Assembly (NCBI RefSeq): GCF_039555535.1
Contig: NZ_CP154630.1
Coordinates: 3,795,001-3,859,000, forward strand
Length of the DNA: 64,000 bases
Direction of reading: 5' to 3'
Source: Stenotrophomonas maltophilia
Lineage (GTDB): Bacteria > Pseudomonadota > Gammaproteobacteria > Xanthomonadales > Xanthomonadaceae
Positions 1-64,000 of this stretch are shown here, piece after piece (within the stretch, counting starts at the first letter, position 1; each line of letters begins with the position of its first letter). The position numbers were made by a program, and so were the translations under genes. The notes beneath the pieces are model-generated. The model was not told where the DNA came from. It saw only the letters and a program-made list of their open reading frames with translations, and did not search any database.

Positions 1-1
1 G

Positions 2-1081
2 ATGCTGGTGGTCGGGCGCCGGGTCATTCCGTGGATCCTGGAACGCATCGCCGGTACCGGCTCGCGCGAACTGTTCACCCTGTCAGTGCTGGCGATCGCG
101 CTGGGCGTGGCATTCGGCTCGGCGATGCTGTTCGGTGTCTCGTTCGCACTGGGCGCGTTCTTCGCCGGCATGCTGCTCAACGAATCGGAGCTGAGCCACA
201 AGGCTGCGCACGATTCGCTGCCGCTGCGCGACGCGTTCGCGGTGCTGTTCTTCGTCTCCGTAGGCATGTTGTTCGACCCCAACATCCTCGTCCAGCACCC
301 CTGGCAGGTGCTGGCCACCGTGCTGATCATCATGTTTGGCAAGTCGGCCGCCGCGTTCTTCATCGTGCGTGCGTTCGGCCACCCGACCAGCACTGCGCTG
401 ACCATTTCGGCCAGCCTGGCGCAGATCGGCGAGTTCGCCTTCATCATCGCCGGTCTGGGCGTGGCGCTGCAGATCCTGCCGAAGGAAGGCCAGTCGCTGG
501 TGCTGGCTGGTGCGCTGGTGTCGATCATGCTCAATCCGCTGGTGTTCGGCCTGCTCGACCGTTGGCAGGCCAAGCAGGAACAGCAGCCGCAGCCGGCGGA
601 GCCAGAAGAGGCCATCGGTCCCTCGCGCGACCTGCGTGACCACGCCATCGTGATCGGCTACGGCCGGGTCGGCAGCGAACTGGCGCAGGTGCTGCGCGAT
701 CGCGGCGTGCCGGTGCTGGTGATCGATGACAACAAGGAACACGTCGAACAGGCGCACGCCAAGGGCCTGGCGGCGATCCGCGGCAGTGCCGCCGCCGACC
801 GGGTGCTGGCCGAAGCTCATCCGGAGCGCGCCAAGATCGCGGTGCTGGCGATTCCGCAGCCGCTGGAAGCCGGTGAGGCGCTGGCCAAGCTACGGGCGAT
901 CAACCCGGACCTGACCCTGCTGGCACGTGCGCACAGCGATGCCGAGGTGAAGCACCTGCTGGAACACGGTGCCGATGGCACGGTGATGGCCGAGCGCGAG
1001 CTGGCCTATTCGCTGGCGGAGATGATCATGTCGACGCCGCCGTACCGGAATCTGGGGCAGCACAGCATTCCGGTGGTGTGA
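2..1081 (+). CDS. Kef/YbaL-type monovalent cation:proton antiporter, C-terminal part (5' truncated by window edge)
   Basis: The visible 359 residues are the C-terminal two thirds of a CPA2-family antiporter, an inner-membrane protein that exchanges K+ or Na+ for H+. Residues 1-185 are hydrophobic membrane helices with the family's Gly/Ala-rich segments (FGVSFALGAFFAGMLL, ASLAQIGEFAFIIAGLG). After a Gln/Pro/Glu linker comes a cytosolic RCK/TrkA-N Rossmann domain starting IVIGYGRVGSELA and followed by VIDDN, as expected for NAD(H)-controlled gating. The SLAQIGEF segment and the 3' TrkA-N domain fit YbaL/KefB-like proteins of about 560 residues. The reading frame is open to the window edge, so the true start lies upstream. 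Which ion it moves cannot be told from sequence. Confidence 0.88.
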   Translation: MLVVGRRVIPWILERIAGTGSRELFTLSVLAIALGVAFGSAMLFGVSFALGAFFAGMLLNESELSHKAAHDSLPLRDAFAVLFFVSVGMLFDPNILVQHPWQVLATVLIIMFGKSAAAFFIVRAFGHPTSTALTISASLAQIGEFAFIIAGLGVALQILPKEGQSLVLAGALVSIMLNPLVFGLLDRWQAKQEQQPQPAEPEEAIGPSRDLRDHAIVIGYGRVGSELAQVLRDRGVPVLVIDDNKEHVEQAHAKGLAAIRGSAAADRVLAEAHPERAKIAVLAIPQPLEAGEALAKLRAINPDLTLLARAHSDAEVKHLLEHGADGTVMAERELAYSLAEMIMSTPPYRNLGQHSIPVV

Positions 1082-1095
1082 GGGGTGTGGGTGCG

Positions 1096-1114
1096 GCAGG
1101 GCTTGCAGCCCTGC
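1096..1114 (+). repeat. Short hairpin module preceding palindromic element copy A
   Basis: GCAGGGCTTGCAGCCCTGC forms an 8 bp stem with a 3-base loop. It is followed by an AAGC-rich linker (caaagcaacggcaaaagc) leading to the large palindrome at 1161. A near-identical hairpin plus a similar linker precedes copy D (58141-58158) and, on the other strand, copy C (about 12823-12843). This suggests the hairpin is a fixed part of a larger composite element about 170-190 bp long. Confidence 0.6.
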
Positions 1115-1160
1115 ACCTGCCAAAGCAACGGCAAAAGCAAAAGCTGACTATCCGTGGGAT

Positions 1161-1262
1161 GGCGGGGAGGGTCCGGTTGCAGGGGACGCCGTGAATCCGT
1201 CCATGGAGGCTCGGTCGCGCCATCCATGGCGCTCACGCCCCTGCAACCGGACCCACCCCGCC
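1161..1262 (+). repeat. Large structured palindromic element, copy A
   Basis: Arms at 1161-1185 and 1238-1262 are complementary over 25 bp with one mismatch. They enclose a 52-base cap that begins ACGCCGTGAATCCGTCCATG and contains an inner hairpin, GCGCC-ATCCAT-GGCGC. Copies B (12384), C (12663, inverted) and D (58201) share the cap but have different, internally complementary arms. The element lies in the convergent gap between the antiporter gene and metY. I recognise no encoded protein. A structural (cruciform or RNA) role is inference. Confidence 0.75.
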
Positions 1263-1288
1263 TTCGACGGTTCGCTGCTGCTGTTGGT

Positions 1289-1314
1289 GGGTGTCGACCT
1301 TGGTCGACACGGCG
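1289..1314 (+). repeat. REP-like palindrome of the GGTGGGTGTCGACC type
   Basis: GGTGGGTGTCGACCTTGGTCGACAC contains the dyad GTGTCGACC/GGTCGACAC. The same head, GGTGGGTG, followed by a short dyad recurs at 18874-18898 (inverted), 29800-29823 (inverted) and three times in tandem at 58325-58427. It is distinct in sequence from the GTAG-headed repeats. Confidence 0.6.
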
Positions 1315-1320
1315 GCGTAT

Positions 1321-1361
1321 GGGGTCAGATCCGTTTTCCGCAGGAAAACGGATCTGACCCC
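1321..1361 (+). repeat. GGGGTCAGA palindrome, copy 1
   Basis: A perfect 19 bp dyad, GGGGTCAGATCCGTTTTCC with its complement, encloses the loop GCA. Related palindromes with the same GGGTC ends but different, internally complementary inner arms lie at 52302-52344, 54618-54658 and 62193-62229. This copy lies just beyond the terminator of metY and could reinforce termination for the rightward antiporter transcript. Confidence 0.7.
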
Positions 1362-1370
1362 GGAAACATG

Positions 1371-1404
1371 AAAAATCCCCGGTCGACCCGCATCGACCGG
1401 GGAT
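1371..1404 (-). terminator. Rho-independent terminator of metY
   Basis: On the minus strand ATCCCCGGTCGA and TCGACCGGGGAT form a 12 bp GC-rich stem with a 6-base loop, directly followed by five T residues. It lies about 100 bases beyond the metY stop codon and is in the right orientation to end that transcript. Confidence 0.85.
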
Positions 1405-1506
1405 CTGGATCGCCACGTTGCCACGCCTTGGAGAGGCAGCTCCACCGTAGCGCATTGCGCGATGGGTGGTGATCGCCTGTGGCGATGACGACCAAGCGTG
1501 TGGCTA
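1405..1506 (-). ncRNA. Structured 3' region of metY, candidate 3'-UTR-derived small RNA
   Basis: Between the metY stop and its terminator the minus strand has a run of potential hairpins: ATCGCC-ACA-GGCGAT at 1486-1472, and a nested stem CCACC...GCGC-AAT-GCGC...GGTGG at 1469-1442 that could alternate with GGAG-CTGCCT-CTCC at 1443-1430. Ending in a strong intrinsic terminator gives it the layout of a small RNA released from, or transcribed inside, a 3' UTR. I do not recognise a known RNA family, and the call rests on structure by eye only. Confidence 0.3.
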
Positions 1507-2793
1507 TCAGGCGCCGGCCAGGGCCTGCTCAAGGTCCGCGCGCAGGTCGCCGATGTGCTCGATGCCGATCGACAGACGCACGGTGTCTTCGCTGACGCCG
1601 GCCTTGGCCAGTTCAGCTGCGTCCAACTGGCGATGGGTGGTGGACGCCGGATGGGTGGCCAGCGACTTGGCGTCTCCCAGGTTCACCAGCCGGGTGAACA
1701 GCTTCAACGCATCGAGGAAGCGTGCGCCGGCTTCGCGCCCACCCGGCAGGCCAAAGGTCAGCACGCCCGAGCCGTGGCCACCGAGGTAGCGCTGCGCGGC
1801 GGCATGCTCCGGGTCGTCGGCCAAACCAGCGTAACGCACCCACGCCACCTTGGCGTGCGCCTTCAGGAACTGCGCGACGGCCAGTGCGTTGGCGTTGATG
1901 CGCTCCATGCGCAGTGCCAGCGTCTCGATGCCCTGCAGGATCAGGAAGGCATTGAACGGCGACAGCGCCGCGCCGGTATTGCGCAGCGGCACTACGCGCG
2001 CGCGGCCGATGTAGGCGGCAGGCCCCAGGGCCTCGGTGTAGACCACGCCGTGGTAGCTGGGATCGGGCTGGTTGAGGCGGGCGAAGCGCTTCGGCTGCGC
2101 AGCCCAGTCGAAACGGCCAGAGTCGATGATCGCACCGCCCAGGCTGTTGCCGTGGCCGCCCAGGTACTTGGTCAGCGAATGCACCACGATGTCGGCTCCG
2201 TGCTCGAACGGGCGCAGCAGGAAGGGCGTGGCCACGGTGTTGTCGACGATCAGCGGCACGCCGGCCGCGTGAGCGACTTCGGCGATGGCGGCGATGTCGG
2301 TGACATTGCCGCGCGGGTTGCCGATCGATTCGACGAACACCGCCTTGGTTCGCTCGTCGATCAACGCGGCGAACGCGGCCGGATCGGCGGGGTCGGCGAA
2401 GCGCGCCTGGATGCCGTACTGCGGCAGCGTATGCGCCAGCAGGTTGAGGCTGCCGCCATACAGCGCGCTGGAGGCGACGATGTTGTCGCCGGCCTCGGCA
2501 ATGGTCTGGATGGCATAGGTGATCGCGGCCTGCCCCGAGGCCAGCGCCAGTGCGCCGATGCCACCTTCCAGGGCGGCCAGGCGCTGCTCCAGCACGTCGG
2601 TGGTGGGGTTCATGATGCGCGTGTAGATGTTGCCCGGCACCTTCAGGTCGAACAGGTCGGCGCCATGCTGGGTGTCATCGAAGGCGTACGCCACCGTCTG
2701 GTAGATCGGCACCGCCACCGCGCGGGTGGTCGGGTCGGGACGGTAGCCGCCATGCACGGCCAGGGTTTCCAGTTGCCACTGCGGGTCGCTCAT
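1507..2793 (-). CDS. metY: O-acetylhomoserine sulfhydrylase (Cys/Met metabolism PLP enzyme)
   Basis: The 428-residue product is a fold-type I PLP enzyme of the Cys/Met-metabolism family. In this subfamily it condenses O-acetylhomoserine with sulfide to give homocysteine in methionine synthesis. The PLP-binding lysine is Lys209 in HSLTKYLGGHG. ALASGQAAI (cofactor phosphate) and IVDNT (pyridine nitrogen) are in the expected order. The length and the LTKYLGGHGNSLGG block favour MetY over MetB, MetC or MetZ (about 390 residues). I chose the ATG at 2793 because GGAG lies nine bases upstream; the ATG at 2808 has no ribosome site. The gene is monocistronic and divergent from the response regulator. 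Confidence 0.88.
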   Translation of the reverse strand: MSDPQWQLETLAVHGGYRPDPTTRAVAVPIYQTVAYAFDDTQHGADLFDLKVPGNIYTRIMNPTTDVLEQRLAALEGGIGALALASGQAAITYAIQTIAEAGDNIVASSALYGGSLNLLAHTLPQYGIQARFADPADPAAFAALIDERTKAVFVESIGNPRGNVTDIAAIAEVAHAAGVPLIVDNTVATPFLLRPFEHGADIVVHSLTKYLGGHGNSLGGAIIDSGRFDWAAQPKRFARLNQPDPSYHGVVYTEALGPAAYIGRARVVPLRNTGAALSPFNAFLILQGIETLALRMERINANALAVAQFLKAHAKVAWVRYAGLADDPEHAAAQRYLGGHGSGVLTFGLPGGREAGARFLDALKLFTRLVNLGDAKSLATHPASTTHRQLDAAELAKAGVSEDTVRLSIGIEHIGDLRADLEQALAGA

Positions 2794-2975
2794 TGCACCA
2801 GGCTCCATCCGGGGAAACCGCCACCATAGGCCAGCCGCAGCCTGGCACTGAGAGCCACTGGCGATGACGTGCGTACCGGCGGTTATCAGGTTGGCCGGGA
2901 TTCAGGCAGCCGTCATGAGCCGTTGCTAGGCTTCGCCGCCGGGCGCTCCTGCCCGGGCACGGAGGCCCCACGCGC

Positions 2976-3713
2976 ATGCAGCCATCCCCTTGGACACCCA
3001 CCACCAACGGCATGCCGACACCGGTCCTGCTGGTGGAGGACGATCGTCGCCTTGCCGAACTGGTCAGCGACTACCTGCACGAGCATGGCTTTGCCGTGCA
3101 GCATGTCGCCCGTGGCGACCAGGCCGGCGCCGCCTGCCGCCAGCATGCGCCGGAACTGGTGGTACTGGACCTGATGCTGCCCGGCCTCGGTGGCATCGAC
3201 GTGTGCCGGCAGATCCGCAGCTTCTCCGACGTGCCGATCCTGATGCTGACTGCCTGCGAGGACGACATCGAACAGGTGCTGGGCCTGGAATCGGGCGCCG
3301 ATGACTATGTGCACAAACCGATCGAGCCGCGCTTGCTGCTGGCCCGCCTGCGCGCGCTGCTGCGCCGCCGCCACGGCAGCAGCAACACCGGCACCCCCTG
3401 CCGGCTGATGCATGGTGAACTGCTGATCGACCGCATGCAGCGCGACGTACACCTGCACGGCCAGCCGGTCGAGCTGGGCACCACCGAATTCGAGATCCTG
3501 TGGTTGCTGGCCAGCCAGCCCGGGCAGATCCTCTCCCGCGACCAGATCCTGCAGGCGGTGCGCGGCATCGGCTTCGATGGCCTGGACCGCAGCGTCGATG
3601 TCAGCATCGGCAAGCTGCGCCGCAAACTCGGCGACGATGCGCGTGAACCGCGGCGCATCAAGACCGTGTGGGGCCGTGGCTACCAGTTCAATCCATCGGC
3701 CTGGTCGGCGTGA
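2976..3713 (+). CDS. OmpR-family response regulator (RstA-like)
   Basis: This 245-residue DNA-binding regulator has a receiver domain at about residues 15-130 (LLVEDDRRLAELV with the acidic pair, phospho-acceptor Asp65 in LVVLDLMLP, conserved Lys in VHKPIEP). A winged-helix effector follows at about 140-240, ending KTVWGRGYQFNPSAW. Overall it most resembles RstA-type regulators. The ATG at 2976 is preceded by GGAGG ten bases upstream; an internal ATG at 3012 is possible. Its stop overlaps the GTG start of the partner kinase (GTGA), so the two are probably translationally coupled. The next gene encodes a MipA/OmpV protein, a plausible but unproven target. Confidence 0.87.
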   Translation: MQPSPWTPTTNGMPTPVLLVEDDRRLAELVSDYLHEHGFAVQHVARGDQAGAACRQHAPELVVLDLMLPGLGGIDVCRQIRSFSDVPILMLTACEDDIEQVLGLESGADDYVHKPIEPRLLLARLRALLRRRHGSSNTGTPCRLMHGELLIDRMQRDVHLHGQPVELGTTEFEILWLLASQPGQILSRDQILQAVRGIGFDGLDRSVDVSIGKLRRKLGDDAREPRRIKTVWGRGYQFNPSAWSA

Positions 3714-5008
3714 AGCGACTGTTCCTGTGGCTGTGGTTTATCACGGGTGCCTGCTTCCTGGTGTCGGTGTTCTTCCTCAACCACATCCTGGACGGCATCT
3801 ACACGCCTGTGCAGGATCGCGTGTTCGTCGAGCAGGTGCGCGGGCAGGTGTACGCCCTGCGCAGTGGCCTGGCCGGCCTGGACGCCGGCCAGCAGCGTGA
3901 GCGCCTGCAGCAGTGGCAGCCACACTACGGCATCGCTCTGACCCTGCTCGACAGCCCTCCCGCGCTCGCCCCCCAGGAACAGGCAGCCGTGAAGACCGAT
4001 GGCTTCATCGTGCGCGATCAATACCAGCAGGTCCTGCTGCCCATCGAAGGCATCGGAGGCCGGTGGCTGCACCTGCGCCTGCCTGGCGCGGTGCAGATGA
4101 CGACGTACATGACAATCGCGGCATACCTCAGCATCCTGCTGCTGGTCGGCGCCAGCCTGTACGCCTGGGTGCGCCTGCTCTGGCGCGATCTTGAAGCGCT
4201 GCGCCTGCACGCCGACCGCATCGGTGCCGGTGATCTGCAAGCGCGCGCACAGGTCTCGCCGCGCTCGCAGATCCGGGTCATCGTCGAACACTCCAACCGC
4301 ATGGCAGCGCGCGTGGCCGAACTGGTGCAGCGCCAACGCGACCTGACCCATGCGATCTCGCACGAACTGCGCACCCCGATCGCGCGCGTGGCCTTCGGCC
4401 TGGACCTGATGCAGGACAGCGATGATCGCGAACGTCGCGAGCGACTTGCGCAGGGACTCCACGGCGACCTGGCCGAACTCAACCGGCTGGTCAGCGAACT
4501 GCTGGCCTATGAGCGGCTGGAACACCCCAGCGAAAGCGAGCCGCTACAGCGCATCGAAGCCAACGACTGGCTGCAGGCCTGCCTGGCCGATGTGCGTCGT
4601 GACGCCGAACGCGCCAGCCTGGTGCTGCGCGTGCTGCGCGTGCTGCCCAGCGCGCTGCCGCGCGTGGACGCCGAGCCGCGCCTGCTGCAGCTGGCGTTGA
4701 GCAACCTGGTCGGCAACGCGCTGCGCCATGCACGTTCACAGGTCGAGGTCTCGCTGGTCGGCGTCGACGGCCGTGCCTGCCTGCGTGTGGATGACGACGG
4801 CCCCGGCATCGCCGAAGCCGATCGCGAGAAGGTGATGCGTCCATTCACCCGCCTGGACGACAGCCGCAGCCGCGATACCGGCGGCTTCGGCCTGGGCCTG
4901 GCCATCGTCAGCCGCATCGCCGCCCGCCACGGTGGTGAGCTGCGCATCAGCCGCGCCACGCTGGGCGGCGCTCGCCTGGAAATGCACTGGCCGCTGGCTG
5001 CCAGCTGA
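3710..5008 (+). CDS. Sensor histidine kinase (RstB-like), partner of the upstream regulator
   Basis: The inner-membrane sensor kinase has 432 residues when started at the GTG overlapping the regulator's stop. It has TM1 at about 5-25, a periplasmic sensor of about 105 residues, TM2 at about 131-155, HAMP, a dimerisation/phosphoacceptor domain with His218 in AISHELRTPIARV, and an ATPase domain with DDDGPGI and GGFGLGLAIV. A longer in-frame start at 3668 would lie inside the regulator gene and add residues before the hydrophobic signal, so it is unlikely. The periplasmic ligand cannot be deduced. The length and architecture fit the RstB class. Confidence 0.87.
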   Translation: MKRLFLWLWFITGACFLVSVFFLNHILDGIYTPVQDRVFVEQVRGQVYALRSGLAGLDAGQQRERLQQWQPHYGIALTLLDSPPALAPQEQAAVKTDGFIVRDQYQQVLLPIEGIGGRWLHLRLPGAVQMTTYMTIAAYLSILLLVGASLYAWVRLLWRDLEALRLHADRIGAGDLQARAQVSPRSQIRVIVEHSNRMAARVAELVQRQRDLTHAISHELRTPIARVAFGLDLMQDSDDRERRERLAQGLHGDLAELNRLVSELLAYERLEHPSESEPLQRIEANDWLQACLADVRRDAERASLVLRVLRVLPSALPRVDAEPRLLQLALSNLVGNALRHARSQVEVSLVGVDGRACLRVDDDGPGIAEADREKVMRPFTRLDDSRSRDTGGFGLGLAIVSRIAARHGGELRISRATLGGARLEMHWPLAAS

Positions 5009-5148
5009 ACGCCCGAGGGCGCGATTACAGTTGATTACAACTCCCGCACAACTGCGGAGGGAACCGTCGCCGGCATATCGCCACGCTGGCGACCCTGCAG
5101 CGTACGCCGGATGCGCGTGCTGCTTTCCTCCCATTGCCGAGAGTTTCC

Positions 5149-5955
5149 ATGTCCCAGCGTCGCCGTTCCCGTTCCCCTGCCCTGCTCTGCCTGGCCGTGT
5201 TGCCGCTGTTCGCCGTACCGATCGCCCATGCCAGGGATGACCACTGGACCTTCGAAGTTGCCGCTGGCGGCGGCGTGACGCCGCGCTACAGCGGCAGCGA
5301 GGAGTATCGTGCGACGCCGTCGTTGTCCTTTGATGTCACCTCGCCGGGGGGATGGTTTCTGGGCACCAGTGGCATTGGCTGGGGCACCTCCATCGGCGAG
5401 CACACCCGCGTGCGTGCCTATGTCGGCGCCAGCGGCATCCGCAAGGAAAAGGACTCGCTGCTTGGCGGTTCGGACTTCCTGCGCGGCATGGGCGATATCG
5501 ATACCCGTCCCCTGGTCGGCGTCTCGGCTGGTTATACGCTGGGCGAAGCCGTGCTGAGCGGTTCCTGGCAGTTCACCCGCAAGGATGAGGACAAGGCCGA
5601 GAACGGCCTGGCCACCCAGCAGGTGCACCTGAACCTGACCATGCCGCTGTTCGACCTGGCCGGCGGTGTGGTCAGCGGCAGCGTCTCCACCGACTACGGC
5701 AACCGCGGCTACATGCAGACCTGGTACGGCGTCAGCCCGGAACAGGCGGCGCGTACCGGCTTTGCCGAACACAAGCCGAAGGCCGGCCTGTTCAGCGCCG
5801 GTGTCGGCCTGAAGTGGAGCCACCGCGTGGGCCGCAACGGCAACTGGTACATCTCGGCCGAAGGCACGCGCCTGCTCGGCGATGCCGCCGACAGCCCGAT
5901 CGTGCAGAAGCCCAACCAGTTCGGCTTGATGAGCGGTTACACGCACCGCTTCTGA
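5149..5955 (+). CDS. MipA/OmpV family outer-membrane protein
   Basis: The 268-residue protein has a Sec signal peptide (Arg-rich start, LLCLAVLPLFAVPIAHA) and then alternating beta-barrel strands rich in Gly and aromatics, from WTFEVAAGGGVTPRYSGS to the C-terminal GYTHRF with the terminal Phe used by the BAM complex. The PRYSGSEEYR...PSLSFDV block is characteristic of the MipA/OmpV family, whose members scaffold murein enzymes or act as porin-like proteins. The ATG at 5149 has GAGAG just upstream; a TTG fifteen bases earlier is less likely. It follows the two-component pair by 140 bp, an arrangement suggesting envelope-stress control. Confidence 0.85.
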   Translation: MSQRRRSRSPALLCLAVLPLFAVPIAHARDDHWTFEVAAGGGVTPRYSGSEEYRATPSLSFDVTSPGGWFLGTSGIGWGTSIGEHTRVRAYVGASGIRKEKDSLLGGSDFLRGMGDIDTRPLVGVSAGYTLGEAVLSGSWQFTRKDEDKAENGLATQQVHLNLTMPLFDLAGGVVSGSVSTDYGNRGYMQTWYGVSPEQAARTGFAEHKPKAGLFSAGVGLKWSHRVGRNGNWYISAEGTRLLGDAADSPIVQKPNQFGLMSGYTHRF

Positions 5956-5958
5956 GAA

Positions 5959-5983
5959 GTCGCCGGGCATGGCCCGGCGCTAC
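5959..5983 (-). repeat. SMAG/REP palindrome
   Basis: On the minus strand GTAGCGCCGGGCCATGCCCGGCGAC has the GTAG head and a dyad typical of the SMAG repeats described for S. maltophilia. It lies between the convergent MipA/OmpV and clpB genes, immediately beyond the clpB terminator. Confidence 0.8.
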
Positions 5984-5985
5984 CG

Positions 5986-6021
5986 GAAAAAACGGGGCGC
6001 TACGATCAGGCAGCGCCCCGC
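5986..6021 (-). terminator. Rho-independent terminator of clpB
   Basis: On the minus strand CGGGGCGCT pairs with AGCGCCCCG across a 10-base loop, followed by six T residues. It begins seven bases after the clpB stop codon. Confidence 0.85.
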
Positions 6022-6026
6022 ATGAT

Positions 6027-8612
<2,586 letters not shown>

Positions 8613-8662
8613 TGCGAATCCTCATCGGTCATCAGGGCCGGCCCGCGCCGGCGATGCTGGAA

Positions 8663-8692
8663 AGATGCGGTTGCCCCACCCAGTTTCAAGGG
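8663..8692 (-). promoter_or_regulatory. Sigma-32 (RpoH) heat-shock promoter of clpB
   Basis: On the minus strand CCCTTGAAA (-35, 8692-8684) is followed after 13 bases by CCGCATCT (-10, 8670-8663). This is close to the sigma-32 consensus CTTGAAA / CCCCATNT. The predicted start is near 8655, giving a leader of about 40 bases before the clpB ATG at 8612. Confidence 0.75.
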
Positions 8693-8793
8693 TGGCTGCG
8701 ACTGCACCCCGAGGCCAGTCAGCCTGTGGCCAGCATGCCGGAACCGGTGTGGTCGGCGCGTTGATCCCGATCAGTTCCTCGTGGCGGACGGGC

Positions 8794-9615
8794 TCAGCGG
8801 GTGATCGCGCTGCGGATCGCGCGCAGCTGCTGCTTGACCGCCCGCGCCTGCGCCACGTCCATGCGCAGCAGCGCCTTCTGCCCGATCGAGCGCGACTGCA
8901 GGGCGGGATCGACAAAGCGATAGCGGCCACGCTCATCGCGCTGCAGCAGCGGTGCCTGGACCAGGTCCGGGGTATCCAGCAGATGGTCGATCACCGCGAC
9001 CAGGCGGTCGTTGAAGTAGCCTTCGGGCCGGCCCAGGTCGACGTAGGCCTGCTGGATCAGCGGATAGAAGCGTTTGTACGCGGTGGCCGTTGCCGCCGGG
9101 TCCAGCGCGGTGAAGGCCTGCACATAGGGCGCATAGCGCGCGGCGTTGCCGGCGGCGATGCGTTCGCCACCCTCGCCGGGCTCGACCTGCAGGTTGCCAG
9201 GCAACGGCCTCGCAGCCAGCGCGGTTGGGGGCACGCTGGGCTTGTCCAGGTTGTCGACCTGGGTGACCAGGCGCTGGATCAGGTGATCGCGCAGCAGCAG
9301 GGTCAGCGGGCCCTCGCCCTGGAACAGCTGGCTCAATGCGCCCCAGGCCGCGGTATCGCTGTCGGCCAGTTTCGGCAGCGCGGGATCGGCGGCGGCATCG
9401 GTGTCCAGCGGATGCCTGATGGCAGGTGGCGCCGGTGCGGTCTCTACGGCCGGCTTCGGTTGTGGCGGCGCACCAGCACTGGCGGGGGGTGATTGCACCG
9501 GCACCGGGACACCGTCCGCCAGGCTCTTCAGCTGATCGCGGAACAGCCAACCGCCCGCGCCACCGATCACCACCACGCCCAGCACCCAGGGCCAAACCGC
9601 TTTTCCACTCTGCAT
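8794..9615 (-). CDS. DUF3014 membrane-anchored protein of unknown function
   Basis: The 273-residue protein has a single N-terminal membrane segment (VWPWVLGVVVIGGAGGWLF), a Pro/Ala-rich linker to about residue 75 and a soluble domain presumably in the periplasm. The domain carries the DUF3014 pattern: PKLADSD, then DHLIQRLVTQVDNL, RYAPYVQAF, YPLIQQAYVDLG, YFNDRLVAVIDHLL and a C-terminal KALLRM...VKQQLRAIR. The ATG at 9615 follows GAGGTG at ideal spacing; an upstream in-frame extension has no ribosome site. No function is established for the family. It stands alone between clpB and a divergently oriented GST gene. Confidence 0.82.
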   Translation of the reverse strand: MQSGKAVWPWVLGVVVIGGAGGWLFRDQLKSLADGVPVPVQSPPASAGAPPQPKPAVETAPAPPAIRHPLDTDAAADPALPKLADSDTAAWGALSQLFQGEGPLTLLLRDHLIQRLVTQVDNLDKPSVPPTALAARPLPGNLQVEPGEGGERIAAGNAARYAPYVQAFTALDPAATATAYKRFYPLIQQAYVDLGRPEGYFNDRLVAVIDHLLDTPDLVQAPLLQRDERGRYRFVDPALQSRSIGQKALLRMDVAQARAVKQQLRAIRSAITR

Positions 9616-9785
9616 GATGCAGCACCTCGTTTCACACGCATGTAGAAGGTGTGACCCCGCCGATTCCAACGGGTTCCCCACCTGTTCCGCTGCCGTTCGG
9701 GTTCGGGCCTGCAGCAAAACCGCGCTCACGCCTGCTTTGCACGCTCCGCGCGAGGCTGTAGGTCTTGTCCTGTGGAGGCACTGCC

Positions 9786-10496
9786 ATGCAGTACGCGCTG
9801 TATTACTGGACCGGCATCCAGGGCCGTGGCGAGTTCGTGCGGCTGGCACTGGAAGATGCCGGCGCCGACTACATCGACATGGCGCGGGTGCACGGCGATG
9901 CAGTGATGCAGCCGCTCCTCGACGGTGGCAGCGAAGGCGCACAACCGTTCGCGCCACCGTTCCTGAAGGCGGGACGACAGGTGATCGCACAGGTCGCGGC
10001 CATCCTCGATTTCCTCGGTCCGACGCTGGACCTGGTGCCACAGGCGGCGTCGCGGCGGATGCAGGCGCTGCAACTGCAGCTGACCATCGCCGACCTGGTG
10101 GCCGAGGTGCATGACACCCATCATCCGATTGCCGCATCGAAGTACTACGAGGAGCAGAAGACCGAGGCCAAGGCGCGTGCAGTCTCGCTGCGCAGCGAAC
10201 GGCTGCCGAAGTACCTCGGCTACTTCGAGCAGGTGCTGACGGCCAATGGCGGTCGCCATGCACTGCGCGAGCATTCGTATGTGGACCTGTCGCTGTTCCA
10301 GCTGCTGAGCGGGCTGGACTACATGTTCCCGCGCCGCATGCAGGCACTCGGCCCCACCCTGCCGCTGCTGCGTGCACTGCAGGAGCGGGTGTCGAAGCGA
10401 CCGAACATCGCCGCCTACCTGGCCTCGGAGCGACGGCTGCCGTTCAACACCCAAGGCATCTTCCGCCACTACCCCGAGCTGGATGGAGCGCGCTGA
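9786..10496 (+). CDS. Glutathione S-transferase family protein
   Basis: The 236-residue protein has the two-domain GST layout: an N-terminal thioredoxin-like half starting YALYYWTGIQGRGEFVRLAL with a Tyr that may contact the glutathione thiol, and an all-helical C-terminal half (about 90-225) containing YVDLSLFQLLSGLDY. It should be a cytosolic enzyme that conjugates glutathione to electrophiles, but the substrate cannot be predicted and the class (sigma-like) is tentative. The ATG at 9786 is chosen over an upstream GTG because the thioredoxin fold starts immediately after it. Confidence 0.8.
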   Translation: MQYALYYWTGIQGRGEFVRLALEDAGADYIDMARVHGDAVMQPLLDGGSEGAQPFAPPFLKAGRQVIAQVAAILDFLGPTLDLVPQAASRRMQALQLQLTIADLVAEVHDTHHPIAASKYYEEQKTEAKARAVSLRSERLPKYLGYFEQVLTANGGRHALREHSYVDLSLFQLLSGLDYMFPRRMQALGPTLPLLRALQERVSKRPNIAAYLASERRLPFNTQGIFRHYPELDGAR

Positions 10497-10519
10497 TACC
10501 GCCGCCTGCAACTCCTGTT

Positions 10520-10623
10520 GTAGAGCCGAGCCATGCTCGGCTCAGAGCAGCCGAGCGCAGGCTCGGCTCTGCAACACATCGGAGGCGGAAAGAAAGCGGT
10601 AGCGCCGGGCCATGCCCGGCGCC
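10520..10623 (+). repeat. Cluster of three SMAG/REP palindromes
   Basis: A GTAG-headed AGCCGAGC...GCTCGGCT unit (10520-10542), an inverted unit GCAGCCGAGCGCAGGCTCGGC (from 10547) and a GTAGCGCCGGGCCATGCCCGG unit (from 10599) fill the convergent gap between the GST gene and the NCS2 permease gene. Head-to-tail and inverted pairing of this kind is typical of SMAG repeats. Confidence 0.8.
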
Positions 10624-10628
10624 CCCGG

Positions 10629-12239
10629 TCAATGATCGATGCGATCGCCCAACGGCTTCACCGGTTGCTTCTGCAGCGACAGCAGCCCCAGCAGCATCGC
10701 CAGCGCCACATACGCGCCCGCGAACTGCCAGCTGATGATGCGCGCCAGGCCGTCAAGGTCCCACGGCAGGTAGATGCCGCCGCGCGGGTCCACCGAGTGG
10801 ATCAGCCCGAACAGGGTCAGCAGCGCCGCCACCAGCAGGAAGCCACAGGCGCGGCGCAGGCGGCCGTCCACCATTGCCGCCACCGCCGAGATCCACAGCA
10901 TCGAGGTGATGATGAAGCCATTGCCGAGGGTGAAGATCACCGCCAGTTCCGGCAGGCCGTGGCCGTCGAGCTTGGTCAGCAGCTGCGGCAGCTGGTCCGG
11001 TGCGATCCAGCCCGGTGCCTTGATCGCCAACAGGTAGGCCACCGACGGCAGGAAGCCGAACACCATCGCACCGGCGTGGTGGCGCGGCGTGGCCTGGAAG
11101 GCCTGGGTGGTGATGTCGATGGCCACGTACACGATGATCGGTGCCAGCACTGCCAGCGGCAGCCACTGCACCAGCCCGGAAATGATGCCGAGCATGCCGC
11201 CGATGCCGACGAACAGGCCGGTCAGCAGCGTGTAGCCGCTGCGTGCGCCCATGTGCTTGTAGGCCGGCTGGCCGATGTACGGCGTGGTCTGCGCAACGCC
11301 GCCGCAGACACCGGCCACCAGCGTCGCCACCGCTTCCACCAGCAGGATGTCGCGGGTGCGGTAGTCATCGCCGGCCGCACGTGCGCTCTCTGACACGTTG
11401 ATGCCACCGACCACCATCAGCAGGCCGAACGGCAGCAGCAGCGGCAGGTAGGTCATCGCGGTGGGCAGGCCCTCAAGGAAGCCCAGCGTCGGCAGCGGCA
11501 GCACCACCTGCGGCGGCACCCATTCCGGCACATGGAAGCCCGGCGCGCCCAACCCGGCCACGCCGAGGCCGTAATACAGCACGGTGCCGAACACGAAGGC
11601 CAGCAGCACGCCCGGACCACGCACCGGCAGCCTGCCCTTGGCGATCAATACATACAGCAGGAGGCCCAGCGTGGTGAAGCCGACCAGCGGCGAGCGCAGC
11701 GTTTCCAGCAGCGGCAGCAGGCCCATCAGTACCAGCGCGATGCCGGCGATCGAGCCCAGCAGCGCCGCACGTGGCAGCGCGCGGGTGACCGCTTCGCCGA
11801 AGAACGACAGCACGAACTTGAGTACGCCCATGATGACCAGCGCGGCCATGCCCAGCTGCCAGGTGGCGATGCCCGCAGCGTGCGGGTCCATGCCCTGCTG
11901 CTTGAACGCGATGAAGGCCGGGCCGAGCACCAGCAACGCCATGCCGATGCTGGTCGGTGCATCCAGGCCCAGCGGCATGGCGGTGACATCGTCGCGGCCG
12001 GTACGTGCCGCCAGCCGGCGCGCCATCAGGGTGTACAGCAGGTTGCCGACCAGCACGCCGAAGGCGGTGCCGGGGAACATGCGGCCGAACACTACATCGG
12101 CCGGGAACTGGAAGATCCCGACCAGCGCCATGGCGATGAAGCCGAGAATGGAGAGGTTGTCGACGACCAGGCCGAAGAAACCGTTGAAGTCACCGGCGAC
12201 GAACCAGCGACGCGGTGCGGCGGAAGCGGGAGCGGACAT
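10629..12239 (-). CDS. NCS2-like (xanthine/uracil/guanine family) permease
   Basis: The 536-residue inner-membrane protein has about 12-14 hydrophobic helices. It has features of nucleobase:cation symporter-2 relatives: an early NLSILGFIAMALVGIF helix, TAMPLGLDAPTSIGMALLVLG and the central VVGGINVSESARAAGDDYRTRD, where an acidic and a Ser/Asn cluster sit on the substrate path. Purine or uracil transport is the family expectation; the exact substrate is unknown. The ATG at 12239 is chosen because upstream codons run through repeat DNA. No operon partner is evident: the upstream side is repeat-rich and the GST gene is convergent. Confidence 0.72.
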   Translation of the reverse strand: MSAPASAAPRRWFVAGDFNGFFGLVVDNLSILGFIAMALVGIFQFPADVVFGRMFPGTAFGVLVGNLLYTLMARRLAARTGRDDVTAMPLGLDAPTSIGMALLVLGPAFIAFKQQGMDPHAAGIATWQLGMAALVIMGVLKFVLSFFGEAVTRALPRAALLGSIAGIALVLMGLLPLLETLRSPLVGFTTLGLLLYVLIAKGRLPVRGPGVLLAFVFGTVLYYGLGVAGLGAPGFHVPEWVPPQVVLPLPTLGFLEGLPTAMTYLPLLLPFGLLMVVGGINVSESARAAGDDYRTRDILLVEAVATLVAGVCGGVAQTTPYIGQPAYKHMGARSGYTLLTGLFVGIGGMLGIISGLVQWLPLAVLAPIIVYVAIDITTQAFQATPRHHAGAMVFGFLPSVAYLLAIKAPGWIAPDQLPQLLTKLDGHGLPELAVIFTLGNGFIITSMLWISAVAAMVDGRLRRACGFLLVAALLTLFGLIHSVDPRGGIYLPWDLDGLARIISWQFAGAYVALAMLLGLLSLQKQPVKPLGDRIDH

Positions 12240-12383
12240 GGAAGGGGCGGTGGGGGTGGGGACCGCCGATGGTAGGCCCAGCGGGGCCCGGGCGCCAATT
12301 CCGCGGTGGGATGATGGGTTCCAGCCAACGGCGGGGCCCCTCGTGGCTGGGGGTGGGTCGCCAAAAGCAGCTTTATTGGAGTC

Positions 12384-12489
12384 GGCCGGTCGGGATGGGC
12401 TGCGCAGGACACGCCGTAAACCCGTCCTTGGGGGCTCGATGGCGCCCTCCATGGCGCCAACGGTCCTGCGCAGCCCATCCCGACCGGCC
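12384..12489 (+). repeat. Large structured palindromic element, copy B
   Basis: Arms at 12384-12410 and 12463-12489 are complementary over 27 bp without mismatch and have a different sequence from copies A, C and D. The 52-base cap starts ACGCCGTAAACCCGTCC and contains the inner hairpin TGGCGCC-CTCCAT-GGCGCCA (first pair bulged). It lies upstream of the NCS2 permease gene, in the same gap as copy C. Confidence 0.72.
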
Positions 12490-12564
12490 CCTGACAATTC
12501 CCTGCGCGTGCCAGCCACGGAAAGGAATCAAAAGATCAAAAGCAAAAGCGGGTCGCTTCGCTCT

Positions 12565-12637
12565 GAGCCGAGCATGGCTCGGCTCTACACGAACAATTCG
12601 ATCATTTCCACGTTATCCACACATGGCGTGGATCTAC
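12565..12637 (-). repeat. Two SMAG/REP palindromes between element copies B and C
   Basis: On the minus strand GTAGAGCCGAGCCATGCTCGG (12588-12565) and GTAGATCCACGCCATGTGTGG (12637-12615) are GTAG-headed dyads. Together with copies B and C they account for most of the 618 bp between the NCS2 permease and poxB. I see no gene in this gap. Confidence 0.78.
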
Positions 12638-12662
12638 CGACAGATCGCAGGAAACTGTCGAA

Positions 12663-12772
12663 GGCGGGGTGGGTCCGGTTGCGGGGGGCCAGATCAGTCC
12701 GCGGCATGGATGCCGCGGCCAAGCCCCCAGCGACGGGTTTACGGCGTCCCCCGCAACCGGACCCACCCCGCC
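12663..12772 (-). repeat. Large structured palindromic element, copy C (inverted)
   Basis: Arms at 12663-12686 and 12749-12772 form a perfect 24 bp stem. Read on the minus strand the cap starts GACGCCGTAAACCCGTCGC, matching the other copies, and holds the inner hairpin CCGCGGC-ATCCAT-GCCGCGG. The cap is 62 bases rather than 52 because of extra bases on its 3' side. A hairpin module like that at 1096 sits at about 12823-12843 in the matching orientation, next to a short agccag tandem. Confidence 0.72.
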
Positions 12773-12857
12773 ATCCCTCAGGAAACCAGCTTCTGCTCTG
12801 GCTCTGGCTCTGGCTCGTAGCGGGTGCAGGGCGCAGCCCTGCATAAAACCCCAACCC

Positions 12858-14576
12858 TCACTTCTTCAGGAAGTTGTCCACCAGCAGATGCTTCACGTCG
12901 TCGAAGCGGCCGTTCAATACCGCCTTGGCGGCATACAGCGCCGTGCCTGCCACCTGCTTGGCCTCGATCTGCGGCGGCATCACCAGTTCGGCGCGGCTGG
13001 TATGCACATCCAACAATGCCGGGCCACGTTGCGACAGGAAGTCTTGCACCGCTTCCTCCAGATCCTCGCTGCGGGTCACGGTGCGGCCGTGGAAGCCGAT
13101 CACTTCGGCAAGGCGGCCAAAATCCGGGTTCTTCAGGTCGGTGTAGTTGTCCAGCAGCCCTTCCACTTTCTGCTCCAGCTCGACGAAGTTCAGCGAACCG
13201 TTGTTGAACACCACCACCTTGATGGGCAGGTTTTCCTGCACTGCGGTCAGCAGATCGCCCAGCAGCATCGCCAAGCCTCCGTCACCGGACAGCGAGATCA
13301 CCTGGCGGCCCGGGAACGCCTTCTGCAGGCCCAGTGCCTGCGGCATCGCGTTGGCCATCGTGCCGTGAAGCAGGCTGGTCAGCGTGCGGCGGCGGCCGTT
13401 GACGCGGATATGCCGCAGTACCCACACCATTGGCGAGCCGCCGTCTGCGGTGAACAGCGCATCGTCGGTCGCATACTTCGACAGCAATGCGGTCAGATGC
13501 TGCGGGTGGATCAGCTCGCCTTCGCCCGGCTGTTCTTCCTGTTCGCGCTTCTTCAGCGCCTTGTCTCGGCGCTCGATGCATTCGTCCAGGAACGTGCTGT
13601 CCTCACGCGGCGGCAGCATCGGCAGCAGCGCATCCAGCGTGGGCGCAATATCGCCGACCACGCCCAGGTGCACCGGGTGGCGGCGGCCGAGGTGGCTGCC
13701 ATCGCGGTCGACCTGGATGATCGTGGCCTTGTCCGGGTAGAACTGGCCCCAGGCGAAGTCGGCGCCGAGCAGCAGCAGCGTGTCGCACTCCATCAGCGTG
13801 TGGAAGCCGGATTCGATGCCGAAGATGCCGGTCATGCCCATGTTGTACGGGTTGTCCGGCTCGACGAAATCCTTGGCGCGCGAGGTGTGCGCGATCGGGG
13901 CCTGCAGGCGCCGGGCCAGTTCCAGCAGCTGCGCGTGCGCACCCTGGCAGCCGGCGCCGGCATAGACGCCGATGCGCTTGCCCTGCCCCAGCAGCTCGGC
14001 GATACGCTGCAGTTCGGCGTCGGAAGGGCGCAGCACCGGCTGGGTGTAGTGCACCGAAAACGGCACATCGTGCTTCACCTCGGCCTGGCTGATGTCGGCC
14101 GGCAGGATCACCACCGCCACGCCGCGGCGGCTGATCGCGGCCTGGCAGGCCAGTGTGACCACGCGGCGTGCCTGTTCGGCGCTGTGCACCTGCTCGCAGA
14201 ACACCGAACAACTGGCGTACACCGCCTTGAAGTCCACTTCCTGCGGGAATTCCATGCCCAGTTCGCTGGTCACCACCTGGCTGGCGATCAGCACCATCGG
14301 CGCGCGGTTGCGGTTGCTCTCGAACACACCGTTGATGAAATGCAGGCTGCCGGGCCCGCAGGAGCCGGCGCAGGCGGTCAGTTCGCCGCTCACCAGCGAA
14401 TCGGCGCCGGCAGCAAACGCTGCCACTTCTTCATGCCGCACGTGCACCCAGGCGATCTCACTGCCATGCATCGCATCGGTCACATGGTTGAGCGTATCGC
14501 CCACGATGCCGTAGCAACGGCGGACACCGGCCTGCTGCAGGGCGTCCACCACGATTTCGGCCACGCGCTTGCTCAT
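12858..14576 (-). CDS. poxB: Pyruvate dehydrogenase (quinone) / pyruvate oxidase PoxB, thiamine-diphosphate enzyme
   Basis: PoxB oxidatively decarboxylates pyruvate to acetate and CO2 and passes electrons to quinone at the membrane. The 572 residues fit the family. They contain the N-terminal TPP PYR domain with the catalytic Glu in VRHEEVAAFAAGA, a central FAD/Rossmann domain with PVLRPSDAELQRIAELL and YAGAGCQGA, and the C-terminal PP domain with the Mg/TPP motif SGDGGLAMLLGDLLT through FNNGSLN. The ATG at 14576 has GAGG nine bases upstream; the ATG three codons earlier directly abuts that site and is less likely. Confusion with other TPP enzymes such as acetolactate synthase is possible, but overall similarity favours PoxB. 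Confidence 0.87.
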   Translation of the reverse strand: MSKRVAEIVVDALQQAGVRRCYGIVGDTLNHVTDAMHGSEIAWVHVRHEEVAAFAAGADSLVSGELTACAGSCGPGSLHFINGVFESNRNRAPMVLIASQVVTSELGMEFPQEVDFKAVYASCSVFCEQVHSAEQARRVVTLACQAAISRRGVAVVILPADISQAEVKHDVPFSVHYTQPVLRPSDAELQRIAELLGQGKRIGVYAGAGCQGAHAQLLELARRLQAPIAHTSRAKDFVEPDNPYNMGMTGIFGIESGFHTLMECDTLLLLGADFAWGQFYPDKATIIQVDRDGSHLGRRHPVHLGVVGDIAPTLDALLPMLPPREDSTFLDECIERRDKALKKREQEEQPGEGELIHPQHLTALLSKYATDDALFTADGGSPMVWVLRHIRVNGRRRTLTSLLHGTMANAMPQALGLQKAFPGRQVISLSGDGGLAMLLGDLLTAVQENLPIKVVVFNNGSLNFVELEQKVEGLLDNYTDLKNPDFGRLAEVIGFHGRTVTRSEDLEEAVQDFLSQRGPALLDVHTSRAELVMPPQIEAKQVAGTALYAAKAVLNGRFDDVKHLLVDNFLKK

Positions 14577-14685
14577 CGGATACATCCTCGAACGGGGGAA
14601 CGTCCGAGGCTAGACCCGGTGAAGTGATGCCTCCGTGGGCAAGTTGCGCATCGCCTCGATGTGCAAACTGCGGGTAGACATCTCG

Positions 14686-15543
14686 TCAATCATTGACGTT
14701 GATCCAACCCTCCACCACGCCCTGCTTCGGGTTGCGGTAGCGCAGCTTCACCCAGCCGTCCTGTTCATCCAGCATTTCCACGCGATCGCCCTGCACCAGA
14801 TAGCGCTTGGTGCTGGTCGCGCCGGGTCGGTCGAACAGGAACAGGCGTGTTGGCACCACGGTGGCCTGCTGGCCACGCAGCGGCCCCTCGGGCCGTGCGC
14901 CCAGGCCATCGGCGATGGCCGTCTCCAACACGCGGCCATCGGCATCGTAGGTGCGCCAGACCGCCAGCGGGCCCTGCTCGTCGGTCTGTTCCCACTGCAG
15001 CGCGGCGCTCACCGTATCGCCCAGCATCAGCACATTCTCGCTGCGGTAAAGGTAGAGCTTCGCGCCTGCGAACCGGTACTGGTCGGCGTACCACATCGGG
15101 CCGCTGCGGCAACTGCTGGTGAGGGTGCGGGTGGCAACGTCCACGCTCAGCCCCATCAGGTCACCGCAGCTGTCCTTGCCGTGGGTTTCGGTCTGCAGAA
15201 CGCGATACGAAGCGCTGGCTGGATCGAACCGGTACACCGCTACCGCTTCGTTGACCATGCCCACCGATGCACGCGCAACCAGTTCCGGGTAGCCATCGAA
15301 ATCGACGTCTTCGAGCGACCACCGCGAATTGCCGTCGGCATCCGCCGCGCCCGCCAGCACCTGGCGCTTGCCCGACGGAGACAGCTGCACGGCGATGCTG
15401 CCGTCCTGCTGGGGATCGGCGTGCGCCTGCACGTGAGCGGCCACCTGGAACCGCAGCGTTTCGCCGTCGCCGCCACTTGCCTGCGCCGACGGCGCCAGCA
15501 ATCCCGCCAGCACCAGGCCCAGCGCGCATTCCCTGTGTTTCAT
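14686..15543 (-). CDS. Exported XAC2610-like protein with C-terminal SH3-like domain
   Basis: The 285-residue protein has a Sec signal peptide (CALGLVLAGLLAPSAQA). The central region contains LEDVDFDGYPELVAR, resembling the calcium-binding D-x-D-x-D-G loops of XAC2610-family proteins, which in Xanthomonas include a lysozyme-inhibitor-like fold. About 60 residues at the C-terminus (RYLVQGDRVEMLDEQDGWV...GVVEGWINV) look like a bacterial SH3 cell-wall-binding domain. A periplasmic or surface role near peptidoglycan is inferred. I start at the ATG at 15543, with AGGGAG about five bases away; the ATG directly before it (15546) is almost equally good. The lipoprotein gene upstream is co-oriented. 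Confidence 0.6.
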   Translation of the reverse strand: MKHRECALGLVLAGLLAPSAQASGGDGETLRFQVAAHVQAHADPQQDGSIAVQLSPSGKRQVLAGAADADGNSRWSLEDVDFDGYPELVARASVGMVNEAVAVYRFDPASASYRVLQTETHGKDSCGDLMGLSVDVATRTLTSSCRSGPMWYADQYRFAGAKLYLYRSENVLMLGDTVSAALQWEQTDEQGPLAVWRTYDADGRVLETAIADGLGARPEGPLRGQQATVVPTRLFLFDRPGATSTKRYLVQGDRVEMLDEQDGWVKLRYRNPKQGVVEGWINVND

Positions 15544-15579
15544 CATCGCTCCCTGCGGCACCGCAGCGGCACCTTCAAC

Positions 15580-16062
15580 TCAGAACGATACCTCGACCGG
15601 CTGCCGCGACCACAGCACCGATTGATGCTTGGTCTGCTGCTTCCACGCCAGGCGGATCGCTTCGATATCGGTGCGACGCTGCGGAGTGTCCTCATGCAGC
15701 ACCACCAGCACCTTGGTGCGCAGGCGGTTGGGCGAAGCATCGCCGCGGAACAGCCACTGGCCATAGGCATCGAACACGGTCAGTCCATCCGGGAAGCGCG
15801 GGGTCACTTCCTTGTCCAGGAATGCGCGCCACTGCGCCTCGCTGATGGTGTCGGCCTGCGGACGGTTGCCCGCGCCCTGCTCCTCGCCCACGCCGAAGTA
15901 CAGCTCGCTGCGCACCCAGCCGTGGCCGTCGGACGGGCGTGCGGCATCGCCCTTCAGTTCGGCGGTGGTGGCCGTGGCATAGGCGCTGGGCGCCTGCGAG
16001 GACAGGCTGGCACAGCCACTGGTGGCCAGCAGCACGGCAAAGACGAGGCCAAGGTGTTTCAT
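15580..16062 (-). CDS. DUF3574 family lipoprotein
   Basis: The 160-residue protein has a lipoprotein signal peptide (LVFAVLLATSGC, Cys17 as the lipidation site; Thr at -3 is slightly off consensus). The domain contains RSELYFGVG, ISEAQWRAFLDKEVTPRFPDGLTVFDAYGQW and KVLVVLHED, which is the DUF3574 signature. Function is unknown. GGAG eight bases before the ATG supports the start. It lies 36 bp upstream of the XAC2610-like gene on the same strand, so the two are probably co-transcribed. Confidence 0.82.
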   Translation of the reverse strand: MKHLGLVFAVLLATSGCASLSSQAPSAYATATTAELKGDAARPSDGHGWVRSELYFGVGEEQGAGNRPQADTISEAQWRAFLDKEVTPRFPDGLTVFDAYGQWLFRGDASPNRLRTKVLVVLHEDTPQRRTDIEAIRLAWKQQTKHQSVLWSRQPVEVSF

Positions 16063-16276
16063 CGGTACAGCTCCGGGGAAGGGGGACAGGGCGAGCCGGC
16101 AGCGTACAGCGCCACCGGCCCGGCGTGCTGATGCCAGCAGGGCATCAGCTCATGCCGGACCGGCAGGGGCTTGCATCTGCACCGGCCATCACGCGAAGAT
16201 GATATATCGCTTCATCCGGATGGATGTAAGTGAGTCTATCTCCCCCTTCCCCGTCGTCGTTGTTGCTGGAGCCCCC

Positions 16277-18712
16277 ATGTCCGCCCGCCTGCCCGCGTCG
16301 CCGCTCGGCCTCGCCATCGCCCTCGCGCTTTCCTCCGCCGCCGTCCCGGCCCTGGCCCAGGACGCCACCAACCTGGACACGGTGATCGTCACCGGCACCC
16401 GCGCCGCCGACCGCACCGTGCTTGAATCCACCTCGCCAGTGGACGTGCTCACCGCCGAGGACATCCGCAAGGCCGGCGTGGTCAACGGTGAGCTGGGCAG
16501 CGCACTGCAGGCGCTGCTGCCGTCGTTCAACTTCCCGCGCCAGTCCAACTCCGGCGGTGCCGACCATGTACGCGCCGCGCAGCTGCGTGGCCTGTCGCCG
16601 GACCAGGTGCTGGTGCTGATCAATGGCAAGCGCCGCCATCACACCGCGCTGGTCAACACCGACAGCAAGATCGGCAAGGGCACCACCCCGGTCGACTTCA
16701 ATTCGATCCCGGTCAGCGCGATCAAGCGCATCGAAGTGCTGCGCGATGGTGCTGGAGCGCTGTACGGCTCTGACGCGGTCGCCGGCGTCATCAACGTGAT
16801 CCTCGACAACGGCGGCGACGGTGGCGAGATCGAAGCCAGCTACGGCGCCAACCACACTGACCTCAAGCCGATCGGGCGCACCCTCACCGACGGCCAGACC
16901 GGCAACATCAGCGCCAAGGTCGGCACCTCGCTGGGCGAGGATGGCGGCTTCCTGCGCGTCGGCCTGGAATACAAGCACCGCAACGGCACCAACCGCGCCG
17001 GCTTCGACCAGATTCCGCCGTGGGACCAGACTCCAGGCAACCTGGTGCTGCAGGGCAAGCGCAACTACGTGCTGGGCGATGGCAAGAGCAAGGACTTCAA
17101 CCTGTGGCTGAACACCGAGATCCCGGTCGGCCAGACCTCGACGTTCTACGCGTTCGGCACCTTCAACCAGCGTGACACCGAGGGCGCGAACTACTTCCGC
17201 TACCCCGACGGCGATGCCAACTGGAAGCAGGTCTATCCGAACGGTTACCGGCCGATCTCCGAAGGCGAGAACCGCGACGTGCAGGCCGTGGCCGGCGTGC
17301 GCGGCCAGTGGGGCGAGTGGAGCTACGACGGCAGCCTGGATTACGGCCAGAACGACTTCACCTACCGCCTGCGCGATTCGCTCAATGCCTCGCTGGGCCC
17401 GACCAGCCCGACCCGTTTCAAGACTGCCGATTACGAGTACGCGCAGACCGTGGGCAACCTCGACCTGAGCCGCGTGTTCACCCAGAGCGAGAGCATCAGC
17501 CACACCCTGGGCCTGGGTGTGGAAGCACGCCACGAGCGCTACCAGACCCGCCCCGGTGACCCCGCCAGCTATGCGGCCGGCCCGTTCACCGACCGCCCGA
17601 CCGGCTCGCAGGCCGGCGGCGGCCTGACCCCGCAGGATGCGGCGCGTCTGTCGCGCGATGTGGCCAGTGCCTATGCCAGCCTGTCCAGCCAGTTCGGCGA
17701 GAAGTTCTCCACCGATCTGGCCGCGCGCTACGAGCACAACGATGATTTCGGCGGTGAACTGACCGGCAAGCTCGGCCTGCGCTACGAATTCACCCCGGCG
17801 TTCGCGTTGCGTGGCGCCATCTCCAACAACTTCCGTGCGCCGTCGCTGGCACAGATCGGCTACGAGTCCACCTCCACCGGCTACAACGCTGGCGGTCAGC
17901 TGGTGCAGGGACGCCTGTTGTCGGTCAACAATCCGATCGCGCGCGGCCTGGGTGCGCAGAACCTGAAGCCGGAAAAATCGCTCAACACCTCGCTGGGCTT
18001 CACCAGCCGCATCGGCGAGCACTTCGACCTGTCGCTGGACTTCTTCCAGATCGACATCGACGATCGCATTGCGCTGTCCGAGAGCATCACCGGTGATGCG
18101 CTGACCGACTATGTGGCAGCCAACTACGGCGTCACCGGCCTGCAGAGCGCCAGCTTCTTCGTCAACGCCGCCGACACCCGCACCCGCGGCGCCGAGCTGG
18201 TGAGCAACTGGCGCCAGTCGCTGGGCGATGGCCAGCTGCTGCTGGCCGGCACCTATGCGTACACGAAGACCACGCTGAAGAACGTGCTCGCCACGCCGGC
18301 CCAGCTGCGTGCACTGAATCCGGACTACGTGCTGTTCGGCATCGAGGAGACCAACACGCTGACCGATGCCACGCCGCGTACCCGCGGCAGTTTCTCGGCG
18401 GCCTGGAGCAACGACCATTGGTCGCTGAGCACCCGTGTGAACCGCTATGGCAGCGCCACCCGCGTGTTCAACTTCGGTGACGGCTACATTCCGCGCCAGA
18501 CCTACCAGGCCGAATGGCAGCTGGATGCGGAGGTCGAGTACCGCATCACTCCGCGCTGGAGCGTGGCCATCGGTGGCCAGAACCTGACCGACAACTACCC
18601 GGATCGATCCAACAGCGACATTCACTACTTCGGCAACCTGCCGTATGACGTGCTGTCGCCGATCGGCAGCAACGGCGCGTACTACTACGGCCGCGTCCGC
18701 TATACGTTCTGA
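16277..18712 (+). CDS. TonB-dependent outer-membrane receptor
   Basis: The 811-residue protein has a signal peptide ending VPALAQ and then a TonB-box-like segment, DTVIVTG. The plug domain (about 45-165) contains VLVLINGKRRH and IKRIEVLRDGAGALYGSDAVAGVINVI (read as two blocks). A 22-strand-type barrel ends in RVRYTF with the terminal Phe. Such receptors take up siderophores, vitamins or carbohydrates using TonB/ExbBD energy; the substrate cannot be assigned. GGAG precedes the ATG at 16277. An AT-rich imperfect dyad around 16198-16216 upstream may be an operator, but it does not match a Fur box well. No adjacent FecIR-type regulator is present. Confidence 0.9.
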   Translation: MSARLPASPLGLAIALALSSAAVPALAQDATNLDTVIVTGTRAADRTVLESTSPVDVLTAEDIRKAGVVNGELGSALQALLPSFNFPRQSNSGGADHVRAAQLRGLSPDQVLVLINGKRRHHTALVNTDSKIGKGTTPVDFNSIPVSAIKRIEVLRDGAGALYGSDAVAGVINVILDNGGDGGEIEASYGANHTDLKPIGRTLTDGQTGNISAKVGTSLGEDGGFLRVGLEYKHRNGTNRAGFDQIPPWDQTPGNLVLQGKRNYVLGDGKSKDFNLWLNTEIPVGQTSTFYAFGTFNQRDTEGANYFRYPDGDANWKQVYPNGYRPISEGENRDVQAVAGVRGQWGEWSYDGSLDYGQNDFTYRLRDSLNASLGPTSPTRFKTADYEYAQTVGNLDLSRVFTQSESISHTLGLGVEARHERYQTRPGDPASYAAGPFTDRPTGSQAGGGLTPQDAARLSRDVASAYASLSSQFGEKFSTDLAARYEHNDDFGGELTGKLGLRYEFTPAFALRGAISNNFRAPSLAQIGYESTSTGYNAGGQLVQGRLLSVNNPIARGLGAQNLKPEKSLNTSLGFTSRIGEHFDLSLDFFQIDIDDRIALSESITGDALTDYVAANYGVTGLQSASFFVNAADTRTRGAELVSNWRQSLGDGQLLLAGTYAYTKTTLKNVLATPAQLRALNPDYVLFGIEETNTLTDATPRTRGSFSAAWSNDHWSLSTRVNRYGSATRVFNFGDGYIPRQTYQAEWQLDAEVEYRITPRWSVAIGGQNLTDNYPDRSNSDIHYFGNLPYDVLSPIGSNGAYYYGRVRYTF

Positions 18713-18729
18713 TTCGCAGAATCGACCCG

Positions 18730-18846
18730 GTAGAGCCGACGGGGTAGAGCCGACGGGGTAGAGTCGACTGTTAGTCGACTGCTCTTCACGCAGATCGCAA
18801 AAGTCCCGCGCTGCGCGCGATAGTCGACTAACAGTCGACTCTACCC
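18730..18846 (+). repeat. Compound SMAG/REP array with inverted GTAGAGTCGACT units
   Basis: Two partial heads GTAGAGCCGACGGG (18730 and 18744) precede a complete unit GTAGAGTCGACTGTTAGTCG (from 18758). Its exact inverse occupies 18823-18845. The two complete units can pair with each other to form a long hairpin between the receptor gene and otsB. Confidence 0.8.
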
Positions 18847-18873
18847 CGTCGTGGTTTCCCCATCGTCTTCCGT

Positions 18874-18898
18874 CCCGACCAGCGGTCGGCACCCACCA
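18874..18898 (-). repeat. REP-like palindrome of the GGTGGGTGCCGACC type
   Basis: On the minus strand GGTGGGTGCCGACCGCTGG leads into a dyad of the same type as at 1289 and 58325. It lies about 55 bp before the otsB start. Confidence 0.6.
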
Positions 18899-18954
18899 CG
18901 AACTGTCGCCCTGCCTCGACCTGCCCTACACGCCCACGCTGGCAAGGTGGGGGC

Positions 18955-19713
18955 ATGGCTGAACCGCTCCCCCTGCGTCCGCCACCGCCATTGCTGGATG
19001 ACGCCTGTGCGTTGTTCCTCGATGTCGATGGCACCCTGATCGAATTCGCTGCGCGCCCGGATGCCGTGCAGCTGCTGCCGGATGTGCGTGAAGCCATCGG
19101 CCGCATCAGCGACCGCCTGGAAGGTGCCGTGGCACTGGTCAGTGGTCGCCCGCTTGAGCAGCTGGACACGCTGTTCGCCCCGCTGCAGCTGCCTGCCGCC
19201 GGCCTTCACGGCCACGAACTGCGTGGCCAGGATGGTCGCGTCCTGCGCGACGAGCATGACGACGACACCGCCGAATGGCTCCACGCACTGCACCAGCAGG
19301 CCATGCGCTTCGCCCATGGGCATCCCGGCGTGCTGGTCGAGGACAAGGGCGTGGGCCTGGCCCTGCATTGGCGCGGTGCGCCGCACGCCGCCAGTGATGT
19401 CCGCGCATTCGCCGACCGGCACGTGCGCGGCCGCACCAGCTATCGCCTGCAGCCCGGTGACCACGTGGTCGAGTTCGTGCCCGTAGGCACCGACAAGGGC
19501 CGGGCAGTGCGGAGGATGATGCAGTACCTGCCGTTCCGCGGTCGCCTGCCCGTGTTCATGGGCGATGACCTCACCGATGAATTCGGCTTCGATGCCGCCA
19601 ACGGCCAGCATGGCTGGAGCGTGCTGGTGGGCGAGCGTGAACCCAGCGCGGCGGTGTTCGCACTGCCCGACATACGCAGCGTGCACGCCTGGCTGCGTGA
19701 GAATGCCTATTGA
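18955..19713 (+). CDS. otsB: Trehalose-6-phosphate phosphatase
   Basis: OtsB dephosphorylates trehalose-6-phosphate to trehalose in the cytosol, the second step of the OtsAB osmoprotectant pathway. The 252 residues contain the HAD nucleophile motif LFLDVDGTLIEF, motif II ALVSGRP, a cap-domain AAGLHGHELR and motif IV VFMGDDLTDEFGF. AAGGTGGGG before the ATG at 18955 supports the start. Its stop lies eleven bases inside the next frame if the GH15 gene starts at 19703, so otsB, the GH15 gene and otsA probably form one coupled operon. Confidence 0.94.
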   Translation: MAEPLPLRPPPPLLDDACALFLDVDGTLIEFAARPDAVQLLPDVREAIGRISDRLEGAVALVSGRPLEQLDTLFAPLQLPAAGLHGHELRGQDGRVLRDEHDDDTAEWLHALHQQAMRFAHGHPGVLVEDKGVGLALHWRGAPHAASDVRAFADRHVRGRTSYRLQPGDHVVEFVPVGTDKGRAVRRMMQYLPFRGRLPVFMGDDLTDEFGFDAANGQHGWSVLVGEREPSAAVFALPDIRSVHAWLRENAY

Positions 19714-21535
19714 CCCGGCCCCCCCCACGGCCGCAACCGAGATGTACCGCGTGATGACCCAACCCGATCTTGATCTGGGCGTGGTCGGCAACGGCAGCTT
19801 CGGCGCCCTGGTCGACAAACATGCCCGCGTTGTCTGGAGCTGCCTGCCCACCTTCGACGGCGACCCCACCTTCTGCGCCCTGCTCGGTCCCAACCAGCAG
19901 ACCGGCGGCGACTTCGCCATCGAGCTGGAGGACTTCGCCGACAGCGAGCAGGAATACCTCACCAACACCGCGATCCTGCGCACCGTGCTGCGTGACACGC
20001 ATGGCGGCGCACTGGAAATCCTCGATTTCGCCCCGCGCTGGCGCCAGAACGACCGCTTCTACCGCCCGGTCAGCCTGATCCGCCAGGTCCGCCCACTGGC
20101 CGGCAGCCCACGCATCACCGTGCGTGCGCGCCCGCTGGCCGACTGGGGCGCGCGCGTGCCCGAGTCCACCTGGGGCAGCAACCACGTGCGCTGGATCCTG
20201 CCCGAGCACGTGCTGCGGCTGACCACCGACGTGCCGGTACGGTTCGTGCGTGATGGCCTGCCGTTTGTGCTCAACCATCCGATCCACCTGATCCTCGGCG
20301 TGGACGAATCGCTCAACCGCTCCATCAGCGGCTATGTGCAGGAAGCCTTCCAGCGCACCCGTGATTACTGGCGTGAGTGGGTGCGCTACCTGTCCATTCC
20401 GCTGGAATGGCAGGACGCGGTCATCCGCAGTGCAATCACGTTGAAGCTGTGCCAGTACGAGGACAGCGGCGCGATCATCGCGGCGATGACCACCTCCATT
20501 CCGGAAGCGCCCGGCAGCGTGCGCAACTGGGACTACCGCTACTGCTGGCTGCGCGATGCCGCCTTCGTGGTGCGTGCGCTGAACCGTCTTGGCGCCACGC
20601 GCACGATGGAACAGTTCCTCGGCTACATCTTCAACCTGGCCACCACCGATGGCACGCTGCAGCCGCTGTATGGCATCGGCTTCGAGGCCAAGCTGGACGA
20701 GAACGAAGTCCCCAGCCTGTCCGGCTATCGCGGGATGGGCCCGGTGCGTCGCGGCAACCTGGCCTGGGTGCAGCGCCAGCACGATGTCTACGGCAGCGTG
20801 GTGCTGGCCTCCACGCAGCTGTTCTTCGACCGTCGCCTGCAGGACCCGGGGGATGCGCACACCTTTGCCCGCCTGGAACCCTTGGGCGAACAGGCATTCG
20901 CCCTGCACGACGTACCCGATGCCGGTCTGTGGGAGTTCCGCGGGCGTACCGAGGTGCACACCTACACCAGTGCGATGTGCTGGGCGGCCTGCGACCGCCT
21001 GTGCAAGATCGCCGTACGCCTGAAGCGCGACGACCGGGCGCACTATTGGCGCGAGCGCGCCGACACCATCCACGCACGCATCATGGCTGAAGCCTGGAGT
21101 GACGAGCTGGGCCACTTCACCGACACCTTCGGTGGCCACCGACTGGATGCCTCGTTGCTGCTGCTGGCCGACATCGGCTTCATCGATGCGATGGACGCCC
21201 GCTTCATCGCCACCGTGGAGGCCATCGGCCGCGACCTCAAGCATGGCAATTCGCTGTACCGCTATGTCGCACCGGATGACTTCGGTGAGCCGGAAACCAG
21301 CTTCACCATCTGCACCTTCTGGTACATCGATGCGCTGGCGGCGATCGGGCGCATGGACGAAGCACGCGGGATGTTCGAGCTGCTGCTGAAGCAGCGCAAC
21401 CACCTGGGCCTGCTGTCGGAGGATCTGGCCTTCGACAGCGGCGAGGCCTGGGGCAATTTCCCGCAGACCTATTCGCACGTCGGCCTGATCACCGCCGCGA
21501 TGCGCCTGTCGCGGTCCTGGCAGGAGGCATCGTGA
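19703..21535 (+). CDS. Glycoside hydrolase family 15 protein (glucoamylase/trehalase type)
   Basis: The 610-residue protein has an N-terminal beta-sandwich (DLGVVGNGSFGALVD onward) and a C-terminal (alpha/alpha)6 barrel with the GH15 signature NWDYRYCWLRDAAFVV and a terminal QTYSHVGLITAAMRLS. In this family some members hydrolyse alpha-1,4-glucans and others trehalose. Encoding between otsB and otsA points to trehalose or a related glucoside, but that is inference. The start is uncertain: the ATG at 19703 overlaps otsB, while the ATG at 19742 or 19754 lies closer to the conserved region. Its stop overlaps the otsA GTG (GTGA). No signal peptide is seen, so it is cytosolic. Confidence 0.85.
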   Translation: MPIDPAPPTAATEMYRVMTQPDLDLGVVGNGSFGALVDKHARVVWSCLPTFDGDPTFCALLGPNQQTGGDFAIELEDFADSEQEYLTNTAILRTVLRDTHGGALEILDFAPRWRQNDRFYRPVSLIRQVRPLAGSPRITVRARPLADWGARVPESTWGSNHVRWILPEHVLRLTTDVPVRFVRDGLPFVLNHPIHLILGVDESLNRSISGYVQEAFQRTRDYWREWVRYLSIPLEWQDAVIRSAITLKLCQYEDSGAIIAAMTTSIPEAPGSVRNWDYRYCWLRDAAFVVRALNRLGATRTMEQFLGYIFNLATTDGTLQPLYGIGFEAKLDENEVPSLSGYRGMGPVRRGNLAWVQRQHDVYGSVVLASTQLFFDRRLQDPGDAHTFARLEPLGEQAFALHDVPDAGLWEFRGRTEVHTYTSAMCWAACDRLCKIAVRLKRDDRAHYWRERADTIHARIMAEAWSDELGHFTDTFGGHRLDASLLLLADIGFIDAMDARFIATVEAIGRDLKHGNSLYRYVAPDDFGEPETSFTICTFWYIDALAAIGRMDEARGMFELLLKQRNHLGLLSEDLAFDSGEAWGNFPQTYSHVGLITAAMRLSRSWQEAS

Positions 21536-22896
21536 GTCGTCTTGTAGTGGTTTCAAACCGGGTGGCGGTGCCCGGCGAGAATCGCGCCGGTGGCCTGGCC
21601 GTCGGCCTGCTCGCCGCGCTGAAGGAACGCGGCGGCATGTGGTTCGGCTGGAGCGGCAAGAGCGTGCGCGATGGCAGCGGCACGCTGCACACGCAGAAGG
21701 ACGGCGACATCGAATTCGTCACGCTGGACCTGAGCAAGCGCGAGGTGGATGGCTATTACAACGGCTTCGCCAACCGCACATTGTGGCCGCTGCTGCACTT
21801 CCGCCTGGACCTGGTCGACTACGACCGTGGTACCCGCGAGACCTACCACAAGGTCAATGCGCTGTTCGCCGACAAGCTCGCGCCGCTGCTGCGCGAAGAC
21901 GATATCGTCTGGATCCACGACTACCACCTGATCCCGCTCGGCGCACTGCTGCGTGAGCGCGGCATCGGCTGCCGCATCGGCTTCTTCCTGCACATCCCGA
22001 TGCCCTCGGCCGACCTGCTGCAGGCCATGCCCGACCACCTGCGCCTGTTCTCCGCGCTGTATGCCTATGACCTGGTCGGTTTCCAGACCCAGCGCGACGC
22101 CGATCGCTTCCAGACCTACCTGCGCCTGTTCGGTGGCGGCCGCGTACTCGACAATGGCGAACTGGAAGCGCCAGGTGGACGCCGCTTCCGCGCGGCCGCG
22201 TTCCCGATCGGTATCGACACCGAGCTGATCGCGCGGCAGGCCAGTACCGCCGCGACCAAGGCCGCAGTGAAGAATCTGCGCGCCAGCCTGCGCGACCGCC
22301 AACTGGCCATCGGCGTGGATCGCCTGGACTATTCCAAGGGCCTGCCCGAGCGCTTCCTTGGCTTCGAGCGCTATCTGGAGCGCCATCCCGACCAGCGGGG
22401 TTCGCTGACGTACCTGCAGATCGCTCCGGTCTCGCGCGGTGATGTCACCGAGTACCGTCAACTGCGCAGCCAGCTGGAACAGATCGCCGGCCACATCAAC
22501 GGTGGCCACGCCGAACCGGACTGGACACCGCTGCGCTACGTCAACCAGAACTTCACCCACGCCACGCTTACCGGCTTCTACCGGGCGGCGGCAGTGGGAC
22601 TGGTGACCCCGCTGCGTGATGGCATGAACCTGGTGGCCAAGGAGTACGTGGCCTCGCAGGACCCGGACGATCCCGGCGTACTGGTGTTGTCGCTGCTGGC
22701 CGGGGCCGCCGACGAACTGAAGCAGGCGCTGCTGGTGAACCCGCATGATCTGGACGGCGTGGCCGACGCCATCGCCACGGCCGCGACGATGTCGCTGCGC
22801 AGGCGCAAGGAACGCTGGCACGCGATGATGGAGCACCTGCGTACCTACGACATCAACCATTGGCGGCGCAGCTATCTGGACGTTTTGGAAGGCTGA
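21532..22896 (+). CDS. otsA: Trehalose-6-phosphate synthase (GT20)
   Basis: OtsA transfers glucose from a nucleotide sugar to glucose-6-phosphate, giving trehalose-6-phosphate. The 454 residues include VVVSNRVAVPGENRAGGLAVG, WFGWSGKS, IHDYHLIPLG, VDRLDYSKGLPERF and LRDGMNLVAKEYVASQ, all GT20 donor and acceptor-site blocks. The GTG start at 21532 overlaps the GH15 stop and is preceded by CAGGAGG, so coupled translation is likely. The order otsB-GH15-otsA differs from the E. coli otsBA pair. No clear terminator follows. Confidence 0.95.
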   Translation: MSRLVVVSNRVAVPGENRAGGLAVGLLAALKERGGMWFGWSGKSVRDGSGTLHTQKDGDIEFVTLDLSKREVDGYYNGFANRTLWPLLHFRLDLVDYDRGTRETYHKVNALFADKLAPLLREDDIVWIHDYHLIPLGALLRERGIGCRIGFFLHIPMPSADLLQAMPDHLRLFSALYAYDLVGFQTQRDADRFQTYLRLFGGGRVLDNGELEAPGGRRFRAAAFPIGIDTELIARQASTAATKAAVKNLRASLRDRQLAIGVDRLDYSKGLPERFLGFERYLERHPDQRGSLTYLQIAPVSRGDVTEYRQLRSQLEQIAGHINGGHAEPDWTPLRYVNQNFTHATLTGFYRAAAVGLVTPLRDGMNLVAKEYVASQDPDDPGVLVLSLLAGAADELKQALLVNPHDLDGVADAIATAATMSLRRRKERWHAMMEHLRTYDINHWRRSYLDVLEG

Positions 22897-23254
22897 GCGA
22901 CCACCTTCGCTGCGGGCCGGTTCGACACGTCATCGGCGTGCCAGCACGGCCCGCAAATTGTCGCTTTCAGCACTAAAGTGGATGCGAATGAAACCAAATC
23001 ACCGCACCGGCAACGCGACCGGCCCACGGCCGCGCGGAATGCCGATCCTCATGTAAAGCCAGCTTCGCATAGGGGTTTTTTCCGGTTTCATCACGCCTGC
23101 CGCTCATGCGTCCGCAAAAACGAAAGCTGCAGCGCGCACCGGTTTTCATTCCGCATTGACACCCGCTCCCCAAAGTGACGCCCCCAGAACGACCGCACGC
23201 CATCGCCACCGCGTTTGCGAGGCGTCGCGCACATCACACCTGGGGAGTCACCGC
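22897..23254 (+). other. Intergenic region between otsA and the YidB-OmpA gene
   Basis: These 358 bp hold no convincing gene. An inverted pair TGCGGGCC/GGCCCGCA (about 22912-22964) lacks a T run. The middle is more AT-rich than its surroundings (GGGGTTTTTTCCGG near 23072) and TTGACA at 23156 resembles a -35 box, but no matching -10 stands out. It probably contains the promoter of the downstream gene. Confidence 0.4.
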
Positions 23255-24556
23255 ATGTCCGCTTACGACCGTTTCATCGAAGATGCAGCAACACGCCTTG
23301 AACTGGGCCATCGCACCCGTTGGGTGATCGAGGTGATCACCGCCTGGGTGGCCTCGCATCCCCACGGTCTGGACGGCGTGCAGCAGCGCTTCGAACAGGC
23401 CGGCCTGGCCGCCCGCTTCCACTCCTGGCGGCACCCGGCCAGCCTGCGCCTGCCCATCGTTGCCAGCGAAATGGAGCGCGCCCTCGGGGCGCACACGCTG
23501 GCCATGATCGCCCACCGCAGCGGCATGTCACCCGGGCCGTTCCGTGTGGTGATCTGCAACCTGCTGCCCGGCGTCGTCACCCTGATGTCCGCCCCGCACA
23601 GCGCCGATGAAGTGGCCGCTGCCGCCGTTCCAGCACGCAGGAACGCCGCGCCCAGGCGCATGCGCAGTCTGGTGCCCTCGCGTGCGATGTACGGCATGGC
23701 CCTGCGCGGCCTGCTCTGGACCGTGGCTGTGGTTGCGGTGCTGGGCCTCACCACATGGTTGTTGCTGAAAGCGCGCACACCGCTGTGGACGGTGCAGGAC
23801 ACGCCCGCGCAGCATGAAGCGCACCTGTCCCTCCTTCAGCGCGGCACGCAGGTACAGGTACACGGGCGCCTGCCCAGCGAGAGCGACCGTCGCCGCGTCT
23901 GGAATGCGCTTTCCGCCGTGCACGGCGCGCGCAACCTGGAGGGTGGCATCGCACTGGACCCGCACACCCAGGCGCCGCGCTGGCTGGATCGCCTGATCGT
24001 GGATCTTCCCCTCCTGCGGGGCGACGGCCTGCACCTTGTGTTTGAAGGCACCCGGTTGCGGATCGATACCCGTTCCATGCAGGAGCCCGAGCGGCTGGCC
24101 ATCTCGCGGCGGTTGCGCCAGGACTTCCCGTCGCTGGAGATGCGCGGGCTGTGGGGCCCGGGCCTGGCCGCGCTGGCGCAGCTGTCACCTGACGCTGCCC
24201 CTGCACAGCGGGTAGCTGCGTTGAACCAGACCACGCTGAAATTCCACGCCGGCTCCTCCGAATTGACCGGTGACTCGCGGCAGACGCTGGAAGCTGCCGC
24301 CAACGCGCTGCGTGACACGCCAGCAGGCACGCGCGTGGAAATCGGTGCGCACACCGACAGCCGCGGCCAGGCCGAAGCCAATCTGCATCTCAGCCAGCAA
24401 CGTGCCGAAGCGGTGTCGCAGGGGCTGCAGGCGCTGGGGGTGGAGCCTGACACGCTGGTCGCCGTGGGCTACGGTCAGGAACATCCCGTGGCCGACAACC
24501 GCAGCGACAGCGGCCGCGCGCAGAACCGCCGTATCGATTACCGGCTGCTCGACTGA
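23255..24556 (+). CDS. YidB-like / OmpA-domain fusion protein
   Basis: The 433-residue protein has three parts. Residues 1-115 are a helical domain (AYDRFIEDAATRLEL..., ERALGAHTLAMIAHRSGMSP) resembling YidB/DUF937-like helical repeats. A single membrane helix lies at about 150-170 (LLWTVAVVAVLGLTTWLLL). The periplasmic part ends in an OmpA/MotB peptidoglycan-binding domain (LKFHAGSSELTGDSRQTLE, IGAHTDSRGQAEANLHLSQQRA, VGYGQEHPVADN, QNRRIDY). A link between cytoplasm and cell wall is inferred; the function is unknown. GGGGAG before the ATG at 23255 fixes the start. It is monocistronic. Confidence 0.72.
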   Translation: MSAYDRFIEDAATRLELGHRTRWVIEVITAWVASHPHGLDGVQQRFEQAGLAARFHSWRHPASLRLPIVASEMERALGAHTLAMIAHRSGMSPGPFRVVICNLLPGVVTLMSAPHSADEVAAAAVPARRNAAPRRMRSLVPSRAMYGMALRGLLWTVAVVAVLGLTTWLLLKARTPLWTVQDTPAQHEAHLSLLQRGTQVQVHGRLPSESDRRRVWNALSAVHGARNLEGGIALDPHTQAPRWLDRLIVDLPLLRGDGLHLVFEGTRLRIDTRSMQEPERLAISRRLRQDFPSLEMRGLWGPGLAALAQLSPDAAPAQRVAALNQTTLKFHAGSSELTGDSRQTLEAAANALRDTPAGTRVEIGAHTDSRGQAEANLHLSQQRAEAVSQGLQALGVEPDTLVAVGYGQEHPVADNRSDSGRAQNRRIDYRLLD

Positions 24557-24592
24557 GCCTGCCGACGCTGCAGGCTTGAAGCACCTGCTCCT

Positions 24593-24664
24593 GTAGAGCC
24601 GAGCCATGCCCGGCTGCCTTTTTCATAGCCTCGACGGGAACAGCCGAGCATGGCTCGGCTCTAC
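24593..24664 (+). repeat. Inverted SMAG/REP pair, probably also a terminator
   Basis: GTAGAGCCGAGCCATGCCCGG (24593-24617) is followed by TTTTT, so it can act as a terminator for the upstream OmpA-domain gene. Its inverted partner CAGCCGAGCATGGCTCGGC...CTAC occupies 24641-24664. The pair separates convergent genes. Confidence 0.75.
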
Positions 24665-24677
24665 AGACGTCCGGTGA

Positions 24678-25115
24678 TCAATCCAGGAACCGCGCGAGGT
24701 GTTCCGGCGCCGGCAGATGGCACGCATCGTGGCGTCCGAACCAGCGATAGCGGTTACGCGCCAGCAGGCGATACGCCGCGTCCCGCCAGCTGCGCGGCAG
24801 CAGGCGCAGCACGCCGCTAAAACGCCAGGCACCGCCGAGTCCCGCCAGTACGCGCAGGATCGCATCGGTATCGGTCCACGCGCCCCGTGCGTCCAGCAAC
24901 AGGAACGACGCCGGGTCCTGCGGATCCAGCCCGTGCGCACGCAACAGCGCGCTGCCCTGCGTGCCCTGCATCGCGGCGAAGCGGTAACGCCCCGCGCGAT
25001 CGAAGCGCAGCAGGAAGCGCACCCATTGGTTGCACAGCGCGCACACACCATCGAACACGATCACCGCGCGGCCGGTCTCGGTGGCAACCTCACTGCGGTT
25101 CGAGCCAGCCTTCAT
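24678..25115 (-). CDS. DCC1-family (DUF393, YuxK-like) thiol-disulfide oxidoreductase-like protein
   Basis: The 145-residue protein begins its conserved region VIVFDGVCALCNQWVRFLL, the Asp-Gly-x-Cys-x-x-Cys motif that defines the DCC1 family, and continues RFAAMQGTQG...LLLDARGAW and YRWFGRHDACHLP. The CxxC and thioredoxin-like character suggest redox activity, but no substrate is known. It overlaps the 3' end of the DUF4166 gene by 26 bp on the same strand, placing it last in the rluD-pgeF-DUF4166-DCC1 operon. GGAG about a dozen bases before the ATG is weakly spaced. Confidence 0.85.
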   Translation of the reverse strand: MKAGSNRSEVATETGRAVIVFDGVCALCNQWVRFLLRFDRAGRYRFAAMQGTQGSALLRAHGLDPQDPASFLLLDARGAWTDTDAILRVLAGLGGAWRFSGVLRLLPRSWRDAAYRLLARNRYRWFGRHDACHLPAPEHLARFLD

Positions 25116-25596
25116 AGCGGATCAGGGCTCCGGCCCAGGGCAATGTCACATCGACCAGGAAAGTGTAGCGCTGGCCGTGCCACGCTTCACGGCAGCGCAC
25201 GCCACCGAACCAGCGTGTTGGCAGCGGCAGCAGGCCCAACGCCCAGACCCGCCGCACCGTCCAGTCGATGCCGCCATCGCGGGCCTGCAGGTCGAACGCG
25301 AAACGCACTGCACCCAGCTGCTCGTGCAGATGCCCTTCGTGCTCCCACAACCGCGACACCATCGGCCAGCGTCCGAAGCGTCGCGCCCATTGCTCGCCCT
25401 GCCCGTGGGCGCTGAACGCTACCTCGGTCGGCAGCGCATCGCCGTTGTTCGGCAAACGTGCCACTGCGGCCAGCAACGGCACCAGCCAGTGCCGTCCCCG
25501 CACGATCCGCGCCTGCCCTGCATAACGGCAGGGCAACGGCGCGGCATGCAGCGCCTGCACCGGGGCGGCCAGGGTGGCGAAGGCCGGCCCCAGCAC
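25090..25596 (-). CDS. DUF4166 domain protein
   Basis: The 168-residue product contains the DUF4166 pattern: CRYAGQARIVRGRHWL, PTEVAFSAHGQGEQWARRFG, and a C-terminal FGGVRCREAWHGQRYTF...WAGALIRYEGWLEP. The family has no established function; members are often encoded beside membrane or DCC1 proteins, as here. The start is doubtful. The only standard codon is GTG at 25596, but the in-frame codons just upstream encode STPLFAR, which looks like part of the conserved N-terminus. They begin with a CTG at 25620 that overlaps the pgeF stop (CTGA). Either start keeps it translationally linked to pgeF. Confidence 0.78.
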   Translation of the reverse strand: MLGPAFATLAAPVQALHAAPLPCRYAGQARIVRGRHWLVPLLAAVARLPNNGDALPTEVAFSAHGQGEQWARRFGRWPMVSRLWEHEGHLHEQLGAVRFAFDLQARDGGIDWTVRRVWALGLLPLPTRWFGGVRCREAWHGQRYTFLVDVTLPWAGALIRYEGWLEPQ

Positions 25597-25616
25597 CCGT
25601 GCGAACAGGGGCGTAC

Positions 25617-26387
25617 TCAGGGTGCGATCCAGGCCAGCGTCGCCATGCGTCCGGTACGACGATCGCGCCGGTGCGAGTACAGGTCCGGATCGGCCATGGT
25701 CGACACCGTGCCGCCGTATACCTGCGCCGGGTCCATGCCCGCGGCCTGCAGGCGCTGCCGCGCCAGCGCGAACAGGTCCACCTTCCAGTGGCCTGCGCGG
25801 GTGGCCACGAACGCCGCCTCGGCGGCCGGATCATGGCCGACGAAAGCGTGGTAGACCTCTTCACCGATCTCGTAATCGGCCGGCCCGGCAGCCGGTCCCA
25901 GCCAGGCTCGCAACTGCCCGGGCGGCGTCTGCATGGCCGCCACGGTGGCCTCCAGCATGCCGTCGGCCAGGCCACGCCAGCCGGCATGCGCCGCGCCCAC
26001 CTCACTGCCATCAGCGGCGGCGAACACCACCGGCAGGCAGTCGGCGGTCAGGATCGCCAGCACCACGCCGGGCACCGAGGTTACTGCGGCATCGGCCACC
26101 GGCTCGCTGGCGCCGGGCACTGGTGGCGTGCTGAAGCGCAACACGGTGCTGCTGTGCACCTGGCGCAGCCAGTGCGGCGCGGAGGGCAACGCCAGCCCCT
26201 GCTGCAGCAGCTGGCGGTTGTGCTCGACGTTGGCCGGGGTATCACCATCGGCCGCGTGCCGGTTGCCCAGGTTGAACTGCGCGAACGGCGCCGGCGAGAT
26301 GCCCGCGCCATGCCGGCGCGTCGTCAGCGCATGGACGCCCGCAGGCGCCGGCCAATCGGCCCACAGCAACGGCAGCGCGGCGTCCAT
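25617..26387 (-). CDS. pgeF: Peptidoglycan editing factor PgeF (YfiH, multicopper-oxidase-fold family)
   Basis: The 256-residue cytosolic protein belongs to the YfiH/PgeF family, described as a factor that removes mis-incorporated serine from UDP-MurNAc precursors and, in homologues, as a zinc-dependent nucleoside enzyme. It shows the family motifs WLRQVHSS, LTADCLPVV, GAAHAGWRGLADGM, GPAAGPADYEIG and RRTGRMATLAWI. The His/Cys metal ligands of the ADC and HAGWR blocks are present. Its ATG shares one base with the rluD stop (TAATG), so translation is coupled. The rluD-pgeF order is the same as in E. coli. Confidence 0.9.
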   Translation of the reverse strand: MDAALPLLWADWPAPAGVHALTTRRHGAGISPAPFAQFNLGNRHAADGDTPANVEHNRQLLQQGLALPSAPHWLRQVHSSTVLRFSTPPVPGASEPVADAAVTSVPGVVLAILTADCLPVVFAAADGSEVGAAHAGWRGLADGMLEATVAAMQTPPGQLRAWLGPAAGPADYEIGEEVYHAFVGHDPAAEAAFVATRAGHWKVDLFALARQRLQAAGMDPAQVYGGTVSTMADPDLYSHRRDRRTGRMATLAWIAP

Positions 26388-27376
26388 TACCAGCGGTCCC
26401 GCTCGCGCGCGGCGAAGGCTTCGCTGTCTTCGCGCAGCACCTTCATCAGGTGCAGCATGTCCTCCGGCACCGGCGCGGTGTTGCGCACCGGCTCACCGGT
26501 GATCGGGTGCGTGAACTCCAGGGTCTCGGCATGCAGGGCCTGGCGCTTGAAGCCACGCAGCGCGGCCACCAGCTCATCGCTGGCGCCCTTGGGCAGCTTC
26601 AGCGCGCCGCCGTACAGCGGATCACCGATGATCGGATGGCGAACGTGCGCCATGTGCACGCGGATCTGGTGGGTACGCCCGGTTTCCAGACGGCACTCCA
26701 GCGCGGTGTGCGCACGGAAGCGCTCACGCAGCCGGTAATGGGTGATCGCCTCCTTGCCGTCCTCGCGCACCGCCATCTTCAGGCGGTCGCGCGGGTGGCG
26801 GTCGATCGGGGCATCGGCGGTACCGCCGGCCACCAGCGCGCCCATCACGATGGCCAGGTACTGGCGGTGCACGTCGCGTGCGGCCAGCTGCTCGACCAGC
26901 GCGGTCTGCGCTTCCAGGGTCTTGGCCACCACCATCACGCCACTGGTGTCCTTGTCCAGGCGGTGCACGATGCCCGCGCGCGGCAGCACCGCCACCGACG
27001 GGTCGCGGAACAGCAGGGCGTTGACCAGGGTGCCGCTGTGGTTGCCGGCCCCCGGATGCACCACCAGGCCGACCGGCTTGTTGATCACCAGCAGGTGCTC
27101 GTCCTCGAACAGCACGTCCAGCGGGATGTCCTCCGGCTGGGCGTCGGTCTGGGTTTCCAGCACCACGTTGAGGGTCACCACCTCGCCGCCGCGCAGCGGA
27201 TCGCGCGGGCGCACCTGGGCGCCGTCCAGCAGGACCTCACCGGCCTTGATCCACTCGGTCAGGCGCGACCGCGAGTATTCGGGGAACAGTTCGGCCACCA
27301 CGGCGTCGAAACGGCGGCCGGCAGCGGTGTCGGGGACGATGGCCTGGCGGGCCGATTCAGAGGGTTGTTCAGACAT
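26387..27376 (-). CDS. rluD: 23S rRNA pseudouridine(1911/1915/1917) synthase
   Basis: RluD isomerises three uridines in helix 69 of 23S rRNA. The 329 residues comprise an N-terminal S4 RNA-binding domain ([16 protein letters not shown]) and the catalytic RluA-type domain with the nucleophilic Asp in [18 protein letters not shown], followed by [14 protein letters not shown] and [11 protein letters not shown]. The ATG at 27376 is used; the open frame upstream lacks family similarity. It heads the minus-strand operon and is divergent from bamD with about 110 bp between them, a conserved arrangement in gammaproteobacteria. Confidence 0.93.
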
Positions 27377-27488
27377 GGCAGGGGCATTCTTTGAAATTTT
27401 GGGGTCCCGGCGGCCGGTTTCAGTCGCTGGACAGGACACTAGGCTATCATCGACCCTTCGTATTCCAGCCGCGTCCCGCCTCGACCTC

Positions 27489-28376
27489 ATGATCCGACGC
27501 TCCTCCATGCTCTCCGCGCCCGTCCGCCTCACCGCCCTGCTGCTGGTGCTGGTCATCGCCGCCACCGGCTGCCACCGTGGCGCCAAGAAGGGCGATCGCC
27601 CCGATGAAGGGACGCCGGTCGAACAGTTGTACGAGAAGAGCCACAAGCTGATGCAGGGTGGCAACTGGAGCGGGGCTGAAACCAGCTTCCGCCGCCTCGT
27701 GGCCCAGTATCCGTACGGCCCGTATACCGAACAGGCGATGATCGAAACCGCCTACGCGCAGTACAAGGCCGGCAAGCACGACGATGCGGTGTCCAGCATC
27801 GACCGCTTCATCCGTACCTACCCGACCCACCGCAACATCGCGTACCTGTACTACCTGCGCGGCCTGGCCAACTCCAACCGCAGTACGGTTTTCCTGCGCC
27901 GCGTATGGTCGCTGGACGCCAGCCGCCGCGACCTGTCCACGCCGCACCAGGCGTATTCGGACTTCAACATCGTGGTCGACCGCTACCCGAACAGCCGCTA
28001 CGCCGCCGATGCGCGCCAGCGCATGCTGGAGCTGCGTGACGTGTTCGCCCAGCACGAGCTGGACAACGCCCTGTACTACATGCGCCGCGGCGCCTGGGTC
28101 TCGGCCGCCGGCCGCGCCAACTACCTGCTGGAAACCTATCCGCAGAGCGCGTTCCAGTACGACGCCGTCGCCGTCCTGGCCGATTCCTACACCCACCTGG
28201 GCAACAAGACCCTGGCCGACGACGCCCGCCGCGTCCTGCAGCTGAACCAGCCGGACCACCCGTGGCTGGAAGGCAAGTGGCCGAAGTACCCGTGGATGAT
28301 CCGCAAGCTGAACCCGTTCGCCGGCGAGAAGTCCGCCAGCACCGGCCAGCGCAACGCGCGACTGGAAAAGAAATAA
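27489..28376 (+). CDS. bamD: Outer-membrane assembly lipoprotein BamD
   Basis: BamD is the essential TPR lipoprotein of the BAM complex that folds outer-membrane beta-barrel proteins with BamA. The 295 residues have a lipoprotein signal with Cys28 in VIAATGC, then TPR units ([69 protein letters not shown]) that form the BamA/BamC-binding scaffold. The ATG at 27489 is used; the ATG at 27507 would give a more standard signal length and cannot be excluded, and neither has a clear ribosome site. An intrinsic terminator follows immediately. Confidence 0.93.
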
Positions 28377-28384
28377 GAAAGCAG

Positions 28385-28410
28385 AGGGCCCCGCAAGGGG
28401 CCCTTTCTTT
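28385..28410 (+). terminator. Rho-independent terminator of bamD
   Basis: AGGGCCCC-GCAA-GGGGCCCT is a perfect 8 bp stem with a GNRA loop, followed by TTCTTT. It begins eight bases after the bamD stop. Confidence 0.9.
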
Positions 28411-28415
28411 ATCCG

Positions 28416-28438
28416 GTAGATCCACGCCATGCGTGGAT
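28416..28438 (+). repeat. SMAG/REP palindrome
   Basis: GTAGATCCACGCCATGCGTGG is a GTAG-headed dyad of the ATCCACGC type, directly behind the bamD terminator. Confidence 0.8.
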
Positions 28439-28571
28439 GGCGGGCGCCCCGCTGGACTTGGGGTATTAGGAATTCTACGAATCGGCCGCCGTTGCGATGC
28501 CGTTCCCAAACCGGACCCGCACGGCCCTCCACACTCCAGCGCACGGCCATTCCCGCCTGCCTGGAGTCCGA

Positions 28572-29765
28572 ATGAAGACCTCAACCGTTTCCCGCACCCG
28601 GCCCCTGCTGGCCACCCTCGCCGCCACCCTGCTGGCCCTGCCCGCTGCAGTCCAGGCCTCAGAGCCGGGCGAGCTGCTCAGCGCAGCGCCCTATCGTGCC
28701 GCCTGGGTGCCCTCGAAGGCATCCCAGGCGTACCTGCTCAGCTACCGCACGCCCGATCATCACAACCGGCTGGCGCAGGGCACCGGTCTGCTCTATCTGC
28801 CGGCAGGCACGGCGCCAGCGGGCGGCTGGCCGGTCGTTGCCTGGGCGCATGGCACCCAGGGCATTGCCGATCACTGCGCCCCTTCCCGTTCCGGCCCCAC
28901 CCACGCCGAACGCGATGGGCGCTTCCTGGACGCCTTCCTCGCCCAGGGCTACGCCGTCGTCGCGGCCGACTATCAGGGCCTCGGCAGCCCCGGCGATCAC
29001 GCCTACCTGCATGTACGCACCGCCGCGCGCAACAGCATCGACATGGTCAAGGCCAGCCATCGGTTCCTGGGCAGCCGCCTGTCACCGCGCTGGGTCTCGG
29101 TGGGCTACTCGCAGGGCGGTGCCGCGGCGCTCAGCGCCGGCCACCAGGCTGCCGCCTATTCCGGCCCCGGCCTGCAGTACAAGGGCAGCTTCACCGCAGG
29201 CACGCCCACGGCCGTGGAGATGACCGCACTGGTGATGCGCCCCGACAGCCGCAGCGCCAATCCCGGCGCACTCAATGCCTACCATGCCTATCTGCTTGAT
29301 GGCCTGCTGCAGGTGGCGCCGCAGATCGACCGCGTGCTGAGCCCGCAGGGGCGGGCACGCATTGCCCTGGCCCGACAGCACTGCCTGACCGATCTGGCGG
29401 CACAGCTGGAGGGCGCCAGCACCGGCGAGATGTTCAGCGCGCCGTTGACCTCGGTGCCGGGCATCTGGACGCTGCTGCACGACTATCTGGGCGTGCCACG
29501 GCACGGGTTCGCCCAGCCGCTGATGCTGGCCCACGGCACGCGCGATCAGGACGTGCCCTATCTGACCACCCTGCTGTATGCCGCCGGCTTGGCCCTGCGC
29601 GGCGAACCCGTGGCCTTCCGCCAGTATCCGGTCGACCACCGCGCCACGCTGGATGCGGCCACCGCTGACGGGGTGGCCTTCGTAAAAGCACGCCTGGCAG
29701 ATGCCCGCTTCGACGAAGCCGCCGAAGCCACCGGCCTGGAAAAACTGCTGGACGCCGCACGGTAG
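28572..29765 (+). CDS. Secreted lipase-like alpha/beta hydrolase
   Basis: The 397-residue protein carries a Sec signal peptide (LLATLAATLLALPAAVQA) and an alpha/beta-hydrolase domain. The nucleophile is Ser180 in VSVGYSQGGAAAL. AWAHGTQGIADHC may form the oxyanion region, and the Asp in HGTRDQDVPY and His in VDHRATLD complete a plausible triad. The layout resembles the secretory-lipase (LIP) group of fungi and bacteria, acting on esters outside the cytoplasm; the substrate is not known. GGAG five bases before the ATG supports the start. Its TAG stop is formed by the GTAG head of a SMAG repeat. Confidence 0.83.
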   Translation: MKTSTVSRTRPLLATLAATLLALPAAVQASEPGELLSAAPYRAAWVPSKASQAYLLSYRTPDHHNRLAQGTGLLYLPAGTAPAGGWPVVAWAHGTQGIADHCAPSRSGPTHAERDGRFLDAFLAQGYAVVAADYQGLGSPGDHAYLHVRTAARNSIDMVKASHRFLGSRLSPRWVSVGYSQGGAAALSAGHQAAAYSGPGLQYKGSFTAGTPTAVEMTALVMRPDSRSANPGALNAYHAYLLDGLLQVAPQIDRVLSPQGRARIALARQHCLTDLAAQLEGASTGEMFSAPLTSVPGIWTLLHDYLGVPRHGFAQPLMLAHGTRDQDVPYLTTLLYAAGLALRGEPVAFRQYPVDHRATLDAATADGVAFVKARLADARFDEAAEATGLEKLLDAAR

Positions 29766-29865
29766 ATCCACGACATGCGTGGATGATCTTCGACGATCGT
29801 GCGGACCAAGGTCCGCACCCACCGGAGAGGGGCCAACGGGTTGCCGGCCAGCGGCCGGCATTACC
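29762..29865 (+). repeat. Cluster of three REP-type palindromes
   Basis: GTAGATCCACGACATGCGTGG (29762-29784) includes the lipase stop codon. GTGCGGACCAAGGTCCGCAC (from 29800, GGTGGGTG type inverted) and GGTTGCCGGCCAGCGGCCGG (from 29839) follow. They fill the convergent gap before nadE. Confidence 0.8.
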
Positions 29866-29878
29866 CCCCACCGCTACC

Positions 29879-31513
29879 TCAGCCCTTGTAGCCGTTGCTG
29901 ATCGGGTAACGACGCTCGCGGCCGAACGCGCGACGCGAGACCTTGGGCCCTGGCGCGGCCTGGTGCCGCTTCCATTCGCTGATGCGCACCAGGCGCAGCA
30001 CGCGGTCGACCACGGCGGCGGCGTAACCGGCGGCAACGATCTCCGTGCGCGACTGCTCCTGGTCGATGTAGCGGTACAGGATCCCGTCCAGCACGTCGTA
30101 GGCCGGCAGCGAGTCCTGGTCCAGCTGGTTCTCGCGCAGTTCGGCCGACGGCGGGCGGCTGATCACCGCCGGCGGGATCACCGGTGCACCGCCCACGGTA
30201 TTGCGCCACTTCGACAGGCCGAACACTTCGGTCTTGTACAGGTCCTTCAACGGCGCATAGCCACCGCACATGTCGCCGTAGATGGTGGCGTAGCCCACCG
30301 CGTATTCGCTCTTGTTGCCGGTGGTCAGCAGCAAGCCGCCGAACTTGTTGGCCAGCGCCATCAGGATCACGCCACGGCTGCGCGACTGCAGGTTCTCTTC
30401 GGTCACGTCCGGCGTGGTGCCCTCGAACATCGGCGCCAGCGATTCCATCAGGCCCTTGAACGCCGGCTCGATCGAGACCGCTTCCAGCTTCACGCCCAGT
30501 GCCTGGCACTGTTCGGCCGCCAGGTCATTGGACAGGCCGGCGGTGTAGCGCGACGGCAGGCGCACCGCGGTGACGTTCTCCGCCCCCATCGCGTCCACCG
30601 CCATGGCCAGTACCAGTGCCGAATCGATGCCACCGGACAGGCCCAGCCACACCTTCCTGAAGCCGTTCTTGCGGCAGTAGTCCTGGATGCCGCGGGTGAC
30701 GGCACGCCACGCCAGTGCATCCATGCTTTCGTCGCCATCGTCCATCCACACGTGCGGCATGAAGCGGCGCGTTTCGCCGTCGTACTCCACCACCAGCCAC
30801 TGGTCGACGAAGGCGGCGGCGGCGGGGTGCACCGTGCCGTCACCATCGGCCACCACCGAGGCGCCATCGAACACCAGCGCATCCTGGCCACCGACCACAT
30901 TGAGATAGGCGATTGCCGCGCCACTCTCGCGGGTACGTGCGGCCAGCACCGCATCGCGCTGGGCGTGCTTGCCGCGCTCGTACGGCGAGGCATTGGGTAC
31001 CACCACCAGCTGCGCGCCGGCGCGCACGGTGTCGGCCAACGGCTCGGCGAACCACAGGTCCTCGCAGATCAGCAGACCCACCGGAATGCCGTTGACCTCG
31101 AACACGCAGCTGCCACCGTCCGGATCGACATCGAAGTAGCGGCGTTCGTCGAACACGGCGTAATTGGGCAGCTCACGCTTGCGGTAGGTCTGCTCGACCA
31201 GGCCATCGCGCAGCACGCTGGCGGCGTTGTAGACCACCGCGCCAGCCGCCTGCGGCCAGCCGACCACCGCGGTGATGCCGCGGCAGGCCGCGGCGATGCG
31301 CGTCATTGCCTGCTCGCACTCGTACAGGAAGCCCGGGCGCAGCAGCAGGTCTTCCGGCGGATAGCCGCTCACCGCCAGCTCGGGGAACATCACCAGCTCG
31401 GCGCCGTACTCGTCGCGCGCCTGGCCGATCATCTCGATGATGCGCTCGGTGTTGCCGGCGACATCGCCGACCGGGAAGTCGAACTGCGCCATCGCGATGC
31501 GGATCGAAGCCAT
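29879..31513 (-). CDS. nadE: Glutamine-dependent NAD+ synthetase
   Basis: The enzyme makes NAD+ from deamido-NAD+, ATP and glutamine. The 544 residues hold an N-terminal nitrilase-type glutaminase domain with the Glu in MFPELAVSGYPPEDLL, Lys in KRELPNYAVFDERRYF and nucleophilic Cys in GLLICEDLWF, and a C-terminal N-type ATP pyrophosphatase domain with the P-loop GLSGGIDSALVLAMAV and TTGNKSEYAVGY. This is the fused type that uses glutamine, not the short ammonia-only NadE. The ATG at 31513 starts the conserved IRIAMAQFDF. It is monocistronic and flanked by repeats. Confidence 0.94.
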   Translation of the reverse strand: MASIRIAMAQFDFPVGDVAGNTERIIEMIGQARDEYGAELVMFPELAVSGYPPEDLLLRPGFLYECEQAMTRIAAACRGITAVVGWPQAAGAVVYNAASVLRDGLVEQTYRKRELPNYAVFDERRYFDVDPDGGSCVFEVNGIPVGLLICEDLWFAEPLADTVRAGAQLVVVPNASPYERGKHAQRDAVLAARTRESGAAIAYLNVVGGQDALVFDGASVVADGDGTVHPAAAAFVDQWLVVEYDGETRRFMPHVWMDDGDESMDALAWRAVTRGIQDYCRKNGFRKVWLGLSGGIDSALVLAMAVDAMGAENVTAVRLPSRYTAGLSNDLAAEQCQALGVKLEAVSIEPAFKGLMESLAPMFEGTTPDVTEENLQSRSRGVILMALANKFGGLLLTTGNKSEYAVGYATIYGDMCGGYAPLKDLYKTEVFGLSKWRNTVGGAPVIPPAVISRPPSAELRENQLDQDSLPAYDVLDGILYRYIDQEQSRTEIVAAGYAAAVVDRVLRLVRISEWKRHQAAPGPKVSRRAFGRERRYPISNGYKG

Positions 31514-31603
31514 GGGAATCCAGCCTGTGGTTGCAATGCCGCCATTGTAACGCCGCGCCATGCGCGCGCCGGGCGCGCTCACTGCGTGGACAGCCCTGGC
31601 TCA

Positions 31604-31748
31604 GTAGATCCACGCCGTGCGTGGATGGAGCCGACCGGGACACTGCCAGACGCAGAACAGCCGCCCGGAGGCGGCTGTTCTATTGAAGCAGGTAGAGCAG
31701 TCGACTAACAGTCGACTCTACCGATCGTGCCGGCCGCAGGCCGGCAAC
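31604..31748 (+). repeat. REP cluster between sucD and nadE
   Basis: Three dyads are present: GTAGATCCACGCCGTGCGTGG (31604-31627), a fold-back GTAGAGCAGTCGACTAACAG...CTAC (31692-31721) that is a GTCGACT-type SMAG unit, and GTGCCGGCCGCAGGCCGGCAAC (31727-31748). The last lies directly behind sucD. Confidence 0.78.
31654..31681. terminator. Perfect 12 bp hairpin, possible terminator
   Basis: AGAACAGCCGCC-CGGA-GGCGGCTGTTCT is a perfect stem-loop beyond sucD. Neither strand shows a good T run behind it, so intrinsic termination is uncertain; it may protect the 3' end or act with Rho. Confidence 0.4.
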
Positions 31749-31752
31749 AATC

Positions 31753-32628
31753 TTATTTCACCAGCTTGGCGATGGCAGCGCCCAGGTCGCCCGGCGAGCG
31801 GACGGTGACAACACCGGCAGCTTCCATGGCAGCGAACTTGCCTTCGGCAGTGCCCTTGCCGCCCGAGGCGATCGCACCGGCGTGGCCCATGCGCTTGCCG
31901 GCCGGAGCCGACGCACCGGCGATGAAACCGACGACCGGCTTCTTCACGTGGTTCTTGATGTACTCGGCGCCGGCTTCCTCGGCGTCGCCGCCGATTTCGC
32001 CCACCATGATGATGCCTTCGGTCTGCGGGTCTTCGTTGAACAGCTTCAGGCAGTCGACGAAGTTCAGGCCGTTGATCGGGTCGCCACCGATGCCGATGCA
32101 GGTGGACTGGCCCAGGCCGACTTCGGTGGTCTGCTTGACCGCTTCATAGGTCAGGGTGCCCGAACGCGACACGATGCCGATCTTGCCCGGCTGGTGGATG
32201 TGGCCCGGCATGATGCCGATCTTGCACTCACCCGGAGTGATGACGCCCGGGCAGTTCGGCCCGATCAGCACGGTGTCCGGATGCGAGCGGGTCAGCACGT
32301 TCTTGACGCGCAGCATGTCCAGCACCGGGATGCCTTCGGTGATGCAGACGATGACCTTGATGCCGGCAGCAGCGGCTTCCAGGATCGCGTCAGCCGCGTA
32401 CGGCGGCGGCACGTAGATGACCGAGGCATTGGCGCCGGTGCTCTGCACGGCGTCGGCAACGGTGTTGAAGACCGGCAGGTCGATGTGGGTGGTGCCACCC
32501 TTGCCCGGGGTCACGCCGCCGACAACCTGGGTGCCGTACTCGATCATCTGAGTGGCGTGGAAGGTGCCCTGCTGGCCGGTGAAGCCCTGCACGATCACCT
32601 TGGTGTTCTTGTTGATCAAAACAGACAT
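31753..32628 (-). CDS. sucD: Succinyl-CoA ligase (ADP-forming) subunit alpha
   Basis: SucD carries the CoA-binding and phosphohistidine site of the TCA-cycle succinyl-CoA synthetase, paired with SucC. The 291 residues include the Rossmann [36 protein letters not shown] and the phosphorylated His in KRMGHAGAI near the C-terminus. AAGGAA before the ATG at 32628 supports the start. It lies 21 bp behind sucC in a two-gene operon. Confidence 0.97.
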
Positions 32629-32649
32629 TGGAATTCCTTGGTGTCGGTA

Positions 32650-33819
32650 TCAGGCGGCGTTCTTGACAGCTTCAACGATCTTCTTGGCGCCATCGTTGAT
32701 GTTGTCAGCCGGGATGATGGCCATGCCGCTGTCACGCAGCAGCTGCTTGCCTTCTTCCACGTTGGTGCCTTCCAGGCGCACCACGACCGGAACCTTGACG
32801 CCCACTTCCTTCACGGCGGCGATGATGCCTTCGGCAATCATGTCGCAGCGGACGATGCCGCCGAAGATGTTGACGAAGATGCCTTCGACCTTGTCCGAGG
32901 ACAGGATCAGCTTGAAGGCTTCGATGACGCGCTGCTTGTTGGCACCGCCGCCCACGTCCAGGAAGTTCGCCGGCTCGCCGCCGTTGAGCTTGATGACGTC
33001 CATGGTGGCCATGGCCAGGCCGGCGCCGTTCACCATGCAGCCGATGTTGCCGTCCATGGTGACGTAGTTGATGTCCAGCTCCGAAGCGATCACTTCGGTC
33101 GGATCTTCCTGGGTCTTGTCGCGCATGGCGACCAGGGCCTTCTGGCGGAACGCGGCGTTGTCGTCGCTGTCGAACTTGCCGTCCAGCGCGTACAGGTTGC
33201 CGTCGTCCAGGATGGCCAGCGGGTTGATTTCAACCAGGGCCAGGTCTTTTTCGTTGAACAGGCGGTACAGGTTCACCATGATGCTGGCGAACTGGCCGGC
33301 CTGCTTGGCGGTCAGGCCCAGCTTGAAGCCGAAATCACGGCCGTGGTAACCCTGCACGCCTTCGACGAAGTCGACGTTCAGCGAGTGGATCAGCTCCGGG
33401 GTTTCAGCAGCGACCTGCTCGATCTCCACGCCGCCTTCCGAAGAGGCGATGTAGGTGATGGTCTTGGTGCCACGGTCGACCAGCACCGACAGGTACAGTT
33501 CCTTGACGATCTCGCCGGCTGTGGTCACCAGCACCAGGTTGACCGGCAGTTCAACGCCTGCGGTCTGGTAGGTGGCCATCTTGGTGCCGAGCATCTTGGC
33601 CGCAGCGGCCTTCACGTCGTCGGTGGTCTTGCAGAACTTGACGCCGCCAGCCTTGCCGCGGCCGCCAGCGTGGATCTGCGCCTTGACCATCCAGGGGCCC
33701 TGGCCCAGGGAGTTGGCAGCGGCAACCGCTTCGTCCGGGGTCGCAGCGACCTTGCCGGCCGGGACCGGGATGCCGTACTCGGCAAGCAGTTGTTTTGACT
33801 GGTATTCGTGGAAATTCAT
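32650..33819 (-). CDS. sucC: Succinyl-CoA ligase (ADP-forming) subunit beta
   Basis: SucC is the nucleotide-binding subunit that pairs with SucD to convert succinyl-CoA and ADP/GDP to succinate and ATP/GTP. The 389 residues have an N-terminal ATP-grasp fold ([48 protein letters not shown]) and a C-terminal CoA-ligase domain ([35 protein letters not shown]). The first gene of the operon, it is divergent from pilS with about 300 bp between. Confidence 0.97.
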
Positions 33820-34125
33820 GCGTCACCGTGGGAATAGGAACGACCGCACGCAATTCCTCAGGGCCCCGGCGGGGCGCCGGCATGGACCGCGGCGGGCCCA
33901 CTATTGTGGCCGAGCCGGCGCCGGGGCGCAAAGAAGTCTGTACAAAACGCCGGACGCGGGCAGATTTCCACCATCATAAATGCGCGATCCGGGCCACTTC
34001 GGCGGCGCCCGGCCGGGGGCCCTATACTGCCCTTCGCAAACGCGACGTGCCGGCCCGGCTTCAGGGGGCGCCGGCCAGGCCCGCCGCAGAATCCAGACCC
34101 AGGCAGCCAGAAGGGGAGTTCCGGC
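33820..34125. other. Divergent intergenic region sucC / pilS
   Basis: These 306 bp should hold the promoters of sucCD (minus) and pilSR (plus). TATACT at 34023-34028 is a reasonable plus-strand -10, about 100 bases before the pilS start, but no convincing -35 accompanies it. I see no RNA gene or repeat of the types found elsewhere in the window. Confidence 0.4.
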
Positions 34126-35739
34126 GTGTCACCCAGTGCTTCATTGATCGACCGCATCGAATCGATTCCGCGGCGTGAACTGTATTTCTTCGCGCTGTAC
34201 CGGGTGCTGATCGCTACGGTCATCGCCGCCCTGCTCTACAGCCCGTTGTCGGCCATGGTCGGTGAAGCCCATCACCCGCGGCTGGCCGACGTCGTTGCGG
34301 TCATCTACCTGGCCCTGTCGCTGCTGGCCCTGGCACTCGGCCGCAACGAACGCTGGCTGCGTCCGATCGTGGTCAGCGGCGTGCTGGTGGATATCGTGGC
34401 CGCCACCCTGCTGTCGCACGCCCTGCCCGGCGCCAGTGCCGGCATCTCGATGTCGCTGCTGTTCAACATCGCCGCCGCCGCCACCCTGCTCCCGCTCAGC
34501 CTGGGGCTGGGCCTGGCGCTGGCCGCCAGTCTGGCCACCGGCGTGGAGTACACATGGAAGCTGCTGGAAGGCGGCGACCCCACCCGCACCCTGGCCGAAC
34601 TGGCGATGTTCGCCACCAGCTACCTGGCACTGGCCTTCATCAGCTACCAGGTGGGCAACCGCGCTCGCCGCAACCAGCAACTGGCCAACCAGCGCGGCGA
34701 CGAAGTAGCCAACCTGTTCCAGATCAACGAACTGATCATCCGCCGCATGCGCACCGGCGTGCTGGTGGTGGACGCCGACAACCGCATCACCCTGGCCAAC
34801 GAAGCCGCCTCGATGCTGCTGGGCGACAACGACGGCAACGGCGAAAGCGGGCGCCTGGACCTGGCCAGCGCCGCACCGGAACTGGCGCGCAGGCTGCAGC
34901 GCTGGCGCAATGGCTGGGCACAGGACGAACTGCCGCTGCAGCTCAACCCCGACCAGCCGGAAGTGCAGCCGCGCTTCGCCCGCCTGCTGGCCGGCAGCGA
35001 CCTTGCGCTGGTGTTCCTGGATGATTCCAGCGTGGTCTCGCGCCGCGCCGAATCGCTCACCCTTTCCGCGATGGGCCGCTTCTCGGCCAGCCTCGCCCAC
35101 GAGATCCGCAACCCGCTGGCGGCGATCAACTATGCCGTGCAGCTGCTCGAGGAAGGTACCGGCTTCAACGAGAGCGACCGCCGCCTGCTGCAGATCATCC
35201 GCCAGCAATGCCAGCGCACCAACGGCATCGTCGAAAGCGTGCTGGGCCTGGCACGGCGCGAGCGTGCCACGCCCGAGAACGTGGACCTGGTCGCCTTCGT
35301 GCGCCGCTTCGTGCTGGAGTACAAGCAGGGCCAGACCCTGGAGACCGACAGCATCGAACCGATCATCAGCGATACCTCGGTGATGGCCCAGGTCGACACC
35401 AAGCATCTCTACCAGGTGCTGACCGTGCTGGTGCACAACGCGCTGAAGTACGGCCGCATCGGCCAGCAGCCGGCACGGGTGCGGCTGCGCGTGGCCCAGC
35501 ACGAACGCAGCGCGGTGATCGACGTGATGGACCGTGGCCCGGGTATCCCCGAGAGCGTGGCCGCGCAGCTGTTCCGGCCCTTCTTCACCACGTCCGAGCA
35601 TGGCACCGGACTGGGCCTGTATATCGCGCGCGAACTGTGCCGGGCCAACCAGGCCCGCCTGGACTACATCGCGGTGCCGGCCGGCGGCTCCTGCTTCCGC
35701 CTGGTGCTGCCCGGTCCACACACGCTGCTGCCCAGCTGA
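34126..35739 (+). CDS. pilS: Type IV pilus sensor histidine kinase PilS
   Basis: PilS is the polar membrane sensor that monitors pilin in the inner membrane and phosphorylates PilR. The 537 residues have six hydrophobic helices (about 20-175), a PAS-like linker domain (about 200-300, GVLVVDADNRITLANEAA) and a kinase core with His325 in ASLAHEIRNPLAAINYA, N-box VHNALKYGR, MDRGPGIPE and GTGLGLYIARELC. The start is GTG at 34126, with AAGGGGAG eight bases upstream. The gene pilR follows after 60 bp. Gene order and topology make the assignment firm. Confidence 0.94.
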   Translation: MSPSASLIDRIESIPRRELYFFALYRVLIATVIAALLYSPLSAMVGEAHHPRLADVVAVIYLALSLLALALGRNERWLRPIVVSGVLVDIVAATLLSHALPGASAGISMSLLFNIAAAATLLPLSLGLGLALAASLATGVEYTWKLLEGGDPTRTLAELAMFATSYLALAFISYQVGNRARRNQQLANQRGDEVANLFQINELIIRRMRTGVLVVDADNRITLANEAASMLLGDNDGNGESGRLDLASAAPELARRLQRWRNGWAQDELPLQLNPDQPEVQPRFARLLAGSDLALVFLDDSSVVSRRAESLTLSAMGRFSASLAHEIRNPLAAINYAVQLLEEGTGFNESDRRLLQIIRQQCQRTNGIVESVLGLARRERATPENVDLVAFVRRFVLEYKQGQTLETDSIEPIISDTSVMAQVDTKHLYQVLTVLVHNALKYGRIGQQPARVRLRVAQHERSAVIDVMDRGPGIPESVAAQLFRPFFTTSEHGTGLGLYIARELCRANQARLDYIAVPAGGSCFRLVLPGPHTLLPS

Positions 35740-35799
35740 TTCCCATCCTGTGCGTCAAACATTTGTCGCTTCCAGCCCCCTCGTTTATCTTTCACGCCC

Positions 35800-37173
35800 A
35801 TGAATGAAACCCGCAGCGCCCTCGTCGTCGACGACGAACGCGACATCCGCGAACTGCTGGTGCTGACCCTCGGCCGCATGGGGCTGCGCATCAGTACCGC
35901 CGCGAACCTGGCCGAGGCACGTGAGCTGCTGGCCAGCAATCCGTACGACCTGTGCATCACCGACATGCGCCTGCCGGATGGCAACGGCATCGAGCTCGTC
36001 AGCGAGATCGCCCAGCACTACCCGCGCACGCCGGTGGCGATGATCACCGCGTTCGGCAGCATGGATCTGGCCGTGGAGGCGCTGAAGGCCGGCGCGTTCG
36101 ATTTCGTCAGCAAGCCGGTGGACATCTCGGTGCTGCGCGGACTGGTCAAGCACGCGCTGGAACTCAACAACGCCGAGCGCCCGGCACCGGGCCCCAACGC
36201 CGAACAGGGCGGGCGCCTGCTCGGCCACTCACAGGCCATGGATGTGCTGCGCACCACCATCGGCAAGGTCGCGCGCAGCCAGGCGCCGGTCTACATCCTC
36301 GGCGAGTCGGGCGTCGGCAAGGAGCTGGTCGCACGCACCATCCATGCGCAGGGCGCGCGCGCGGCCGGCCCGTTCGTGCCGGTCAACTGCGGCGCCATTC
36401 CCGGCGAGCTGATGGAGAGCGAATTCTTCGGCCACCGCAAGGGCAGTTTCAGCGGCGCGCACGCCGACAAGCCCGGCCTGTTCCAGGCGGCGCATGGCGG
36501 CACCCTGTTCCTGGACGAAGTGGCTGAACTGCCACTGCAGATGCAGGTGAAGCTGCTGCGCGCGATCCAGGAAAAGTCGGTGCGCGCGGTGGGGGCGGCC
36601 AACGAGGAGCCGGTGGATGTCCGCATCCTCTCGGCCACCCACAAGGATCTGGCCGAGCTGGTCGAGGACGGGCGCTTCCGCCACGACCTGTACTACCGCA
36701 TCAACGTGATCGAACTGAAGGTGCCGCCGCTGCGCGAGCGCCGTCAGGACCTGCCCGAACTGGCCGCGGCCGTGCTGGCCCGATTGGCCCGCAGCCACGG
36801 CCGTGCCACCCCGCTGCTGGCGCCGTCGGCGCTGGAAGCGCTGGCGCAGTACGCGTTCCCGGGCAATGTGCGCGAGCTGGAGAACATCCTGGAACGTGCG
36901 CTGGCCCTGGCCGAGGAAGACTGCATCGGCGCCGACGACCTGCGCCTGCCGCAGCACGCGCCGCGTGCACCCGGCAGCGCGGCGCCCGCCGAAGCGGTGG
37001 CCGACCTGCAGCCGGGCAGCGCCGCCCTGCCCTCCTACATCGAGCAGCTCGAGCGCAGCGCCATCCAGCGTGCGCTGGAAGAGAACCGCTGGAACAAGAC
37101 CCGTACTGCCGCGCAGCTGGGCATCACCTTCCGTGCGCTGCGCTACAAGTTGAAGAAGCTGGGGATGGAGTAG
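35800..37173 (+). CDS. pilR: Type IV pilus sigma-54-dependent response regulator PilR
   Basis: PilR activates sigma-54 transcription of pilA. The 457 residues show a receiver domain with Asp55 in LCITDMRLPDG, an AAA+ domain with Walker A GESGVGKELVART, the sigma-54 contact loop written GSFSGA rather than the usual GAFTGA, Walker B GGTLFLDEV, and a Fis-type HTH at the C-terminus (TRTAAQLGITFRALRYKLKK). It follows pilS directly. The TAG stop is contributed by the GTAG head of a SMAG repeat. A matching sigma-54 promoter is found upstream of pilA at 40328-40342. Confidence 0.94.
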   Translation: MNETRSALVVDDERDIRELLVLTLGRMGLRISTAANLAEARELLASNPYDLCITDMRLPDGNGIELVSEIAQHYPRTPVAMITAFGSMDLAVEALKAGAFDFVSKPVDISVLRGLVKHALELNNAERPAPGPNAEQGGRLLGHSQAMDVLRTTIGKVARSQAPVYILGESGVGKELVARTIHAQGARAAGPFVPVNCGAIPGELMESEFFGHRKGSFSGAHADKPGLFQAAHGGTLFLDEVAELPLQMQVKLLRAIQEKSVRAVGAANEEPVDVRILSATHKDLAELVEDGRFRHDLYYRINVIELKVPPLRERRQDLPELAAAVLARLARSHGRATPLLAPSALEALAQYAFPGNVRELENILERALALAEEDCIGADDLRLPQHAPRAPGSAAPAEAVADLQPGSAALPSYIEQLERSAIQRALEENRWNKTRTAAQLGITFRALRYKLKKLGME

Positions 37174-37267
37174 AGCCGAGCCCATGCTCGGCTGCGCGGT
37201 GATTGGGGCCACGTAATCCACGCATGGCGTGGATCTACTGTGGAGCCGAGCATGGGCTCGGCTCTAC
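37170..37267 (+). repeat. Cluster of three SMAG/REP palindromes
   Basis: GTAGAGCCGAGCCCATGCTCGG (37170-37195) overlaps the pilR stop codon. An ATCCACGC-type dyad GTAATCCACGCATGGCGTGG lies at 37213-37238 and an inverted GAGCCGAGCATGGGCTCGGC unit at 37243-37266. They occupy the convergent gap between pilR and pilB. Confidence 0.82.
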
Positions 37268-37283
37268 GGAAAACCGCGTTGCA

Positions 37284-39017
<1,734 letters not shown>

Positions 39018-39239
39018 ATGAATCCTTGGCTCATGGGGTCATGCCATGCCGTGCGTCTTGCACGGACACCGCACGGGGCAGCAGAACCCGCCGCGACCCA
39101 ATGGCCACCGGCATCGCCAATCCATGAGCAACACTGCCTTGCCCGGCACTCCCGGCCCGGCAGGCACGATCCTGACTCCCCCGGGGATGATAGCCCCGTC
39201 AAGGGGCGGCCAGCATCCCATTGAAGCGCTGAAGTGTGA

Positions 39240-39647
39240 TCAGCAGCCGGTCGGGCGATAGCGCGCTTCGAACGCGCTGCCATCGCAGCTCCAGATGCCC
39301 TCGGCGGAGCGGCGCAGGATCAGGTCCTTGCCGTCCAGCACGCTGTGGCCCTTCAGGGTGCAGCTGATATGGCCGACACCGGATTCACTGAGCTCGGCCT
39401 CGACGTTGGAGCAGTGGGCGTTCTGGGCACCGCCGATAAGATCGGCTGTCACCAGACTGGCCGGACGGTTCTCGTTGACGAGGATTTCCACCTTGGTCTT
39501 TCCCGGCGTGATATCCGCAAGCGCCGCCGCCAACTGGGTGCGCACGACGTATGGCTGAAATGCCACAGTCGCAATCGCCGCAAGGATCGCGATGATGGCC
39601 ACCACGATCATCAGTTCGATGAGCGTGAAACCCTTCTGGGTGTACAT
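39240..39647 (-). CDS. Type IV pilin, second copy
   Basis: The 135-residue prepilin has a short leader cut by PilD after Gly6 ([16 protein letters not shown]), Glu5 of the mature form and a standard hydrophobic spine. The globular part differs clearly from the neighbouring pilA and is shorter. It has four cysteines, in AHCSNVE, GHISCTLKG, WSCDGS and the C-terminal PTGC, probably giving two disulfides. It lies 150 bp downstream of pilA on the same strand. It could be an alternative major pilin or a minor subunit; sequence alone does not decide. Confidence 0.85.
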   Translation of the reverse strand: MYTQKGFTLIELMIVVAIIAILAAIATVAFQPYVVRTQLAAALADITPGKTKVEILVNENRPASLVTADLIGGAQNAHCSNVEAELSESGVGHISCTLKGHSVLDGKDLILRRSAEGIWSCDGSAFEARYRPTGC

Positions 39648-39713
39648 GATTCCCCCTGTTTGATCCAGCAATCCCCATTGCTGCCTGCTGACCGGATTTC
39701 ACGGCCCGGTCAG

Positions 39714-39741
39714 CACAAGGCCCGCCGAAGCGGGCCCTGTG
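39714..39741 (-). terminator. Hairpin between pilA and the second pilin gene, possible attenuator
   Basis: GGCCCGC-TTCG-GCGGGCC with flanking ACA/TGT pairing forms a strong stem 57 bases after the pilA stop. The T run behind it is poor (TTGTGC), so it may only reduce read-through into the second pilin gene or protect the pilA mRNA 3' end. Confidence 0.45.
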
Positions 39742-39797
39742 TTCATCTCATGAAATGAAGGGAGCGTATGCTACGCGCCACTCAGGAAATCATTAGA

Positions 39798-40229
39798 TCA
39801 GCTGCAGCCCTTCGGCTTGAACTTGGCGTCAACAGCATTGGTAACGCAGGCGAAGCCGCCAGCAGTCGTGATGGCACCAGTGGTGGCATCAACAACCGAA
39901 TCCGTGTAAGTCAACGCGATGGTGGAGCCGGTGCCAATGCGGCCCGGATCACGGATGGTGCAAGTCATACCATCACCGTCCACGGCGATCGTCGAGCAAC
40001 TGCCAGTCGAGGTACCCTGGAAACCAGCACTGTTCGGAGTCGGAACGCGACCCGCGCTCTTTTCCATCTCGAACTGGGTCTTGTGCGAGGCCAGGTCGGC
40101 CAGCGCAGCGGTGACCTTCGACTTCGAGGTGTAGTCCTGGTAAGCCGGCAGCGCGATGGCGGCCAGGATGGCGATGATCGCGACGACGATCATCAGTTCG
40201 ATAAGGGTGAAGCCCTTCTGGTTCTTCAT
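39798..40229 (-). CDS. pilA: Type IV major pilin PilA
   Basis: The 143-residue prepilin has the class IVa leader MKNQKG cut after Gly6, mature N-terminus [20 protein letters not shown] with Glu5, and a C-terminal globular domain with two Cys pairs ([12 protein letters not shown] and FACV/KPKGC), the last forming the D-loop typical of pilins. It should be exported to the inner membrane, processed by PilD and polymerised by PilB/PilC. A sigma-54 promoter lies about 100 bases upstream, consistent with PilSR control. PilA as the major subunit is inferred from that promoter and from similarity. Confidence 0.9.
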
Positions 40230-40327
40230 TGGTACATCCCCAAGATAGTGGTGGTTGAGTTCAGTGCACGGGATCGGACCGGACAGCGCCGGCATGAGCG
40301 GGCCCCATGCCCTGCGGGTGGATCAAC

Positions 40328-40342
40328 GCAGGTTGCGTGCCA
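40328..40342 (-). promoter_or_regulatory. Sigma-54 promoter of pilA
   Basis: On the minus strand TGGCACGCAACCTGC matches the -24/-12 consensus TGGCACG-N4-TTGC except for one base, with GG and GC exactly spaced. Transcription should begin near 40316, giving a leader of about 87 bases before the pilA ATG at 40229. Confidence 0.8.
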
Positions 40343-40582
40343 ACCCCGGCACGCCTCCCCCTGGATTTCCCCGCGCCCATGATGGCAGCAATTTCGCGGA
40401 TGGGAACCCCCCGCATCCGAATCTGCGATGGACGCGGCAATGTGACGCAGTGCGTCACCTTTGGTCGGCACCCGGCACGAAATCGCACGCAGGGCCGCCT
40501 GCCAACTGCCCATCCGGCCTTGAACCCGCTACCATCGATGGCTAGTTACCCGCCTGGGGATGGCGGGTCTTGGGGAGCCAAC
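40343..40582. other. Remaining divergent region pilA / pilC
   Basis: Upstream of the sigma-54 promoter this stretch should contain the PilR enhancer sites and the pilC promoter. A dyad TGTGACGCAGTGCGTCAC at 40441-40457 (TGACGCA-x-TGCGTCA) is a conspicuous 7 bp inverted repeat and a candidate regulator-binding site. No gene is seen. Confidence 0.4.
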
Positions 40583-41842
40583 ATGTCTGTCAGTCGCAGT
40601 GCGATCAAGAAAGAGCCGGTGGCGCGCGCCACCATGGAACTGCAGCCGTTTGTCTGGGAGGGGACCGACAAGCGGGGCGTGAAGATGAAGGGCGAGCAGC
40701 TGGCCAAGAACGCCAACCTGCTGCGCGCCGAACTGCGCCGCCAGGGCATCAACCCGGGCCAGGTCAAGCCCAAGCCGAAGCCGCTGTTCGGCGCCGCCGG
40801 CAGCCCGGTCAAGCCCAAGGACATCGCCTTCTTCAGCCGGCAGATGGCCACGATGATGAAATCCGGCGTGCCGATCGTGTCGGCGCTGGACATCATCGCC
40901 AGCGGGCACAAGAACCCGCGGATGAAGAAGCTGGTGGACACCATCCGCACCGACATCGAGGGCGGCTCCTCCATGTACGAGGCGGTCAGCAAGCACCCGG
41001 TGCAGTTCGACGAGCTGTACCGCAACCTGGTGCGGGCCGGCGAAGGCGCCGGCGTGCTGGAAACCGTGCTGGACACGGTGGCCACCTACAAGGAGAACAT
41101 CGAAGCGCTGAAGGGCAAGATCAAGAAGGCGCTGTTCTACCCGATCATGGTGGTGGTGGTAGCCATGCTGGTCAGCGGCATCATGCTGGTGTTCGTGGTG
41201 CCGCAGTTCGAGGACGTGTTCAAGAGCTTCGGCGCCGAGCTGCCCGCCTTCACCCAGCTGGTGGTGAACCTCTCGCGGTTCATGGTGTCGTGGTGGTGGC
41301 TGATATTCCTGATCGTGGTGGGCTCCGCTGTCGGTGCCATCATGGCCTACAAGCGCTCGCCGAAGATGCAGCACGCGATGGACCGGTTCGTGCTGAAGGT
41401 ACCGGTGATCGGGCAGATCATGCACAACAGCGCCATCGCCCGCTTCTCGCGCACCACCGCGGTCACCTTCAAGGCCGGTGTGCCGCTGGTGGAGGCGCTG
41501 GGCATCGTGGCCGGTGCCACCGGCAACACCGTGTACGAAGAGGCGGTGCTGCGCATGCGTGACGACGTCTCGGTAGGCTACCCGGTGAACATGTCGATTA
41601 AGCAGACCAACCTGTTCCCGCACATGGTCATCCAGATGACCGGCATCGGTGAAGAGGCCGGCGCGCTGGATGCCATGCTGTTCAAGGTGGCCGAGTACTA
41701 TGAGCAGGAGGTCAACAATTCGGTGGATGCCCTGAGCAGCCTGCTGGAACCGATGATCATGGTGTTCATTGGTACCATTGTGGGCGGCATGGTGATTGCC
41801 ATGTACCTTCCCATCTTCAAACTCGGCGCCGTCGTCGGATAA
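40583..41842 (+). CDS. pilC: Type IV pilus inner-membrane platform protein PilC
   Basis: PilC is the polytopic platform that couples PilB to pilin insertion. The 419 residues contain the two repeated T2SSF domains (AFFSRQMATMMKSGVPIVSAL and FSRTTAVTFKAGVPLVEALG), each followed by membrane helices, and the C-terminal VDALSSLLEPMIMVFIGTIV. GGGGAG before the ATG at 40583 supports this start and excludes a long upstream frame. pilD follows after seven bases and coaE after that, so pilC-pilD-coaE form an operon divergent from pilA. Confidence 0.95.
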   Translation: MSVSRSAIKKEPVARATMELQPFVWEGTDKRGVKMKGEQLAKNANLLRAELRRQGINPGQVKPKPKPLFGAAGSPVKPKDIAFFSRQMATMMKSGVPIVSALDIIASGHKNPRMKKLVDTIRTDIEGGSSMYEAVSKHPVQFDELYRNLVRAGEGAGVLETVLDTVATYKENIEALKGKIKKALFYPIMVVVVAMLVSGIMLVFVVPQFEDVFKSFGAELPAFTQLVVNLSRFMVSWWWLIFLIVVGSAVGAIMAYKRSPKMQHAMDRFVLKVPVIGQIMHNSAIARFSRTTAVTFKAGVPLVEALGIVAGATGNTVYEEAVLRMRDDVSVGYPVNMSIKQTNLFPHMVIQMTGIGEEAGALDAMLFKVAEYYEQEVNNSVDALSSLLEPMIMVFIGTIVGGMVIAMYLPIFKLGAVVG

Positions 41843-41849
41843 CACATAC

Positions 41850-42713
41850 ATGGCTTTTCTCGACCAGCATCCTGGCCTCGGCTACCCCGCCGCGGCCGCC
41901 TTCGGACTGCTGCTGGGCAGTTTCCTGAACGTCGTCATCCTGCGCCTGCCCAAGCGGCTGGAATGGCAGTGGAAGCGCGATGCGCGCGAAGTCCTGGAGG
42001 AACCGGACTTCTATGAACCGCCCCCGCCGGGGATCGTGGTCGAGCCGTCGCACTGCCCGCACTGCAAGCACAAGCTGAGCTGGTACGAGAACATCCCGCT
42101 GTTCAGCTGGATCATCCAGGGCGGCAAATGCCGCCACTGCAAGGCGCCGATCTCGCTGCAGTACCCGCTGGTGGAGGCGATGACCTCGCTGCTGGTGGTG
42201 GCCTGCGTCTGGCAGTTCGGCTTCGGCTGGCAGGGCTTCGGCGCCATCGTGCTGACCTGCTTCCTGATCGCCCTGTCCGGCATCGACCTGCGCACGCAGC
42301 TGCTGCCCGACCAGCTCACCCTGCCGCTGATGTGGCTGGGGCTGATAGGCAGCATCGACAACCTCTACATGCCGGCCAAGCCCGCCCTGGTGGGCGCGGC
42401 GGTGGGCTACCTGTCGCTGTGGACGGTCTGGTGGCTGTTCAAGCAGCTGACCGGCAAGGAAGGCATGGGCCACGGCGATTTCAAGCTGCTGGCGGCCCTG
42501 GGTGCCTGGTGTGGCCTGAAGGGCATCCTGCCGATCATCCTGCTGTCCTCGGTGCTGGGCGCCATCATCGGCTCGATCTGGCTGTACAGCCGGGGCCGTG
42601 ACCGCGCCACCCCGATTCCGTTCGGGCCCTACCTGGCCATCGCCGGCTGGCTGTACTTCATGTGGGGTGCGCCGCTGGTGGAGCAGTACATGGTGATGAG
42701 CGGGCTGCGCTGA
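41850..42713 (+). CDS. pilD: Prepilin peptidase / N-methyltransferase PilD
   Basis: PilD is the bifunctional inner-membrane aspartyl protease that cleaves type IV prepilin leaders and methylates the new N-terminal Phe; it may also serve type II secretion pseudopilins. The 287 residues include the cytoplasmic zinc site with CPHC and CRHC pairs, and the two catalytic Asp regions in GIDLRTQLLPD and MGHGDFKLLAALG. Several membrane helices follow. The ATG lies seven bases after the pilC stop. Confidence 0.96.
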   Translation: MAFLDQHPGLGYPAAAAFGLLLGSFLNVVILRLPKRLEWQWKRDAREVLEEPDFYEPPPPGIVVEPSHCPHCKHKLSWYENIPLFSWIIQGGKCRHCKAPISLQYPLVEAMTSLLVVACVWQFGFGWQGFGAIVLTCFLIALSGIDLRTQLLPDQLTLPLMWLGLIGSIDNLYMPAKPALVGAAVGYLSLWTVWWLFKQLTGKEGMGHGDFKLLAALGAWCGLKGILPIILLSSVLGAIIGSIWLYSRGRDRATPIPFGPYLAIAGWLYFMWGAPLVEQYMVMSGLR

Positions 42714-42724
42714 GGGGAGTCCCC

Positions 42725-43336
42725 ATGAGCCGCTACGTGGTTGGCCTGACCGGCGGCATCGCCGCCGGCAAGAGCGAGGTGACCCGGCGCTTCGAGGCGC
42801 TGGGCATCGTGGTGGCCGACGCCGACCTGGCCGCCCGGGCCGTGGTCGCCGCCGGCAGCCCGGCCTTGGCCCGCATCGCCGAGCGCTTCGGCGCCGGCAT
42901 GTTGCTGGCCGACGGCAGCCTGGACCGGGGTCGCCTGCGCGCCCACGTCTTTGCCGATCCGGCCGAGCGGACGGCGCTGGAAGCCATCACCCATCCGGCC
43001 ATCCGCCTGCTGATGCAACAGCAGTGCGAGCAGGCTGAAAGCCCGTATGCGATTGCCGCCATTCCGCTGCTGACCGAGGTCGGTGGGCGGAAGGCATACC
43101 CGTGGCTGGACCGGGTACTGCTGGTGGATGCGCCGGAAGCCGTGCAGCATGCCCGCCTGATGCAGCGCGATGGCATCGACGCTGCGCTGGCTGACCGGAT
43201 GATTGCCGCCCAGGCCAGCCGCGCGCAGCGGTTGGCGCTGGCCGATGACGTGGTGGTCAATGATGGACGGCCGGAGGACCTGCAGGCGCAGGTGGAACAG
43301 CTGCATGCGCGGTATCTGGGGTTGGCCCGGGGGTGA
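42725..43336 (+). CDS. coaE: Dephospho-CoA kinase
   Basis: CoaE phosphorylates the 3'-hydroxyl of dephospho-CoA in the last step of CoA synthesis. The 203-residue cytosolic protein has the P-loop VGLTGGIAAGKSEVTRRF, the acceptor-site DADLAAR, AITHPAIR and IPLLTEVGG, as in the P-loop nucleoside-kinase family. It follows pilD by eleven bases with GAGGGGAG as ribosome site. The pilC-pilD-coaE linkage is common in gammaproteobacteria and has no obvious functional basis. Confidence 0.94.
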   Translation: MSRYVVGLTGGIAAGKSEVTRRFEALGIVVADADLAARAVVAAGSPALARIAERFGAGMLLADGSLDRGRLRAHVFADPAERTALEAITHPAIRLLMQQQCEQAESPYAIAAIPLLTEVGGRKAYPWLDRVLLVDAPEAVQHARLMQRDGIDAALADRMIAAQASRAQRLALADDVVVNDGRPEDLQAQVEQLHARYLGLARG

Positions 43337-43341
43337 GGTCT

Positions 43342-43528
43342 GGTTGCCGGCCAGCGGCCGGCACTACCGGAACGCATCCACCCATGGCGTGGATCTACTG
43401 TAACTCTGGTTGCCAGCCAGCGGCCGGCACTGCCGGAGCGCATCCACGCGTGGCGTGGATCTACTGTAGAGCCGAGCCCATGCTCGGCTCCGGAAAGCCA
43501 GGGCAGCCGAGCGCAGGCTCGGCTCTAC
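43342..43528 (+). repeat. Dense cluster of six REP/SMAG palindromes
   Basis: Between coaE and the convergent colS-like gene the whole gap consists of repeats: GGTTGCCGGCCAGCGGCCGG types at 43342 and 43408, ATCCACGC/GTGGATCTAC types at 43375 and 43441, a GTAGAGCCGAGCCCATGCTC unit at 43466 and its inverse at 43504-43528. The first two unit types alternate in order, suggesting a roughly 66 bp duplication. Confidence 0.85.
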
Positions 43529-43541
43529 ACGAGGCAGGCGC

Positions 43542-44909
43542 TTACAAGGGTTTCGGCGAGAACGTCAGGGTGGCAATCACGCCGCGCTCGCCACCGGGGC
43601 GCACGCTCACCTGCCAGCCGTACAGGTCGCACAGACGGCTGACGATCGACAGGCCGATGCCGCCACCCTGCGAATGGCCGGCGTGCGTGCCGCGGTAGCC
43701 ACGCTGGAACAGCTTGGCTGCATCTTCCTCGCTCAGGCCTGGGCCGCTGTCCGTCACCGATACCGAATTGGTGCCGACGAAGACGCGCACTTCGCCGTCC
43801 TGCGAGTACTTCACCGCGTTGCCGATCAGGTTGCCCAGCGCCACCGACAGCGCCGCCTCGGGTGCATCGATCACCAGGTTGCGCTCGCCTTCCAGCAGCA
43901 GCTCCAGCGGCTTGCCGCCCAGCTGCGCGCGGTGCGCATCCAGCAGCTGCTCGGCCACGCGCGCCACGTTGCTGGTGCCCTGCCCGCGCTCGTTGCGCGA
44001 CAGCAGCAGCAATGCGCCGATCAGGTCGCTGCACTGCTGTTCGGCTCGCTGGATGCGCTGCAGGCGCTGCAGCACCTTCTCGTCCAGGCCGGGCCGGGTC
44101 AGCAGCAGCTCGGTGGCCCCGCGGATCACCGCCAGCGGCGTGCGCAATTCATGGCTGACGTCTGCATTGAACTCGCGGTCGCGCTGAACGACTTCGGTCA
44201 GCCGCGAGGAATAATCGTCCAGCGCCTGTGCCAGCTGCCCCACTTCGTCATCGGGAAAGCGCGGCGCCAAGGGCTCAGGTTCACTGGTACCGCCACGGTA
44301 CGCACGCAGCCGCGCGGCCAGGTCCGACACCGGCTTCATCACCTTCGACGCCGACCACCAGCCCAGCACCAGCGACAGCACGCTGAACACCAGCACCGAC
44401 AACACCAGCGCGCGGTTGAGCTGCTTGCCACCGCGCACGCTGTCGGTCATGTCATAGGCGAGGAAGAACCAGGCGTCGGGCGTCTTCCGCACGGCCAGCT
44501 TGTAGGAATAGGGTTCGCCGTGTTCGTCGCCGCTGACGCTGTGGATGCCATCGGAGAAGCCCGCCCACTGCGCGCGCTCTTCGCGCACCCGGTCGAACTT
44601 GTCCTTGGAATAGGCATACGCACGGATCTGCAGCACCGGCGCGTCCGGGTTGTGGCCCGGGTGTTCGTAGTAGCGCCGCGCGTACTCGTCGATGTTGCGG
44701 TTCATCAGCTCTTCCACCAGCTGGTTTTCCACGCGCAGGCGGGCCCAGTTGGTGGCGAACGCGAACAGTGTTGTCAGGCAGAAGCCCAACAATACGAACG
44801 AGACGATGATGCGGCTGCGCAGGCGCCGCCTGTATGGCGTGCGCCGGCGCTCCCCCTTGGTTGCCACGGAATCAGGCTTCCGGGGTGGCGATGCGGTATC
44901 CGATGCCAT
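43542..44909 (-). CDS. Sensor histidine kinase, ColS-like
   Basis: The 455-residue inner-membrane kinase has TM1 at about 34-55, a periplasmic sensor of about 110 residues rich in charged and aromatic residues (DEYARRYYEHPGHNPD), TM2 at about 166-186, HAMP, His253 in NADVSHELRTPLAVIRGA and an ATPase domain with TDSGPGLSEEDAA and GGIGLSIVSRL. Together with its ColR-like partner it resembles the ColRS system, which responds to excess Zn/Fe and guards membrane integrity in pseudomonads and xanthomonads. The ATG at 44909 overlaps the regulator gene by 38 bp without a ribosome site; GTG at 44867 is an alternative. Confidence 0.75.
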   Translation of the reverse strand: MASDTASPPRKPDSVATKGERRRTPYRRRLRSRIIVSFVLLGFCLTTLFAFATNWARLRVENQLVEELMNRNIDEYARRYYEHPGHNPDAPVLQIRAYAYSKDKFDRVREERAQWAGFSDGIHSVSGDEHGEPYSYKLAVRKTPDAWFFLAYDMTDSVRGGKQLNRALVLSVLVFSVLSLVLGWWSASKVMKPVSDLAARLRAYRGGTSEPEPLAPRFPDDEVGQLAQALDDYSSRLTEVVQRDREFNADVSHELRTPLAVIRGATELLLTRPGLDEKVLQRLQRIQRAEQQCSDLIGALLLLSRNERGQGTSNVARVAEQLLDAHRAQLGGKPLELLLEGERNLVIDAPEAALSVALGNLIGNAVKYSQDGEVRVFVGTNSVSVTDSGPGLSEEDAAKLFQRGYRGTHAGHSQGGGIGLSIVSRLCDLYGWQVSVRPGGERGVIATLTFSPKPL

Positions 44910-45549
44910 GGCGGGTCTGGATCAGCGGCACTTCAAACGGCTTGTCGACCACCGCACGCAGGCCATGGATATGCACGCGCAGCGAATCCGAGTCGGGCAG
45001 TTCCTCGCCCCACACGCGGGTTTCCAGCTCCTGGCGGGTCACCACCGCCGGCGCCGCTTCCATCAGCGCCTGCAGGATCTTCAGCGCGGTCGGGTTGAGC
45101 TGCAGCAGCTTGCCCTGGCGGCGCACTTCCAGCGTGTCCAGGTTGTACTCCAGATCGCCGGTTTCCAGCACGCGGGTCTGCACGCCCTTGCCGCGGCGCG
45201 ACAGGGCGTTCAGACGCACTTCCACTTCCTGCAGCGCGAACGGCTTGATCAGGTAGTCATCGGCACCGGAATCGAAGCCGGCCAGCTTGTTGTCCAGCGA
45301 ATCGCGGGCCGTCAGCATCAGCACCGGCGTCTGCTTGCGCGCTTCGTTGCGCAGCTTGCGGCAGACTTCGATGCCGTCCATGCCTGGCAGGTTGAGATCC
45401 AGCACGATCGCGTCGAACTCGTGCACCACGGCCAGATGCAGGCCGGTGACCCCGTCAGCCGCGAAGTCCACCGTATGCCCCCGGTCCTCCAGATAGTCGC
45501 CCAGGTTGGCCGCAATGTCGCTGTTGTCTTCGATTACCAGGATTCTCAC
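44872..45549 (-). CDS. OmpR-family response regulator, ColR-like
   Basis: The 225-residue regulator has a receiver domain with Asp51 in IVLDLNLPGMDG and Lys in YLIKPFALQE, and a winged-helix domain (LNPTALKILQALMEAAPAVV, DSDSLRVHIHGLRAVVDKPF) ending TRHGIGYRIA. The LGDYL...GLHLA...GADDYLIKPFAL pattern matches ColR closely. GTG at 45549 follows AGAGG with five-base spacing and is preferred. It precedes and overlaps the kinase gene. Two small exported paralogues lie directly upstream on the same strand, nine bases away in the nearest case, so they may share the operon. Confidence 0.78.
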   Translation of the reverse strand: MRILVIEDNSDIAANLGDYLEDRGHTVDFAADGVTGLHLAVVHEFDAIVLDLNLPGMDGIEVCRKLRNEARKQTPVLMLTARDSLDNKLAGFDSGADDYLIKPFALQEVEVRLNALSRRGKGVQTRVLETGDLEYNLDTLEVRRQGKLLQLNPTALKILQALMEAAPAVVTRQELETRVWGEELPDSDSLRVHIHGLRAVVDKPFEVPLIQTRHGIGYRIATPEA

Positions 45550-45557
45550 TGTCACCT

Positions 45558-46028
45558 CTAATTGACTGTACTGCCGGCGCGCATGACCTGCCTCATGTCC
45601 TGCTGAGCCCGTTCCTTCTGCCGAGCGCGCTCGGCAACGGTCATGCACTGCGTCGTGGTCCGATTGGAACCGATGGGCTTTTCACGTTGGCATATTAGAC
45701 GACTATCTTCACGCGCCTGTGTCAAAACCGTGTTCACGACCTGCTGATCGTTGAAGACCTGGGTTTGCACCGGTTCAGGCATGGAATCACGTGCCGGGTA
45801 CTGCTCCACCGCCGCCCGCATGCGTGCCAGGGCGTCGTTGACGCGGGTGCGCTCGTCCTGCTTGAGTTCCGAATAGGTTTCGCCGTCCTTGAGCTCCACC
45901 TCGATACGCGCGATCTGCTGCTGCAGCGGCTGACCGGGCACGAACACGTCCTTGCCCCTGGATGCCGATGCGGTACTGACCAAGGCGAGTCCTGACAACA
46001 GGACGGCCGACATCAAAGCCTGTTTCAT
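45558..46028 (-). CDS. Small exported protein of unknown function, paralogue 1 next to the ColRS-like genes
   Basis: The 156-residue product has a signal peptide (LMSAVLLSGLALVSTASA) and a soluble, mostly helical region. The C-terminal part QTQVFNDQQVVNTVLTQARED, two cysteines (LICQ, TQCM) and TVAERARQKERAQQDMRQ are shared with the next gene upstream, so the pair arose by duplication. I recognise no named domain. It ends nine bases before the colR-like GTG and could be co-transcribed with the two-component system. A periplasmic role related to that sensor is inference. Confidence 0.7.
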   Translation of the reverse strand: MKQALMSAVLLSGLALVSTASASRGKDVFVPGQPLQQQIARIEVELKDGETYSELKQDERTRVNDALARMRAAVEQYPARDSMPEPVQTQVFNDQQVVNTVLTQAREDSRLICQREKPIGSNRTTTQCMTVAERARQKERAQQDMRQVMRAGSTVN

Positions 46029-46117
46029 GGCAAACAAATCCTTGTCTGTGGCGAATCCCGACTCTATTCGCACCACCTTCACGCCAGCAAGTGCCAATGG
46101 TCGGGGCAGCGGTGGCC

Positions 46118-46594
46118 CTACCGCGAGCTGGCAGGGTTGAAGTTGTTGAAGGTGCGCTGGTCGTTCAACAGAGCCTTGCCCTTTTCTTCGATCCGGCGGC
46201 GCTCCGCCACCGTCAGGCAGCGGCTTTTCGGCATGTTGCTGCCGGTGGTGCGCGTGTGCTGGCAGATCTGCCGGCTGTCCTCATGGGCGCGGGTGAGCAG
46301 GGTATTGATCCGCTCCTGGTCGTTGAAGACTTCCCCCTGCACCTGCGGTGGCAGTTCCTGCAGGCTCTGGTGGCCTCCCATCCGCGCGGTGATCCGGGCC
46401 AGTGCCTGGCGCACCTCGCTGCGGTCATCAGCGGAAATCTCGCTGTAATCGCCATCACCCAGGGCCTTTTCCACCTGGCGTACCTGCTCGGCCACCGGCG
46501 ACTGCCGGTCCATCTGCACAACGGATTTCTCCGGCTTGGCCGCAGCAGATCCGGCCAGGGACAGCAACAACGCGATCATCGTGATGCGGTACAT
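46118..46594 (-). CDS. Small exported protein of unknown function, paralogue 2
   Basis: The 158-residue product has a signal peptide (ITMIALLLSLAGSAAA) and a helical region parallel to paralogue 1: GDGDYSEISADDRSEVRQAL, QGEVFNDQERINTLLTRAHED, two cysteines (QICQ, SRCL) and LTVAERRRIEEKGKALL. GGAGG seven bases before the ATG at 46594 fixes the start six codons inside a longer frame. A gap of 89 bp separates it from paralogue 1. The shared FNDQ...ED(S)R...C...TVAER pattern defines the pair; the function is unknown. Confidence 0.7.
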   Translation of the reverse strand: MYRITMIALLLSLAGSAAAKPEKSVVQMDRQSPVAEQVRQVEKALGDGDYSEISADDRSEVRQALARITARMGGHQSLQELPPQVQGEVFNDQERINTLLTRAHEDSRQICQHTRTTGSNMPKSRCLTVAERRRIEEKGKALLNDQRTFNNFNPASSR

Positions 46595-46677
46595 CGCCAG
46601 CCTCCGATCCATCCAGGAACGATGGGGGCCACTCTACGGGCGTCACGCTGCCTCCACAAGGGACGCCGGGCAGGCAT

Positions 46678-46711
46678 AAAAAAGACCCAGGCGGTGCCCC
46701 CGCCTGGGTCT
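46678..46711 (-). terminator. Rho-independent terminator of rimK
   Basis: On the minus strand AGACCCAGGCGG and CCGCCTGGGTCT form a 12 bp stem followed by a run of six T. It lies about 130 bp behind the rimK stop and before the paralogue genes, isolating the two transcripts. Confidence 0.85.
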
Positions 46712-46840
46712 GAAGTTGTATCCCGATACCGATCCTGCTGAGAGGCAGAGCTGCGGTTCGCTGAAGCCTACGCGCGGGCCGATTAAAGGCTTGTTAAAGC
46801 CGGCCTCATCCGCCCATGAGAATCTCAAGCAACTGAAATT

Positions 46841-47719
46841 TCAAGGTTTTTTCAGCTTCTCGACGTGCTCGATGATGCGCGTGGCCACGTCCACCCCGCA
46901 GGCAGCCTCGATCCCTTCCAGCCCCGGCGTGGAGTTGACCTCCAGCACCAGCGGGCCGCGCGCGGAGCGGATCAGGTCCACCCCGCACACCGACAGTCCC
47001 AGTGCCTTGGCCGACCGCACCGCCACCTGCTGCTCGGCACGGCTGGCCTTGGCCGCCACCGCCGTCCCCCCCGCATGCAGGTTGGAGCGGAAGTCACCTT
47101 CCGGCGCCTGACGCTGCATCGAGGCCACCACCTGGTCGCCGACCACGAAGCAGCGCAGATCCGCCCCCTTGGCTTCGCCGATGAACTCCTGCATCAGGAA
47201 ATTGGCATACAACCCGCGCAGGGCCTCGACAATGCCGCGCGAGGCGCTGGCCTTCTCGGTCAGGATCACGCCCCGCCCCTGGGTACCCTCGTTGAGCTTC
47301 ACCACATGCGGCGGCGGGCCCAGCATGGACAACAGGTCGACGGTGTCGTCAGGGTTGTCGCCGAACACAGTGACCGGCATGTCGATGCCCTTGGCCGCCA
47401 GCAGCTGGTGTGCACGCAGCTTGTCGCGCGAACGCAGGATCGCGTCGGACGGATTCGGGGTACGTGCGCCCATCAGTTCGAACTGGCGCAGTACTGCGGT
47501 GCCGTAGCGGGTGATCGAGGCACCGATGCGCGGGATGACCATGTCCACGCCGGTCATCGGCCGGCCCTTGTAGTGCATCGAGAAGCCATCAGCGGCGATG
47601 CGCATGTAGCAGCGCAGCGGGTCCAGGATGCGAACGGTGTGGCCGCGCGCGCGCGCCGCCTCGACCAGCCGGCGGGTGGAGTACAGGGAGCTGTTGCGGG
47701 ACAGGATGGCGAGCTTCAT
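46841..47719 (-). CDS. rimK: RimK-type alpha-L-glutamate ligase (ATP-grasp)
   Basis: RimK adds glutamate residues to the C-terminus of ribosomal protein S6 in E. coli and can also make poly-glutamate. The 292 residues have the RimK N-terminal domain ([31 protein letters not shown]) and an ATP-grasp domain ([54 protein letters not shown]), ending [15 protein letters not shown]. The length equals the family norm. It is monocistronic with its own terminator. Confidence 0.9.
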
Positions 47720-47786
47720 CGCGGCAGGATCGGGCGGCAGGCGCGCAGCATAGCGCGGGCGTGTGGCGCTGCGATGATGGATGTAC

Positions 47787-48812
47787 TCAGAGCCGCTGGC
47801 GCAACAGTGCCGGTGTCAGCTGCGTCATCTTCAACGTCAGCTTCCGCAGCGACGTTGCATTGGCATAGCCAACCCGCTCGGCCACATCCTCCACCGAAAG
47901 ATCTGTCCGCTCCAGAAGCCGCTGAGCCATCCGCATCCGTACTGTCTGCACCAGCACCCGTGGCGAACTGCCGGTAACCCGATGGACGCGTCGGGCCAGG
48001 GTACGCGCCGTCAGGTGCAGGCGCCGGGCCGCTTCTTCCATGCCCAGAGCATGCGGAAGGCTGGTTTCGATCAACGATTCGAAACGGCGCACGGTGTCGT
48101 CATCGTGGTCGGCATCCTGCCAGGCCATGTAGCGAGCCTGGGTGGTGCGGCTGTCCACCAGCAGGAAACGCATGACCGCCTCGGCAACGTCACGCCCGGA
48201 GTACTGGCGCACCAGGTGCAGCATCAGATCCATCTGTGCCATTGCTGCTCCTGCCGTGGTCAGTCGACCTTCCTCTGCCACCATGCAGGCCGGATCCAGC
48301 CGTGCCTGCGGGAAGCGCCGACGCAGCAGGCCCGCCAATGCCCAATGACTGGTGACACGACGGCCGTCGAGCAATCCAGCCTCCCCCAGCACCAGTACCC
48401 CCGAACAGCTGGCGCAGACCCTGCCCCCGCTCGCGTGGAAGTGGGCAGCCAAGCGTGCCAGATGCTGGGCATCCGGCATGGCCAACCGGCGCAATGCAAT
48501 ACCGTCGGTGTAGCGGGCGTCCAGTCCACATGGCTCGTGCCCGTTGGCATCGAGCATGCCGTCCAGCCCCAGGCTGGGTATGACCAGTACGCCGGCAGCC
48601 CCATCGCCGATGCTGGACAGCGGCTCGGCCTTCAGCGTCATGCCATTGCTCAACCGCAACTGGCGACGGCTGCCTGCCACGCGCCAGCGCAGCGCCGGCT
48701 GACCGAGGCGCTCGGCCGAGCGATTGGCGAAATCCAGTACATCGAGTGTCGCGCCCACGCTGGCAGCCAACGTCCCGTCGAGCACCGCGATGATGAATTC
48801 AGGCTTGTCCAT
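47787..48812 (-). CDS. GlxA-family (DJ-1/PfpI + AraC HTH) transcriptional regulator
   Basis: The 341-residue regulator has an N-terminal class-I-glutaminase-like DJ-1/PfpI domain ([50 protein letters not shown], with a Cys at the nucleophile-elbow position) and two C-terminal AraC helix-turn-helix units ([40 protein letters not shown]). Such proteins usually activate adjacent catabolic or transport genes in response to small metabolites. It is divergent from the MFS gene with a 92 bp gap and is its likely regulator. The ATG at 48812 is preferred to a TTG at 48836. Confidence 0.86.
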
Positions 48813-48904
48813 TCTGGATTGTTTTTTGTCAATCAAGACACCTCGCAGTGTAGACCAGCAACGCTTTAATAGGTCACGCGGTCATCACATCGGGGGCTTG
48901 AGCA

Positions 48905-50116
48905 ATGCAGACAGAGCCACGCAGCACGGTGTTGATGGGCTCGCCTGCAGTACTGCCATCACTGTGGCCAGCCTTCGCCCTGTGCCTGTCGATGGCGGTT
49001 GCCAACGGCCTGGGGCGATTTGCCTACGCACTGCTGCTTCCCGCCATGCGCGAGGATCTGCAATGGACCTATGCGCAGGCGGGTTGGCTCAACACGGCAA
49101 ATGCGCTCGGCTATGTGCTTGGAGCAGGCACCGCCTATGCGCTTCTGCACCGGGTCAGCGCACGCCGCTTGTTCCAGGCAGGCCTGGGGCTGTGCGTGTT
49201 CACTCTGGCCGTGACCGGCGCCAGCGGTGCCCTGCCCTGGCTGAGCACCCAACGCGTGCTCAACGGCGTTGGCGCTGCCTGGGTCTCGGCCTGCGGCAGC
49301 ACGCTCGTGCTGCTGCACTACCGGCATGCACCCAACCGTCGCGGAGCGGCAACAGGTCTGTTCTTCGGCGGCGCCGGCATCGGGCTCATTGCCGCCGGCC
49401 TGGCCGTGGCGCCGCTGCTGGCCATCCATGGGGCCGCAACCTGGCCAACGGCGTGGCTGGTGCTGGGGGCCGTTGGGCTTCTCGCCTCGATATGGCCAAT
49501 GACACTGGCCGGCCGGATACAGGAATCAACCGCCGTCACTGAAGCCCACGACCATGCGCCGCTGCCACTTCGGCACCTGGGTGCCTGCCTGGCAGCCTAC
49601 TTCTGCTGGGCCGGTGGCTACATCATCTATCTCACTTTCATTTTTGCGTGGCTGCGCGACCACGGACTGTCCTGGCAGCAGGGCATCGCCGTGTGGACGG
49701 TGCTGGGCATCGCAATCCTGTGTTCGGGAATGCTCTGGCGGCGCGCGCTGGGTGCATGGCCTGGCGCGCACGTGCTGTCAGCGTGCTGCGCGGTGTCACT
49801 GCTGGGCACGCTGGCACCGTTGCTGGGCGGCACGACGGGCCTGTTTGTTTCCGCTGCGGTGTTCGGCTCAAGCGTCTTCATCGCTGCAGCCGCCATCGCG
49901 GTCCTTGTCCGGCAGAACCTGCCCGCAGCGCGCATAGGCCGCGCGATGGCTCTGTTCAACCTCGCCTTCGCCGCCGGCCAGGCCATCGGTCCGGTGGCCG
50001 CCGGCGCAGTGGCCGATCGTACCGGTCTGGATGGAGCGCTATGGCTCAGTGCCGCGCTGCATGTCGCCGCCGTCGCCCTGCCGTGGGCGGCACGCGCCCC
50101 GCGCGGCGCCGGATGA
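48905..50116 (+). CDS. MFS transporter, YbfB/YjiJ family
   Basis: The 403-residue inner-membrane protein has twelve predicted helices and the family's N-terminal block AVANGLGRFAYALLLPAMRED followed by WTYAQAGWLNTANALGYVLG. YbfB/YjiJ-type MFS proteins are mostly uncharacterised exporters or importers. It is the first gene of a plus-strand group with the hotdog thioesterase (27 bp on) and the acyl-CoA-dehydrogenase-like gene. Codon use in the group looks less GC3-rich than in its neighbours, although I did not compute it. The substrate is unknown. Confidence 0.82.
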   Translation: MQTEPRSTVLMGSPAVLPSLWPAFALCLSMAVANGLGRFAYALLLPAMREDLQWTYAQAGWLNTANALGYVLGAGTAYALLHRVSARRLFQAGLGLCVFTLAVTGASGALPWLSTQRVLNGVGAAWVSACGSTLVLLHYRHAPNRRGAATGLFFGGAGIGLIAAGLAVAPLLAIHGAATWPTAWLVLGAVGLLASIWPMTLAGRIQESTAVTEAHDHAPLPLRHLGACLAAYFCWAGGYIIYLTFIFAWLRDHGLSWQQGIAVWTVLGIAILCSGMLWRRALGAWPGAHVLSACCAVSLLGTLAPLLGGTTGLFVSAAVFGSSVFIAAAAIAVLVRQNLPAARIGRAMALFNLAFAAGQAIGPVAAGAVADRTGLDGALWLSAALHVAAVALPWAARAPRGAG

Positions 50117-50143
50117 ACCTCACCAGCCTCCAAGGAGCTCCGT

Positions 50144-50572
50144 GTGCGCATTGTCATCTCTCCGCGATTTTCCGAAGTCGATGTGCTCGGGCATGTCACC
50201 AACACCGCGCTGCCGGTGTGGTTCGAGCATGGCCGCCTTCCGATCTTCCTGCATTTCAGCCAAACCGGAAACATGCGCGATCTCAGTCTGATCCTGCGCC
50301 GTTATGAGGTCGACTTCCTGAAACAGATCCGCGCAGAGCACGACGTCGAGATCGACACCCGCATTGATGCGATCGGCCGGTCGTCCCTGTCCATCGTGCA
50401 GAACGCCTTCCAATGCGGCCAGCAGGTCGCCAGCGGACGCTGCGTGATGGTCCATTTCGACTACGCCGCCAACGCTACGCAGGAGATCGACGGCACGCGA
50501 CGGCGCGCCCTGTCGATCTTCTTCACCGAGGAGTACGCCCAATCACTTGCGATGAAGGAACCATCATGCTGA
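50144..50572 (+). CDS. Acyl-CoA thioesterase-like hotdog-fold protein (4HBT/YbgC type)
   Basis: The 142-residue protein begins VISPRFSEVDVLGHVTNTALPVWFEHGR, the 4-hydroxybenzoyl-CoA-thioesterase/YbgC pattern with the catalytic-region Asp and the GHVTN loop (GHVNN in most relatives). IVQNAFQCGQQVASGRCVMVHFDY forms the later hotdog strands. Hydrolysis of a small acyl-CoA is the family expectation. GTG at 50144 follows AAGGAG at good spacing. Its stop overlaps the start of the next gene by seven bases, so the two are translationally coupled. Confidence 0.83.
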   Translation: MRIVISPRFSEVDVLGHVTNTALPVWFEHGRLPIFLHFSQTGNMRDLSLILRRYEVDFLKQIRAEHDVEIDTRIDAIGRSSLSIVQNAFQCGQQVASGRCVMVHFDYAANATQEIDGTRRRALSIFFTEEYAQSLAMKEPSC

Positions 50573-52044
50573 ACAAGACCCACCGCGACACCGAGAGCTT
50601 CCTGCGGCAGATCCAGAACTTGCTGCCCGTGTTCGACAGCAATGCGCTGCCGCAGGAGCCGCTGCCCAAGGAGCGCTGGGCGCAACTGATGGACGAGGGC
50701 ATCTGCCTGCCCGCTATTCCGGTGTCGCACGAGGGGCGGCACAACCACCGCGAAATGTGCGAAGTGATTGAAATGATGTCGGAGTACAACCTGCCGCTGG
50801 GCATGTACACGATGATCGTAACCGTGCTTTTCCTGCGCAACGTAGCGCTCAGCGGATCGTCCCGGCTGCAGGCGGAGGTCTTCGAGGACTTCCTCGAAAA
50901 CCCCGTGATCGGCGGCATCGCCTTCACCGAGCCGGAGCATGGCTCGAGCCTGTCGCGCATGAAGACTACCTATGAAGAACAGGATGGCAGCTACTACGTG
51001 CGGGGCAGCAAGCATTGGCAGGCCTTCAGCGCACAGGCCGACTGGTGGATCGTGTGCGCCCGCCAGTACGCCGGAAAGCAATTCGGCTACTTCGTGCACC
51101 GGCGCTCGGACGGTGGCTTCGTTACCACCGAGGTTTACGACAGCCTGGGCCTGAAGAACCTGGGGTACGGGCTGAACGAAATCGACATCCGGGTCGCCCC
51201 CCATCGGCGGCTCGACAAGCGTCGCACGGGACTGGGCGATACAGCCGAGATCCTGTGCGCGTCGAGGTTCAGCAAGGCGGCCATGTCCAGCGGCTTTCTG
51301 CGCCGTCTCTACCGGGAAGCGCTGTCGCAGACGCAGAACCGACAGATCGGCGAAGGCTCCCTGTATGACATCGAATACGTGCGCTACAAAGTGTCGCGCA
51401 TCCGCAACCACTACGTGATCTGCAACGCGCTTTACCACCATCTTCTGCTTGAAGAAGACTACACCTGCGATATCTCCGGCAGCATGTTCGCCTCCCTGGC
51501 CACCAAGGTGCTGTCGTCGGAACTGATGCTGGATTCCGCCATCGACTACCAACAGCTGTGCGGCGGAGAAGGCTACCGCACCGGTGCGGACAACATCGCT
51601 GCACACGCCCTGCTGGATGCACGGGTGTACACGATCTTCGATGGAACCAATGATCTGCTGTGCCAACACCTGGCCGACATTGCCCTGCATGAGATGCATG
51701 TTGGCGGGTTCGCGAATCTGCGCGACGTCCTGCAGGCCAACCCCTACAGCCGCTTCGCTGCGGCTCAGGCACCCCAGTTCTACGACATCGATACGCAGAA
51801 CCTCAACCAGGCAGGCCGGGTTGTTCTGGGGCGGATGCTGTCGCGGATCTTCGGACTGGACTGCCTGGTGCGCCGCGCACAGCGCCTGCACCAGATGCCC
51901 GGAGCGGGTCTGGTGGCGCGCGACCACGAGTCACAGGCACGCTACGACCGTCGCGACATTCGACAGGCGTCAAAACTGCTGATGCTCAATCTCAATGCGC
52001 TGCGGGAAGAGCTCGATTACGTGCAGAGCGACGCATGCGCATGA
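50566..52044 (+). CDS. Acyl-CoA dehydrogenase superfamily protein with Asp at the usual catalytic Glu position
   Basis: The 492-residue flavoprotein-like sequence has the ACAD layout: an N-terminal helical domain, a middle beta domain with GIAFTEPEHGSSLSRMKT (the usual TEPxAGSD region) and GSKHWQAFSAQADWW, and a C-terminal helical domain with QLCGGEGYRTGADN and ARVYTIFDGTNDLL. In standard enzymes the last motif is YEGT(N/S)E, with Glu as base; here Asp359 replaces it. Nitroalkane oxidase is a known superfamily member with Asp at this position, so a non-canonical reaction is possible. The ATG overlaps the thioesterase gene by seven bases. Function is unassigned. Confidence 0.78.
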   Translation: MLNKTHRDTESFLRQIQNLLPVFDSNALPQEPLPKERWAQLMDEGICLPAIPVSHEGRHNHREMCEVIEMMSEYNLPLGMYTMIVTVLFLRNVALSGSSRLQAEVFEDFLENPVIGGIAFTEPEHGSSLSRMKTTYEEQDGSYYVRGSKHWQAFSAQADWWIVCARQYAGKQFGYFVHRRSDGGFVTTEVYDSLGLKNLGYGLNEIDIRVAPHRRLDKRRTGLGDTAEILCASRFSKAAMSSGFLRRLYREALSQTQNRQIGEGSLYDIEYVRYKVSRIRNHYVICNALYHHLLLEEDYTCDISGSMFASLATKVLSSELMLDSAIDYQQLCGGEGYRTGADNIAAHALLDARVYTIFDGTNDLLCQHLADIALHEMHVGGFANLRDVLQANPYSRFAAAQAPQFYDIDTQNLNQAGRVVLGRMLSRIFGLDCLVRRAQRLHQMPGAGLVARDHESQARYDRRDIRQASKLLMLNLNALREELDYVQSDACA

Positions 52045-52165
52045 AGCAGCGTCGATCAACGGCAGCTGTGGCAGGACCGCGTGGCGCAGCAACGTGGAAA
52101 CTGCAGGTTGAACCACAGGGCTGTGCGGAAACCCGGAGCATCTGATACTGGCCCAGACCGCAGGG
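52045..52165. other. Gap between the ACAD-like gene and tRNA-Gly
   Basis: No gene, terminator or direct repeat of the tRNA 3' end is visible in these 121 bp. The tRNA 3' end faces this gap. Confidence 0.4.
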
Positions 52166-52239
52166 TGGAGCGGGCGATGGGAATCGAACCCACGTCAGTA
52201 GCTTGGGAAGCTACAGCTCTACCATTGAGCTACGCCCGC
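52166..52239 (-). tRNA. tRNA-Gly (anticodon CCC)
   Basis: Read on the minus strand the 74 bases fold as a cloverleaf: acceptor GCGGGCG/CGCCCGC, D stem GCTC/GAGC, anticodon stem GTAGC/GCTAC with loop TTCCCAA (anticodon CCC at 52207-52205), T arm with TTCGATT, and encoded CCA at 52168-52166. It decodes GGG glycine codons. Confidence 0.96.
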
Positions 52240-52301
52240 GTTGCGGTGGAAAGTCTATGCGCTGGGGCCGGTGTTGTGCAATGGTGCCCCCCCGCATCAG
52301 A

Positions 52302-52344
52302 GCGGGGTCGGAGCCCTTTGGTTGCCGAAAGGGATCCGACCCCG
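52302..52344 (-). repeat. GGGGTCGGA palindrome, copy 2; probable terminator region of estA
   Basis: GCGGGGTCGGA...TCCGACCCCGC with inner complementary arms CCCTTTGG/CCGAAAGGG (imperfect) forms a long hairpin thirteen bases after the EstA stop. It belongs with the palindromes at 1321, 54618 and 62193. Confidence 0.65.
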
Positions 52345-52356
52345 CCTGGTTTCTGC

Positions 52357-54192
52357 TTAGAAGCTGCCGCTGAAGTTGGCGAACAGCGTCGCGTCCTGGG
52401 CACGCTTCTGCCCGGCCGAAGCGCTCAGGCCGAAGTTGCTCTGCAGGCCGAACAGCTCGGTACGGGCACCCAGCACCACGGTGGCGTAGTCCTTGTCGAA
52501 CTTCAGGCCCGGCACGCGGTAGCTGCCCAGCTCCGGCAGCGTCTGCAGCCATGCGCTGGCCTGCTTGGTGTCTTCGAACTCGTGGTCGTAGGTCAGCTGC
52601 GCGTATGGCTTGACGGTGCCGCCATCGAAGCGTGCCTGCCAGCCGATGCGGCCAACGGTCGAATCAACGTTCTGTCGGTCGTAACCCAGCGCGGTGGCCA
52701 GGGTGCCGGCCGCAGCGCTTTCGGTGTAACCATCGATCTTCACCTTCTGCCAGATCACCGAAGCGATCGGACCGTGGCGGAAGCCGCCTTCGGTGCCGAA
52801 CTCGTAACCGGCGTTCAGGGCGGCAGTCAGGTTGCTGCCGTCCGGCGAACCACCGTGCTCGCGGGTGGCCGGGCCGAGCTGGACCTTGCGGTTCACGTCA
52901 TACGACAGCCAGGTGTAGCTGACCTGGCCGTTGACCCAGATGCGATCGCCGTACCAGCCGGCGAACAGACCGGCGGTGGTGTCCTTCTGGGTGAAGTCGC
53001 CACGGCTGTTGCCGAAATCGGCGTTGAGGCGGCCGAAGCCGGCGAAGCCGCCGACCACCATGCCGTCGCGCGCCCAGTCGATGCCGAACAGGCCGGCCGG
53101 CGCCAGGCCGTCGTACAGATCCGCGTGGTCGTAACGCTGCAGGTCACCGCGCACGCCACCCCACCAGGACAGGCCGTCGGCCGAACGACCGCCCAGGTGC
53201 ATGCTGACCTGATCGGCACGCGAACGACCGATGGTCTGCGCCGAGTGGCTCAGCACCTGCTGCAGGCGCGGGGCTTCCAGCACCGAGACCGCGTACTGGC
53301 CCAGCAGCTGGTGGCCCGCCGTGGTCGGATGCACGCCATCGGCAAACAGATAGGTGTTGGCCGCATCCGGGCTGACGTAGCTGGTCGGATTGCAGGTCAG
53401 GATGCTCTGCGTCGAGTTGGCCGGATCGATCTTGCAGGCGGTGCTGGTGACGTTGGTGAAGCCATACATGCCTGGATTGGCGGCGACTTCGCCCAGAACG
53501 GTGAAGGTATCGAGCGGAATGAACTCGATACCGGCCTGCTTCAGCCCGCCGTACAGCGCCTTGTTGTAGCCGGCCGACAACGCGGTGGCAGCGGCGGCAT
53601 TCGGGCCGCGGAAGGCCGGAGTCAGGCCGACGTTGGGCAGGTTCGGCACCAGCACGTATTCGGCACCGGCCTGCTTCAGCGCGCCGACCAGGGCGATCTG
53701 GTCGGTGACGGCGGCGCCGATGATGGCCTGTGCCTGCGTCGGCGCAGCGGCGGCGGCGAACAGGTCATTGGCACCGCCCCACACCGTATACAGGACATTG
53801 GCGTCAGCCTTGCCGCCATTGGCAGCCAGATAACGGGCCGCCTGCGACTTCAGCGACGGGATGGTTCCCATCGGACTCGCCACGTCCACGCCGACGCGGG
53901 CACCGCCGACCGCGTAGTTGTCACCGCTCTGGCCGTTGCCATTGGCGGCGCCATTGAGGCCATAGTAGTTGGCGACCTGCTGCGACCACACCCAGCCCGG
54001 GTTGGTGGTGAACTGGCCGGTTACCGGGCGCACATCGGCCGGCAGCAGCGGGCGGAAATAGCCGGCATCGGTCAGGCTGTCGCCGAAGAACACGGCCTTG
54101 GAATACGGGGATTCGCCTGCCATGGCCGGAAGCGCGGCCAGCGCGATCGCGGCCGCCATCAGGGAGCGGATCGGGTGTTTGCTGAGCTGCAT
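52357..54192 (-). CDS. estA: GDSL autotransporter esterase EstA
   Basis: The 611-residue protein is an outer-membrane-anchored esterase. After a signal peptide (ALPAMA) the passenger is a GDSL/SGNH hydrolase with Ser39 in AVFFGDSLTDAGY, a Gly block GDNYAVGGARVG, Asn in VWGGANDLF and the Asp-x-x-His in FADGVHPTTAGH. Residues from about 345 form the 12-strand autotransporter barrel, ending FANFSGSF with terminal Phe. In Pseudomonas EstA affects motility and rhamnolipid production; the physiological substrate here is unknown. GGAGTTTC before the ATG at 54192 supports the start. It is monocistronic. Confidence 0.92.
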   Translation of the reverse strand: MQLSKHPIRSLMAAAIALAALPAMAGESPYSKAVFFGDSLTDAGYFRPLLPADVRPVTGQFTTNPGWVWSQQVANYYGLNGAANGNGQSGDNYAVGGARVGVDVASPMGTIPSLKSQAARYLAANGGKADANVLYTVWGGANDLFAAAAAPTQAQAIIGAAVTDQIALVGALKQAGAEYVLVPNLPNVGLTPAFRGPNAAAATALSAGYNKALYGGLKQAGIEFIPLDTFTVLGEVAANPGMYGFTNVTSTACKIDPANSTQSILTCNPTSYVSPDAANTYLFADGVHPTTAGHQLLGQYAVSVLEAPRLQQVLSHSAQTIGRSRADQVSMHLGGRSADGLSWWGGVRGDLQRYDHADLYDGLAPAGLFGIDWARDGMVVGGFAGFGRLNADFGNSRGDFTQKDTTAGLFAGWYGDRIWVNGQVSYTWLSYDVNRKVQLGPATREHGGSPDGSNLTAALNAGYEFGTEGGFRHGPIASVIWQKVKIDGYTESAAAGTLATALGYDRQNVDSTVGRIGWQARFDGGTVKPYAQLTYDHEFEDTKQASAWLQTLPELGSYRVPGLKFDKDYATVVLGARTELFGLQSNFGLSASAGQKRAQDATLFANFSGSF

Positions 54193-54399
54193 GTAGGAAA
54201 CTCCTGTGGGGAAATCATTGGGGACCCGGCGCACGTACGCCGGCGCACGGTGAATGGTTTCACTGCGCAGCGTTTTGCTCACGCTGCGCCGCCGCATGGA
54301 TTGTCGCCCGATCACCGGGAAACCTGCTGTGCCGGAGCTGGCGCCCCGTTCAATTTGCAAGCGTTCCGATCCCGGCGGGCTATCGGCGACAATGCGCGG

Positions 54400-54600
54400 A
54401 TGAACATCCAGCTCAATGGCGAACCCCGCACCCTGCCCGCTTCGGCGACCGTCCACGACCTGCTCGAGGCCGAGCAGTTGCTGCAGCGCCGGGTGGCCGT
54501 GGAGGTCAATGGCGAAATCGTCAGCCGCAGCCGCCACGGCGAACATGTACTGGCCGAGGGTGATGTGGTCGAGATCGTGCACGCACTGGGCGGGGGTTGA
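54400..54600 (+). CDS. thiS: Sulfur carrier protein ThiS
   Basis: ThiS is the small ubiquitin-like protein whose C-terminal thiocarboxylate donates sulfur to ThiG for thiazole synthesis. The 66 residues begin MNIQLNGEPRTLPASATVHDLL, contain VAVEVNGEIVSRSRHGEHVLAEGDVVEIVHA and end in GGG, with the glycine tail needed for adenylation and thiocarboxylation. One extra terminal Gly compared with the usual GG is a minor oddity. thiG lies 117 bp downstream, separated by a large palindrome. No TPP riboswitch is seen upstream. Confidence 0.9.
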   Translation: MNIQLNGEPRTLPASATVHDLLEAEQLLQRRVAVEVNGEIVSRSRHGEHVLAEGDVVEIVHALGGG

Positions 54601-54617
54601 GGCTGCGCGGGTCTTCA

Positions 54618-54658
54618 GGGGTCAGAGCCCTTTGCCGGTGGCAAAGGGCTCTGACCCC
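54618..54658 (+). repeat. GGGGTCAGA palindrome, copy 3, between thiS and thiG
   Basis: GGGGTCAGAGCCCTTTGCC and its exact complement enclose GGT, giving a perfect 19 bp stem. The GGGGTCAGA ends match copy 1 while the inner arm differs. Its place inside the thiS-thiG transcript could affect read-through. Confidence 0.72.
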
Positions 54659-54717
54659 ATGCTCGGCCCTGCCCGCTGTATGACCCCATCTTCAGGCGGA
54701 TAGGCGATAATCGCGCC

Positions 54718-55512
54718 ATGAACGTTCATGTCTCCCCCGATTCGCTGGTGATCGCCGGCAAGACCTATGGCTCGCGGCTGCTGACCGGCACCGGCAAGTT
54801 CAAGGATCTGGAAGAAACCCGCCTGGCCACCGAGGCTGCAGGCGCCCAGATCGTCACCGTGGCGATCCGCCGCACCAACATCGGGCAGAACCCGGGGGAG
54901 CCGAACCTGCTCGACGTGCTGCCGCCGGAGCGCTACACCATCCTGCCCAACACCGCCGGCTGCTACACCGCCGAAGATGCCGTGCGCACCTGCCGCCTGG
55001 CCCGTGAGCTGCTGGACGGCCACAACCTGACCAAGCTGGAAGTGCTGGGCGACCAGAAGTCGCTGTACCCGGACGTGGTGCAGACCCTCAAGGCTGCCGA
55101 GCAGCTGGTCAAGGACGGTTTCGAGGTGATGGTCTACACCTCCGACGACCCGATCCTGGCCAAGCGCCTGGAAGAGATCGGCTGCGCCGCGGTGATGCCG
55201 CTGGCCGCGCCGATCGGTTCGGGCCTGGGCATCCAGAACAAGTACAACCTGCTGCAGATCATCGAAGACGCCAAGGTGCCGATCATCGTCGACGCCGGCG
55301 TGGGCACCACCTCCGACGCGGCGATCGCAATGGAGCTGGGCTGCGATGGCGTGCTGATGAACACCGCCATTGCCGGTGCACGCCACCCGGTGCTGATGGC
55401 CAGCGCCATGCGCAAGGCAGTCGAGGCCGGCCGCGAGGCCTTCCTGGCCGGGCGCATTCCGCGCAAGCGCTACGCCAGCGCCTCCTCCCCGGTGGATGGG
55501 CTGATCGGCTGA
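54718..55512 (+). CDS. thiG: Thiazole synthase
   Basis: ThiG is a TIM-barrel enzyme that condenses 1-deoxy-xylulose-5-phosphate, dehydroglycine and ThiS-bound sulfur to the thiazole phosphate of thiamine. The 264 residues include [61 protein letters not shown] (active-site Lys region), [13 protein letters not shown] and [26 protein letters not shown], all typical. Its stop overlaps the trmB ATG (TGATG), so thiG and trmB are translationally coupled. Confidence 0.96.
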
Positions 55513-56246
55513 TGACCAATCCTTTTGACAGCGCCGGCTCCAAGGCCCCGCCCAAGCCCTTCACCGTGAGCGAGGGCCGCCGCGAGGTGCGCAGCTTCGT
55601 GTTGCGCCAGGGCCGCTTCACTCCCGCCCAGCAGCGCGCGTTCGATGAACGCTGGCCGCGCTTCGGCATCGACTACAACGGCCAGCCGCGCGACCTGGAT
55701 GCCACCTTCGGCCGCCCGGCGCACAAGGTGCTGGAAATCGGCTTCGGCAACGGTGCCGCGCTGCGCTTCGCCGCCCAGCACGACCCGTCGCGCGACTACA
55801 TCGGCATCGAAGTGCATGCCCCGGGCGTGGGTCGCCTGCTGAACGCGCTGGCCGAGGACAACGCCGACCACGTGCGCCTGTACCACCACGATGCCGTGGA
55901 GGTGCTGCAGAACGAGATCGCCGACGGTGCGCTGGATGAAGTGCGCATCTACTTCCCGGACCCGTGGCACAAGAAGCGCCACAACAAGCGCCGCCTGTTG
56001 CAGCCGGCGTTCGCCGACCTGCTGGTGCGCAAGCTGCGCCCGGGCGGCCGCCTGCACTGCGCCACCGACTGGGAAGACTACGCCGAGCAGATGTGGGACG
56101 TGCTCGATGCCACCGCCGGGCTGGTCAACCGTGCCGGCCCGCGTGGCAGCGTGCCGCGCCCGGACTGGCGCCCGCAGACCCACTTCGAGACCCGCGGCCA
56201 GAAGCTCGGCCATGGCGTCTGGGACCTGCTGTACGACCGCACCTGA
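55512..56246 (+). CDS. trmB: tRNA (guanine-N7-)-methyltransferase
   Basis: TrmB makes 7-methylguanosine at position 46 of tRNAs using SAM. The 244 residues contain the SAM-binding [30 protein letters not shown], and the family's catalytic signature [19 protein letters not shown]. The ATG overlaps the thiG stop by one base. The thiG-trmB linkage is frequent in proteobacteria. Confidence 0.95.
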
Positions 56247-56273
56247 CGATCATCTGAGGACACCGCGCCCCAC

Positions 56274-58121
56274 ATGGATACCGCGCTGACGCTGACCAAC
56301 GACATGAAGCTCGTGCTCGGGCTGGTCGGCTTCACGATGGCGATGTTCCTGTTCGAGCGCATCCGCGCCGACGTGGTCGCGCTGGTGGTGCTGGTGGTGC
56401 TGGGTGTCACCGGCCTGATCGCGCCAGAAGAGATCTTCGGCGGCTTCTCCGGTAACGCGGTGATGAGCATCATCGCCACGACCATCCTCGGTGCGGGTCT
56501 GGACCGCACCGGGGCGCTGAACCGGCTGGCCGCCTGGCTGCTGCGGCGCGGCCATGGCGTCGAGCAGCGGCTGCTGATGATGACCACGGCCATCGCCGGC
56601 CTGAACTCGTCCTTCATGCAGAACCCGTCGGTGATGGCGCTGTACCTGCCGGTCGCTTCGCGGCTGGCAGCGCGCACCGGCCTGACCCTGCAGCGCCTGC
56701 TGCTGCCGATCTCGGCGGCGATCGTGATGGGCGGCGCGCTGACCATGGTCGGCAACTCGCCGCTGATCCTGCTGAACGATCTGCTGGCCTCGGCCAACAA
56801 CAACCTGCCCTCGGGCCTGGCCACCATCGAACCGCTGCGCATGTTCGCGCCGCTGCCCATCGGCGTGGCCCTGCTGATCGCCTCGCTGCTGTATTTCCGC
56901 TATTACGGCGACCGCAAGCTGGTCGAAGAAGAAAGCCTGGTCAACGACGGTGTCACGCCGGCGCGCACCGAGAGCTACTTCGCCAAGACCTACGGCATTG
57001 AAGGTGATGTGTTCGAGCTGGTGGTCAGTGCCGAAAGCCCGCTGGTGGGCATGACCCTGGGCGAGGCCGAGAACCTGCACGACGCGCCGCTGCTGCTTGC
57101 CCTGAAGACCGGCAACGACACCCGCCTGGCGCCGCCGGCGGAAATGCGCATCTGGGTTGGCAGCGTGCTCGGTGCGATGGGGCCGCGTGAGCAGATCAAC
57201 GACTTCGCGCAGAACCAGTTCCTGCGCATGTCCTCGCGCCTGAAGCACCTGGGCGACCTGTTCAATCCCAGCCGTGCCGGTATTTCCGAGGCGGTGGTGC
57301 CGCCGACCTCGAACGTGATCGGCAAGAGCGCGGCCGATCTGCGCCTGCGCAAGGAGCGCGGCATCAGCCTGCTGGCGATCAACCGCGACAAGCAGGTGAT
57401 CCGCGAGGACGTGCGCGATGTGCAGCTGCGCGCCGGTGACATGCTGGTGTTCCACAGCATCTGGACCGACCTGGCGCAGGCCGCGCGCAGCCGCGACTTC
57501 GTGGTGGTGACCGACTACCCGACGGGCGAACAGCGCCCGCACAAGTTCAAGATCGCGATGGCGATCTTCGCGTTGACCATCCTCATCGCGCTGACCAGCA
57601 AGCTGCCGGTGGCGCTGACGCTGATGACCGGCGTGGCTGGCATGCTGCTGACCGGCGTACTGCGCATGGACGAGGCCTACGCCTCGATCAACTGGAAGAC
57701 GGTGTTCATGATGGCCGGGCTGATTCCGCTCGGCTGGGCGATGGATTCCAGCGGTGCGGCGGCGTGGGTGGCTGGCCATACCATCGACAAGTTGCCCACC
57801 GGTATCCCGATCTGGGTGCTGGAAGTGGCACTGGCGCTGCTGACCACGGCGTTCTCGCTGGTGATCAGCCACGTGGGTGCGACCATCGTGATGGTGCCCA
57901 TTGCGGTGAACCTGGCACTGGCGGCCGGTGGCAACCCGACCGCGTTCGCGCTGATCGTGGCGCTGTCGGCGTCCAACAACCTGATGACGGCGTCGAATCC
58001 GGTGATTTCGATGATCACCGGTCCGGCCAATTACACCCCGCGCGAGATGTGGCGGGTCGGCGGACCGTTGTCGCTGATCTACACCTGTGTGGTGGTATTG
58101 ATGATCAACCTGATGTTCTGA
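56274..58121 (+). CDS. SLC13/DASS-type permease with central TrkA-C (RCK_C) domains
   Basis: The 615-residue inner-membrane protein has the two-halved SLC13 architecture: helices 1-6 with GGFSGNAVMSIIATTILGAGLDRTG and QNPSVMALYLPVASRLA, a cytosolic insert at about 220-410 with two TrkA-C-like domains (DVFELVVSAESPLVGMTLGEAE, RGISLLAINRDKQVIREDV), and a second membrane half with LSASNNLMTASNPVISMITG. These proteins usually carry di/tricarboxylates, sulfate or similar anions with Na+; the substrate is not predictable. It lies 27 bp after trmB. GAGGA is rather far from the ATG, so an internal ATG (residue 11) is possible. Confidence 0.85.
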   Translation: MDTALTLTNDMKLVLGLVGFTMAMFLFERIRADVVALVVLVVLGVTGLIAPEEIFGGFSGNAVMSIIATTILGAGLDRTGALNRLAAWLLRRGHGVEQRLLMMTTAIAGLNSSFMQNPSVMALYLPVASRLAARTGLTLQRLLLPISAAIVMGGALTMVGNSPLILLNDLLASANNNLPSGLATIEPLRMFAPLPIGVALLIASLLYFRYYGDRKLVEEESLVNDGVTPARTESYFAKTYGIEGDVFELVVSAESPLVGMTLGEAENLHDAPLLLALKTGNDTRLAPPAEMRIWVGSVLGAMGPREQINDFAQNQFLRMSSRLKHLGDLFNPSRAGISEAVVPPTSNVIGKSAADLRLRKERGISLLAINRDKQVIREDVRDVQLRAGDMLVFHSIWTDLAQAARSRDFVVVTDYPTGEQRPHKFKIAMAIFALTILIALTSKLPVALTLMTGVAGMLLTGVLRMDEAYASINWKTVFMMAGLIPLGWAMDSSGAAAWVAGHTIDKLPTGIPIWVLEVALALLTTAFSLVISHVGATIVMVPIAVNLALAAGGNPTAFALIVALSASNNLMTASNPVISMITGPANYTPREMWRVGGPLSLIYTCVVVLMINLMF

Positions 58122-58140
58122 GGGTTGGGGTTTGTTGGCA

Positions 58141-58158
58141 GGGCTGCGCCCTGCACCC
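58141..58158 (+). repeat. Hairpin module preceding palindromic element copy D
   Basis: GCAGGGCTGCGCCCTGC forms a 7-8 bp stem, followed by an AAGC/AACGGC linker before copy D at 58201. It matches the module at 1096 upstream of copy A. Confidence 0.6.
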
Positions 58159-58200
58159 GCAGAAGCCGAAGCAACGGCAACAGCGTGCATTCCGTGGGAT

Positions 58201-58302
58201 GGCGGGGCACTGTGGGTTTGCGGGGACGCCGTGAACCCGTCCATGGGGGCTTGGTCGCGGCATCCATGCCGCTCACACCCCGCAAACCCACAGTGCCCCG
58301 CC
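58201..58302 (+). repeat. Large structured palindromic element, copy D
   Basis: Arms at 58201-58225 and 58278-58302 are complementary over 25 bp without mismatch; their middle, CACTGTGGGTTT, differs from copies A-C. The 52-base cap starts ACGCCGTGAACCCGTCCATG and holds the inner hairpin GCGGC-ATCCAT-GCCGC. It lies in the convergent gap behind the SLC13 gene. Confidence 0.75.
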
Positions 58303-58324
58303 TTCGACAGGTTCATGCTGCTGA

Positions 58325-58427
58325 TGGTGGGTGCCGACCTTGGTCGGCACGGATCTCGCTCTGCTGGGTGTCGACCGTTGGTCGGCACGGATCTCGCTCT
58401 GGTGGGTGTCGACCTTGGTCGACACGG
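58325..58427 (+). repeat. Three tandem GGTGGGTGYCGACC REP units
   Basis: Three copies of a unit of about 38-40 bp (GGGTGCCGACCTTGGTCGGC, then ACGGATCTCGCTCTG as spacer) run in tandem. Within units the dyad changes from GCCGACC/GGTCGGC to GTCGACC/GGTCGAC, and the middle unit is a hybrid. Together with copy D and a SMAG unit they fill the 344 bp gap. Confidence 0.75.
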
Positions 58428-58432
58428 CTTTT

Positions 58433-58457
58433 GTAGAGTCGAGCCGTGCTCGACTGC
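58433..58457 (+). repeat. SMAG/REP palindrome
   Basis: GTAGAGTCGAGCCGTGCTCG is a GTAG-headed dyad directly behind the Rieske gene stop on the opposite strand. Confidence 0.78.
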
Positions 58458-58465
58458 TTCCGGCC

Positions 58466-58801
58466 TCAGGCCAGGTAAACCTGCCCGTCACGCACGTCCA
58501 CCGGCACGGCGCGCAGGCGGTCGCCCTTGCACGGGCCGGCAATGCAGTCGCCGCTGTCCAGCGCGAACGAGGCGCCATGCGCGGCGCAGACCAGGTGGCC
58601 CTCGCGGCTCTTCAGGAACTGGCCCGGGGCCCAATCCAGGCGACGGCCGGCGTGCGGGCAGATATTCAGGAAGGCGCGGACCTGCGCGCCGTCGCGGTAC
58701 AGAACCAGGGACTCGGCATCGCCATCGACCACCGCTTCGACCTCGGCAAACGCACCATCGGCAATGGCTTCAAGGGCGATCAGGGCGGTAGCGGTAGTCA
58801 T
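58466..58801 (-). CDS. Rieske (2Fe-2S) family protein
   Basis: The 111-residue cytosolic protein is almost entirely a Rieske domain: the two cluster-binding boxes are CPHAGRRLDW (Cys-x-His) and VCAAHGASFALDSG (Cys-x2-His). Small stand-alone Rieske proteins of this size usually act as ferredoxins for oxygenases or as nitrite reductase NirD-like subunits, but no partner gene is nearby, so the role is open. The ATG at 58801 has no clear ribosome site. The gene is transcribed toward the repeat-filled gap. Confidence 0.85.
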   Translation of the reverse strand: MTTATALIALEAIADGAFAEVEAVVDGDAESLVLYRDGAQVRAFLNICPHAGRRLDWAPGQFLKSREGHLVCAAHGASFALDSGDCIAGPCKGDRLRAVPVDVRDGQVYLA

Positions 58802-58979
58802 GGCGAAGGCTCGGACGGTAAACCGGAATTGTCGCATGCCTGCTCAGGTGACTGGCTGCGACATGAACACAAGTCATTGATCCGTAATAAGCACAGGCTA
58901 TATTTAACGAGTTTTTCACTCAATGACAGTGGCGCGTCCCGATACTCTGGTTTCGCTGATCCCAGCCTATCGAGCCGCC

Positions 58980-59261
58980 ATGTTCAATCGCGCATCCGCC
59001 TTCAACCAGTTCCGCACCCTGTTCGCGCCGCGCAAGCCGCGCCATCCGCTGGTGCGCGTTGCCGTGGGCCTGCTTGGCCTGGCGATCCTGGCCGCGATGG
59101 TGTTCATCGGTGTGTTCGTCGGTGCGGCGATGATCCTGGTCGGCCTGGCGTGGAAGCTGCTGGCCTCGCGCAAGCCCGGCGCCGCGCGTCCGGTCGACCC
59201 GACCGTGGTCGAGGGCGAGTACCGCGTAGTGCGCAAGCCGGTGCTGCCGGCCTCGCGCTGA
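58980..59261 (+). CDS. Small membrane protein of unknown function
   Basis: The 93-residue protein has a basic N-terminus (FAPRKPRHP), one or two closely spaced hydrophobic helices (VRVAVGLLGLAILAAMVFIGVFVGAAMILVGLAW, read in parts) and a C-terminal tail VVEGEYRVVRKP. I recognise no domain. The ATG at 58980 starts immediately before the conserved-looking part; a longer frame to 58923 adds an unlikely extension. It lies 75 bp before the FAH gene and may be co-transcribed with it. Confidence 0.6.
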   Translation: MFNRASAFNQFRTLFAPRKPRHPLVRVAVGLLGLAILAAMVFIGVFVGAAMILVGLAWKLLASRKPGAARPVDPTVVEGEYRVVRKPVLPASR

Positions 59262-59336
59262 TCCACGTCTTCCGCGCCCGCTGACGGCGGGCGCCATGCG
59301 TTCTAGACTGCGGGCCCGCCCTTCCTGGATGCCCGC

Positions 59337-60053
59337 ATGTCCGATGTCTCCGATGTGATCCCTGCCGTAGCCCTGCCGCGTGTGCCGGTAGCCGGTGGCG
59401 GCAGCTTCCCCGTGCACCGCATCTACTGCGTCGGCCGCAACTTCGCCGACCACGCCCGCGAAATGGGCGCAGCGGTGCCGGCGGCCGATGACCGCGGCCG
59501 CCCGATGTTCTTCAGCAAGCCGGCCGATGCGATCGTGGTCGGTCACGACGATGCCATCCCCTACCCGCCGGCGACTGCCAACCTGCACCACGAAGTGGAA
59601 CTGGTGGTGGCGATCGGCAGCGATGCACCTGCCGGTGAGCTGGCCGTGGCCGATGCCGATGCACTGGTCTACGGCTACGCCGTGGGCCTGGACCTGACCC
59701 GCCGCGACCTGCAGGCCGCCGCCAAGGACAAGGGCCACCCGTGGGACGCGGCCAAGGGCTTCGATGCTTCCGCGCCGATCAGCGAAATCGTCCACGCCGA
59801 GGAAGTGGGCGACCTGGCCGCGCTGAACCTGTCGCTGGAGGTCAACGGCGAGGTGCGCCAGCAGGCGCTGCTGGACCAGATGATCTGGAATGTGCCGGAG
59901 ATCCTGCACGAGCTGTCCAAGCTGTGGCAGCTGCGTGCCGGCGACCTGGTGTTCATGGGCACCCCGTCCGGGGTGGCCGCACTGAAGCCCGGCGACCGCT
60001 TCAGTGCCCGCCTGGAAAACGTGGCCGAGCGCCACGGCGTGATCGCCGGCTGA
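59337..60053 (+). CDS. Fumarylacetoacetate hydrolase family protein
   Basis: The 238-residue cytosolic protein has the FAH domain with [30 protein letters not shown], the metal-site Glu in [12 protein letters not shown] and Asp in [23 protein letters not shown] and [12 protein letters not shown]. This short form resembles FAHD1-type enzymes (oxaloacetate or acylpyruvate hydrolases) rather than true fumarylacetoacetases of about 420 residues. No tyrosine-catabolic genes are nearby, so the substrate is not assigned. Confidence 0.88.
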
Positions 60054-60108
60054 CATCACCTGCGCTACCCTGCGCGCTGTCCACTTCCCCCACCGGAGAA
60101 CAACAACA

Positions 60109-60513
60109 ATGGGAATGCTCACCGAGTTCAAGGAATTCGCGATGCGCGGCAACGTCATCGACCTCGCCGTCGGCGTGGTGATCGGCGCGGCCTTCGGCAA
60201 GATCGTGACCGCGCTGGTCGAGAAGATCATCATGCCGCCGCTGGGCTACCTGATCGGCCGCGTGGACTTCTCCAGCTTGGCCTGGACGTTGTCGCCGGCT
60301 CACCTGGGCCCGGATGGCAAGGAGATTCCGGCCGTGGTGGTTGGCTATGGCGACTTCATCAACACCGTCATCCAGTTCGTGATCGTGGCCTTCGCCATCT
60401 TCATCGTGGTCAAGGCGATCAACCGCCTGTCGCGCAAGCAGGAAGCAGCACCGGCCGCCCCGGCCGAGGAAGTGGTGCTGCTGCGCGAGATCCGCGACAG
60501 CCTGAAGAAGTAA
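60109..60513 (+). CDS. mscL: Large-conductance mechanosensitive channel
   Basis: MscL forms a pentameric inner-membrane pore that opens under hypo-osmotic stress. The 134 residues have the N-terminal amphipathic helix and TM1 ([32 protein letters not shown]), a periplasmic loop and TM2 ([19 protein letters not shown]), ending in a charged cytoplasmic helix ([14 protein letters not shown]). CCGGAG before the ATG supports the start. A terminator follows about 105 bp after the stop. Confidence 0.96.
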
Positions 60514-60546
60514 GGGTACCGGGTGCCGTCGGCGCCCCTCCCACCT

Positions 60547-60608
60547 GTAGAGCCGAGCCCACGCTCGGCTGATCTGCAAAAGGCAGCCGAGCATGGGCTC
60601 GGCTCTAC
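60547..60608 (+). repeat. Inverted SMAG/REP pair behind mscL
   Basis: GTAGAGCCGAGCCCACGCTCGG (60547-60571) and an inverse CAGCCGAGCATGGGCTCGGC...CTAC (60584-60608) can fold singly or with each other. Confidence 0.82.
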
Positions 60609-60618
60609 AGAAGCAGGT

Positions 60619-60649
60619 GAAAGCCCCGCTCCGGCGGGGCTTTCGCTTT
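60619..60649 (+). terminator. Rho-independent terminator of mscL
   Basis: GAAAGCCCCGC-TCCG-GCGGGGCTTTC is a perfect 11 bp stem followed by GCTTTG. It lies between mscL and the M28 peptidase gene. Confidence 0.7.
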
Positions 60650-60755
60650 GCCGGACATGGCGGAAAACAGCGTTCGCGCCAGGCATGACCTCCCGCCCAT
60701 GCGCGGGCCTGAACGACTGTTAAGCTCCAAGGCTTGGTCCCTTCCGGAGTTGCCC

Positions 60756-62177
60756 ATGCGTCGCCGCGTCCTTGCCATCGCATCCTCCCTCGCCCTGCTG
60801 GCCGCTCCGGCCTTTGCGGCGCCGCACATCACTACCCTGCCCCCGGCATCGCTGGCCACCGCTGCACAGCTGCGCGATCAGGCACTGGCCGACGACACCG
60901 GCTGGAAGGTGGTCGAATCGCTTACCACCGAAATCGGTCCGCGCATTGCCGGCAGCGAAGCCGACGCCCGCGCCGTGGCCTGGGCTGAGGCCAAGTTCAA
61001 GGCCCTCGGCTTCGACAAGGTGTGGAAGGAGCCGGTGACGTTCCCGAAGTGGGAGCGCCGCAGTGAACACGCCGCCGTGACCGGCAGGAACCCGCAGCCG
61101 CTGCAGATCACCGCACTGGGTGGCAGCCCGGGCGGCACCGTGGAGGCCGAGGTGGTGCGCTTCGCCGACCTGGCCGCGCTGCAGGCCGCACCGGCCGGTT
61201 CGCTGAAGGGCAAGATCGCCTTCGTCGATTACCAGATGCTGCCGTTCCGCGATGGCCGCGACTACGGCCGTGGCGGCGCGATCCGCAGCAAGGGCCCGTC
61301 CGAGGCGATCCGCAAGGGCGCGGTGGGTTTCCTGATGCGCTCGGCCGGCACCGATTCGCACCGCGTGCCGCACACCGGCATCACCCGTTTTGACGATGGC
61401 CTGACCCCCGTGCCGTCAGCCGCACTGTCGGTGCCCGATGCCGACCAGCTGGCCCGCCTGCTGGCCCGTGGCAGCACCACGGTGAAGGTGGCGCTGGACT
61501 GCGGCTGGGATGGCACGGCGACCTCGTACAACGTAATCGGCGAGATCACCGGCCGCAGTCTGCCGAAGGAAGTGGTGGTGATCGGCGGCCACCTTGATTC
61601 GTGGGACCTGGGCACCGGCGCGGTCGATGACGGCGCGGGCGTGGGCATCACCATGGCTGCTGGTCACCTGATCGGCCTGCTGAAGCAGGCACCGAAGCGC
61701 ACCATCCGCGTGATCGCCTTCGCCAATGAAGAACAGGGCCTGTACGGCGGCAAGGCCTACGCCGAAGCACACGCCAAGGACGTAGCCCTGCACCAGCTGG
61801 CCGCCGAAAGCGACTTCGGTGCGGGCCGCATCTATGCCTTCAATACCGGTTCGCCGAATCCGGAAGGCTCGCGCGAAGCCACCAAGCAGATTGCCGAGGT
61901 GATGAAGCCGCTGGGCATCGAGTACCAGGCCGACAAGGGTGGCCCGGGCCCGGACGTCGGCCCGTTGGCCGCCAAGGGCGGCGCGTGGGCGTGGCTGGCG
62001 CAGGATGGTTCGGACTACTTCCACCTGCACCACACCGCCGACGACACGCTGGACAAGATCGACCCGAAGGCACTGGCACAGAACGTGGCCGCCTATGCGG
62101 TATTCGCGTATCTGGCCGCGGAAGCCGATGGCAGTTTCGGCAGCGAAGCCAAGGCGACCACGCCGCCGAACGAGTGA
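60756..62177 (+). CDS. Exported M28-family zinc metallopeptidase with PA domain
   Basis: The 473-residue protein has a signal peptide (VLAIASSLALLAAPAFA), a protease-associated region (about 120-240, KGKIAFVDYQ...GAVGFLMRS) and an M28 catalytic domain. Its two-zinc site is visible as IGGHLDSWDLGTGAVDDGAGV (His, Asp), FANEEQGLYGGKAY (Glu-Glu), AESDFGAGRIY (Asp) and LHHTADDTLDKI (His). Aminopeptidase activity in the periplasm or medium is the family expectation, resembling plasma glutamate carboxypeptidase-like enzymes. CCGGAG before the ATG at 60756 fixes the start. Confidence 0.88.
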   Translation: MRRRVLAIASSLALLAAPAFAAPHITTLPPASLATAAQLRDQALADDTGWKVVESLTTEIGPRIAGSEADARAVAWAEAKFKALGFDKVWKEPVTFPKWERRSEHAAVTGRNPQPLQITALGGSPGGTVEAEVVRFADLAALQAAPAGSLKGKIAFVDYQMLPFRDGRDYGRGGAIRSKGPSEAIRKGAVGFLMRSAGTDSHRVPHTGITRFDDGLTPVPSAALSVPDADQLARLLARGSTTVKVALDCGWDGTATSYNVIGEITGRSLPKEVVVIGGHLDSWDLGTGAVDDGAGVGITMAAGHLIGLLKQAPKRTIRVIAFANEEQGLYGGKAYAEAHAKDVALHQLAAESDFGAGRIYAFNTGSPNPEGSREATKQIAEVMKPLGIEYQADKGGPGPDVGPLAAKGGAWAWLAQDGSDYFHLHHTADDTLDKIDPKALAQNVAAYAVFAYLAAEADGSFGSEAKATTPPNE

Positions 62178-62192
62178 TGCGGTAGCGCCGCA

Positions 62193-62229
62193 GGGTCAGA
62201 GCCCTCGCTATTGGCGAGGGTTCTGACCC
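62193..62229 (+). repeat. GGGTCAGA palindrome, copy 4
   Basis: GGGTCAGAGCCCTCGC and GCGAGGGTTCTGACCC pair over 16 bp with one G-T pair. The inner arm (CCTCGC) differs from the other copies. It lies in the convergent gap between the M28 and AGCS genes. Confidence 0.72.
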
Positions 62230-62238
62230 CTGATCGCA

Positions 62239-63690
62239 TTAGCCCTCCCAAACCCGCGAATTGCGTATCCCGATCGTCTGCGGCTTGAACAGTGGATCAC
62301 GCTGCTTGCGTTTCTGCGCCTCGTAATCGCGCAGTGCGGCCAGGGCAGGCCTTTGTAGCAGCAGGATGGCAATGATGTTCAACCAGCTCATCATGCCCAC
62401 GCCGATATCGCCCAAGGCCCAGGCCACCGTCGCAGTGTTGACTGCCGAGTAGCCTGTGGCAGCCAGGAACAGCAACTGGAAGCCGGTGATGGTCCCCCGC
62501 CCGGGACGATCCCGGGACAGGTAGCTGACATTGGTTTCGGCCATGTAGTACAGCGCCAGGATGGTGGTGAAAGCGAACGGCAGGATAGCGAGCGCGACGA
62601 ACGACTTGCCGAAGCCCGGCAGCGCCGATTCCACCGCATGCTGCACGAAGCGTGGACCGGCCTCGACACCCGGCAGGCTGGCGAACAGCAGGCGCGCTTC
62701 ATCGGGAACACCCTTCACGGCCGGCTCGTAGACGTTGTACAGCCCGGTGGACAGGATCAGGAAGGCCGTTGCGCTGCATACCACCATGGTGTCGATGTAG
62801 ACCGAGAACGACTGCACCAGGCCCTGCTTGACCGGATGCGAGACCTCCGCTGCAGCGGCCGGATGCGCACCACTGCCCATGCCCGCCTCGTTGGATAGAA
62901 CTCCGCGGCGCACGCCCCACTGGATTGCGGTACCGATCATCGCGCCGAACGCAGCATCCACACCGAAGGCACTGCGCAGCACCAGGCCGAAGACCTCGGG
63001 GACCTTGTCCACGTTGATCACCATGACCACGGCCGCGACCAGCAGATACGCCACGGCCATGATCGGCACCACCCACTCGGCTACCCGGGCGATGCGCCGC
63101 ACGCCGCCGTACAGCACGGCCGCAAGTACGACCAGCAACACCGCCGTGGTGCCTGCCACAGGTATGCCCCACGCCTCGTTCACCGCGCTGGTGATGGCAT
63201 TGGACTGGGTACCCGCCAGCATCGCCCCGGCCAGAACAGTAACGAGCGCGAACATCACCGCGTACCAGCGCTGGCCCAGGCCCTTTTCGATGTAGTAAGC
63301 CGGGCCGCCCCGGTACTGGCCGCTGGCGTCGCGCTCCTTGTAGATCTGCGCCAGGGTCGATTCGATGAAGGCGCTGGAAGCGCCGAGGAAGGCCACGACC
63401 CACATCCAGAAAATGGCACCCGGCCCGCCGAAGGAGATGGCCATGGCGACACCGGCAATGTTGCCAACGCCGACCCGGCTGGACAGTGACAACGACAAGG
63501 CCTGGAAGGGTGAGACGCCCGCAGAAGAGCGTTCGTGACGGAACATCAGGCGCAGCATGTCTGGCAGCGCGCGCAGCTGGATGAAGCGCGTGCGCACGCT
63601 GAAATACAGACCTGCCAGCAGGCAGAGCACGACCAGCCAGGGGCTCCAGATGATGCCCAGTACGGCATTGACGATCGATTCGATGCTCAT
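62239..63690 (-). CDS. Alanine/glycine:cation symporter family protein (AGCS)
   Basis: The 483-residue inner-membrane protein has about 10-12 helices and AGCS signatures: FQALSLSLSSRVGVGNIAGVAMAI near the N-terminus, GPGAIFWMWVVAFLGASSAFIESTLAQ (in parts), QWGVRRGVLSNEAGMGSGAHPAAAAEV and a C-terminal YMAETNVSYLS. These carriers import Ala or Gly with Na+ or H+. GAGGGG at good spacing before the ATG at 63690 is preferred to the TTG two codons upstream. It lies twelve bases behind the outer-membrane protein gene, so the two are likely co-transcribed. Confidence 0.92.
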   Translation of the reverse strand: MSIESIVNAVLGIIWSPWLVVLCLLAGLYFSVRTRFIQLRALPDMLRLMFRHERSSAGVSPFQALSLSLSSRVGVGNIAGVAMAISFGGPGAIFWMWVVAFLGASSAFIESTLAQIYKERDASGQYRGGPAYYIEKGLGQRWYAVMFALVTVLAGAMLAGTQSNAITSAVNEAWGIPVAGTTAVLLVVLAAVLYGGVRRIARVAEWVVPIMAVAYLLVAAVVMVINVDKVPEVFGLVLRSAFGVDAAFGAMIGTAIQWGVRRGVLSNEAGMGSGAHPAAAAEVSHPVKQGLVQSFSVYIDTMVVCSATAFLILSTGLYNVYEPAVKGVPDEARLLFASLPGVEAGPRFVQHAVESALPGFGKSFVALAILPFAFTTILALYYMAETNVSYLSRDRPGRGTITGFQLLFLAATGYSAVNTATVAWALGDIGVGMMSWLNIIAILLLQRPALAALRDYEAQKRKQRDPLFKPQTIGIRNSRVWEG

Positions 63691-63702
63691 ATGCAACGCC
63701 CC

Positions 63703-64000
63703 TCAGAAGAACACGCCCAGGGCGACCTGGGGGCTGACGATGCGGCCGGTGTTGCGTCCATCCACGGTGAATTCCACGCCGGCGATCAAGCCCAGCGACG
63801 GACTGAAGTGGTACTCCACTGCCGGTGCCAGAGTGACGCTGCGGCTGGCCGGGCGATGCTCGTCGATGCGCTCGATGGCGCCTCCGGCGTTGCGCGCGAA
63901 GCCGCTGAGCCGCTGGCCAGTCTCGCGGCTGGCAGCCACTTCCATCACGCCCACCCAGCGCGGGTTGAAGCTGTACTCGGCCGCCACCGACAGACCCAGC
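63703..64000 (-). CDS. Outer-membrane beta-barrel protein, C-terminal part (truncated by window edge)
   Basis: About 98 C-terminal residues are visible, with alternating barrel strands (LSVAAEYSFNPRWVGVMEVAA, VTLAPAVEYHFSPSLGLIAGVEFTV) and a final VALGVFF with terminal Phe, the BAM recognition signal. The family cannot be fixed from this fragment; it resembles small transporter-like or OmpW-like barrels. It is upstream of the AGCS symporter with a twelve-base gap, suggesting an outer/inner-membrane uptake pair. The frame is open to position 64000. Confidence 0.6.
   Translation of the reverse strand, partial: LGLSVAAEYSFNPRWVGVMEVAASRETGQRLSGFARNAGGAIERIDEHRPASRSVTLAPAVEYHFSPSLGLIAGVEFTVDGRNTGRIVSPQVALGVFF

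What the first reader, a model, noticed from the sequence alone, without database searches (positions are those of the whole stretch)
1161..1262. Four-copy palindromic element with covarying arms and a conserved structured cap
Copies at 1161-1262, 12384-12489, 12663-12772 (inverted) and 58201-58302 share a cap (ACGCCGTGAAyCCGTCC..., then an inner hairpin around ATCCAT). Their 24-27 bp outer arms differ in sequence from copy to copy yet are 96-100% complementary within each copy. The inner hairpin covaries as well: GCGCC/GGCGC, GGCGCC/GGCGCC, GCGGC/GCCGC, CCGCGGC/GCCGCGG. Three caps are exactly 52 bases. Preserved pairing with changing sequence means the fold (RNA or single-stranded DNA) is probably under selection or is made by a copying mechanism that restores both arms. 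It does not look like a SMAG repeat, carries no gene, and I cannot name a known family.
Basis: seen in the sequence. Interest (0 to 1): 0.85.

Follow-up and report, generated by a model that had tools for sequence, protein, structure and literature searches.

The report
Dispersed palindromes carrying twin CsrA-type hairpins
The four palindromes belong to a large family of DNA repeats, scattered between the genes of many gammaproteobacteria, whose RNA would display two copies of the hairpin that the regulator CsrA/RsmA grips, so they may act as built-in docking sites or decoys for that regulator.

Summary
The window's four copies are 4 of at least 134 in this genome. Covariation is strong within the genome (716 double-change cells against 228 shuffled) and across 52 loci from outside the genus (673 against 187).

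The 52-nt cap is not new. It is the core of the Yersinia YPAL/RU-2 repeat (83% identical for copy 1). It also resembles Rfam TwoAYGGAY, a proposed CsrA-binding RNA: 22 of 23 listed genome matches lie on these elements, all on the strand opposite the cap; only one passes the cut-off. On that strand both hairpins show C-ANGGAY-G in 81 of 87 copies, 20 nt apart. Wobble-type arm mismatches are G·U on that strand 30:5 and 47:10. Enlarged copies carry CsrB-type CAGGA loops.

Best reading: a dispersed, copied-and-converted intergenic repeat whose RNA is a two-site RsmA/CsrA platform. Fold, strand asymmetry and kinship are shown; binding, transcription and effect are inferred. Rivals: a single-strand-DNA mobile element, or a general mRNA 3'-end or supercoil element. 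New variant of a known kind.

The parts
1161..1262 (+). Copy 1: whole element (arms 1161-1185 and 1238-1262, 52-nt cap 1186-1237). Strand given is that of the ACGCCG cap; the RNA with GGA loops is read from the other strand
   Evidence: R1 match G000:C1:3796164-3796259
1188..1210 (-). Copy 1 hairpin H1, loop 1199-1204 = ATGGAC on the minus strand
   Evidence: sequence; structure
1215..1234 (-). Copy 1 hairpin H2, loop 1222-1227 = ATGGAT on the minus strand
   Evidence: sequence; structure
12384..12489 (+). Copy 2: whole element (arms 12384-12410 and 12463-12489, cap 12411-12462; loops AAGGAC and ATGGAG on the minus strand); left half of an inverted pair
   Evidence: TwoAYGGAY 27 bits on the minus strand
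12663..12772 (-). Copy 3: whole element (arms 12748-12772 and 12663-12687, cap 12688-12747, 60 nt); right half of the pair. Second loop ATGGAT on the plus strand; first loop reads AGCGAC, GGA lost
12384..12772 (.). Facing pair, copies 2 and 3; one of 43 neighbouring pairs (closer than 1.2 kb) in this genome, all 43 in this orientation
   Evidence: orthologous pair in congeners
58201..58302 (+). Copy 4: whole element (arms 58201-58225 and 58278-58302, cap 58226-58277; H1 58228-58250, H2 58255-58274)
58239..58244 (-). Copy 4 H1 loop, ATGGAC on the minus strand
   Evidence: sequence; structure
58262..58267 (-). Copy 4 H2 loop, ATGGAT on the minus strand; 20 nt between the two GGA motifs
   Evidence: sequence

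Best explanation
These are copies of a YPAL-core repeat that spreads and homogenises among intergenic places, mostly downstream of at least one gene. When read into RNA on the strand opposite the ACGCCG cap, each copy folds into a long stem topped by two short hairpins whose loops are ANGGAY closed by a C-G pair: two high-affinity-type sites for the CsrA/RsmA dimer, 20 nt apart. Most likely the 3' parts of many transcripts thereby carry a two-site RsmA platform that recruits RsmA to those RNAs, or titrates it. Shown: structure, covariation, strand asymmetry, site match, kinship, distribution, placement. Inferred: transcription, RsmA binding, effect on mRNAs or on free RsmA, and how copies move.
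For: Strict CANGGAYG: H1 83 of 87, H2 85 of 87, both 81 of 87 own copies; 56, 48 and 44 of 60 copies from outside the genus; never both in 20 rounds of shuffled caps. The second loop base is free in H1 and, across genera, in H2 too, while A, GGA and the closing C-G hold, as in the ANGGAN hexaloop of RsmE ligands (PMC7652899, passages). The GGA-to-GGA gap is 20 nt; CsrA bridges sites 10-63 nt apart, best above 18. Wobble-type arm mismatches are G·U on the GGA strand: 30 against 5 and 47 against 10; per copy 26 against 4 and 24 against 4. More widely, mismatches that keep a G on that strand outnumber those that keep a C 43 to 10 and 86 to 17. TwoAYGGAY matches 22 elements, all on that strand. 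Copies with an enlarged H2 carry three extra hairpins; in two of these, 15 of 18 loops in 9 distinct forms hold CAGGA, the CsrB repeat motif. One CsrA gene is present. Precedent: RsmU, cut from a 3' UTR in Xanthomonas campestris, binds RsmA in vitro and in vivo (PMC7694677, abstract and first part of section 2.5).
Against: No binding or expression data. Single copies show no orientation preference against tandem neighbour genes (cap strand same as genes 13, opposite 15). Ysr224, the Yersinia sRNA with this core, is modelled on the other strand (129 of 132 listed matches on the cap strand). Some copies have a foreign stem in the H1 loop and lose that site; window copy 3 lost one GGA. In the own genome the free base of the H2 loop is T in nearly all copies, so it proves little there. 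The GTRAA bulge and the TYG junction are conserved and CsrA does not explain them. H2 stems are 5-7 bp, whereas most SELEX ligands had 4 or fewer contiguous pairs. In the predicted minimum-energy fold of the GGA strand all six loop bases are unpaired in 49 of 87 copies for H1 and 1 of 87 for H2. RsmU itself still bound and acted with all four GGA changed, so GGA motifs alone do not settle binding. 11 of 36 congeners show no match to the cap pattern, so the repeat seems dispensable.
Confidence: 0.58

Rival explanations
1. Non-autonomous mobile DNA: one strand folds as single-stranded DNA, and the two hairpins and bulge are recognised by an unknown transposase, as single-strand REP hairpins are by RAYTs (the RAYT comparison is recalled). 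The likeness to CsrA sites is accidental or exploited.
For: High copy number, and matches in 66 of 369 genomes and 58 of 271 genera of the class; YPAL is described as recently mobile from empty and filled sites (PMC2229807, passages); the strand asymmetry would also arise if single-stranded DNA of one strand is what folds; conserved GTRAA bulge and junction unexplained by CsrA.
Against: No clean empty site or target duplication at three orthologous places; the losses that I read are ragged deletions. At the settings used, 1 of 72,556 plasmid records, no phage record and 2 viral stretches. A free base inside otherwise fixed loops is a CsrA hallmark with no obvious DNA reason.
Confidence: 0.2
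2. A general 3'-end element: paired stems protect mRNA ends, hinder convergent transcription or absorb supercoils, like BIMEs; the loops are secondary.
For: 0 of 95 units inside a called gene; 19 of 36 pairs lie between convergent genes against 9 of 37 window gaps (Fisher p 0.017), and 1 of 36 between divergent genes against 8 of 37 (p 0.028); 43 of 43 neighbouring pairs face each other.
Against: A plain stem would not fix loop letters, closing pairs and a 52-nt cap across genera. Not typical intrinsic terminators: a run of four T within 20 nt of the stem, on either side, in 13 of 133 copies. Outside the genus orientation is less strict (11 +-, 4 --, 3 -+, 1 ++).
Confidence: 0.14
3. Neutral repeat: gene conversion and template switching inside the palindrome restore both arms, giving covariation without any RNA function.
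For: Block swaps of cap subtype and arms at orthologous places.
Against: Neutral repair gives no reason for the one-sided mismatch pattern (43 to 10 and 86 to 17), nor for hexaloops kept while stems vary across genera.
Confidence: 0.08

Closest known systems
YPAL / RU-2 (Yersinia palindromic sequence, 168 bp)
   Same: The 53-nt core aligns end to end: 83% identity for window copy 1, 89% for the best own-genome copy, median 79%, shuffled caps at most 66%; intergenic and multi-copy (PMC2759123 and PMC2229807, passages)
   Different: Stenotrophomonas copies have mostly near-perfect 22-28 bp arms of other sequence, are about 100 bp, often come as facing pairs, and show no target duplication here; no paper in the held library has both 'YPAL' and 'CsrA'
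TwoAYGGAY RNA (Rfam RF01731)
   Same: Outer stem and two GGA hairpins on the same strand; 22 of 23 listed genome matches fall on these elements; proposed as CsrA-binding (PMC4333381, passages)
   Different: Only one copy reaches the curated score (44 against 43 bits) and the gathering scan does not list it; window copy 2 scores 27 and the other window copies are not among the 23 (150 of 302 candidates scored). Listed for human gut, gammaproteobacteria and Clostridiales; the passages I saw do not call it a repeat (PMC2864571, passages)
Ysr224 (Rfam RF02770)
   Same: Its 3' half is this cap; 129 of 132 own-genome matches lie on these elements
   Different: All below the cut-off (best 42.7 of 70 bits); modelled on the opposite strand; at the same loose limit (E up to 10) 9 of 14 control genomes also ring, none over the cut-off
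RsmU of Xanthomonas campestris and CsrB-type sRNAs
   Same: GGA-bearing RNAs that bind RsmA/CsrA; RsmU comes from a 3' UTR
   Different: Single-locus sRNAs, not described as repeats in what I read
SMAG / GTAG REPs
   Same: Intergenic palindromes of the same genus (PMC2817692, passages)
   Different: 20-40 bp with a GTAG-type head, not seen at the stem base here

Membership tests
YPAL / RU-2 | Shares the palindromic core sequence | tested here: met
YPAL / RU-2 | About 168 bp with internal, imperfect inverted repeats | tested here: not met
   Elements are about 100 bp with mostly near-perfect 22-28 bp arms; so filed as a relative, not as YPAL itself
YPAL / RU-2 | Insertion with 3-26 bp target duplication | tested here: inconclusive
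   Three orthologous places in 40 congeners searched; intergenic stretches cut out for 28, 23 and 24 genomes, own included: ragged losses or wholly different stretches, no clean empty site seen
TwoAYGGAY RF01731 | Two hairpins with AYGGAY-type loops on a long stem, same strand | tested here: met
TwoAYGGAY RF01731 | Curated gathering score of 43 bits | tested here: not met
   Window copy 2 27 bits; 1 of 23 own-genome matches at 44 bits, not listed by the gathering scan; none on the elements in 20 of the 28 cross-genus loci
Ysr224 RF02770 | Curated gathering score of 70 bits | tested here: not met
   Best 42.7 of 132 matches
CsrA/RsmA-binding RNA | ANGGAN hexaloop closed by a pair, two sites 10-63 nt apart | tested here: met
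   81 of 87 own copies with both strict sites, gap 20 nt; window copies 1 and 4 keep both strict sites, copies 2 and 3 do not
CsrA/RsmA-binding RNA | Binds CsrA/RsmA; transcribed | not testable with these tools
   Needs EMSA, CLIP-seq and RNA-seq
SMAG / GTAG REP | GTAG-type head at one end of a 20-40 bp hairpin | tested here: not met
   No such head at the stem base of the four window copies; defining feature from the start of the PMC3733652 abstract and PMC2817692 passages
Intrinsic terminator | T run right after the stem | tested here: not met
   Four or more T within 20 nt on either side in 13 of 133 copies

The most novel reading that the evidence does not exclude
A mobile palindrome family has carried a ready-made two-site CsrA/RsmA module, with CsrB-like add-on hairpins in some copies, to about a hundred intergenic places per genome in Stenotrophomonas and into many other gammaproteobacterial lineages. 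It thereby builds a distributed RsmA sponge or regulon, in a family of bacteria (Xanthomonadaceae) where the classical antagonist RNA was once reported as missing.
Probability: 0.3. Interest if true: 0.87.

Novelty: new variant of a known kind. Interest (0 to 1): 0.7.

Why it matters
It links things that were described apart: a Yersinia insertion repeat (YPAL), an sRNA annotation (Ysr224), an orphan RNA motif (TwoAYGGAY) and an unnamed Stenotrophomonas repeat. It gives all of them one testable function, CsrA/RsmA binding. A 2014 paper states that no rsmB homolog had been identified in Xanthomonas, suggesting an undiscovered way of controlling RsmA (PMC3937308, passage); later work found the 3'-UTR sRNA RsmU. 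Repeats that carry RsmA sites into 3' ends would explain how such controls can arise and make the question directly testable. It would also show a transposable element spreading a post-transcriptional regulon.

Tried and rejected
Rfam miRNA hits: chance matches to long stems, below their cut-offs; rejected. E. coli genomes and phages gave no match and plasmids one, so they could not supply empty sites. Viral contigs: two stretches, not followed. A window gene compared with plasmids to place the genome was not informative. Integron attC was considered from memory only (variable complementary arms) and not tested by any search. The 'interrupted' copies were first taken for an IS insertion; I sought no transposase, and the inserts proved to be stem-loop modules in the loops of H1 or H2. 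The Rfam gathering scan of 20 of 28 cross-genus loci gave no hit on the elements. A words-of-the-cap search of papers found none. A deamination-only reading of the G·U asymmetry was considered: it does not account for the excess of G·A- and G·G-type mismatches on the GGA strand, but transcription-linked mutation is not excluded.

One search was given 90 loci (28, 61 of the 80 named rows, the 19 Stenotrophomonas rows being left out, and L031) and gave 110 matches; one search used the 60 of exactly 96 nt, one per locus (52). One search scored 150 of 5,992 candidates, so 134 is a lower bound. One search added three interrupted copies (137). One search listed 10 'expansions', one a false catch on the opposite strand, so 9 are counted; its search pattern fixed the stem of the first hairpin. 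Outputs were cut; one search covers all extracted stretches and one search printed eight of those cut from view. Gene calls are from my own codon-usage script, not from an annotation.

Full report
What is there. The four copies are at the stated places. Each is a stem of 25-27 bp around a cap of 52 nt (60 in copy 3). A pattern from the cap occurs 94 times in the 4.83-Mb genome of the window, 48 forward and 46 reverse, with 0 for the reversed control. A covariance model built from 87 own-genome copies finds at least 134 copies at E up to 0.001 (150 of 5,992 candidates were scored).

Structure. On the 87 copies 97.0% of cells pair, against 71.4% after shuffling and at most 51.1% after sliding; 29 of 35 pairs change on both sides; 716 cells change on both sides against 228 shuffled and at most 103 slid. 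Across 52 loci from outside the genus 94.8% pair against 57.3% shuffled, with 673 double changes against 187; the outer stem and the cap each exceed all 500 shuffles. The second set was collected with the model, which leans towards the fold.

Which strand. Reading the other strand, both loops are ANGGAY closed by C-G. If one strand folds, arm mismatches should be of kinds that hurt least on that strand. In the own genome 30 non-redundant mismatches are G·U on the GGA strand and 5 are G·U on the cap strand (p 2e-5); in 60 copies from outside the genus 47 against 10 (p 8e-7). Counted per copy the signs are 26 against 4 (57 ties) and 24 against 4 (32 ties). Wobble is not the whole of it: of 54 and 107 mismatches in all, 43 and 86 have a G, and 10 and 17 a C, on the GGA strand, so G·A and G·G types are also in excess there. 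That is the stability order of mismatches in RNA and in DNA helices (recalled), and it speaks for selection on the fold of the GGA strand more than for simple deamination (inference). The model used to collect the second set was built on the cap strand, so a scoring bias for G·U would run the other way (inference). This does not by itself separate RNA from single-stranded DNA.

CsrA likeness. Strict CANGGAYG is met by H1 in 83 of 87, H2 in 85 of 87 and both in 81 of 87 own copies, and by 56, 48 and 44 of 60 copies from outside the genus; shuffled caps never meet both. The second loop base varies freely in H1 and, across genera, in H2, while A, GGA and the closing C-G hold: closing pair C-G in 87 of 87 at both loops in the own genome, 60 and 56 of 60 outside. 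That is the ANGGAN hexaloop seen by NMR for RsmE; CsrA dimers bridge two sites 10-63 nt apart, best above 18 nt (PMC7652899, passages). Here the two GGA are 20 nt apart, held by the cap. Against it, the predicted fold leaves all six loop bases open in 49 of 87 copies for H1 and 1 of 87 for H2. Enlarged copies carry three more hairpins on top of H2. In two of them, over 9 distinct forms, 15 of 18 loops hold CAGGA, the CsrB repeat motif CAGGA(U/A/C)G; the stem of the second differs between forms and stays paired (the stem of the first was fixed by my search pattern). Other copies have an extra stem in the H1 loop, in which I saw no such motif.

Kinship. The Yersinia repeat YPAL/RU-2, printed in PMC2759123 (passage), contains the cap: 83% identity with window copy 1 and 89% with the best own copy, shuffled caps at most 66%. 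TwoAYGGAY (RF01731) has 23 listed own-genome matches at E up to 10 (150 of 302 candidates scored); 22 lie on these elements and all 22 on the GGA strand; one exceeds the curated cut-off (44 of 43 bits); of 14 control genomes one rings and none passes the cut-off. The gathering scan of that same stretch lists nothing, the permissive scan gives 44 bits, and window copy 2 has 27. TwoAYGGAY was proposed as a CsrA-binding RNA in 2014 (PMC4333381, passages). Ysr224 (RF02770) has 132 matches, 129 of them on these elements and on the cap strand, none over its cut-off; 9 of 14 controls ring at the same loose limit, none over the cut-off. Failing the curated scores, and differing from YPAL in length and arms, the element is called here a relative with the same core, not a member.

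Distribution. 25 of 36 congeners and 1 of 24 genomes of other families in the order match the cap pattern with up to 3 mismatches. With the model, 66 of 369 genomes and 58 of 271 genera of the class match at E up to 1e-5; in a draw over the phylum 19 of 299, all 19 in the same class (how many of the 299 lie outside the class is not shown). At the settings used: plasmids 1 record, phages and E. coli none, viral contigs 2.

Placement. All 43 neighbouring pairs closer than 1.2 kb face each other; the gaps are 112-271 bp with one of 873. Outside the genus 11 of 19 neighbours closer than 400 bp do. None of 95 units lies in a gene called by my script. Of 36 pairs with both neighbours called, 19 are between convergent genes and 1 between divergent ones; of 37 window gaps longer than 30 bp, 9 and 8. 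Single copies between tandem genes show no orientation preference (13 against 15), a result against a simple one-way 3'-UTR device. In a facing pair, a transcript from either side meets one cap-strand copy and one GGA-strand copy (inference). Flanks beyond the arms are conserved in two types.

Evolution. At the three window places in congeners, cap subtype and both arms change as blocks, for example arms with GGGTAGATGGCGC and GGGTGGGTGGCGC and their matching partners at the place of copy 2. The losses that I read are ragged deletions, and no clean empty site or duplication was seen. This fits conversion between copies plus selection on the fold; the mode of spread stays unknown.

Function. 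One CsrA gene is present. CsrB (RF00018) has no match over the cut-off, but the one sub-threshold match overlaps a 300-nt stretch with 8 CAGGA[TCA], against at most 5 in 11,916 background stretches from all loci held (the candidate was found by sliding, the background was not slid). So the genome may also have a classical antagonist, which lowers the claim that the repeats fill a gap. For Xanthomonas no rsmB homolog was known in 2014 (PMC3937308, passage); RsmU, from a 3' UTR, was later shown to bind RsmA, although its GGA-to-AAU mutant still bound and acted (PMC7694677, abstract and first part of section 2.5). No paper in the held library holds both 'YPAL' and 'CsrA', and none holds any of six cap words; most subscription papers are not held, and I did not see the original YPAL paper.

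Verdict. A real, widespread, structure-conserved repeat; a relative of YPAL and TwoAYGGAY; most likely a two-site CsrA/RsmA platform in RNA. Kinship and fold are firm, function is a strong but untested prediction.

Noticed in passing
L385:1480-1780 (G000:C1:1200543-1200842, + strand): Candidate classical CsrB/RsmB-type sRNA: 8 CAGGA[TCA] motifs in 300 nt (background maximum 5), several in predicted hairpin loops, overlapping a sub-threshold RF00018 match (27.5 of 71 bits).
   Followed up: partly
L101, L054, L063, L114, L098, L113, L035, L137, L014 and others: Enlarged versions of the element with extra stem-loop modules inside the H1 loop, the H2 loop or both; the H2 module carries CsrB-type CAGGA loops.
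   Followed up: partly
window 1082-1160, 12240-12383, 58122-58200 and other own-genome flanks: Conserved outer flanks of two types, GGCAGGGCTGCGCCCTGCACC...AAGCAACAGC...CATTCCGTGGGAT and CCAGCCAACGGCGCAGCCCCTCGTGGCTGG, and an inner flank like CTTCGACAGNTTCC; the real unit is longer than the hairpin.
   Followed up: partly
window 1321-1361, 54618-54658, 52302-52345: Another palindrome family, GGGGTCAGATCCNTTTNCC with its mirror, also seen in the flanks of several of these elements.
   Followed up: no
L289:818-1522 (Xanthomonas euroxanthea) and L259:3112-3745 (Saccharophagus bin): Clustered copies: alternating + - + - in the first, four in tandem at about 180 bp in the second.
   Followed up: no
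cap positions 6-10 and 26-28: The bulge is GTRAA in 84 of 87 own copies and 50 of 60 others, and the junction starts TYG in 87 of 87 own copies and most others; nothing here explains this conservation.
   Followed up: no
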